From Peptococcaceae bacterium (GTDB lineage: Bacteria; Bacillota; Desulfitobacteriia; Desulfitobacteriales; Syntrophobotulaceae): a stretch of DNA of 35,710 nucleotides. Below the pieces are notes generated by a model. The model did not search any database, was not told where the DNA came from, and worked only from the letters and a program-made list of their open reading frames with translations. Made by a program: the position numbers and the translations under genes. The DNA lies in the NCBI GenBank assembly GCA_009778595.1, contig WRJI01000018.1, forward strand, positions 1 through 35,710. The letters run 5' to 3'. Each line of letters starts with the position of its first letter. Position 1 is the stretch's first letter. Of the stretch, positions 1-35,710 are shown one piece after another.

Positions 1-20
1 CGGCTCTATGCTCCGCCGCG

Positions 21-70
21 GCAAACTCAAAACTCGCTCCACTGCGTTGCGCTCAGACAGTTGAGTTTGC
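21..70. repeat. Inverted repeat at left edge
   Basis: A perfect 10-bp inverted repeat, GCAAACTCAA at 21-30 and TTGAGTTTGC at 61-70, encloses a 30-nt GC-rich loop. I see no protein frame in 1-286. The stretch resembles an intergenic structured element or the edge of a repeat, but no second copy lies in the window. Confidence 0.5.
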
Positions 71-286
71 TATCGCTCTGTTCGCTTAGATCCGCATCAA
101 GCCCTCCGCAAAGGCGTTGCGGGGCAGGCCACGTCCAGACCGCCCCCCGTAGCCTTGCGCTAGGACTCCGTCTTTATTTGACTTTGTAAAAAAAATACTT
201 GTCCTCACAAAGCTTGACGAATCGTGAATCGGGCCTTCTGCTATTCTTGATATTTATGTCATGTACCCGGAGCTGCATTGGGCTTA

Positions 287-835
287 TTAATCAGTAGAAT
301 CGACCACAAAGTAAGAAGGAGAAACATACTCTACCAGCCAAACCCCATTTTCTGCTTGGAAGAATTTCAACCCTTGTTCAAGCATACATGCGGTTTCAAT
401 TTTTAAGACAACAGGTATGCCATAACGCATACCTACAGAAATTGCCGTTTGTCTATCTTCGGATAAGTGTACATGATGCCGATTGCCGGGCTTGATGCCT
501 TCTGTAATAATAGATTTCAGAAAGCGTGTTGCTGTTCCATGATACAAAAAAGCTGGAGGGGTCTTTTCTTTAAAAGTTATTGCTACAGTGGAATGCCCCT
601 GAACCGCACGAATACGTATGCCGTCTTCTGAAATCGCGAACCGTTTCTTATCATTCTCGGCCACGATTTTCTGGATGAACGCAAAATCAAGACTTTTCCC
701 TATGCGTCGTGCCCCTTTAATCAATGCATCAATCTCAGCCCAACCCTCATTGTCAAGGATCAAACCAATTGCCTCTGGATGATGGCGCAAGACGTAACTT
801 AAAAATTTACTTATCTCTATTTCTTTCTTGTTCAT
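287..835 (-). CDS. kptA: RNA 2'-phosphotransferase, Tpt1/KptA family
   Basis: This 182-residue protein matches the Tpt1/KptA family, which moves a 2'-phosphate from RNA to NAD+ and makes ADP-ribose 1''-2'' cyclic phosphate. Visible motifs are the N-terminal winged-helix signature LSYVLRHHPEAIGL (Arg17, His18), RAVQGHS (His81), LYHGT (His99), NRHHVHLS (Arg119, His120) and NGVWLVEYVSP near the C-terminus. The basic and His residues fit the known catalytic Arg-His-Arg set, and the length is typical. An AGGAAG site just upstream supports the start at 835. Its bacterial role is unclear because most bacteria have no tRNA-splicing ligase that leaves a 2'-phosphate; repair or detoxification of RNA is a common guess. 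It stands alone on this strand, and nothing nearby suggests a partner. Confidence 0.93.
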   Translation of the reverse strand: MNKKEIEISKFLSYVLRHHPEAIGLILDNEGWAEIDALIKGARRIGKSLDFAFIQKIVAENDKKRFAISEDGIRIRAVQGHSTVAITFKEKTPPAFLYHGTATRFLKSIITEGIKPGNRHHVHLSEDRQTAISVGMRYGIPVVLKIETACMLEQGLKFFQAENGVWLVEYVSPSYFVVDSTD

Positions 836-936
836 TGAGTCTTCCTATTCACGGCAACGCGGGCTCTGCCCGCAAGTATCCAGTATTCACCTTGCCAGCG
901 TGGGCTATATCATCCGTTGCTCCCATTATACTGCAA

Positions 937-1149
937 CTATCTGTTTTCTTTAAGCAGATGTTCGTATATTCCAAAATCTGGGAATTTATCCCAGTTCGAA
1001 GTCACATCACTTTGTATATCTTTTTCCTCCACTTCTCCTGTTCGATAATCCCAAATCTCCATAAGAATATAGCCCGTTTCATCAAACTTGAAAGTTGTAC
1101 CGACTGCCTTTTTATTTGTATTCTTATCAAAAGTATAATGATAAGCCAT
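937..1149 (-). CDS. Small hypothetical protein, possibly frameshifted at its start
   Basis: This 70-residue acidic protein has balanced, coding-like composition (YTFDKNTNKK, GTTFKFDETGYIL, SDVTSNWDKFPDFG). I do not recognise a family. The ATG at 1149 has no convincing ribosome-binding site. A clear AAAGGAG site further upstream instead faces a GTG at 1190 in another frame, which opens with the coding-like stretch VQRTFDDETRIALI and then turns into hydrophobic, non-coding-looking residues. The simplest readings are that the gene starts at 1149 with a weak signal, or that a one-base indel near 1145-1150 split an originally longer gene starting at 1190. It lies between kptA and hsdS, all on the minus strand. 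Confidence 0.45.
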   Translation of the reverse strand: MAYHYTFDKNTNKKAVGTTFKFDETGYILMEIWDYRTGEVEEKDIQSDVTSNWDKFPDFGIYEHLLKENR

Positions 1150-1290
1150 ATTAAGGCTATCCGGGTCTCGTCATCAAAGGTTCTTTGCACCGGAACGGTC
1201 TCCTTTCTTTGCTTGTGGTTGTAGGTTCTAGAAGTCTCCTATGATTTCCGCTGTTTCGGCAATATGGGCGATCTTGATGTCCATGAGTCT

Positions 1291-1384
1291 CTTACAGACG
1301 CGAAGCGTCAATAAAAAACAAGAAAATCCACATTCTGAATCCTGAATACTGAATACTGAATACTTGCGGGCGAAGACCGCATTA
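1291..1384 (+). repeat. Dispersed ~95-bp repeat, copy A
   Basis: This copy runs from CTTACAGACGCGAAGCGTCA through an A-rich stretch and CCACATTCTGAATC, then about four CTGAATA-type 7-bp units, to the hairpin-like end GCGGGCGAAGACCGCATTA. Related copies lie at 2660-2753, 7971-8078, 20802-20890 (reverse) and 35460-35525 (reverse, partial). Its right end overlaps the TAA stop codon of hsdS on the other strand. Confidence 0.85.
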
Positions 1385-2503
1385 ATTAAAGAGCTCACCG
1401 GCAAAGCATTTCTGCATCAGCGATTTATATAGTAATTCCAGTTTGTCCAGGCCACGTTGCATTGCAAATTTTGATTTGTCGGTGGCGCGGACGTAGTCCG
1501 CGAAGCGGTGTTGGAGAGGGAGCGGGGGAATCAGAATCTCAATATCTTGCAACTCTTGAGCATTGATATTAGCTTGACCAATAATTGTTTTGCACATCGC
1601 TCGCAAGGTCAGCTTCCCATAATCAGAGTTAAGGACAGCCGAAAGGTACACAGGAATAGCTCTATTATTTGTTCTCACTCGAATGATGTACCCTGCGATT
1701 ATCATTTTCTCGTTTGAATCAAATACGCAAGTTTTTCCGACCAATTCCTTACTGTTTGTACGGTTGAATAGGACATCACCTTTTCGAACAGCATACTTCT
1801 CAAGTTGACTATCTGGCATATTAATGTATTTCAAATCCGTCATGTCCAGTTGACCACTATAAGTAATGTTATTCATTCGCAAATAAGGATATTGACCTCC
1901 ATCGTTTGCAGGGTTGCTTGTGCCATACTTGACTTCTGCCACAATATTTCGGACAGTGCCACGTTCCCACCCCATCGGATTCGTCACCGGATCCCCAAAC
2001 ATCTCGACAAACCGCGATTTCACAAGCAAATCCAGTTTGTCTATCTGTGCCTTGCGCTTTTCGATGAGAGCACTGGCGCGGTTGAGGATGTCCGCAATTT
2101 TTTGTTGGACGGGAAGGGGTGGCAGGGGTATTTCTATGTTTGCGTATTTTGATATCCAATATCTTTTATGTAGCTGTGTATCGGTTTTAATCGTACCCAT
2201 ATAGTAAAATAGGTATTTGATATCAGCAGCTTGGCTAGCCTTTAGTATTTTCATTGCTGAAGACTTTACCTTGAATGAGAAATCTACATATTTAATTGCA
2301 GCAGTAAAGTCATCAAATATAATTACTGGATAATTCGTAAATATGTTTTCTGTTTCATCCGTGTAGCCTAAAATAAAGCTCTGTCCTGCTGTTAAAACAG
2401 GCGTTTTAAATTCATCACTATAATTTGTACTCTCAACTATATATTTTGTGGGTTGCTCATAATCTAAAACATCCCCCAGTCGCACCATCTCCCACTTGCT
2501 CAT
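1382..2503 (-). CDS. hsdS: Type I restriction-modification specificity subunit (orphan)
   Basis: HsdS gives a type I restriction-modification complex its DNA target through two target-recognition domains (TRDs). The protein opens SKWEMVRLGDVL, typical of TRD1. Both TRDs end in the family pattern: IEIPLPPLPVQQKIADIL, then a coiled spacer (LIEKRKAQIDKLDLLVKSRF) and the linker MFGDPVTNPMGWERGTV; and IEILIPPLPLQHRFADYV followed by a second helix ending QKCFAGEL. I place the start at Met26 of the longest frame (2503), because family similarity begins there; upstream in-frame residues look non-coding. No hsdM or hsdR lies in the window. The gene sits between two direct copies of the dispersed repeat. 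About 373 residues from this start, so both TRDs appear intact. Confidence 0.9.
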   Translation of the reverse strand: MSKWEMVRLGDVLDYEQPTKYIVESTNYSDEFKTPVLTAGQSFILGYTDETENIFTNYPVIIFDDFTAAIKYVDFSFKVKSSAMKILKASQAADIKYLFYYMGTIKTDTQLHKRYWISKYANIEIPLPPLPVQQKIADILNRASALIEKRKAQIDKLDLLVKSRFVEMFGDPVTNPMGWERGTVRNIVAEVKYGTSNPANDGGQYPYLRMNNITYSGQLDMTDLKYINMPDSQLEKYAVRKGDVLFNRTNSKELVGKTCVFDSNEKMIIAGYIIRVRTNNRAIPVYLSAVLNSDYGKLTLRAMCKTIIGQANINAQELQDIEILIPPLPLQHRFADYVRATDKSKFAMQRGLDKLELLYKSLMQKCFAGELFN

Positions 2504-2656
2504 CCGTTGTATCATCCTCCGCCATTTCAATAATATCCCGGATCGTTTCTCTTTGAGAAGGAGCTCTCGCAGCTTCACGTTTTCTTGCTCTAAATTATAT
2601 CATCAGTTGCCTTTGCCGTCGATTCAGCTCTTTCAGCCCAGCCTGTTGCCTTTTAG
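2457..2656 (-). pseudogene. Coding-like remnants upstream of and overlapping hsdS
   Basis: On the minus strand two short frames read like protein ends. One begins at the repeat boundary near 2656, contains QQAGLKELNRRQRQ and stops at 2595. The other is open from 2594 to a stop at 2457, contains SQRETIRDIIEMAEDD and overlaps the hsdS start in a different frame. They could be the 3' ends of former neighbours (for example hsdM) cut by insertion of the repeat. No family can be assigned, and chance open frames are possible. Confidence 0.25.
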
Positions 2657-2659
2657 TCC

Positions 2660-2753
2660 CTTACGGACGCGAAGCGTCAACAAAAAACAAGAAGATCCAC
2701 ATTCTGAATCCTGAATCCTGAATACTGGATACTTGCGGTCGAAGACCGCATTA
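2660..2753 (+). repeat. Dispersed ~95-bp repeat, copy B
   Basis: Same orientation as copy A and about 90% alike by eye: CTTACGGACGCGAAGCGTCA, the A-rich block, CCACATTCTGAATCC, a different count and type of 7-bp units, then GCGGTCGAAGACCGCATTA. With copy A it brackets hsdS and its upstream remnants. The rest of the 2504-2898 gap holds the glyQS promoter and otherwise nothing I can name; in particular no T-box leader (no specifier stem or TGGN-type bulge) is apparent. Confidence 0.85.
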
Positions 2754-2813
2754 GTCTTGAGGAGGTAGGCGGCTTGTCCAAGCTTGATCATTCCGGTATT
2801 CCGGCGTCATCAT

Positions 2814-2842
2814 TTGCGCTTGGTTCCGCTTTTTTCTATAAT
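2814..2842 (+). promoter_or_regulatory. Sigma-A promoter of glyQS
   Basis: TTGCGC at 2814-2819 and a perfect TATAAT at 2837-2842 are separated by 17 bp, predicting transcription from about 2849 with a 50-nt leader. That is too short for a T-box riboswitch. Confidence 0.65.
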
Positions 2843-2898
2843 GATTGTGTGTCCGGTTTCTGTTTGGATTTTTGCAATAAAGCGGAGGGCTGACAGAT

Positions 2899-5800
2899 AT
2901 GTATTTTCAGGATTTAGTTATGCTTTTGAACCAGTTTTGGGGAGAACAAGGATGTTTGCTTGTGCAACCTTATGATATGGAGAAGGGTGCCGGGACGATG
3001 AATCCGGCGACTTTTCTGCGGGCGTTGGGACCGGAGCCTTGGAATGTGGCCTATGTTGAGCCTTCCCGGCGGCCTACGGATGGACGGTATGGGGAGAACC
3101 CCAATCGATTGCAGCATTATTTTCAGTATCAGGTGATTTTGAAGCCGTCCCCTGATAATGTGCAGGAGCTTTATTTGGAGAGCTTGGAACGGTTGGGTAT
3201 TAATCCGGCGGAGCATGATATTCGGTTTGTTGAGGATAATTGGGAGTCACCGACGCTGGGGGCTTGGGGATTGGGCTGGGAGGTCTGGCTTGACGGCATG
3301 GAGATTACCCAGTTTACGTATTTTCAACAGTGCGGCGGGATCGATTGTCAACCGGTGAGCGCGGAGATTACTTATGGATTGGAGCGGTTGGCTACTTATA
3401 TTCAAGGGCGGGATAACGTGTTTGATGTGAGTTGGGCTCCGGGGATCCGGTATGGGGACGTCTATTTGCAGAATGAGAAGGAGTTTTCCCGGTATAATTT
3501 TGAGGCGGCGGATGTGGAGGCTCTCAGGCAGTGGTTCAATATGTATGAGAAAGAAGCCGGGCGGGCTTGTGAGGCGGAGTTGGTGTTGCCGGCTTATGAT
3601 TATGTGTTGAAGTGTTCACATTGTTTTAATCTTTTGGAGGCTCGTGGGGCGATCAGTGTCGCGGAGCGAACGATCTATATCGGCAGGGTGCGGGCGTTGG
3701 CCAAGATGTGTGCCCAAGGTTTTTTGAAACAGCGGGAGACGTTGGGATATCCTCTGCTTAGGGATAGTAAAACCCACAGCAAAGAAGCCGGTTTAAGTGC
3801 ACCGGTGAATAAATTGTCAGAAGAGAGGCCGGACTCGCCGAATTGTCAATTCCTCTTGGAGGTTGGTATGGAGGAGCTTCCGGCCCAGTTTGCGGTGAGT
3901 GTGGTTGAACAATTAACTGTGAACACGCGCCGGATTTTGGATGAGTGGGGGTTGGGTTACGGAGGGGTGCGCGCTTTTGTGACGCCTCGGCGGTTGGCTC
4001 TTTTGGTTGAGGGGTTGTCTGTGCAGCAGCCTGATTTGACTGAGGAGGTTAAGGGGCCTGCTGTGCGGGCGGCTTATGATGATGGGGGGGCGCCGACGAA
4101 GGCTTTGCTGGGGTTTATGCGCGGTCAGGGTGTGTCGGAGAAGGATGTTTTTCGGCGGGAGTTGAATGGCGCGGAGTATGTTTATGGGCGCAAGTTTAGA
4201 CCGGGGCAGCGGACTGAGGTATTGTTGCCTGATTTGATTGAACGGGTGTTGGGAGGGTTGGTTTTCGCCAAACCTATGCGTTGGGGAGATCTGACCTTGC
4301 GGTTTGCCCGACCTGTGCGGTGGCTGACGGCACTTTTTGGGGACCGCACGGTGGCGTTTCGGTTTGCCGGGCTGACATCGGGGCGCTCAACCCGGGGGCA
4401 TAGGGTTTTGGGTGGTCAGACGCTGGTGCGGTTGAGTTCGGCGGATGAGTATGTTGAGGCGCTGCGGTCGGTTGGTGTGGTGGTTGATCAGCAGGAGCGG
4501 AGGGAATTGATTCTGAAGCAGATGGCTGAGTTGGAGAGCGTTGTTGGCGGATCGGCTGAGCCGGACGAGGATTTGTTGACGGAGATTGTTCATTTGGTGG
4601 AGTATCCGACGGTGTTTGTCGGGAAGGTTGGGAGCGGGTATCTGTCTTTGCCGGATGAGGTGATTACAACACCGATGAAGCAGCATCAACGATATTTTCC
4701 GGTGCGAGATGCCGAGGGGAAGCTGTTACCGGTGTTTTTTGGGGTGCGTAACGGGGGGCGGGAGGCTCTGGAGGTTGTGATTCAAGGAAATGAGCGTGTG
4801 TTGAAGGCCCGGCTGGAGGACGCGGCTTTCTACTATCGTGAGGATGCCCGGCGTGGGTTGGACGATTATGTGCGGGATCTGGACGGGGTTGTTTTCCATG
4901 AACGCCTTGGCAGTGTGGGGCAACGGGTGGATCGGTTGTGCCGGCTGGCTGGTGCTTTGGCTGAGAAGGCGGGTCTGGCGCCGACGGTGCGGGAGGCGGT
5001 TCTGCGGACGGCGGGTTTGGCAAAAGCTGATCTGGTGACGAAGATGGTTTATGATTTTCCCGAGTTGCAGGGGATTATGGGAGGGTATTACGCAGGGTTG
5101 CAGGGGGATTCGGCTGAGGTGGCTTTGGCGATTCGGGAGCATTATCAGCCTCGTGCCGCCGGTGATGCTTTGCCGCTGTCTGTTGAGGGCCGGATTGTGA
5201 GTTTGGCGGATCGGTTGGATGCTTTGGCGGGTTTCTTTGGGGCGGGGATTCAACCGACGGGATCTCAGGATCCTTTTGCGTTACGGCGGCAGGCTCAAGG
5301 GCTGGTGGCTTTGTTAATGGATGAAGGGACACCTGTGGTGTGGCCTTTGGCGGCGTTGATTGAGTTGGCTTTTGAGGGGTTTGTGGAGCAGGGGATTTTT
5401 GCGGCGGAGGATGTGGGTTCGAAGAGCCAAGGGAGCGGGATTGTCCAGACGGTGGAGGATTTCTGCTTGCAGCGTGTTCGGTATGTTTGGCTGGAGAGCG
5501 GGAAGATTCAGGGTTATGACGAGGGGTTGCCTTATGATGTGGCTGACGCTGTGTTGGCTCGTTCAGGTTATCCGTTTGGGAATATTTGTTTGGCCGGCAA
5601 GGGGCCGCGTGCCTTGACACAACAGGCGTTGGCTCTGGCGGTGTGCCGGGGACGTGAGGACTTTGAGGGATTTCTGAATGCCTATGTACGGTGTGTGAAT
5701 TTGAGCCGAAAAGCGTTTTCGAGCAACGGACAACGGATAACGGAAGAGGACGGACGGTTGGAAACAGAACCGGATGTCGTCGGAACAGAGGTATTGAACC

Positions 5801-6051
5801 ATCAGGCAGAACGGAGTCTGCTGGCGGCATTGGATCGTGTTGAGCCGTTGGTGCAGACTTTTTTGGATGATGATGATTTTGTCGGAGCCTTTGAGGCGGG
5901 GCTGGGTGTTGTGTCTTGTGTTGAGTCCCTTTTTGATGCGGTTATGATTATGGATCCGGATCCGCAAATCAAGAGGGCGCGATTGGCTTTGTTGCGGCGT
6001 TGCGTGGCGGTGTTGGGATGTCTGGGCGATCTGACGGTGTTGGCAGGATAG
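2899..6051 (+). CDS. glyQS: Glycyl-tRNA synthetase, fused alpha and beta subunits
   Basis: The 1050-residue protein joins both subunits of the bacterial alpha2-beta2 GlyRS, which charges tRNA-Gly. Residues 1 to about 290 are the GlyQ catalytic part ([73 protein letters not shown]). A non-conserved linker (about 291-313) leads to the GlyS part, beginning [14 protein letters not shown], with [26 protein letters not shown], an HD-like region ([39 protein letters not shown]) and a C-terminal helical tRNA-binding region. GlyQ and GlyS are separate genes in Bacillus and E. coli; fusions are known, for example in Chlamydia. The ATG at 2899 follows GGAGGG. No stop or frameshift separates the halves. 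The coding strand is strikingly rich in G and T compared with ppdK downstream. Confidence 0.96.
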
Positions 6052-6053
6052 AG

Positions 6054-6097
6054 GGGGAGGTAGCCATGACTGAGTGGGGAGGTAGCCATGACTGAGT
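6054..6097 (+). repeat. 22-bp tandem duplication of a ribosome-binding site and start codon
   Basis: The unit GGGGAGGTAGCCATGACTGA plus GT occurs twice in a row with period 22. Each copy carries GGGGAGG and ATG. Starting at the first ATG (6066) gives only nine codons before a TGA; the second ATG (6088) opens the membrane-protein gene. Confidence 0.9.
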
Positions 6098-6552
6098 GGG
6101 GAGGGAATCCTGTCGTGACAAGACGCTCAGTGCCGGCAAAGATTGTTTACGTTATGTGTGCCGTGAATGGGTTGTGTGCTCTTTTCTTTGGCGGTTTGAT
6201 GATGGTTTTTCCTGTTGATACGCCGTTGGGTTTGGGAGCGTTATTGCCCGCTATGACCAAGTTTCCTTTTCAAATGTTTTTTCAGACATTGTTTTGGTCG
6301 GGCCTCGCTTTGGCGTTGTGCAATGGTGTCTTCAATTCGATTGCGGCGGTTTTCTTCATGGGAAAGCGTGATCGGACGGCTTTGAAGTTTGCGTTTGTCG
6401 CCGGGATTCTCCTCATTATTTGGGATACCTATGAGACGATTTTCTTGCCAAATCCATTGGCCGTCCTATATGGTCTTATGGGAGTTGTCCAGGTGATTTT
6501 GTGTGTTTTTTTGTTAGGACGTGTGAAGGAGACGCGTGAAGGAGACGTGTGA
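6088..6552 (+). CDS. Small integral membrane protein, unknown function
   Basis: This 154-residue protein has four hydrophobic segments, about residues 17-39, 60-88, 96-115 and 122-142, separated by short loops (GKRDRTALK between the second and third), and a basic N-terminus (VTRRSVPAK). I do not recognise a family beyond a small four-helix membrane protein. It starts 36 bases after glyQS ends and may be read from the glyQS promoter. The ribosome-binding site and start are duplicated immediately upstream, leaving a nine-codon decoy frame that could lower or couple translation. Its last codons (VKETREGD) already lie inside the 13-bp tandem repeat that follows, so the C-terminus has probably been altered by repeat growth. 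Confidence 0.7.
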   Translation: MTEWGGNPVVTRRSVPAKIVYVMCAVNGLCALFFGGLMMVFPVDTPLGLGALLPAMTKFPFQMFFQTLFWSGLALALCNGVFNSIAAVFFMGKRDRTALKFAFVAGILLIIWDTYETIFLPNPLAVLYGLMGVVQVILCVFLLGRVKETREGDV

Positions 6553-6674
6553 AGGAGACGCGTGAAGGAGACGTGTGAAGGAGACGTGTGAAGGAGACGT
6601 GTGAAGGAGATGTGTGGAGAAGATGCATGAAGGAGATGTGTGGAGGAGATGTGTGAAGGAGATGTGTGGAGGAG
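6521..6674 (+). repeat. 13-bp minisatellite
   Basis: About twelve head-to-tail copies of a 13-bp unit, GTGTGAAGGAGAC with variants GCGTGAAGGAGAC and GTGTGGAGGAGAT. The left units are C-ending and nearly identical; the right ones are T-ending and more diverged. It begins inside the 3' end of the upstream membrane-protein gene and fills the gap to the convergent radical SAM gene. Each unit contains an AGGAGA core. Confidence 0.93.
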
Positions 6675-6693
6675 CGACAGCTGAGGGTGAGTG

Positions 6694-7581
6694 CTACTCA
6701 AACAATGTCAGCTGTTCGTCGCCATAAACTGTTTTGTAGCTTTTGATGATTGTTTCCATGGTGTACAGGATCCCGGCTTGGTTGCAAGCTGACTTGAATT
6801 GGGGCCATATTTGGTGATAGGCCGGCGTGCCACAGCTGTAAGTGTTGCCAAAGGTTTGAATGTATTTCTCTTTCATGCCGGGGAAGGTTGTGTCAAAACA
6901 ACGATACATATATTCCCGCTGTCCGGTGCGTATGGTGACGCCCATACCGGGGTAGATGAAGCGGACCCCGCTTGCTTTGGCTTGGGCTACGATGCCCAGG
7001 ATGTTTTCGGTGGTATCTGTGATGAAAGGTAAAACCGGCATGAGCAAAACACCCGCAAAGATGCCGTTGTCTGCCAGGTCTTTCAGGGCGGCAAAACGGG
7101 CGGAGGAGGGTGGTGTGTTGGGTTCAAGTTTTTGAGAGAGAGCATCGTCGGCACAGGTGACGGTTATTTTGATGATGACCGGCGCGAATTCCTGGATGTC
7201 CCGCAGGATGTCGATGTCCCTGGTAACGAGGGGGCTTTTGGTGGCGATGCCGATACCGAAACCGTGGGATCGAATCAATTCCAGCGCTCGACGGGAAAGG
7301 CCCAGGTCTTTTTCCAGCGGGTTGTAGGGGTCACTGGCGGCGCCGGTCATGATGACGCCGGTTTTGGTTTTGCGGCTCAAATCGTTACGGATAATGGCGA
7401 GGGCGTTTTCTTTGACTTTGATCGTTCCAAAATCGGGATTCTGGTAACAGTCGGAACGGCTATCGCAGTAGATACAACCATGGTTACAGCCACGGTAAAT
7501 ATTCATTTTGTAATCGCCGCCGAACCAGGATGATCCTTTGGCGTCGCGGTAGACAATGGTTTTGGCCGGAATGTAGATCAT
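6694..7581 (-). CDS. Radical SAM protein, SPL/Rv2578c-like
   Basis: With the start at 7581 this is a 295-residue radical SAM enzyme. The 4Fe-4S motif is RGCNHGCIYC (Cys32, Cys36, Cys39), the CX3CX2C pattern. Further family features are SSWFGGDYKMNIY before the cluster, VIMTGAASDPYNPLEKDLGLSR, the central strand-helix repeats and the late segment YRCFDTTFPGMKEKY. It resembles proteins annotated as spore photoproduct lyase-like or Rv2578c-like, whose substrate is usually unknown; I do not claim photoproduct lyase activity. The in-frame extension to 7911 is rejected because it is basic, low in family features and made of the palindromic element. AAGAGG precedes the ATG at 7581. It converges on the membrane-protein gene across the minisatellite. 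Confidence 0.88.
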   Translation of the reverse strand: MIYIPAKTIVYRDAKGSSWFGGDYKMNIYRGCNHGCIYCDSRSDCYQNPDFGTIKVKENALAIIRNDLSRKTKTGVIMTGAASDPYNPLEKDLGLSRRALELIRSHGFGIGIATKSPLVTRDIDILRDIQEFAPVIIKITVTCADDALSQKLEPNTPPSSARFAALKDLADNGIFAGVLLMPVLPFITDTTENILGIVAQAKASGVRFIYPGMGVTIRTGQREYMYRCFDTTFPGMKEKYIQTFGNTYSCGTPAYHQIWPQFKSACNQAGILYTMETIIKSYKTVYGDEQLTLFE

Positions 7582-7716
7582 TTTTTGGCCTCTTGATGGA
7601 ATGGGATTAGAGTTGCGGCCGAAGGCCGCCTTAGTACTTGTGAGTATATAGTATTGTGTGGTGTTTGACAACCGCAACCGGAGGGGAGATAGATACCACG
7701 AGGGCTCGTGACAGTC

Positions 7717-7829
7717 CCCAGGTAGGGTTGGGCTTCGGAAGAACCCAAAAGCCCGCGTAGTTTTTCCCCTTTTCGAGGGCCGCGTCAGACGGGGGATTGG
7801 GTTCTCCCTCTCTCCAACCCTACCTGGGG
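7717..7829 (+). repeat. Palindromic MITE-like element, complete copy
   Basis: A 113-bp element has perfect 16-bp terminal inverted repeats: CCCCAGGTAGGGTTGG at 7717-7732 and its complement at 7814-7829. An inner imperfect inverted pair (AGAACCCAA near 7740 and TTGGGTTCT near 7797) makes it foldable end to end. Inside, GGGCTT pairs with AAGCCC ahead of a T-run, like an intrinsic terminator. No protein is encoded, so it would need a transposase supplied elsewhere. A second, one-sided copy lies at 10328-10424. The remainder of the 7582-8102 gap holds dispersed repeat copy C. Confidence 0.85.
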
Positions 7830-7970
7830 TCTCGATGAAGTGTGTGCGTATGCTTTCTGTATTCCCCTGAATGGTAGGTTTTTTTATGAGCACGTACAAC
7901 ATTGTAACCAAGCCGTACAGAGGTGAATATAGTAGACTATACTCGCAATATCATGAGGAATCGTTAGTAC

Positions 7971-8078
7971 CTTACAGACGCGAAGCGTCAACAAAAAACA
8001 AGAAAATCCACATTCTGAATACTGAATACTGAATACTGAATACTGAATACTGGATACTTGCGGGCGTAGCCCGCATTA
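7971..8078 (+). repeat. Dispersed ~95-bp repeat, copy C (longest)
   Basis: Starts CTTACAGACGCGAAGCGTCA and ends GCGGGCGTAGCCCGCATTA, a perfect hairpin end. The internal 7-bp unit CTGAATA occurs about six times here against four in copies A and B, which accounts for the extra length. It ends 25 bp before the first collagen-like gene. Confidence 0.88.
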
Positions 8079-8102
8079 GGATACAACAAGGAGAGAAGAT
8101 AT

Positions 8103-9191
8103 ATGTCGAACAATTGTTATGATTTATACGCCCAAGGCGATCCCGGAGAACCCGGCCCCGCCGGGGTAGAAGGACCAACCGGCCCTCAAGGGCCCCGCGG
8201 CCCTGTGGGACCTCAAGGGGAGAAAGGAGACAAAGGAGATCCGGGTAACCCCGGTCCCGTCGGGCCCAGAGGGCCGGTGGGCCCTCAGGGTGCCCGGGGA
8301 CCCCAAGGGGTTCGGGGCGATATTGGGCCCCAAGGAGATCCGGGACACCTGGGGATTCAGGGTGTGAAAGGCGACCCCGGACCTATGGGTCCGGCAGGCC
8401 CTATGGGCCCTATCGGGCCTAAAGGAGATCCGGGTTCCGTGGGCCCCCAAGGGCCGGCCGGTCCGGAAGGGGTTACCGGCCCCGGCGGTTCCGTGGGGCC
8501 CCAAGGCCCCATGGGCCCTGAAGGTCCAGCCGGAGCAGAAGGCCCCATGGGTCCGGAAGGTCCCATGGGCTGCCAGGGTCCCCAAGGAGATCAGGGCCCG
8601 CAAGGTGATACAGGCCCCCAAGGGGTTCAGGGTATCATCGGCCCCACCGGTCCCATGGGAGCCGGAGATACAGGCCCTACCGGGCCCACAGGAGCAGTCG
8701 GAGCTGTTGGTCCTACCGGTTCTGCCGGAGCAGCCGGAGCCAGGGGTCCAACCGGTTCAATCGGGGCCACCGGAGCCATGGGTCCGACCGGCCCCACAGG
8801 AGCCACCGGTGCCGCCGGCCCCGTCGGCCACACCGATATAGTTCATTATTCGGTCACCGAAACGGCGACAGGGGCCTTGTACAACGGTAAACCCGTTTAC
8901 AGGCAAACCTTTTCAGTCAGTATTACCAGCCCCGCCAATGTTGAAGCTACCGGGATCCTCATCGCTACGCCAAATTATGTCGAGACAATCATCAACATCG
9001 GAGGCTCTTTCGAAACCAACAGCAGTATAACGAATATGGGAAAACACCCAATTAAATCAATTCCTATAACGAATTTAATCTATTTTCTTATTTTTATAGA
9101 TAGTGGCGGCATTTTACGTTATCGCACTTCTTCGGTTCTTGAACGTACCAGCGCGTCTGCGGAGGCCTGGGTAGATTATACGAAAGTCTAA
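8103..9191 (+). CDS. Collagen-like repeat protein with phage-like C-terminal domain (paralogue 1)
   Basis: This 362-residue protein has a short N-terminal tail ([11 protein letters not shown]), about 235 residues of Gly-X-Y triplets, and a globular C-terminal domain from about 248. Many triplets are GPQ, GPM, GDP and GAT, with charged GEKGDKGDP blocks, so it should form a collagen-type triple helix. The C-terminal domain carries [20 protein letters not shown] and ends [10 protein letters not shown], a pattern I associate with the trimeric ends of phage tail or host surface proteins. No signal peptide, LPXTG motif or membrane segment is visible; this matches spore-surface collagen-like proteins such as BclA, which have no Sec signal, or phage fibres. 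AAGGAGA precedes the ATG. The next gene is a paralogue in the same orientation 58 bp downstream. Spore exosporium or appendage location is inference. Confidence 0.9.
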
Positions 9192-9249
9192 TTCGGGATG
9201 CGCCCGGAAGAATGGCTCTACTAATACTAAAACAGCAAGGAGAGATTCC

Positions 9250-10323
9250 ATGGCAAACAACAATTGCAATTCATATCCCAAAGGCGAACCGGGGGATTCG
9301 GGACCGATAGGGGTACAAGGACCCACCGGTCCCACGGGGCCTCGGGGTCCTATGGGACCAAGGGGAGAGAAAGGTAGCAAGGGCGATCCCGGTTGCCCCG
9401 GGCCCTACGGTCCGTTGGGTTCGATGGGATCACAAGGCGCCCGAGGCGCACAAGGGGTTCGTGGAGATATAGGGCCCCAGGGAGATTCAGGATGTCAAGG
9501 CCCCCAGGGAACGAGAGGCAATCCGGGACCTCAGGGGCCTACCGGACCTATAGGGCCTATCGGTGCTCAAGGCGACCAGGGATCTATAGGATCCAGAGGG
9601 CCAATGGGTGCGGAAGGCTCTGCCGGCATTGAAGGTCCTGTCGGTTCCCAAGGTCCCATAGGACCAGAGGGCCCGGCGGGAGCAGAAGGCCCTATGGGCA
9701 CCGAAGGCGCCTTGGGATGCCAGGGTCCCGATGGGGAACAGGGACCTCAAGGTGAACAGGGATTCCAAGGGGAGCAGGGCATTACCGGTCCCATTGGGCC
9801 CACCGGAATTGGCACTACCGGCGCCACCGGTCCTGCCGGTGAAGGGGGTGTCACCGGACCTACCGGTACTACTGGAGCCGAAGCCGTCGGCCCAACAGGA
9901 CCAGTGGGAGAGGCTGGAGCCACCGGCCCCACAGGACCCGTAGGAGCGGTTGGCGCCATCGGTCCCACGGGCCCAAATGCCGATTATTCGTCCACCGAGA
10001 CAGCAACAGGGGAGATGTACAATGGCAAGCCTGTTTACCGCCGATCCTTTGTCATCAGTATTACCACTGCCGCCAATATCCAAAATAGCGATATACTTGT
10101 TCTTGATATCAATTATTTCGATACGTTGGTCGACGGCGGAGGTTCATACAGAACCGGTAACGGATTGGAACAGGTTGCGATAAATGCCGCATACCTCTCA
10201 ACACCCAGCTCTTATTTCGCTGTCAGGATGCCCGCTACTGGTACTTTGAATTATTTCACCATGACACCCTACACGCGAACCAGCATGCCCGCACGGATCT
10301 GGATTGATTATACGAAACTATAA
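9250..10323 (+). CDS. Collagen-like repeat protein with phage-like C-terminal domain (paralogue 2)
   Basis: A 357-residue tandem paralogue of the preceding gene with the same plan: N-terminal tail [18 protein letters not shown], about 230 residues of Gly-X-Y triplets with one interruption (GAEAVGPTG), and a C-terminal domain beginning [20 protein letters not shown] and ending [10 protein letters not shown]. The N-terminal 130 residues and the domain edges are close to paralogue 1, whereas the middle of the C-terminal domain ([16 protein letters not shown]) differs more, as expected if that face binds a ligand or diversifies. AAGGAGA precedes the ATG. The stop codon is four bases before the second palindromic element, whose internal hairpin and T-run may end the transcript. 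The two proteins could form heterotrimers; this is inference. Confidence 0.9.
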
Positions 10324-10327
10324 CGGA

Positions 10328-10424
10328 CCCTGGGTAGGGTTGGGCTTCGGGAGAACCCAAAAGCCCGCGTATTTTTTCCCCTTTTCTAGGGCTACGTCAG
10401 GCGGGGGATTGGGTTCTCCCTCCC
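10328..10424 (+). repeat. Palindromic element, one-sided copy
   Basis: Closely related to 7717-7829 and in the same orientation, but the right terminal repeat is missing: after TTGGGTTCTCCC the sequence passes into a truncated gene. GGGCTT at 10342-10347 can pair with AAGCCC at 10361-10366, followed by T6 at 10372-10377, so it may terminate transcription of the collagen-like pair. Confidence 0.8.
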
Positions 10425-10906
10425 CGGAGGATTTTATTGAGGGCAGCGAGCTTTCAGTCAAGCGAAATCCTTTATTGGCGCAACTCATGTATTACGTTAA
10501 TGATATTGAAAGCTTCGGCACCGGCTTAAAAAGAATCACCGATGCTTGCGATGCCGCAGGAGTTAAAGTTGAGTTCAAAATGCTGAAACTTGGCTTTTCT
10601 GTGATATTTTATCGTCCTGATATTTCTATCTCCGATGGTAGCATCGGTGATAGCATCGGAGAAAACATCGGAGATAGCGTCGGTGTAAACGAAACACAAC
10701 GTCAAATTATTGCAAAAATGAGCGAGAATCCAAAAATCAGCGCAAAAGCAATTGCATTAGAAATCGGAATCGCCCCACGAAATGTTGAGGCTAATATAAC
10801 AATCTTAAAACAAGCTAAAATAATTGATCGGGTTGGCACACCAAAGGGCGGGCATTGGGTTTTAAATCAAAACGGTGATACGCAAGGGGGTAAAGGAAAT
10901 GGTTGA
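10425..10906 (+). pseudogene. 5'-truncated ATP-binding regulator / RecG-like helicase-related gene (C-terminal part)
   Basis: The in-frame segment from about PEDFIEGSELSVKRNPLLAQ is the C-terminal region of the large family annotated as AlbA-type (divergent AAA_4) regulators or ATP-dependent DNA helicase RecG-related proteins. Diagnostic features are RNPLLAQLMYYVNDIESFGTGLKRITDAC and FKMLKLGFSVIFYRP, then a winged-helix segment (RQIIAKMSENPKISAKAIALEIGIAPRNVEANI) ending near HWVLNQ. The N-terminal AlbA/ATP-binding part is absent. The frame is extended artificially through the palindromic element to 10304, so translation would give a meaningless N-terminus. The inner stretch SDGSIGDSIGENIGDSVG is a small tandem repeat common in this family's linkers. 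The palindromic element lies exactly at the break. Confidence 0.82.
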
Positions 10907-10926
10907 ACAAAAAGCATTAAAAAATA

Positions 10927-10955
10927 TTGACAAATAAACATAAATAAAATATAAT
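10927..10955 (+). promoter_or_regulatory. Consensus sigma-A promoter for the ccpN-ppsR-ppdK operon
   Basis: TTGACA at 10927-10932 and TATAAT at 10950-10955 are separated by exactly 17 bp in an AT-rich context: both hexamers are perfect consensus. Transcription should start near 10962, giving a leader of about 240 nt before the ccpN-like gene. Confidence 0.8.
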
Positions 10956-11202
10956 AAAATATGAATAAAAGTGTCTTCGGGATCTCTCTTTCGGACATCT
11001 CTATCTCTGCGCATATGATTCATATGTTCAAGAGACAATACGGAGGGCGCTGACGAATCAAGGAACTGAGAATTAATGTCGGAATATTAGCGTGATTCAG
11101 GAGGAAATAAAGCAATTCGTAAAGAATTACCAGACAAAGAATCAGTTATCGCAGAATGTCAGGGACCACGCCCATTGCTTGCATTAAGGGGATGAGAAGG
11201 GA
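10956..11202 (+). other. Long untranslated leader with inverted motifs
   Basis: No convincing gene is present between the promoter and 11203. It contains two CATATG palindromes three bases apart (11012-11017 and 11021-11026), a candidate dimer site, and a 26-bp stretch at 11137-11162 (AAGAATCAGTTATCGCAGAA...) that recurs with three mismatches at 17889-17914. I recognise no riboswitch class. Confidence 0.4.
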
Positions 11203-11838
11203 ATGCAATTGAACGAACGACAACAGGGTATCGTGGAACTTTTGAAAAAAGAAAGTCCTTTAACGACAGACTCAATGGCTGACGCTTTCCAGGTATCCCG
11301 GTCTGCTTTGCGTGCTGATCTGGCGATGTTGGTGGCGTGGGGGATGTTGGAGCAGTTGCCGCGTTTAGGGTACGCCTATTGCAATGATTTTGATGATAAA
11401 AAAGCGATCCGGGAACGTGTCCAACATTTGCGTGTCAAGGATTTCATGAGTTTACCGGTGTCCGTGCGAGATGATTGCAGTTTGCATGATGCTTTGGTTG
11501 CCTTGTTCACACATGAGGTTGCCGGTATTATTGTTGTGGGCAAATCCCGTGAGCTTAAGGGAATTGTATCCCGTAAGGATTTTCTGAGGGCTTCTCTAGG
11601 CAAAGTTGACTTCCAACAGGTGCCAATAAGTGTTATAATGACTCGTATGCCAAACATTGTTATGGCCTTGCCGGATGAGCGCATTGTTGACGCCGCCGGG
11701 AAGCTGATCAAGCATCAGATTGATACCATTCCTGTTACTGAGGTCTATTTGGAGTCTGATGGTTCCGAGGTCTATCATGTCATCGGCAGTTTTACGAAAA
11801 CCAGCGTAGCGGATCTGTTTGTTGATTTAACGTCATAG
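11203..11838 (+). CDS. ccpN: CcpN-like HTH-CBS transcriptional repressor
   Basis: The 211-residue protein has an N-terminal HTH (residues about 5-55: RQQGIVELLKKESPLT, VSRSALRADLAML) and two CBS domains (about 75-130, HLRVKDFMSLPV to GIVSRKDFLRA; and about 143-205, VIMTRMPNIVMALP to HVIGSFTKTSVADLF). This is the architecture of Bacillus CcpN (YqzB), a repressor of gluconeogenic genes that responds to nucleotides through its CBS pair. In Bacillus the gene is followed by the ppsR homologue yqfL, and here the order is the same with ppdK next. GAGAAGGG precedes the ATG. It probably controls this operon in response to energy state; the target sites are not proved. Confidence 0.88.
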   Translation: MQLNERQQGIVELLKKESPLTTDSMADAFQVSRSALRADLAMLVAWGMLEQLPRLGYAYCNDFDDKKAIRERVQHLRVKDFMSLPVSVRDDCSLHDALVALFTHEVAGIIVVGKSRELKGIVSRKDFLRASLGKVDFQQVPISVIMTRMPNIVMALPDERIVDAAGKLIKHQIDTIPVTEVYLESDGSEVYHVIGSFTKTSVADLFVDLTS

Positions 11839-11879
11839 GATTGGGGTTCGAGCCACGAACCATCGGATAAGGGGGGTTC

Positions 11880-12725
11880 ATGGACAAAGAGACAGGCGCC
11901 GTTTTGCCGAATCAGGGTGTTGAGGCTTATACCGTTTATGTTGTTTCGGACGCTTTGGGGGAAACGGCGGAATTCGTCTGCCGAGCTGCGACGTCTCAGT
12001 TTGCCGGAGCCCGGACCAAGATCCGCAAGATTCCTTATGTCCGGGATGTTTCCCAAATCGACGAACTCATGGCAGACGCTGCCGATGAAAACGCCATCGT
12101 GCTCTACACCTTGGTCGTAGATGAACTCAGTAAATATCTACAGGAACAGGCAGAGGAGAGATCCGTGGTGGCGGTGGATGTGTTGGGACCTCTGGTTGAC
12201 GCCATTTCGACCAGAATTCAGAGAAGCCCTAAGAGTGTACCTAATATTACGAACCGTCTTGATGCCGATTATTTCAAAAAAATTGAGGCTATTGAGTTCG
12301 CCGTCAAGTATGACGACGGCAAAGATCCCAGGGGTGTTCTGTACTCAGATGTGACACTGATCGGTATCTCCCGGACATCAAAGACGCCTTTGAGCATGTA
12401 TCTGGCACATAAAGGGATCAAAGTGGCTAACATACCGCTCGTGCCCGAAGTCGCGCCTCCGCGAGAATTGTTCTTGGTTCCTTCCCGAAAGGTTTTTGGG
12501 CTCGTGCTAGATCCCAACAAGCTTAATGAGATTCGGGGCGAACGGCTTAAGACCTTGGGCTTGGGGGTTTCCGCTGATTACGCCAGCATCGACCGAATTA
12601 TGGAGGAACTCTATTACGGAGATCAGATTATCAAGAAAGTTGGTTGTATGGTTATTAACACAACCCACAGAGCCATTGAAGAAACCGCGAGTATCATTTT
12701 ACACAAAATATATAAGGGAGAGTAG
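11880..12725 (+). CDS. ppsR: Pyruvate phosphate dikinase regulatory protein (kinase/phosphorylase)
   Basis: This 281-residue DUF299 protein is the bifunctional regulator of PPDK. It inactivates the enzyme by ADP-dependent phosphorylation of a Thr next to the catalytic His and reactivates it by phosphate-dependent dephosphorylation. The family P-loop GISRTSKTPLS begins at Gly162. The N-terminal VYVVSDALGETAEFVCRAA and the C-terminal NTTHRAIEETASIIL are also typical. Length is usual (about 270-280). It starts 41 bases after the ccpN-like gene with AAGGGGGG nearby and ends seven bases before ppdK, so the regulator and its target enzyme are made together. The target Thr457 is present in the PPDK encoded next. 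Confidence 0.93.
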   Translation: MDKETGAVLPNQGVEAYTVYVVSDALGETAEFVCRAATSQFAGARTKIRKIPYVRDVSQIDELMADAADENAIVLYTLVVDELSKYLQEQAEERSVVAVDVLGPLVDAISTRIQRSPKSVPNITNRLDADYFKKIEAIEFAVKYDDGKDPRGVLYSDVTLIGISRTSKTPLSMYLAHKGIKVANIPLVPEVAPPRELFLVPSRKVFGLVLDPNKLNEIRGERLKTLGLGVSADYASIDRIMEELYYGDQIIKKVGCMVINTTHRAIEETASIILHKIYKGE

Positions 12726-12731
12726 GTTTTT

Positions 12732-15446
12732 ATGGGCGAAAAGTACGTTTTTCTGTTCCGGGAAGGGAACGCCGGCATGAAGGCGCTTTTGGGTGGCAAA
12801 GGCGCTAATCTGGCGGAGATGGTTAACATCGGTCTCAATGTGCCACCTGGTTTCACGATTACGACCGACGCCTGCAGGGAGTATTATAACAACGGGCGTC
12901 AGCTTCCGGATGGGCTCTGGGAGCAAGTGTTGCCGGCCATTAAGGTCGTTGAGGAAGACACGGGTAAGCGTTTCGGCGACCTGAACAACCCTCTGCTGGT
13001 TTCCGTACGTTCCGGTGCTATGTTTTCTATGCCTGGCATGATGGACACAATTCTGAATCTGGGTCTCAACAATCAGACGGTGGAAGCCTTGGCCAAACGC
13101 ACGGATAACCCGCGTTTCGCTTATGACTGCTACCGTCGTTTCATTCAGATGTTCGGCGATGTGGTCTTGGAGATCGAAGGGTTTCATTTCGAAGAAGAAC
13201 TTGAACGAGCCAAAGAGATTCAGAGCGCGGCTACCGGTTTGGCGGTTGAATATGACTCCCAGCTTAACACCGAGTCCTTGAAAAAGCTTGTTGAGTCTTT
13301 CAAGGAGGTTGTGCTGAAGGAGTCGGGGACACCTTTCCCTGATGAGCCTTTGGATCAGCTCCGTCAAGCTGTGTTGGCGGTGTTCCGGTCTTGGGGTAAC
13401 CACAGGGCTGTGGTTTATCGCAAAGCGAACAGAATCCCTGACGATCTGGGGACTGCCGTCAATATCCAGTCTATGGTCTTTGGGAATATGGGCGACGATT
13501 CAGGAACAGGGGTGGCTTTTACCCGCAGCCCATCGACAGGGGAGAAGGTGTTGTACGGAGAATATCTGATGAACGCCCAAGGTGAGGATGTGGTGGCCGG
13601 GATTCGTACCCCGAAATCAATCAGCAGTTTGGAGCAGGAGAATCCTGAGGTTTTTGCCCAGTTTAACACCATCGCTAAATCTTTGGAAAACCATTATAAG
13701 AATATGCAGGATATTGAGTTTACCATTGAGAAAGGGAGGCTCTTCATTCTGCAAACCCGTAATGGCAAATGCACGATCTCGGCGCAGTTGCGCATCGCGG
13801 TTGACCTTTGCAGCGAAGGGCTGATCGACCGTGAGGAAGCTGTGGCACGAATTGATGCTTATCAGATCGGGACACTGCTTCATCGTCGTATAGACGATAA
13901 AGCGGTGCTTAATGTGGTGGCTACCGGGCTGGCGGCTTCACCGGGAGCGGCTTCCGGCAAAATTGTTTTTGACGCGGATACGGCGGAAGCCCGTGGTTCC
14001 GCAGAAGAGAAGGTTTTGTTGGTGCGTGTGGAAACAACCCCGGATGATATTCACGGCATGTTGGCAGCTCAAGGAATTCTGACAAGCCGCGGCGGCATGA
14101 CGAGTCATGCGGCCGTCGTGGCCCGCCATATGGGTAAACCGGCGGTTTGCGGTTGTGAAGCCCTGAAAATCGACTATGTTGCCAAGACCTTAACCATTGG
14201 AGACACTGTTTATCAAGAGAATGATGTGTTGTCTCTTGACGGTGGTACGGGCCGTGTCATTGCCGGGGAAGTGCCAATGCGCGACCCGGAATTGAGCGAC
14301 GAGTTCATGACCGTGCTGAAATGGACCGATGATATCCGCAACTTGAAAGTTATGGCCAACGCTGATACGCCCCCGGATGCCGCGGCAGCCCGGGAGTTTG
14401 GGGCTGAAGGTATCGGCCTTTGCCGTACCGAGCATATGTTCATGGATCAGGCGCGCTTGCCTATTGTCCAAAAAATGATTCTGGCATCAACTTTGGCTGA
14501 GCGTCAAGAAGCTCTGGATCTGTTGCTGCCTATGCAGGAAGGGGATTTCTACGGGATCCTCAAAGCCATGCACGATCTGCCTGTGACAATCCGGCTGCTT
14601 GATCCGCCTTTGCATGAGTTCTTACCGAATCCGGAGGGGATTGTTAAAGAGTTGCACACCCTGCGTGCTCAGGCAGCTGCTTTCGGGGAAGGATCCCAAC
14701 TAAACACGGCCGATCAGGACAAGCTTGACAAGATCAAAGAGGAAATCCTGAGCCAGGAAGCCATATTGCAGAAGATCCGGTCTCTTCACGAAGCGAATCC
14801 CATGTTGGGCCATCGCGGTTGCCGGGTTGGCATCACCTATCCGGAAGTCTACGCCATGCAAGCCCGCGCGGTTTTCTTGGCGACTGCCCGGTTGGTTAAA
14901 GAAGGGGTCACGGTCTATCCGTTGGTCAAGATTCCTCTTATAGCCCATTTCCGGGAAATGCAGGAGATGCGCAAAGTTGTTGTGGCGGAAGCGGACAAAG
15001 TCATGGCTGAACAGAATATGACCTTCTTTTATCAGGTTGGTGCTATGCTGGAAGTACCCCGGGCCGCGGTGACTGCGGATGAGATCGCGCCTTATTCAGA
15101 TTTCTTCTCGTTCGGGACCAACGATATGACCCAAACCGTCTTCGGGTTCTCCCGGGACGATGCTGAAGGCAAGTTCCTGCCTGTCTATACGGAGAACAAG
15201 ATCTTGCCTGAGAATCCTTTTGCGGTTCTTGACCAAGGCGGTGTCGGCAAGATTATGAAGATTGCCGTTGATTTGGCCCGATCAGTGAAACCGGAAATGA
15301 AGATCGGCATCTGCGGCGAACACGGCGGCGACCCGTTGTCGATTGAGTTCACAGAAACAATTGGGCTGGATTATGTGTCTTGTTCGCCTTTCAGGGTGCC
15401 TATAGCCCGGTTGGCGGCAGCCCAGAGCGCGCTTAAAAGCAATTGA
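12732..15446 (+). CDS. ppdK: Pyruvate phosphate dikinase
   Basis: PPDK interconverts ATP, phosphate and pyruvate with AMP, pyrophosphate and PEP. The 904-residue protein has the three expected parts: the ATP-grasp nucleotide-binding domain (start YVFLFREGNAGMKALLGGKG, then SVRSGAMFSMPGMMDT, and FTIEKGRLFILQTR near residue 340), the central swivelling phosphohistidine domain with GGMTSHAAVVARHMGKPA (His459, regulatory Thr457), and the C-terminal PEP/pyruvate TIM barrel (GIGLCRTEHMF, MLGHRGCR, FFSFGTNDMTQT, GICGEHGGDP with Cys861). All catalytic motifs are intact. GGGAGAG lies about ten bases before the ATG. It is the last gene of the operon, after its own regulator; a hairpin follows. Confidence 0.97.
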   Translation: MGEKYVFLFREGNAGMKALLGGKGANLAEMVNIGLNVPPGFTITTDACREYYNNGRQLPDGLWEQVLPAIKVVEEDTGKRFGDLNNPLLVSVRSGAMFSMPGMMDTILNLGLNNQTVEALAKRTDNPRFAYDCYRRFIQMFGDVVLEIEGFHFEEELERAKEIQSAATGLAVEYDSQLNTESLKKLVESFKEVVLKESGTPFPDEPLDQLRQAVLAVFRSWGNHRAVVYRKANRIPDDLGTAVNIQSMVFGNMGDDSGTGVAFTRSPSTGEKVLYGEYLMNAQGEDVVAGIRTPKSISSLEQENPEVFAQFNTIAKSLENHYKNMQDIEFTIEKGRLFILQTRNGKCTISAQLRIAVDLCSEGLIDREEAVARIDAYQIGTLLHRRIDDKAVLNVVATGLAASPGAASGKIVFDADTAEARGSAEEKVLLVRVETTPDDIHGMLAAQGILTSRGGMTSHAAVVARHMGKPAVCGCEALKIDYVAKTLTIGDTVYQENDVLSLDGGTGRVIAGEVPMRDPELSDEFMTVLKWTDDIRNLKVMANADTPPDAAAAREFGAEGIGLCRTEHMFMDQARLPIVQKMILASTLAERQEALDLLLPMQEGDFYGILKAMHDLPVTIRLLDPPLHEFLPNPEGIVKELHTLRAQAAAFGEGSQLNTADQDKLDKIKEEILSQEAILQKIRSLHEANPMLGHRGCRVGITYPEVYAMQARAVFLATARLVKEGVTVYPLVKIPLIAHFREMQEMRKVVVAEADKVMAEQNMTFFYQVGAMLEVPRAAVTADEIAPYSDFFSFGTNDMTQTVFGFSRDDAEGKFLPVYTENKILPENPFAVLDQGGVGKIMKIAVDLARSVKPEMKIGICGEHGGDPLSIEFTETIGLDYVSCSPFRVPIARLAAAQSALKSN

Positions 15447-15478
15447 CAGTTAGTCAGTACAGTTGGCAGCTAGAAAGA

Positions 15479-15513
15479 AGAGGGGGCATTACGCGATGGC
15501 GTAAGCCCTCTCT
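15479..15513 (+). terminator. Hairpin downstream of ppdK
   Basis: AAGGGGGC...TTACGC pairs with GCGTAA...GCCCTCTT-like bases (left arm 15479-15494, loop GATG, right arm 15499-15513) with one bulged A. The run after it is CT-rich, not a pure T-run, so it is a weak intrinsic terminator or RNA-stabilising structure. Confidence 0.5.
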
Positions 15514-15741
15514 CTGCAGGTGAGCCGGCATGTGATAACTCACCCCACACTCATTGGATGATGGGGTTCGTGATTTCGTCGTAATTCATTCTGCCGTAAT
15601 ATGCCGATTACCGCACTTTATTTGATCGGCTATAGATTGTGAGTATCCTTGTAACAGGAATTGTAATATCTCTCCTAAGTCACTTACATACTCGTTTTAT
15701 CTGAGAATTGCGAACAGTAAAATGACGTAGGAGGATATTTC
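15514..15741 (+). other. Intergenic region with a second hairpin
   Basis: No gene is evident. ACCCCA at 15542-15547 pairs with TGGGGT at 15562-15567, enclosing TCAT-TGG-ATGA, so a second stable stem-loop follows the ppdK hairpin. The last bases, GTAGGAGG, are the ribosome-binding site of the Xre gene. Confidence 0.4.
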
Positions 15742-16104
15742 ATGATGCGTGAATCTATTTTTGAACGATTTGATTTCACGAGTATTGGGCAAGCCATCAA
15801 AACAGCTCGAAGTTATCAGGGAATCACGCGAGAGAAACTCGCCGAGATGTTAGATTTGGCTCCCCGTTATATCATGGCGATTGAAAACCAAGGACAACAT
15901 CCCAGTTTTCAGGTTTTCTACGAACTCATTACGATGTTTAATATACTCGTTGATCAATATTTATTCCCGGAAAACCCCGAACTTGAAAGCGTGCAACGGC
16001 AGAATCTTTATAGCCTGCTTGATTCTCTTGACGAAAAAGATCTCATTATTATTGAAAGCACGGTAAGAGGGATTATCAAAGCCAAAACAGAAGGCAAGAT
16101 TTAG
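15742..16104 (+). CDS. Xre-family helix-turn-helix regulator
   Basis: A 120-residue protein with a Cro/CI-type HTH in residues about 12-70 (IGQAIKTARSYQGITREKLAEMLDLAPRYIMAIENQGQHPS) and an acidic helical C-terminal half ending in ESTVRGIIKAKTEGKI. AGGAGG lies nine bases before the ATG (a second ATG follows immediately). Proteins of this shape are common single-domain regulators in Clostridia, often linked to mobile DNA. It stands alone, with a truncated permease gene and an ATPase convergent to it, so its target is unknown. Confidence 0.85.
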   Translation: MMRESIFERFDFTSIGQAIKTARSYQGITREKLAEMLDLAPRYIMAIENQGQHPSFQVFYELITMFNILVDQYLFPENPELESVQRQNLYSLLDSLDEKDLIIIESTVRGIIKAKTEGKI

Positions 16105-16134
16105 TGGTCCCCTACAACTCAGAGAACCAAGCCG

Positions 16135-16365
16135 TCATTGCCCTTTTAATACCTCAACAGGATTACAATTCTCTATCTTGGAGATTGGCCGTATTAATGA
16201 GACGGAAATGATAATGGTATTTATGATGATAACCATTAATATGCTTACTGCTGTTATTCTAATGATTTCTCCATAGAAAACTATGTTCGTTTTGTCGGAG
16301 AACTGCGCAGAAGTCAAAAAGATGATTACGAACCAAGAATCAAAGAAATTGTTGCCAGCTTTCAA
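16135..16365 (-). pseudogene. C-terminal remnant of an FtsX/MacB-type ABC permease
   Basis: The 76-residue frame has one hydrophobic helix (ITAVSILMVIIINTIIISVSLI) followed by RPISKIENCNPVEVLKGQ and a stop. The ending is the usual close of FtsX/MacB-type permeases, in which a last helix is followed by a R-x-I-xx-x-P-V-E-x-L pattern. The first several hundred residues are missing, and no ABC ATPase partner is nearby, so this is most likely decay debris. The Met at 16365 is probably just an internal codon. Confidence 0.6.
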
Positions 16366-16408
16366 GTCATAGGAGAATGATCAACATTCATAGTTACTTT
16401 CGGTATCG

Positions 16409-17863
16409 CTATTGATTCTCGAAAGGTAAGCTGAACAAAATGACGTCTTCATGGCCTGCGACCAAGTCTTGAAGTTGTTTGGTGAATCCGGATATTGAGA
16501 AGAGCACAAATCGTTCATGGCGCGAGTCGTTCTTCCAATCCACAAGGCTTTTTTTGTAGAGGAGCCTATCGAAGACGTCAACATCCATAGGTTTTGTTTG
16601 ATATCGGCATTCGGCGAATACGATTTCGTCGCCGACGCTGTCCAGCGCTACCAAATCGATCTCTTCGTTCTTGTCCCACCAAGGTCCCAACTTGGTAAAG
16701 CTGAGGTGCCCTTGTCTGGCCAGTAACCACATCTCGCTCTGACATACGGATTTGTATACTGAAACCATGTGGTGTGGCGCGAAGTATTTCTTGATGTGTT
16801 GCAGAACAGGAGTCATATCGCCCAATTCAAGTCGGGTTTTTTCGGGATACACGAACCGAAACCAGAAAAGCAGAAAATTGTCTTTGATCCGGTAGTAAGC
16901 TAATTTGCTTTTTTCCGGATTGGTTTCGGTGATGGGAACAACATACTCCAATATGTCCAAGTCGATGAGGGTTTTGATGTGTTTTGGCAAAAGACCTTGC
17001 TTCATCTGAAGATCGTTGCTGATCTCACCAATACGGTTGTTGCCGGTAGCGACGCTTTTGAGGATGGAGAAACAAGCGCCCGGATCCGTCGTTTCGTTTT
17101 TCAGCAAACCGTATGGCTCTTCAAACAGAAAGCCCTGTTTACTGAGAATATGACGACCGATTTTGGCGAGGAGGTATGATCTTTTGTGGGAACCTGATTC
17201 CGCGCGTGTGGTGGTTTTTTTGCTGAAGACTTCGATGTAGAAAGGAACGCCGCCAGTCACAGCGTAGTGTTCGATCAATTCTTTGTAGGATAAACCGTCA
17301 AAGAATTCATGGTAATACCGAAAATCGATATCGCGCAACATGAGTTGTCCGGTTCGGCGGCCATAAAGAGGACTGTTGGCGCTCAATGTCTGGGCATCCA
17401 TCATGTGAATAACAGATCCGCACAAGATAACCATGATGTTTTCATGTTGCAAATGTTTATCCCATATGCGCTGGAAGAGGGAAGGGAAAGATGGGTCTGT
17501 TTTGCCTAAGTATTGAAACCCGTCTAAAACCAGAACAAGGCGCTGATCAGGGATGCGTTCCGCGAGGGTTTGGAAGAGAAGTTCCCAATCGGCGTCATCA
17601 GTGTCTAAAGTGTTATCGAAGGGAAGGGGCTGAGGATGATAATCGTTCAGATTAATCTGTTTGGCAAATTCCCGCATGTTCTCAAGAGGGGATTCTTCTG
17701 TAGCCAAAAAAAACACGAAGGGTTTATCTTTAACAAACTCTCGAATCAGAGAGGTTTTGCCCATGCGGCGGCGACCGTAAAGAACGACCATCGAGGAGGC
17801 TGTGCTGTTGTATTGTTCGTTGAGGAACCAGAGTTCCTGTTGTCTGTTGATAAAGTCATTCAT
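16409..17863 (-). CDS. AAA-type ATPase with DUF234 nuclease-like C-terminus
   Basis: This 484-residue protein belongs to the archaeal-type ATPase family (ATPase_2 plus DUF234). Walker A is VVLYGRRRMGKTSLI (around residue 30) and Walker B is RLVLVLDGFQYL (around residue 110). A winged-helix region follows the ATPase (NRIGEISNDLQMKQGLLPKHIKTLIDLDILEYV, about 275-310). The C-terminal part contains WWDKNEEIDLVALDSVGDEIVFAECRYQ, a restriction-endonuclease-like pattern in which the usual E-x-K ends in E-C-R. The start at 17863 follows a GGGGTGA site. Function of the family is unknown; defence or mobile-element roles are proposed in general but not shown here. It is a single gene convergent with the Xre gene. 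Confidence 0.85.
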   Translation of the reverse strand: MNDFINRQQELWFLNEQYNSTASSMVVLYGRRRMGKTSLIREFVKDKPFVFFLATEESPLENMREFAKQINLNDYHPQPLPFDNTLDTDDADWELLFQTLAERIPDQRLVLVLDGFQYLGKTDPSFPSLFQRIWDKHLQHENIMVILCGSVIHMMDAQTLSANSPLYGRRTGQLMLRDIDFRYYHEFFDGLSYKELIEHYAVTGGVPFYIEVFSKKTTTRAESGSHKRSYLLAKIGRHILSKQGFLFEEPYGLLKNETTDPGACFSILKSVATGNNRIGEISNDLQMKQGLLPKHIKTLIDLDILEYVVPITETNPEKSKLAYYRIKDNFLLFWFRFVYPEKTRLELGDMTPVLQHIKKYFAPHHMVSVYKSVCQSEMWLLARQGHLSFTKLGPWWDKNEEIDLVALDSVGDEIVFAECRYQTKPMDVDVFDRLLYKKSLVDWKNDSRHERFVLFSISGFTKQLQDLVAGHEDVILFSLPFENQ

Positions 17864-17992
17864 ATTAAATCACCCCGTATAAGTGTGTAAGAATCTGTTA
17901 TCGCAGAATGCCAAGCACTGAGCCTTTCTATTATAACTTGGTTGCTCCTTGATGTCTATGTCAAAAAAATACTCATTTCGCCAAAAAAACTG

Positions 17993-18021
17993 TTGACTAT
18001 TTCATATTAGTGTGTTAGTGT
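17993..18021 (+). promoter_or_regulatory. Promoter and candidate operator of the gntR-ABC operon
   Basis: TTGACT at 17993-17998 and TAGTGT at 18016-18021 are 17 bp apart. The -10 lies in a GTGT...ACAC imperfect inverted repeat (about 18012-18033) ending 14 bases before the gene, a suitable position for autoregulation by the GntR protein. Confidence 0.5.
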
Positions 18022-18047
18022 AGTGGTACACATGGGGAGGTGGTATT

Positions 18048-18497
18048 ATGCAAATGTGGGACCAGTGGAGCTTAGGATTCGATGATCGAATGCCGATTTA
18101 TCGTCAGATTATTCTCCAATTCAGCCGGGCTTTTGTTCGGGGAGATATTCAACCGGGAGATCGGATTCCGTCCATTCGCGAATTGTCGGTGATTCTTAAA
18201 GTAAACACCAACACGATTCAGCGGGCATATCAGGAAATGGAGCGGGACAAATTGATCAGCAGCAAACGGGGAACAGGGTATTTTTTTACGGAGGACGAAA
18301 ACATGACAGAACAGATACGCCGTGATTTGGCGCAGGATTCCTTGCGACGTTTTGTGGAAGAGATGCGTGCGCTTGGATGCCCGGACAAAGAAATCTTGGA
18401 TGAGTTAACGTCATTTATGGCAACATACATGGCGAATGCGACATCTCCCATGATGTCAAAAGTGAAAGGAGATGAGCCCTGTGAAGCCGGTTCTTGA
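18048..18497 (+). CDS. GntR-family regulator, YtrA subfamily
   Basis: The 149-residue protein has a GntR winged helix (about residues 12-80: PIYRQIILQFSRAFVRGDIQPGDRIPSIRELSVILKVNTNTIQRAYQEMERDKLISSKRGTGYFF) and only a short helical C-terminal tail, the YtrA type. Such proteins usually sit at the head of an ABC transporter operon and repress it until a cell-envelope antibiotic is sensed. GGGGAGG precedes the ATG. The last 17 bases overlap the ABC ATPase gene, so translation is coupled. Confidence 0.9.
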   Translation: MQMWDQWSLGFDDRMPIYRQIILQFSRAFVRGDIQPGDRIPSIRELSVILKVNTNTIQRAYQEMERDKLISSKRGTGYFFTEDENMTEQIRRDLAQDSLRRFVEEMRALGCPDKEILDELTSFMATYMANATSPMMSKVKGDEPCEAGS

Positions 18498-19200
18498 AAT
18501 CGTTGGTTTGAAAAAACATTTTATCAGATGTGAAGCTTTGCGTGGCGTGGATATGTCCATACCAGCCGGACAAATCGTGGGTTTGCTGGGGCCAAACGCT
18601 TCCGGTAAAACCACTCTGCTGAAGATTGTGGCCGGGTTACAACAGCCAACAGGGGGACAGATAAATTATTTTGAAGATGCCGAACCTGGGCCAAAGGCTC
18701 GGAAGACCATTGCTTTTTGTCCTGACACGATGTCGTTTCCGGGATGGATGCGGGTGAGAGACGCTTTTGGGTTTTATCGGGAAATGTACCCTGATTATGT
18801 TCAGGATCGTGCCGATGAGCTGATACGTATTTTGGAGCTTGATCAGCTTCAGAGCACTCATGTCCGCCGGTTATCAAAAGGGATGAAGGAGCGGTTGATG
18901 CTCAGTTTGACGTTCTCAAGGGAAACGCGTCTATATTTGCTTGACGAGCCTTTGGATGGGATTGATCCCGTGGGGAAGATGCGGGTTATTGACGCGATCC
19001 TCGCTATGCAGCCGGAAGGGTCTTCAACATTGGTGTCAACCCATTTGGTTAAGGATATTGAACGGATTTTTGACAGCGTCTTCTTTCTGTCCAAGGGGCA
19101 GATTGTTTTTTCGGGCGCTTGTGATGCCATGCGGGAGGAGAACAATCGAACTGTGGAACAAGCGTATTTGGAGGTGTTTATTCGTGAAGGCACAATTTAA
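18481..19200 (+). CDS. ABC transporter ATP-binding protein
   Basis: An ABC ATPase of about 239 residues with Walker A GPNASGKTT, Q-loop region near FCPDTMSF, signature LSKGMKER (in place of the common LSGGQ), Walker B LYLLDEPLDGID and the switch His in STHLVKDI. I choose the GTG at 18481 because AAAGGAG at 18465-18471 is about nine bases upstream of it; the in-frame ATG at 18472 abuts that site with no spacer. The subgroup resembles the ATPases of YtrA-regulated exporters. It should pair with the membrane protein that follows and power export or lantibiotic/bacitracin-type resistance; substrate unknown. Confidence 0.92.
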   Translation: MKPVLEIVGLKKHFIRCEALRGVDMSIPAGQIVGLLGPNASGKTTLLKIVAGLQQPTGGQINYFEDAEPGPKARKTIAFCPDTMSFPGWMRVRDAFGFYREMYPDYVQDRADELIRILELDQLQSTHVRRLSKGMKERLMLSLTFSRETRLYLLDEPLDGIDPVGKMRVIDAILAMQPEGSSTLVSTHLVKDIERIFDSVFFLSKGQIVFSGACDAMREENNRTVEQAYLEVFIREGTI

Positions 19201-19939
19201 GCACGCGTTTATGGCGAGTTTGTATGCCCGGGGCGGCGTTTTTGCCGTGATTTTTGCTATGTTTTTTGTTTTTATAGTCTTGGGGTCTTTGGGTTGGTTG
19301 CCTTTTCCTGCCCAAGTGACGGCTGTGGCTTTAGGGGGGATTTCCATCGCTGTTATGATGGCGGCAAATATTGTTGGCGATGTTATGATAGCTCGTGGTA
19401 TGTTCTTGGCCCCCAGTGCGTATCTTCAGGCGCTGACGCCCGTTCCCCGGCGGAATACTTTATTGGCGGGCGTTATTGTTATGGCGGTATGGGATGTTGT
19501 GACAACGGCGGTTGTGATTGCCGGCGAAGTGTGGATGGTGATGGTGCTGGACGGCGAAAGTTTTGGCGGTTTCGTATGGGAGACCCTCAGTGACAGCGGT
19601 GTGTGGATTTCTGGGCTGGTAGGTACAGCTCTCCTGGTGTCGGGGTATCTTCTCATCATCATGATTATTCTGTTCTGTGTTACGATCAGAAAGTCATTAT
19701 TCTATCAAAAACCGGCCGGTGGAGTGTTGACCGCGCTAACAGCGCTGGGGATTCTTTACGCGGTGAGTCTGTCGCAGTTGGTGCTTGTTCCTTTTGGCTC
19801 GGTTAGCCGGTTCGGTTTGCTTATCAATATTAATCTTGGCGGTATGGGCATGGTTGTGTATGCACTGCTGATTTTGTCGGAGGTTGTGGCCTTGTTTGTC
19901 CTGACATCCAAGCTTATGGAAAGGAAGATGAATTTATGA
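19184..19939 (+). CDS. ABC transporter permease
   Basis: A 251-residue integral membrane protein with about six hydrophobic segments (for example VFAVIFAMFFVFIVLGSLGW, VIVMAVWDVVTTAVVIAGEVW, LLIIMIILFCVTI, LLILSEVVALFVLTSKLM). The start is GTG at 19184, preceded by GGAGG at 19170-19174; the longer frame to 18941 only shadows the ATPase gene. It overlaps the ATPase by 17 bases and the next gene by 4 (ATGA). It is the membrane half of the exporter encoded in this operon. No conserved family motif is visible beyond the topology. Confidence 0.85.
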   Translation: MKAQFKHAFMASLYARGGVFAVIFAMFFVFIVLGSLGWLPFPAQVTAVALGGISIAVMMAANIVGDVMIARGMFLAPSAYLQALTPVPRRNTLLAGVIVMAVWDVVTTAVVIAGEVWMVMVLDGESFGGFVWETLSDSGVWISGLVGTALLVSGYLLIIMIILFCVTIRKSLFYQKPAGGVLTALTALGILYAVSLSQLVLVPFGSVSRFGLLININLGGMGMVVYALLILSEVVALFVLTSKLMERKMNL

Positions 19940-20685
19940 ATAGGAAGAGGATACTGCTCTTGGCTTTCTGCGCTGTTCTTGTCATGGGATGTTTCCCCGG
20001 TTGTGTGTCGGTAAGTATGTCTCCTGTAGGCGGGGTTGTTGGTGAGGGGGCCTTGGAAAGCTATACTTTCCCGGTCAGTGAGGTTACGGAGATCAATATG
20101 AATATCTATTGTGACATCCGATATTATGCCGGCTCTTCCGATACGGTTACACTACAGATTCAGCCTAACCTTCGGGAATATGTCGTTCTTGAAGAGTCTG
20201 GCGGGGTGTTGACAATTCGTTCTACGAGGAATATTTCTTGGGATTGGTCGGCGGATAAAGTCCCGATCCTGACAGTTACATCACCGACATTGAAGGGCGT
20301 GTCTCTGTCGGGAGCAGGGGAATTTAAAGCGTATGACACAATAACCGCTGATACATTCACAATGAAGTTGGGCGGTGCGGCTTCGGGACAGGCTGATCTT
20401 GATGTGGGTATGTTGGTAGTCAATATGAGCGGTGCCGGGGAATTCCGGTTATCCGGCCAGGCTGATGAGGCTGTGCTTGATATGGCCGGGGCAGGCAGTT
20501 TGGACGCTTTGTTCCTGAAAACGCGCGTGGCGGAGGTCAATCTGGCAGGTGTTGGTATGGTGAAAGTCAACTGTTCCGAAAGATTGCGTATCAGCGCGGG
20601 CGGCATGGGGACGGTGGAATATATGGGGTCGCCGAATGTTGACATCAGCCGGGGCGGTTTGGTGAGTGTGAGGAAATTGGATTAG
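19936..20685 (+). CDS. Lipoprotein with a head-GIN (DUF2807) domain
   Basis: The 249-residue protein starts with a lipoprotein signal peptide (RKRILLLAFCAVLVMGC, lipid Cys19). The rest is a beta-rich DUF2807 or head-GIN domain: FPVSEVTEINMNIYCDIRY, LEESGGVLTIRS, LKGVSLSGAGEFKAYD, MLVVNMSGAGEFRLSGQ, LDMAGAGSLDA, VNLAGVGMVKVNCSERLRI. The repeating SGAGE/LAGVG turns fit a right-handed beta-solenoid. Members are exposed on the cell surface and are of unknown role. Being last in the gntR-ABC operon, with a four-base overlap, it may sense or bind the exporter's substrate; this is inference. Confidence 0.9.
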   Translation: MNRKRILLLAFCAVLVMGCFPGCVSVSMSPVGGVVGEGALESYTFPVSEVTEINMNIYCDIRYYAGSSDTVTLQIQPNLREYVVLEESGGVLTIRSTRNISWDWSADKVPILTVTSPTLKGVSLSGAGEFKAYDTITADTFTMKLGGAASGQADLDVGMLVVNMSGAGEFRLSGQADEAVLDMAGAGSLDALFLKTRVAEVNLAGVGMVKVNCSERLRISAGGMGTVEYMGSPNVDISRGGLVSVRKLD

Positions 20686-20758
20686 TTGGATGAGTAGTTG
20701 GATGAGTTGGTTCTTTCGTTCTCAGTGCTCATTGCGGCCGTAGGCCGCGCTGTGCTAC

Positions 20759-20801
20759 TGCTCACCAAAAACTTGCATAGAAAACAAGTTTTTGGTGAGC
20801 A
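20759..20801 (+). terminator. Long perfect hairpin after the gntR-ABC operon
   Basis: GCTCACCAAAAACTTG at 20760-20775 pairs perfectly with 20785-20800, and a further T-A pair at 20759/20801 makes 17 bp around a nine-base loop. The 3' arm has TTTTT inside rather than after the stem. It may act as a bidirectional terminator. It occupies the place where the dispersed repeat (copy D) normally has its GCGG...CCGC end. The 20686-20987 gap also holds a GCGGCCGTAGGCCGC hairpin near 20734. Confidence 0.6.
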
Positions 20802-20890
20802 AGTATTCAGTATTCAGGATTCAGTATTCAGAATGTGGATGCTCAGAATGTGGATTTTCTTGTTTTTTATTGACGCTTCGCGTCTGTAAG
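20802..20890 (-). repeat. Dispersed ~95-bp repeat, copy D (reverse)
   Basis: Reading on the minus strand it has the same order as copies A-C: CTTACAGACGCGAAGCGTCA, A-rich block, CCACATTCTGA, then 7-bp units. It carries an internal duplication of CAGAATGTGGAT, absent from the others. Confidence 0.85.
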
Positions 20891-20916
20891 GTACTAACAA
20901 GGCTGAAAGCCTTGGG

Positions 20917-20946
20917 TTGTGGGCGAAGCCCACCCTGTGTTATAAT
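20917..20946 (+). promoter_or_regulatory. Possible promoter of the PBP-like gene
   Basis: TTGTGG at 20917-20922 and a perfect TATAAT at 20941-20946 are 18 bp apart, with the gene starting 42 bases later. The spacer contains GTGGGCGAAGCCCAC, a hairpin of the kind seen at repeat ends. Confidence 0.45.
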
Positions 20947-20987
20947 GGCATTGTGCGACAAGCTCCAAGAGGAGGTAATGACTCATA

Positions 20988-23651
20988 ATGTCTGCGCAAG
21001 ACAGAAACAGACCTGATTTCACATCCCGGTTGGCGGCGTTCCAAAACCGTACGCCTAAACAAGACGACCCCAGAACGAAAGGACCCGGCCGCGGCACCGT
21101 TAAAGAGCGTCACACCGAAGACAACTTGATGGTGGTTGCTCCCAGCCCCAAGAATCTTAGAAAAACTAAGAACCTTGGGGTAGCGACCCAAAAAACAACC
21201 CGGCTTAAAAGGACACTGCTCATCACCGCGCTGTTGTTTCTGTTGGGTTGTCTGGGTGTTGGGGCTCTTGTGATCGCGGCTGTTATGAATGTCCCGGAAT
21301 GGGATCCGTCTCTGATAGATGGTTGGAAAGAGCCGGCGGTGGTTTATGATAATAACGGACAAGAATTCCTCAGGCTCGATTCGACGGAGAACCGTTTGGC
21401 TTTCAAATATGAGGATCTCCCGACTCTCTTGATTGAGACCATAATTGCGATTGAAAAGGATAACGGCGAGACACTGGAATCCCTGTTGGCTCAAAGCGTC
21501 TATCATGGCTATGGATTTAGTCCGAGTCATACTTTCCGGATGTCTCTCCTCAAATCGCGGATTAAACGCAATTATTCCGAGGAAGAAATCGTCGTGACCT
21601 ATCTGACGCATCTTATCTTTGGGAATACGGCTTTTGGCGTACGGTCCGCCTCTCAAATCTATTGTGGCAAAGAACCCGCGGCCCTCTCTGTTGCGGAAAT
21701 TGCTCTGATTTGCGGTTTGCCCCAGGAACCGGGCAAGAACGATCCCTATTTCGATCCGGATCAGGCGCAGAAACGCCGTACCGAAGTTCTCGATATCATG
21801 CTGTCCCATAAACTCATAACCGACGACCAGTATAAACAGGCTAAAGATGAAGCTTTTGTTTTCGTAAATAATGTCAAAAAAGGTGATGTTTCGATAATTC
21901 TCGGATCGTCCCAAGAAGCGGAACATCAATATTTTGTGGATTATGTGGTCAGCGCTCTGTTGACTGAGAACATGTATACGGATGTTTTGGGATCCGGTCA
22001 GGATCTGGCTTGGACGGTCTATAACAGCGGTCTTCGTATTTACACCACCGTGGATCCCAAGATTCAGAAAGTCGCGGAAGAAGCCATAAAGGAACCGGCT
22101 TTTTTCCCGGAGATTAATGAGGCCAATCCTATCCAAGGAGCGATTGTCGTGCTCGACAACGATACCGGGGGTGTGGCGGCCATGGTTGGCGGCCGGGAAT
22201 GGAGAAATCAGAAACGTCTTACCAATAGAGTGTTGAGCAAACACGAGATAGGATCCTTAGCAGGGCCCTTGATTGCCTACGCACCGGCGATAGAAAAAGG
22301 CGGTTATTTTGCCGGTTCGGTATTCGACGACGCGCCTGCAACCTTTGACGGCTGGACACCCAAAAACGCTAATAACCGTTACAACGGCTTGATTACCATG
22401 AGGGAAGCATTGGTCAACCCCGCCAATATTTACACCGTTAAGCTCTATCAGGATGTGGGCGCAGCCTATTGTTGGGATTTTGCCTCCAATAACCTTGCTC
22501 TCGATCTAAGTGAGAATGAAAAAAGCCGACTTCATAACGCCTTGGGGGCTTTTGACGCGACACCGCTGGAGATGGCTCGGGCTTATTCCGCTTTTCCTAA
22601 CTTGGGCACGATTAACGAACCTCAATGTATTACAAAAATTACCGCTGGTGATAACGAGGTTCTGTTGGCGCCCGCGGTGAAGAAAACCAAAGCCATGAAA
22701 GAAACCACCGCTTTTGTTGTGAGTGATATGATGCGATCCGCCGTTGTTAGCGGCAACGCCAAAGAAGCGGCTATTGACGATTGGTATATTTGCGGCAGAC
22801 CGGGAACCGCCATTCTCGACCCTGAAAAATATGGGAGCAGTACCGGGACCCCGGATGCTTGGTTTGCCGGATACAGCCCCGCTTATACGGCTGTGGTCTG
22901 GGTTGGATACGATGTCGCCAATGAGACCCACTTTCTGACATCGGAATATGGTGGTGAGTTCGGCGGATCCAAACCTGCCGGTTTATGGAATCAAATCATG
23001 CGAAAAGCTCATGAAGGGATGGCCGTGAAGACGGACTTAACCAAACCTGCGGATGTTGTGGATATTGTCTTTGATGCCTTGTCGGGGTTCAGACCCAGTC
23101 AGCTGACGCCGGCCGCCCTTGTGAAGACAGAGATCGGACCGGGGGACGGGGCGCCCTCACAGGAGAGCGATGTGTGGACTGTTTTGGGTGTTGATCCCGA
23201 TAATCCCGGTTTCCTGGCAATGCCGGGGAGTCCTTCATTGCAAAAAACCTTCTTGGCTCTTCAGCGTGACTTCTGGGCGGAGAAAGAGCTCCCCTACAAG
23301 CCGCCTACAGAGGTTTCCACAGTCAACACGATTCCAAGGCCTGTGTTCTCGACAAGATATGTTAGCAACCTTATAAACGGTCAACAATTGACGCTGTTGT
23401 TTTCGGTGCCGACGAACGCTACCGTGAGCGAATATATAGCTATTGTCCGGATTTATAGTGCAAACCCGGATGGGACAATCAGCCAGACCCAGGTTGGAGC
23501 TTACAATCTGGCATTGGAGAACACGGCTCCGTCTATTAGAATGTCTCCCACCTTATCAACCCGTAGCACATATTATTGTGTCGTTTTCCTTATTGATCGG
23601 GCTACCGGCCTCCAAGGTGAAAGCAGTGTTCCTGTCAGATTTACCACCTAA
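20988..23651 (+). CDS. Class A penicillin-binding protein-like protein with degenerate active sites
   Basis: The 887-residue protein has the class A PBP layout: basic cytoplasmic tail, membrane anchor (about 75-99), GT51-like region (about 115-290), transpeptidase-like region (about 380-675) and a beta-rich C-terminal domain (about 785-887). The fold is well kept, for example YLTHLIFGNTAFGVRSASQIY, ALICGLPQEPGKNDPYFDP and DAWFAGYSPAYTAVVWVGYD. The catalytic motifs are not. In GT51 the ED-x-x-F-x-x-H motif reads IAIEKDNGETLE, and the G-x-STITQQ motif is replaced by SPSHTFRMS. In the transpeptidase, SxxK reads S423-L-A-G426, SxN reads P478-A-N, and KTG reads R604-P-G. The frame is fully open, so it is probably a structural or regulatory pseudoenzyme. 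It precedes the dGTPase-like gene. AGGAGG lies upstream of the ATG. Confidence 0.88.
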   Translation: MSAQDRNRPDFTSRLAAFQNRTPKQDDPRTKGPGRGTVKERHTEDNLMVVAPSPKNLRKTKNLGVATQKTTRLKRTLLITALLFLLGCLGVGALVIAAVMNVPEWDPSLIDGWKEPAVVYDNNGQEFLRLDSTENRLAFKYEDLPTLLIETIIAIEKDNGETLESLLAQSVYHGYGFSPSHTFRMSLLKSRIKRNYSEEEIVVTYLTHLIFGNTAFGVRSASQIYCGKEPAALSVAEIALICGLPQEPGKNDPYFDPDQAQKRRTEVLDIMLSHKLITDDQYKQAKDEAFVFVNNVKKGDVSIILGSSQEAEHQYFVDYVVSALLTENMYTDVLGSGQDLAWTVYNSGLRIYTTVDPKIQKVAEEAIKEPAFFPEINEANPIQGAIVVLDNDTGGVAAMVGGREWRNQKRLTNRVLSKHEIGSLAGPLIAYAPAIEKGGYFAGSVFDDAPATFDGWTPKNANNRYNGLITMREALVNPANIYTVKLYQDVGAAYCWDFASNNLALDLSENEKSRLHNALGAFDATPLEMARAYSAFPNLGTINEPQCITKITAGDNEVLLAPAVKKTKAMKETTAFVVSDMMRSAVVSGNAKEAAIDDWYICGRPGTAILDPEKYGSSTGTPDAWFAGYSPAYTAVVWVGYDVANETHFLTSEYGGEFGGSKPAGLWNQIMRKAHEGMAVKTDLTKPADVVDIVFDALSGFRPSQLTPAALVKTEIGPGDGAPSQESDVWTVLGVDPDNPGFLAMPGSPSLQKTFLALQRDFWAEKELPYKPPTEVSTVNTIPRPVFSTRYVSNLINGQQLTLLFSVPTNATVSEYIAIVRIYSANPDGTISQTQVGAYNLALENTAPSIRMSPTLSTRSTYYCVVFLIDRATGLQGESSVPVRFTT

Positions 23652-23679
23652 TGCGGGCTACGCTTCGCGTCCATAAGGT
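23649..23679. repeat. Collapsed remnant of the dispersed repeat
   Basis: TAATGCGGGCTACGCTTCGC followed by GTCCATAAGG joins the two ends of the dispersed repeat (TAATGCGGGC and GACGCTTCGCGTC...TAAGG) without the middle. The first TAA is the stop codon of the PBP-like gene. Confidence 0.6.
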
Positions 23680-23699
23680 TCTCATAGGAGTCGCTTTGT

Positions 23700-24695
23700 A
23701 TGAATTCAGGAACCGCCTTTCGTCTCCAAACAGAAGAACAGGAATATGCCATTCTGTCGCCTTACGCCGCGAAAAGTGCCGAAGGGGTCCGAGCCCGGCC
23801 CGAGGAGCCCTGTCCTATCCGGACAAGCTATCAGCGGGATCGGGATCGGATTTTGCATAGCAAACCTTTTCGCAGACTGAAACACAAGACCCAGGTCTAT
23901 ATCGCGCCGGCGGGGGATCATTACCGAACGCGTATGACTCATAGTCTGGAAGTGGCGCAGATTAGCCGTACCGTCGGTAGGGCATTGCGTCTCAACGAAG
24001 ACCTGATAGAAGCGATTGCTCTGGGCCATGATGTGGGACATACCCCTTTTGGGCATGTGGGAGAACAGGCATTGGCGGAATTAGTTGGGGCTTTTGAGCA
24101 CAATCAACAATCTTTACGGACTTTTACGGTGCTGACGGGGAACGGTCAAGGCCTTAATCTGACAGAAGCTGTCCTGGATGGGATCCTTCATCATACCGGC
24201 GGCGGAATACCTAAGACATTGGAAGGGCAAATCGTGCGCATTGGAGATAGGATTGGCTATCTGTGCCATGATTTTGACGATGCAGTACGTGCGGGTTATA
24301 TGACGTTAGCGGATCTGCCGGGAGGAGTCAGGGCCGTTTTGGGGGAGACATCCAGTTCTATGATTACGGCTATGACGACAGACATGATCGAGACATCCTG
24401 GCAGAAGCCTGCCATTGCGATGTCGCCGCCGGTTTTGGCCGCGATGCAGGAATTCAGACAAGCTATGTTTGAAAAGATATATAACAGCGATCTTCTCATG
24501 CGGGAACGTTTCAAGGGTAAAATGATTATCAAGGAATTATTTGCGTATTGTTGTGCCAATCCTGAGATTCTTCCCGGAGAATTTTTGCGGTGGGCTGATG
24601 AGGATGTGACTCTGGCTGTCTCGGATTATCTAGCAGGGTGCACAGATAACCACGCGATAGCACTTTTTCGGGATATTTTTATTCCCAATTCCTAA
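23700..24695 (+). CDS. dgt: dGTPase-like HD-domain nucleotide triphosphohydrolase
   Basis: A 331-residue deoxyguanosinetriphosphate triphosphohydrolase-like protein, which removes tripolyphosphate from dNTPs. Visible motifs: YQRDRDRILHSKPFRRLKHKTQV, RTRMTHSLEVAQISR (His81), the HD pair in LGHDVGHTPFGHVGE (His110, Asp111) and IVRIGDRIGYLCHDFDDAVRAG, which supplies the last metal-binding Asp. The length fits the short bacterial type. The ATG at 23700 follows ATAGGAG. In Clostridia this gene commonly precedes dnaG and rpoD, as here, linking nucleotide supply with replication. Confidence 0.92.
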   Translation: MNSGTAFRLQTEEQEYAILSPYAAKSAEGVRARPEEPCPIRTSYQRDRDRILHSKPFRRLKHKTQVYIAPAGDHYRTRMTHSLEVAQISRTVGRALRLNEDLIEAIALGHDVGHTPFGHVGEQALAELVGAFEHNQQSLRTFTVLTGNGQGLNLTEAVLDGILHHTGGGIPKTLEGQIVRIGDRIGYLCHDFDDAVRAGYMTLADLPGGVRAVLGETSSSMITAMTTDMIETSWQKPAIAMSPPVLAAMQEFRQAMFEKIYNSDLLMRERFKGKMIIKELFAYCCANPEILPGEFLRWADEDVTLAVSDYLAGCTDNHAIALFRDIFIPNS

Positions 24696-24818
24696 AAAAG
24701 ATTAAGAAGGAAAACTGAATGTTTTAGCGAATTTTGTACTCATATAGTGAGTTCATCATTCTTTTTGTTTGTTGGAGAACTTTGGGGCTATCAGTAGTGA
24801 GAAGAAAGTTGGATTGGC

Positions 24819-26789
24819 GTGGCAGAGCATATTCCCCAGGATTTCATTGACAATGTCTTGCTGCACACCGACATTGTCGAGATTGTCTCGGAGTATGTGA
24901 CGCTGAAACAGCGGGGTAGGAATTTTCAAGGGCTGTGTCCGTTCCATTCCGAAAAAACACCCAGTTTCAGTGTTAACCCGGAGAAACAGATATTCTATTG
25001 TTTTGGGTGCAACACAGGAGGCAACGCGCTGACATTCTTAATGAAGAAGGAGAATTATCCTTTTCTGGAGGCGCTGGAACTTCTGGCGGAAAGGGCGGGG
25101 TTGACCCTTCCGCAACGGGAGTTGACCGGGAAAGAACGGGACAAGGAAGCCGGGCGGCAACGATGGCGGGATATCTATGCCCGCGCCGCGGTGTTTTTTC
25201 AAGAAACGCTGCAGCGTCCGGAAGGCAGGGAAGCCTTATCTTATCTGAGATCCCGCGGGATTGATGATGAGACGCTGAGCCGATTCGGCTTAGGGTACGC
25301 CCCTCAGGGGTGGACGGGACTTCTGACTGCGATGCAGAAGCTTGGGTTCGGAGCTCAGGAACTGGAAGAAGCCGGGTTGGTTGTAGCCAAGAATCGTGAG
25401 TCTGAACAAGGAACCTCTCATTATGACCGGTTCCGCCATCGCGTTATTTTTGCCATCAGGGATGTCCAAGGTCGCGTGATTGCCTTTGGGGGTCGAGTGT
25501 TGGATGACGCGGTGCCAAAGTATTTGAATTCACCGGAGACGATGTTTTTCAGCAAAGGCCGCGGTCTCTATGCCTTGGATTTGGCAGTGCCTGGTATCCG
25601 CGCTAAAGGGTATGCGTTACTGATGGAAGGCTACATGGACGTCATTGCCGCCCACAGAATGGGTTGCAGAACGGCTGTCGCCACGCTGGGAACCGCGTTG
25701 ACTCGGGAACAGGCACATTTGTTGAAGAGGTATACGGCTAAGGTTTTTATCTGTTACGACAGCGACGGTGCCGGTGTGCAGGCAGCTTGTCGGGCAGGGG
25801 AGCTGCTGGCTGCGGAGGATGTTGACGCGTATGTGGTTGATGTCAGCCCGGCAAAAGATCCTGATGAGTTCCTCGCGTCAGCTTCTCTGGCAGACTTCGA
25901 GGCGCGTCAGCAACAAGCGGCACCATATTTGGAATTCAAGTTCAGAACCATGCTTGCGGAGAATTTCACGAATCTCGAACCACGAATCTCGAACCGTCAG
26001 GCTGCGCCTCAGGATAAAGCACGTCTTATCCAGAAGCTGGCTCCGGAGATTATCCAAATCAGGAGTCCTATCGTTCGTGAAAGTATGGAGCGATTGATGG
26101 CGAAAGAATTGGGCGTATCCCATGAAGCGGTCTACCATGAGCTGTTTCTGGTTGAGTCGAAAAGGAAGGGAGCCCCAAAAAACAGTACGCGACAAGATTT
26201 CTTGCCTAAACAGGATATTTCTGTAAGAAATAGAAATACTATAGAAGAAATGCGATCTGAAGAACCGACTGTGTCTCCCGGGATTCTGGCGGCAGAACGG
26301 CTGATACTGCGGATTCTGATGGAGGCCCCAGGCTTGACACAAGAGGTGACGAAGAGACTGGGTAAGGATTTTTGGAGCGTTGGCGAACACAAAAAGATTT
26401 TTGAGAGTCTTGTCAAGGCTGTTTCGGCCCATACATCTGATGGGGACGGTCAGCAAAACGGCACGAGTCAGCAAACCGGCACGAGTCAGCAAACCGGGCG
26501 TTCAATCCAGGCGGCGCTGGCCGAGGAAAGGGACTACGAGGATATCTGTGGGAGGCTGGCAGCGGTCTTGGAGATGGAATATACAGAGGGTCGGGAGGAC
26601 GAAATTTTAAATGATTGTTTGGATTCCTTGCGGAATGCCCAAAATAGGGTTGAGATAAAGAGAATGCAGCAAGAACTCACGCGTTTGGGAACCACAGAAG
26701 AGTTGACAGCACATGCCAAGGATATAGCGCGGGAGATTTTGGAAACCCTGAGATGTAAACAGATAGAGGAGCGGTTGCGTCGTGGCTAA
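24819..26789 (+). CDS. dnaG: DNA primase
   Basis: The 656-residue primase makes RNA primers for replication. Domains in order: CHC2 zinc ribbon (Cys40, His43, Cys61, Cys64 in [17 protein letters not shown] and YCFGC), RNA polymerase core with TOPRIM (Glu270 in [16 protein letters not shown]; Asp314 and Asp316 in [15 protein letters not shown]), and a C-terminal helicase-binding domain ([17 protein letters not shown] to the end). The start is GTG at 24819, giving the usual [10 protein letters not shown]. Two short tandem DNA repeats expand it in frame: a 14-bp unit at 25967-25994 and an 18-bp unit at 26449-26500 (encoding SQQTGT repeats). Both lie outside the catalytic motifs. It overlaps rpoD by eight bases, the classical macromolecular-synthesis operon order. 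Confidence 0.97.
25967..25994 (+). repeat. 14-bp tandem duplication inside dnaG
   Basis: CACGAATCTCGAAC occurs twice head to tail. As 14 is not a multiple of three, the two copies are read in different frames (giving [10 protein letters not shown]), yet the gene stays open. Confidence 0.9.
26449..26500 (+). repeat. 18-bp tandem repeat inside dnaG
   Basis: Nearly three copies of GTCAGCAAACCGGCACGA, encoding repeated SQQTGT, lie in the linker to the helicase-binding domain. The unit is in frame, so copy number can vary without breaking the protein. Confidence 0.92.
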
Positions 26790-27948
26790 GAATGAGGTGG
26801 AAAGACTGGTCTCGGAGAACCCGACGGAAGGGGGAACCTCGTTGAAAGTAGAAGAGCGGCAAAAAGAAGGCGATGTTGCCGGGCTCATTGAAATGGGCCG
26901 GAGCAAGGGAAATTTGACTTACCGTGAAATTGCCAACGCTCTGCAAAAAGTGGACCTTTCCGAAGATCAGATTGAAGATATCTATGAACAGCTCACCAAC
27001 CTGGGAATCGACGTTGTAGACGATGTTGCTGATATTGACATCATTGATAAGGAAACCAAAGAGTTGGCTGAAGAGATTACCGGGGAAACAGAGATTGATA
27101 TCAGCGTGCCCGAAGGGGCCGGTGTGGATGATCCTGTCCGGATGTATCTGAAAGAGATTGGTCGTGTGACGCTGCTGTCTGCCGAAGAAGAGATTGAGTT
27201 GGCTAAATTGATGGAAAACGGCGACGAGATGGCCAAGCGCAAGCTGACGGAAGCCAATCTACGCCTGGTGGTCAGCATTGCCAAACGGTATGTGGGTCGG
27301 GGTATGCTTTTTCTGGATTTGATTCAGGAGGGTAATTTGGGGCTTATCAAAGCAGTCGAGAAATTTGATTTTCGTAAAGGGTTCAAGTTCAGCACTTACG
27401 CCACTTGGTGGATTCGCCAGGCCATTACCCGGGCTATTGCTGACCAGGCACGGACCATTCGGATTCCCGTGCATATGGTGGAAACCATTAACAAACTAAT
27501 TCGTATCAACCGACAGCTTCTACAGGATTTGGGGCGGGATCCTACGCCGGAGGAGACGGCCAAAGTCATGGATATTACAGAGGACCGGGTGCGGGAGATC
27601 CAAAAAATCGCTCAAGAACCTGTGTCTTTGGCGACGCCTATTGGAGAAGAGGAAGATTCTCATTTGGGAGATTTCATTCCTGACGACGATGCGCCTGCGC
27701 CGTCTGAAGCTGCATCGTTTATTCTGCTTAAGGAACAGCTTGAGGAAGTGTTGGAGACTTTGGCGCCCCGGGAAGAGAAGGTACTTCGTTTGAGGTTTGG
27801 TATCAGCGATGGGAGACCGCGGACCTTAGAGGAAGTGGGCAAAGAATTTGGCGTGACCCGGGAACGGATCCGACAGATCGAGGCTAAGGCGTTGCGGAAG
27901 TTGCGCCATCCCAGTCGGAGCCGAAAGCTTAAGGATTATTTGGAGTGA
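26782..27948 (+). CDS. rpoD: Primary RNA polymerase sigma factor (sigma-A/RpoD)
   Basis: The 388-residue housekeeping sigma factor directs RNA polymerase to -10/-35 promoters like those seen in this window. It has a short region 1.1 ([21 protein letters not shown], about 35-80), region 1.2 ([22 protein letters not shown]), region 2 ([54 protein letters not shown]), region 3 ([13 protein letters not shown], about 226-310) and region 4 with the -35-binding HTH ([33 protein letters not shown]). Start is GTG at 26782, inside the end of dnaG. Length and motifs fit the Bacillus SigA type. Confidence 0.98.
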
Positions 27949-28064
27949 GAATTCATATTGAGAGTGATGATTGATTTAACCGGTTTCGGTTTTGTGAAGG
28001 GACTTAGGACGATAGGGGCTGAAGGTTTTCGATAAAGGTTTTCAAAAATTGTGTGCAAAAAAAC

Positions 28065-28093
28065 TTGACCTGTCAGAGGGGTTTGCGTATAAT
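28065..28093 (+). promoter_or_regulatory. Strong promoter of the tRNA pair
   Basis: TTGACC at 28065-28070 and TATAAT at 28088-28093 are 17 bp apart, and the first tRNA begins 16 bases after the -10. Only one base departs from consensus. Confidence 0.85.
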
Positions 28094-28108
28094 AGAGATC
28101 GTGAGCGT

Positions 28109-28183
28109 TCCTCGATAGCTCAATGGTAGAGCAACCGGCTGTTAACCGGTAGGTTGTAGGTTCGAGTCCTACTCGAGGAGCCA
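28109..28183 (+). tRNA. tRNA-Asn (GUU)
   Basis: A full cloverleaf can be folded: acceptor TCCTCGA/TCGAGGA, discriminator G, D-arm AGCTCAATGGTAGAGC, anticodon stem ACCGG/CCGGT with loop CTGTTAA (anticodon GTT at 28141-28143), T-loop TTCGAGT, and encoded CCA at 28181-28183. Confidence 0.96.
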
Positions 28184-28258
28184 AATTATTATTTGATTCT
28201 GACTCACAACATATGAAAATGTGAACTAAGCAACATTATGTAAATTGTGTAATATCAA

Positions 28259-28333
28259 GGGCCTATAGCTCAGCGGTAGAGCCGCCGGCTCATAACCGGT
28301 TGGTCCCTGGTTCGATCCCAGGTGGGCCCACCA
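28259..28333 (+). tRNA. tRNA with CAU anticodon (elongator Met, or Ile2)
   Basis: The acceptor GGGCCTA pairs with TGGGCCC (one G-U), discriminator A, CCA at 28331-28333. The anticodon loop is CTCATAA with CAT at 28291-28293. It is not an initiator: the first pair is a normal G-C and the anticodon stem lacks the three G-C pairs next to the loop. Elongator Met and lysidine-modified Ile2 cannot be told apart by eye. It lies 75 bp after tRNA-Asn and probably shares its promoter. Confidence 0.93.
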
Positions 28334-28439
28334 ATATCTTGTTGGCAGATAAGAAGTATTTCGAATGACGAATACTCATGATGAATAAAATTTTCAGATA
28401 TTGACCAAATACAAGCCGACCAAACCACAATGAAAACAT

Positions 28440-28462
28440 CATGCGGGCATAGCCCGCATGAG
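28440..28462. repeat. Short hairpin repeat end
   Basis: CATGCGGGCATAGCCCGCATG is a perfect hairpin matching the terminal GCGGGC..GCCCGC motif of the dispersed repeat, directly bordering the Fn3 remnant. The 28334-28555 gap otherwise holds only that remnant. Confidence 0.6.
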
Positions 28463-28465
28463 TAA

Positions 28466-28530
28466 GAAGCGCCGGAAACAGCTTTCCAACTGTTTTGATT
28501 TGGATCTTATCAGCTCCCTTGAGGTCGCTG
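28466..28530 (-). pseudogene. Fragment of a third Fn3-like module
   Basis: GAAGCGCCGGAAACAGCTTT... closely matches the DNA at about 28750-28810 inside the neighbouring secreted-protein gene, base for base over some 60 bp with scattered changes. On the minus strand it corresponds to the KxxQIKxxW-SGAS part of a module. It lies downstream of that gene's stop codon and cannot be translated with it, so it is the broken remainder of a further module or paralogue. Confidence 0.75.
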
Positions 28531-28555
28531 ATCGTGGCTCAATCAAGGTGAGCCG

Positions 28556-29296
28556 CTATTTTGGCATATCGTACAGAATGAGCTGATAGGCGATTGCGTT
28601 GCCGGAGGAGTTGATCGCGTACACAATGAACCCATAGTATTTCTGTTTGGTATCGTTCCCCAAGCTGGTGAAAGTAGTTCCTGTAACCTTCGTGGTATCC
28701 CAGCCCGCTTTGGTTCTGTCGCCCCGGTAGTAGAAGACTTTGTAGTAGGAAGCGCCGGAAACAGCATTCCAACTGAGTTTGATCTGGCTTTTATCCGCAC
28801 CCTTGACAGCATTGATAGATTTAATCAGAGAACCTGGCACACCTGCTTCAGAGCGTTCCTGAGCGAAAATCTGTGATTTTTTCTTCATCTGCATGTCGTA
28901 GCAGATATAACCCATATCAATGATTTTTCCGGAGGTGTTCACCGCACACACCCAAAAGTTGTAATGACTTTGGGATGTATCATTACCCGGGCTGGTAAAA
29001 CTGGTGCCGGTAACTTTTGTGGTATCCCAGCCTTCCTTCGTGAAGTCGCCCCGCTGGTAATAAACCTTGTAGTAAGATGCACTGGGGCAGGCAGGCCAAG
29101 TGAGTTTCACTTGGGTCGCATCAGCACCTTTGGAGGCAGTAAAGTTAATACCCCACATGTTGCCGCCATGGGTCAGCTGCCAAGGAGTGGGACGCGGGGG
29201 CCAAGCAGGGGGTGCGGCATTGGCCGGTGCTGCAGGGAGCAAGAGGGACGCACAGACGAATAATGTGACGACAAGACTCATCATGGGTTTTTTCAT
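28556..29296 (-). CDS. Secreted protein with two Fn3-like modules
   Basis: The 246-residue protein has a Sec signal peptide (MSLVVTLFVCASLLLPAAPANA, cleavage after about residue 27) and two fibronectin-type-III-like modules, about 48-135 and 163-246. Each has the pattern KGAD..Q.KL.W, then ASYYKV.Y.RGD.TK.GWDTTKVTGT.F.S.GNDT. The modules are almost copies of those in the larger upstream protein, so both genes arose by module duplication. There is no cell-wall anchor or catalytic domain. AAAGGAGG lies nine bases before the ATG. It starts 32 bases after the larger gene, so the two form an operon. Probable role is binding at the cell surface or in the medium; ligand unknown. Confidence 0.85.
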   Translation of the reverse strand: MKKPMMSLVVTLFVCASLLLPAAPANAAPPAWPPRPTPWQLTHGGNMWGINFTASKGADATQVKLTWPACPSASYYKVYYQRGDFTKEGWDTTKVTGTSFTSPGNDTSQSHYNFWVCAVNTSGKIIDMGYICYDMQMKKKSQIFAQERSEAGVPGSLIKSINAVKGADKSQIKLSWNAVSGASYYKVFYYRGDRTKAGWDTTKVTGTTFTSLGNDTKQKYYGFIVYAINSSGNAIAYQLILYDMPK

Positions 29297-29328
29297 AACT
29301 TGAATCCTCCTTTTTCTGGATAAACATA

Positions 29329-31200
29329 TTATTTGGGCATCGTATATTTGATCGGCGTCGCGGCTATGATATTCCCGGAGGCGTTCACCGCGTATACCGT
29401 ATAAGTGTAAGAGCTCTGTTTGGTGTCATTTCCCAGGCTGGTGAAGTTGGTTCCTGAGATTTTCACAGTATCCCATCCTTCTTTGGTGCCGTCGCCCCGT
29501 TTGAAATACACCTTGTAATAGGAAGCGCCCGGATAGGATGTCCAGCTGAGTTTCACCTGTGTTGCGTCAGAGCCTTTGACAGCTTTCAACCCGCTGAGAG
29601 AAGGCATGGTGTATTTGATGCTGCTACTTGTCAGGACGTTCCCGGTCGCGTTCATCGCGTAAACCGTATAGGTGTAGAAGCTCTGAGTGACGTCATTTCC
29701 CAAGCTGGTGAAAGTTGTGCCTGTGACTTTTGTGGTGTCCCAGCCTTCTTTGGTGCCATCACCTCGCTTGAAATACACTTTGTAATAAGAAGCGCCGGGG
29801 TATGCGCTCCAACTGAGCTTTACCAGGGTCGCATCCGTACCTTTGACAGAGGTCAAACCGGTTAAAGCTGGTATAGGGGGCATGGTGTATCTCACACTGG
29901 TACTGGTGAGGGTTTTCCCGGTGGCATCTACAGCGTAAACCGTAAAGTCGTAATATTTCTGGGTAATATCATTGCCCAGGCTGATAAAACTGGTTCCTGT
30001 GACTTTTGTGGTATCCCAACCTTCTTTGGTGGCATCGCCCCGTTTGAAATATACCTTGTAGTAGGACGCGCCGGCGACGGCGTTCCAGCTGAGCCTCACT
30101 TGGGTCGCATCCGCGCCTTTGACGGCAGCTAAGCCGGTCAGAGCCGGTGGAACCGGTGGAACCGGCGGAACCGGAGGAACGGTGTATTTGACACTGGCAA
30201 TAGATTTAGCAGATCCATTAACCATAGCGTACACTGTAAATTTGTAGTAGCTCTGACTGGGGTCATCAATCTGATAATTAAAATTGGTCCCCGTGAGATT
30301 CGTGGTGGCCCAGCCGCCGCCGGTTCCGTCGCCTCGTTCATAGTACACCTGGTAGGAATGGGCAAACCTGGCAGGATCCCAACTAAGATTAACCAGAGAA
30401 GCATTTGCGCCCTTAGCAGCGGTCAACCCGGTAAGAACATCCGTATATGAACCGAGCCAATCTGGTATAGGCCACATCACGTTCGCAAGCCAGAGGACTG
30501 TGGTTTGACCGCCGACACGGGGATCCTCCCAATAGTATGTGTGAGAGATGTAATAGCGCTCACGCCATTCAGAAGTTGACCACGAATTCAATGTAAGCAT
30601 ATACGTTGAGCTGTTACATGTTTCTGGCAGAGCCCCGTACCAGTCAGCCTGCTGGGGTGCCGCATTGAAATTGTTGAGCCATTGACCTTCTGTTGTCGCA
30701 ACAGCTGTTGATCGCGGCAATGTCCAATTCCAGGCGGTTGACCAAAGAACCTTATTATCCTTATCATAAATAACGATGTTGCGATCATTCTGGAAGCTGA
30801 GCTTTGCCGCGTCCTTGTTTGCGGTATTGCTTGTCCACTGTGCTACCAGATCTTTGCTGTACAGCACAAGGTTACCGTCTGGCTGGAAATACAAATAGGA
30901 TTCGATAACCTCCCAGTCACTTGGATAAGAGGGAGGATACGTTTCCGGTTGAACACCAATGCAAAATTCTCCGGGCAAGAAATCACCACCGTCAAGCCAT
31001 CCCAAAGAGACAGAATCCTCAAGCCTGTTGATCATAACATCCCCTGTAAGAATCACGGGATTCCTCATTGTTGCCGGTGTCATACTCTTGGCCTTATCCT
31101 TGATGTCGCTTGGGGCAGCCGCATCAGCGGGAGATGTGAGCAATAATAAAGAAGCGATGACAAAAAATACTCCTGCGAAACCCATCATTGTCTTGTTCAT
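29329..31200 (-). CDS. Secreted bulb-lectin protein with four Fn3-like modules
   Basis: The 623-residue protein has a signal peptide (MMGFAGVFFVIASLLLLTSPADA), then a B-lectin-like domain (about 50-175) with the sugar-binding type motifs FQPDGNLVLY and FQNDRNIVIY (pattern QxDxNxVxY) and VLWSTAWN. A middle region of unknown fold (about 176-255) leads to an Fn3-like module (about 260-345), a VPPVPPVPPVPP linker and three further modules (about 355-440, 445-530, 533-623) that are strongly alike (YYKVYFKRGDGTKEGWDT). Bulb lectins bind mannose; the second site has Arg in place of the Gly, so binding may differ. No anchor is visible. It is likely a secreted or loosely attached glycan-binding protein, transcribed first in a pair. 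Confidence 0.88.
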   Translation of the reverse strand: MNKTMMGFAGVFFVIASLLLLTSPADAAAPSDIKDKAKSMTPATMRNPVILTGDVMINRLEDSVSLGWLDGGDFLPGEFCIGVQPETYPPSYPSDWEVIESYLYFQPDGNLVLYSKDLVAQWTSNTANKDAAKLSFQNDRNIVIYDKDNKVLWSTAWNWTLPRSTAVATTEGQWLNNFNAAPQQADWYGALPETCNSSTYMLTLNSWSTSEWRERYYISHTYYWEDPRVGGQTTVLWLANVMWPIPDWLGSYTDVLTGLTAAKGANASLVNLSWDPARFAHSYQVYYERGDGTGGGWATTNLTGTNFNYQIDDPSQSYYKFTVYAMVNGSAKSIASVKYTVPPVPPVPPVPPALTGLAAVKGADATQVRLSWNAVAGASYYKVYFKRGDATKEGWDTTKVTGTSFISLGNDITQKYYDFTVYAVDATGKTLTSTSVRYTMPPIPALTGLTSVKGTDATLVKLSWSAYPGASYYKVYFKRGDGTKEGWDTTKVTGTTFTSLGNDVTQSFYTYTVYAMNATGNVLTSSSIKYTMPSLSGLKAVKGSDATQVKLSWTSYPGASYYKVYFKRGDGTKEGWDTVKISGTNFTSLGNDTKQSSYTYTVYAVNASGNIIAATPIKYTMPK

Positions 31201-31236
31201 TCTATGGCTCCTTCATTAAAATTATTTTGTCTTGAT

Positions 31237-31776
31237 TCAGTTTGCCGCCAGCTCAAATACCGCGGCGGCTTCATGGTTCGAGAGATGGCTAAAGAACATC
31301 AGCCTGAAATCGGGACCTTCAGATAACAGCCCATAAGCTTCTTCGGCAGTCGCCTGCGTACCGACCGGCACAGGGCTCACAACATCCGTGAGGCCGAGGG
31401 GATAAGTATCGCAGATATTGCCGTCAGCATCGCTGACTTTGAATGAAAAATCTGTAATCATGAAATCTTCGGGCATTGCCAAATTTTCACAAGTGTAATT
31501 GATCACAACCACTTGGGTGGGAGATGTGTCTAGAAGCTCATTTCTCTTGTCTGTCGACCAGACGAAATTAATGGTTAGCGTGTACAGATCCGCGCCATCC
31601 TCCCCCTTAACAGTGATCTTGTCGCCTTCCTGATAAGTTGCCGGGACAAAGCGGTTATCGCCGACTTCAGGATCCGATGCGTCGGCGTTAAAGTCACACC
31701 CTGTCAGGGTCATGACAAAAATCAGGATTACCAAAACGCATTGCAATACTTGTGCGAGAGATCTCTTCATGACCAT
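31237..31776 (-). CDS. Lipoprotein of unknown function
   Basis: The precursor of about 179 residues has a lipoprotein signal (SLAQVLQCVLVILIFVMTLTGC) ending in LTGC. I start it at 31776 because AAGGGGGT precedes that ATG; a second in-frame ATG at 31770 is equally possible, and upstream residues to 31827 look non-coding. The mature part is beta-rich (DKITVKGEDGADLYTLTINFVW, TQVVVINYTCENLAM, DFSFKVSDADGNICDTYPL) and resembles the DUF4352/DUF5067 immunoglobulin-like lipoproteins of Firmicutes, though not clearly enough to name. It lies 36 bases upstream of the lectin gene on the same strand, so the three secreted proteins may form one operon, divergent from the Xre-kinase pair. Confidence 0.8.
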   Translation of the reverse strand: MVMKRSLAQVLQCVLVILIFVMTLTGCDFNADASDPEVGDNRFVPATYQEGDKITVKGEDGADLYTLTINFVWSTDKRNELLDTSPTQVVVINYTCENLAMPEDFMITDFSFKVSDADGNICDTYPLGLTDVVSPVPVGTQATAEEAYGLLSEGPDFRLMFFSHLSNHEAAAVFELAAN

Positions 31777-31914
31777 TTTTACCCCCTTAAGGATTAAAAT
31801 TTTTGCTTGCAAGCAGACTATACGCACAGTCTATAATAAGAGGGGTTGCCATTTCATTAGCTGACAGCTGAATATTTGTGCATTCTTACATGTCACATGC
31901 CCTGCACATTTTGC

Positions 31915-31943
31915 TTGCGAGTGATCCAGGGGTATGCTAAGAT
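31915..31943 (+). promoter_or_regulatory. Possible promoter of the Xre-kinase pair
   Basis: TTGCGA at 31915-31920 and TAAGAT at 31938-31943 are 17 bp apart, 26 bases before the gene. The 31828-31969 gap is shared with the divergent lipoprotein gene and contains AGACT...AGTCT, an inverted pair near 31816-31833. Confidence 0.4.
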
Positions 31944-31969
31944 AATTCTCATGAGGAGGGACACATATC

Positions 31970-32410
31970 ATGACACACAAACCCACCAGTGAATTCCTCA
32001 ATGAGGTGATTGATGCCAGATCCCTCGGGACCATTCTTGATGATAATGTCTTTACAGAGATGAACCTTCCTAATTATCTGGCCTTTCTTTTACAAGAAAA
32101 GGGCTTGAAAAAAAGCGACGTTATCAGGGATTCGAACATAAACGCGACGCATGCCTATCAGATTTTCTCCGGAGAAAGACGGGCATCACGGAATAAGATA
32201 TTGCAGCTTGTTTTTGCCATCCACGCAACCTTCGTGGAGGCACAAAGGATCCTTAAACTATCCGGAGTCAATGAATTATATTGTAAAAACCGGCGTGACG
32301 CCATTCTTATACATTGCCTCACCAACAGCAAGTCTCTGAATGAAACAGAAGACATCCTGTATGATAACAGTGAACTCTTGCTTGCTGATGATATTGATAA
32401 GAGGGGATAG
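31970..32410 (+). CDS. Xre-like HTH protein paired with a Ser/Thr kinase
   Basis: The 146-residue protein has a central HTH-like region (LPNYLAFLLQEKGLKKSDVIRDSNINATHAYQIFSGERRASRNKILQLVFAI, about 44-95) in which helix 3 reads NATHAYQIFSGERRASR, followed by helices ending in acidic residues (LLLADDIDKRG). The gene ends three bases before the kinase gene, so the two are co-translated. Genes of this shape commonly sit next to eukaryote-like kinases in Firmicutes, suggesting the HTH protein is the kinase's substrate or output; this is inference. GAGGAGGG lies ten bases before the ATG. Confidence 0.85.
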   Translation: MTHKPTSEFLNEVIDARSLGTILDDNVFTEMNLPNYLAFLLQEKGLKKSDVIRDSNINATHAYQIFSGERRASRNKILQLVFAIHATFVEAQRILKLSGVNELYCKNRRDAILIHCLTNSKSLNETEDILYDNSELLLADDIDKRG

Positions 32411-32413
32411 AAA

Positions 32414-34585
32414 ATGGAGAACCTGAACGGATTTTCGAATCATAATGAAAAAAACGATGCCTATACTGTCATTGAGGTTCTCAAAGAGAGCGATTTTACC
32501 CGCGTTGAAAAAGTATGGGATCAACAGCAAGTGTTTATTCGCAAATATTATAAAGATAAGAGTATAACCCGGAACCTTGAAGTCTTGTTAAAGCTTCAGC
32601 ACAAGGCGTTTCCCAAAATACATGACTGCTATCAATTTGAAGATCAAACAGTCATCGTTGAGGAATACCTTAAGGGGGCTATGCTCAGCACTTATGTCAA
32701 AGAGAAAGAAAAACTGTCGCCGGACAAAGCAGTCGAGTTCACCATTGCGATCTGCGAGGCCGTTTCGTATTTACACACGCAGAATCCTCCGGTCATTCAC
32801 CGGGATATCAAGCCCGACAATATCATCTATACGAATGACGGTATGAAACTTATAGACTTCAATATTGCCAGAGTCTACGATCCCAAGAAAGACAAAGATA
32901 CGGTTTTTATGGGAACTTTGGGGTATGCTCCCCCGGAACAATTCGGCTTTGGGCAAACGGATCAGCGCTCCGACATCTACGCTATTGGTATGACGCTTTA
33001 TTTCATGCTCACCGGATTGGAACCGGAGCGTAAGCTGGATAAGGAAGCTATTCGAGACTTACCTCAATCATTGCAAAAGATACTCCTGACCAGTACGGAT
33101 TTTGCGCCGGACTCCAGATACGATTCTGCAGAAAACATGAAACGGGATTTGCTAAAAGCCTCTAAACCTTTGCAGGCGACGCCATTAGAACCCGAAATAA
33201 CAGGAAACATCATGCAGGATGTTTCTATGTCAGAGACTTCGGAGGCATCGGCCATTCAACCGTCGGAGACCAAGAAACTCGTTCTTCTCATTGCCGGTCT
33301 CATATTTACCGTGTTGGTACTCATCCTTTTGGGGATTTTTCTTTTCAACAAAGCAAGTGTGAGTCCGACAACAGCTAAGTTTAACAAAAACATTTTTCAT
33401 GTTGACTATAAAGATATTGTCGCCACCTTGAGTCCGGGGAGTTACAAGCTGGTTTCAATCACGAACGGCAGCTATACCCTGAAACAGGATGATGATTATA
33501 CAATGTCTGGGGACACCTGCACAATTAAGAAAGAGTATCTTTCTACCCTGGAGATGGAAAGACAAACACTGGTCTTTAGAATGAACGGCGGAATATCTCC
33601 ATCACTTGCCATTGATATTACAGAAAGTGAACCCTCGGAACTTGATTACGATCCTGAAGATATGGCAGATAATGAGACCTCCGGGCTTACCGCTGACCCG
33701 AACGCAAACCCGAACGACCCGAATGCTGATCCCAACACAGATACAGAAACACCCCTCGATCCTACCGACCCGAAAGAAGAGAACGGTTCTAAAACTACCG
33801 AAACAAAAGAAGAGCCAAGTGTTGTTGGTGAAGTTCTTGGGGTTGTCTTCGATCCGAGTCGGGGCAAATTCTTCTACAGCACTTTTATTGATACCCGTTT
33901 TCAAACGACGGACTCCGAATATATCCCACCAACGGGTGCAGCATCTTGGAACAGTGCCACCAATACTTTGACCTTAACCAATTTCAACTGGACAACGTCG
34001 GCACCCTTTGCCTTTACGATTCTGCCGGGCAAGATCAATATTAGGTTGGTGGGGGATAACAGGATAGCATCAACTTTCAGCGGCTCATCAAGCTCAGTTG
34101 GGTTGTGGTCACAAAGCAACGACATGACTGTTTCCGGAACCGGTGTGCTGAGAGTTAGCGGAGCCAACACTAACAATTACGCCAGTCAAGGGATTTCGGC
34201 TACCTCACTGACTCTAAATGGTGCAACTCTAATAGCCTCAGGAGGCACAGGAAATTTGAGTTATGGGGTATCTTTCGAAAGCGCACTGACTATAAACTCA
34301 GGATCCTTGACAGCTACCGGCAGTACAGCGAGTGTTCAAAGTTTCGGAATTCGAAGCATGAAAGCCACCACAGTTTCGGTAAACGGAGGTACGATGTCAG
34401 CCCAAGGCAACACTCGGGCTATAGAGTTCCCGAATACTACCGGCACCGTCTCTACCGGCTCTACGAGTTACACATATTGGACCAACACCTCGGCATCTGA
34501 TCCGGGTGGTGCAGGGCTTAGGGTTCCTTCGGATAATGCGTATAGCTATAACAACACGCACAAATATGTAAGGTTCAAGATTTAA
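32414..34585 (+). CDS. Transmembrane Ser/Thr protein kinase with X2-like and beta-helix-like ectodomain
   Basis: The 723-residue protein has a kinase domain (about 17-250): Lys44 in FIRKYYKD, Glu56 as likely helix-C Glu, VIHRDIKPDN (Asp131), IDFNIAR with DFN at 148-150 for DFG, and GTLGYAPPEQ. The glycine-rich loop is not evident (LKESDFTRVEKVW), as in several Firmicutes relatives. A membrane helix (about 287-311) follows. Outside is an X2-like Ig module (about 316-405: SPTTAKFNKN, LKQDDDYTMSGDTCTIKKEYL), an acidic Asp-Pro-Asn linker and a beta-helix-like C-terminus (about 500-723: TLTLTNF, ASQGISATSLTLNGATLIA). The kinase probably senses an extracellular glycan or protein through this ectodomain and acts on the HTH partner encoded three bases upstream. 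A hairpin terminator follows. Confidence 0.9.
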   Translation: MENLNGFSNHNEKNDAYTVIEVLKESDFTRVEKVWDQQQVFIRKYYKDKSITRNLEVLLKLQHKAFPKIHDCYQFEDQTVIVEEYLKGAMLSTYVKEKEKLSPDKAVEFTIAICEAVSYLHTQNPPVIHRDIKPDNIIYTNDGMKLIDFNIARVYDPKKDKDTVFMGTLGYAPPEQFGFGQTDQRSDIYAIGMTLYFMLTGLEPERKLDKEAIRDLPQSLQKILLTSTDFAPDSRYDSAENMKRDLLKASKPLQATPLEPEITGNIMQDVSMSETSEASAIQPSETKKLVLLIAGLIFTVLVLILLGIFLFNKASVSPTTAKFNKNIFHVDYKDIVATLSPGSYKLVSITNGSYTLKQDDDYTMSGDTCTIKKEYLSTLEMERQTLVFRMNGGISPSLAIDITESEPSELDYDPEDMADNETSGLTADPNANPNDPNADPNTDTETPLDPTDPKEENGSKTTETKEEPSVVGEVLGVVFDPSRGKFFYSTFIDTRFQTTDSEYIPPTGAASWNSATNTLTLTNFNWTTSAPFAFTILPGKINIRLVGDNRIASTFSGSSSSVGLWSQSNDMTVSGTGVLRVSGANTNNYASQGISATSLTLNGATLIASGGTGNLSYGVSFESALTINSGSLTATGSTASVQSFGIRSMKATTVSVNGGTMSAQGNTRAIEFPNTTGTVSTGSTSYTYWTNTSASDPGGAGLRVPSDNAYSYNNTHKYVRFKI

Positions 34586-34604
34586 TTGGGACTGAAGCTT
34601 AATA

Positions 34605-34647
34605 AAAGCCCCGGCCTCCCGGATTGTTCCTGGAAGACAGGGGCTTT
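34605..34647 (+). terminator. Terminator-like hairpin after the kinase
   Basis: AAAGCCCC at 34605-34612 pairs with GGGGCTTT at 34640-34647 around a 27-nt loop. The T-run is only three bases, so termination strength is uncertain. The 34586-34963 gap holds this hairpin and the small Cys-rich frame. Confidence 0.55.
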
Positions 34648-34661
34648 GTGATCCTGACTAA

Positions 34662-34850
34662 TCACCCATTGTCGCAGTGCCTGTCACATGCCAGAGCAAG
34701 GCTTCTTTTGCAACGATTATTTGAGCAACAATACTGTGCCTGCCCACACTCGGTGTGAGCAATGCTATCTTCGCTAGATTGATTTGACTTGTGGTGTCTG
34801 CCTTGAGCCATTTCTTTCAAGACCTTCTTGCTGATCATGAATGGATACAT
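34662..34850 (-). CDS. Possible small Cys-rich protein
   Basis: A 62-codon frame starts at an ATG (34850) preceded by a near-perfect AAAGGAGG site 14 bases earlier, rare for a chance frame. The C-terminal half has five Cys (ECGQAQYCCSNNRCK, ACDRHC), and the N-terminal half is basic (MISKKVLKEMAQGRHHK). I know no match. It follows the BlaI-family gene on the same strand by 113 bases, where a BlaR1-type sensor gene would be expected. It may be a real small protein or decayed debris with a surviving ribosome-binding site. Confidence 0.4.
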   Translation of the reverse strand: MYPFMISKKVLKEMAQGRHHKSNQSSEDSIAHTECGQAQYCCSNNRCKRSLALACDRHCDNG

Positions 34851-34963
34851 CGTCCATAACCTCCTTTGTCATCTTATCAAGTACATAGAACACGCTTGTA
34901 CTAAATCAAGATATGCTCGTATCAAGATTTTGGTTCCAATAATTAACATTTAGATTTTCTGTG

Positions 34964-35332
34964 TTATGATGACTCATCCAAAAAGAAATTCATTAAGATA
35001 TCAATATCATCCTTCTTCAGTTTACCGTTCTGGCAAAGAGCCGAAACGAGGTTGACCGCGTTGCCCTCAAACAAGCGATCCAAAAAATCCTGTTCCTCGG
35101 AGTTCATATATTCCTGCTCTGTAATGTTAGGCGTGTACAAAAGAACACCATGGCACAAAGCGTCAATAACACCTTTTTCGCGCAATCTTGTTATAAGAGT
35201 CTGGGTCGTCGATTTCTTCCAGCCCATCTTGAGCTCAAGCTCTTTGCGAATCAACCCATAAGGAACAGGTCGTTCTTCCCGCCAGAGAATGCGCATAACT
35301 TCATATTCTGAGTGAGTAATAATTGAGGACAT
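34964..35332 (-). CDS. BlaI/MecI-family transcriptional repressor
   Basis: The 122-residue protein has the BlaI winged helix (ITHSEYEVMRILWREERPVPYGLIRKEL, KKSTTQTLITRLREKGVI, LYTPNITEQEYMNSEEQDFLDRLFEG) and the dimerising C-terminal helices (LVSALCQNGKLKKDDIDILMNFFLDESS). I start it at 35332, where TTTGGAG precedes the ATG; the frame to 35374 runs through a palindrome and is unlikely to be coding. Such repressors control beta-lactamase or copper genes and are usually cleaved by a BlaR1 peptidase encoded next door. No blaR1 lies on this strand inside the window. Confidence 0.88.
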   Translation of the reverse strand: MSSIITHSEYEVMRILWREERPVPYGLIRKELELKMGWKKSTTQTLITRLREKGVIDALCHGVLLYTPNITEQEYMNSEEQDFLDRLFEGNAVNLVSALCQNGKLKKDDIDILMNFFLDESS

Positions 35333-35348
35333 TTTTGCTCCAAATGAA

Positions 35349-35362
35349 TTCGGACGTCCGAA
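35349..35362. promoter_or_regulatory. Perfect 14-bp palindrome before the BlaI gene
   Basis: TTCGGACGTCCGAA is a perfect palindrome 17 bases upstream of the BlaI-family start. It is placed like an operator but does not resemble the TACA...TGTA sites known for BlaI/MecI, so its protein is unknown. Confidence 0.55.
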
Positions 35363-35459
35363 CGGCAACAACATATAGCAAAATCAGTTGTTTGCGCACC
35401 TTTCGTCAACCGCCAGGACTCCGTCAAGTCCAAATCACTTAAATGGATTGTATTTAAAA

Positions 35460-35525
35460 GTCAGGATTCAGGATTCAAAATGTGCATTTCCTTGTTCTTT
35501 TTTGACGCTTCGCGCGTCCGTAAGG
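35460..35525 (-). repeat. Dispersed repeat, copy E (partial, reverse)
   Basis: On the minus strand it has CTTACGGACGCGCGAAGCGTCA, an A-rich stretch and GGAAATGCACATTTTGAATC with only two 7-bp units. It lacks the GCGG...CCGC end. The right-end gap (35333-35710) holds this, the palindrome and the possible remnant at 35552. Confidence 0.7.
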
Positions 35526-35551
35526 GTTGGGCGAAGACCATCTCAGGATAC

Positions 35552-35632
35552 CTATTCAAACTTTAACAGACGAACAATATCATTGTCAATCTGATACATT
35601 GTTATGGGTGCATATTTTAAAAGTGCACCTTA
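35552..35632 (-). pseudogene. Possible C-terminal remnant, histidine phosphatase-like
   Basis: The minus-strand frame contains APITMYQIDNDIVRLLKFE before a stop at 35552. The pattern resembles the last strands of phosphoglycerate-mutase/histidine phosphatase proteins (N-x-x-I-T-x-x-x-x-D-x-x-x-x-LL). It is too short (26 codons, after a TAA) to be a gene, and similarity may be chance. Confidence 0.2.
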
Positions 35633-35710
35633 CTATCCCACGAGCTATTATGCCGCTTCACATCGCTTATCAAGAATAAGAGATTGTACATCTGCCCATC
35701 TATTGCTTTC

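Follow-up and report, generated by a model that had tools for sequence, protein, structure and literature searches.

Gene and domain architecture

The window considered here, a stretch of 35,710 nucleotides from an uncultured termite-gut bacterium of the Peptococcaceae (genome G000), carries on its plus strand an uninterrupted reading frame for a protein of 887 residues that resembles a class A PBP (Table 1). Coordinates, Pfam domains and fold match agree on the class A architecture that had been proposed for this frame at first reading, with the usual order of an N-terminal transmembrane helix, a GT51 domain, which is partial, and a transpeptidase domain (Pfam, AlphaFold2, fold match). The transpeptidase profile PF00905 matches residues 384-661 with 98 bits, and the Transgly profile PF00912 aligns with its C-terminal half only (profile positions 93-177 of 178, 67 bits). 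Among NCBIfam models the protein scores highest against the PBP1A family TIGR02074; its 345 bits are short of the curated cut-off of 508.75. The partial GT51 domain and the low TIGR02074 score mark the protein as a class A PBP by descent, the first half of its GT domain having eroded.

Modelling of the structure, one of the checks proposed with the original prediction, gave an AlphaFold2 model with a mean pLDDT of 80.7 and values mostly above 90 in the transpeptidase domain. The predicted fold is closest to that of Staphylococcus aureus PBP2, the top Foldseek match in the PDB (2olv; E 2.6e-40, TM 0.81 on target), although the model was built on a 46-sequence alignment of mostly active homologues and may lean to the canonical fold. 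The model predicts that the fold has survived the loss of the chemistry. The protein thus shares with the PBP1A family, which includes S. aureus PBP2 and Listeria PBP4, the order of tail, transmembrane helix, GT51 and transpeptidase domain as well as the fold, but differs by the absence of GT51 motifs I-III and of key residues in each of the three transpeptidase motifs.

Table 1 Features of the pseudo class A PBP gene and its product (positions in the window)
Feature	Position	Strand	Basis
Class A pseudo-PBP of 887 aa with neither catalytic centre intact	20988..23651	+	ORF, Pfam, alignment, fold match
Extended -10 element TGTTATAAT	20938..20946	+	Read directly; TGCTATAAT at equivalent place in orthologue
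Shine-Dalgarno sequence AGGAGG, 12 nt 5' of ATG	20970..20975	+	Read directly
N-terminal cytoplasmic tail, residues 1-67	20988..21188	+	Comparison with orthologue and paralogues
Transmembrane helix, residues 68-100	21189..21287	+	AlphaFold2 secondary structure, hydrophobic sequence
GT51 remnant with motifs IV-V largely kept and I-III lost, residues 141-290	21408..21857	+	Pfam, alignment
E156-K157, site of 28-column deletion	21453..21458	+	Alignment
Transpeptidase domain, residues 381-660, fold kept (predicted)	22128..22967	+	Pfam, AlphaFold2, Foldseek; dN/dS 0.13
SxxK position, S423-L-A-G426 (orthologue SVAS)	22254..22265	+	Alignment
SxN position, P478-A-N480 (orthologue PAN)	22419..22427	+	Alignment
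KTG position, R604-P-G606 (orthologue RPG)	22797..22805	+	Alignment
Beta-rich C-terminal extension with a fast-evolving end, residues 691-887	23058..23648	+	Predicted structure, orthologue comparison

Elsewhere in the window, the alpha and beta chains of glycyl-tRNA synthetase are apparently fused in one frame of 1050 residues (2899-6051); in sister genera they are encoded by separate genes. Two adjacent proteins of about 360 residues with collagen-like Gly-X-Y repeats and similar C-terminal domains are encoded at 8103-10323, and two adjacent secreted proteins of near-identical FN3-like repeats (KGADATQVKLSW...YYKVYFKRGD) on the minus strand at 28556-31200.

Orthologue and genomic context

A full-length orthologue, 62-63% identical, is present in a second species of the genus (genome G001), and its sequence also occurs in WRHI01000014.1, labelled 'Peptococcaceae bacterium isolate Nt197P3bin107'. 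In a published MAG set, Nt197 stands for the humus-feeding termite Neocapritermes taracua (PMC7024585). In both genomes the gene is followed by dgt, then dnaG and rpoD, and the same ABC transporter and GIN-type genes are found on the 5' side, with three extra frames in between in G001. The genus has a third genome, G002, whose contig ends after about 450 noncoding bases 5' of dgt, and in four sister-genus genomes (L082, L083, L084 and L086) PPDK is directly followed by dgt with no PBP gene between them. The adjacency of PPDK and dgt in these four genomes indicates that the pseudo-PBP gene is a lineage-specific insertion. The housekeeping context that had been claimed for it therefore holds for the conserved dgt-dnaG-rpoD order, but not for the PBP gene itself. 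The lineage-specific genes for an XRE regulator, an ATPase, a GntR protein, an ABC transporter and a GIN-type protein at 15742-20685 also sit, together with the PBP gene, between PPDK and dgt, a pair of genes that adjoin each other in sister genera; the site is likely to be an insertion hotspot.

Among 25 family genomes searched, the gene is present in G000 and G001 only, both of which are drafts. A scan of 84,980 species genomes for peptide patterns returned only the G001 sequence, the patterns being exact peptides of 7-8 residues that distant relatives could escape, and a search of plasmids for orthologues gave only other PBPs of less than 60% identity. No cell-division or wall-synthesis operon lies beside the gene.

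The element TGTTATAAT is not listed by a consensus promoter scanner, which also requires a -35 match. The stretch CGACAAGCTCCA.GAGGAGG is conserved in the orthologue with nearly the same spacing. At the protein level, the first 42 residues of the cytoplasmic tail are well conserved between the orthologues (31/42 identical, 74%) and the next 31 residues less so (12/31, 39%). AlphaFold2 predicts a short helix at residues 11-19, and no match to the tail was found among the paralogues. Conservation of this basic tail despite the lost extracytoplasmic chemistry may point to a contact in the cytoplasm. Class A PBPs that depend on GpsB have an N-terminal motif of the (S/T)Rxx(R/K) type and require a GpsB/DivIVA protein. 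This motif is absent from the tail of the orthologue, with one membrane-proximal match in the G000 protein only, and a search of the host genome (92% complete) gave no match to the DivIVA/GpsB family. Recruitment of the GpsB type was rejected because the orthologues have no tail motif in common and this 92%-complete genome gave no DivIVA-family match.

Loss of the catalytic motifs

The pseudo-PBP was aligned with 40 class A PBPs that have the usual motifs and come from the same genus, family and order; columns conserved in at least 93% of these copies were taken as invariant. In the region of GT51 motifs I-II, 36 residues are missing, in gaps of 28 and 8 columns. Motif I (EDxRFxxHxG) is deleted beyond its first residues, the larger gap following E156-K157, motif II (GGSTxTxQ) is replaced by DNGETLESL before the smaller gap, and motif III (RKxxE) reads HTFRM. 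Neither orthologue has GT51 motifs I-III with their catalytic glutamates. The catalytic motif and the STITQQ segment are indeed gone, as first noted, but mostly by deletion and not just by substitution.

In the transpeptidase domain, the alignment places SLAG, PAN and RPG (S423, P478 and R604) at the SxxK, SxN and KTG positions, exactly as had been read from the sequence. The substitutions amount to K426 to G, S478 to P, K604 to R and T605 to P; the loss claimed for the three motifs is thus correct for these residues, but both orthologues retain S423, N480, G606 and T607. The G001 orthologue has the same GT51 gaps and has lost the same K426, S478, K604 and T605, from which it follows that inactivation is older than the species split. 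It is the sole orthologue found and is equally dead, and no copy with active motifs was detected at the dgt locus of the third genome of the genus or of the four sister-genus genomes. Intact KTG, EDxxF or STxTxQ sequences were not found anywhere in the 887 residues, and none of the remaining S..K and S.N matches is at a motif position, so the reading also survives a search for motifs elsewhere in the protein.

Of the 165 invariant columns, 114 are kept in both pseudo-orthologues. Transpeptidase losses common to the two affect 4 of 8 motif columns versus 6 of 68 others (p = 0.009, Fisher), and common GT51 losses are likewise enriched in the catalytic motifs (p = 0.008, Fisher), values that depend on the choice of columns counted as motif. 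This enrichment, together with the same gaps and losses in the orthologue, places the motif loss beyond chance. The comparison confirms, at the level of sequence, that both catalytic centres are disabled, and the protein is an enzyme-family homologue without the essential catalytic residues, as expected of a pseudoenzyme.

Origin and selection

In the phylogenetic tree, the two pseudo-PBPs form their own deep lineage inside the 19 class A PBPs collected from the genus; an SH-aLRT of 100 separates this set from 27 homologues of the family and order. By its position in the tree, the pseudo-PBP is a product of a radiation of class A PBPs specific to the genus. A long stem (0.63 changes per column) leads to the pair, in keeping with a role that changed ahead of the species split. 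The host genome has five motif-intact class A PBPs in tandem beside a tyrS-like gene (contig C58). These are the nearest relatives of the pseudo-PBP and belong to the same radiation, but their GT and transpeptidase motifs are intact and their N-terminal tails unlike. A search also revealed four SEDS proteins and, on contig C103, one monofunctional GT; other proteins can therefore take care of polymerisation and cross-linking. The tandem array (L038:2477-17521) is partly shared with G001 (contig C64); other genomes of the family mostly have a single gene of this kind and at most one class A PBP that is more distant.

The SxxK lysine is also missing from four other class A PBPs of G001 and G002 (L042:9544-13267, L043:9388-13141, L044:3020-6834 and L045:416-4181, with LAAV, SAVM, NLAQ and SLAH, respectively, at the SxxK position). 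They have this loss and the radiation in common with the pseudo-PBP, but differ by a full-length GT51 domain with mostly intact motifs, by separate tree branches and by their neighbour, in each case a membrane protein of about 580 residues with BNR/sortilin-like repeats. No such membrane protein was found outside the genus among the 25 genomes searched. The two genes are possibly a module with a transpeptidase-dead partner.

The G000 and G001 pseudo-PBP genes differ by a dN of 0.278 and a dS of 1.345 (NG86, as for all dN/dS values given here), a ratio of 0.207. Five orthologous pairs of motif-intact tandem paralogues from the same two genomes gave 0.144-0.215. When only the shared core (residues 191-660) is compared, dN/dS is 0.157 for the pseudo pair (bootstrap 95% CI 0.097-0.210) and 0.115-0.190 for the functional pairs. 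Among the large soluble domains the ratio is lowest, 0.127, in the transpeptidase domain; identity between the orthologues falls to 28% over the C-terminal 97 residues. Measured against the five functional pairs, selection shows no relaxation since the split, and both frames are free of stops and frameshifts at a dS of about 1.3. The original prediction, which took the absence of stops and frameshifts as a sign of selection, is borne out by purifying selection as strong as in the functional paralogues. Since the losses also predate the species split, we consider the protein very probably to be a conserved pseudoenzyme; selection for a non-catalytic role withstood a check for both findings that could have overturned it, intact motifs elsewhere in the protein, and an active orthologue with relaxed selection on this copy.

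Possible functions of the pseudo-PBP

The most likely role, although we would give it no better than an even chance, is regulation or scaffolding of the active class A PBPs without catalysis, with the cytoplasmic tail as anchor. By sequence, the ancestor was an active class A PBP, and the lineage arose within the genus-level radiation. Before the species split it lost GT motifs I-III, the lysine that serves the transpeptidase as general base, the serine of SxN and both the lysine and the threonine of KTG, and purifying selection has acted on it since. Presumably made from its own promoter and located in the membrane as other class A PBPs are, the product should be unable to polymerise lipid II or to form an acyl-enzyme, and would act by contact. 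The kept transpeptidase shell and the GT motif IV-V scaffold may bind the active class A PBPs or their partners, and the lineage-unique tail may bind a cytoplasmic factor, with the outcome that wall-synthesis complexes are recruited, spaced or dampened.

This role is favoured by the coexistence of active copies, by the retention of scaffold and tail under selection, and by structural PBP roles known from engineered mutants. For example, PBP 2B of Bacillus subtilis has a structural role in the division complex without catalysis, as found with the engineered S309A variant (PMC5656894); it differs from the present protein in being a class B PBP and a laboratory mutant, not a natural pseudoenzyme. 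Against a regulator or scaffold are the missing DivIVA/GpsB-family match, which leaves a possible cytoplasmic partner not evident, the retention of S423, N480, G606 and T607, which is needless for a purely structural role, and the restriction of the gene to two draft genomes, where it adjoins no wall-synthesis operon.

The four retained residues, together with the low dN/dS of the transpeptidase domain, may instead suggest a ligand sensor, the main rival, in which the transpeptidase cleft binds a stem peptide or beta-lactam non-covalently and reports via the tail or a partner. Use of a PBP for sensing has a precedent in PbpP of Bacillus thuringiensis (PMC8092216). However, PbpP controls an ECF sigma factor and its response needs beta-lactam binding (PMC8092216); neither is evident for the pseudo-PBP, in which such binding should be impaired. 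Furthermore, the retention of these residues is not above the base rate for invariant columns, the threonine of KTG, on the strand that faces the substrate, has become a proline, no signalling domain is present and no sigma or anti-sigma gene is adjacent except the housekeeping rpoD. We therefore regard a sensor as rather unlikely.

Much less probable still is migrated or unusual catalysis, by which S423 or other residues would confer a residual activity as hydrolase or transpeptidase. Both orthologues retain S423, and a review on pseudoenzymes mentions cases with migrated catalytic residues (PMC10211241), but K426 has become G or S depending on the orthologue, S478, K604 and T605 are replaced as well, and near S423 no conserved replacement lysine is apparent beyond those of active homologues. 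A decaying gene on its way to loss would fit the absence from G002, at least beside dgt, and the divergent C-terminus, but this reading is already contradicted by the orthologue comparison (dN/dS far below 1, intact frames, ancient losses in common, conserved promoter and ribosome-binding site) and has very little probability. An assembly, frameshift or alignment artefact is hardly conceivable even with draft genomes, as the same in-frame changes occur in two separate assemblies of species that are 62% identical at this protein.

Returning to the regulator or scaffold, a more specific version is that the doubly dead class A PBP is dedicated to the tandem active PBPs, with which it would form a membrane hetero-assembly that has the tail as its handle; the partial deaths elsewhere in the genus would then hint that enzymes have turned into regulators more than once. 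This proposal is tentative, and we consider it somewhat more doubtful than the general role.

Class A PBPs count among the classic antibiotic targets, and they are viewed as enzymes. A literature search (open-licence papers) revealed no natural class A PBP that is dead in both domains, and natural pseudoenzymes in the PBP family appear little described in that literature. Domain hits alone would label the present gene as an active PBP1A-type enzyme, which calls for caution in annotation. Structural and regulatory roles of PBPs have so far been indicated mainly by engineered dead mutants. A natural, selected copy from which both centres have been removed would isolate the non-catalytic part of a class A PBP, and the surfaces and tail residues that were kept after catalytic loss may serve as a map of its partner contacts.
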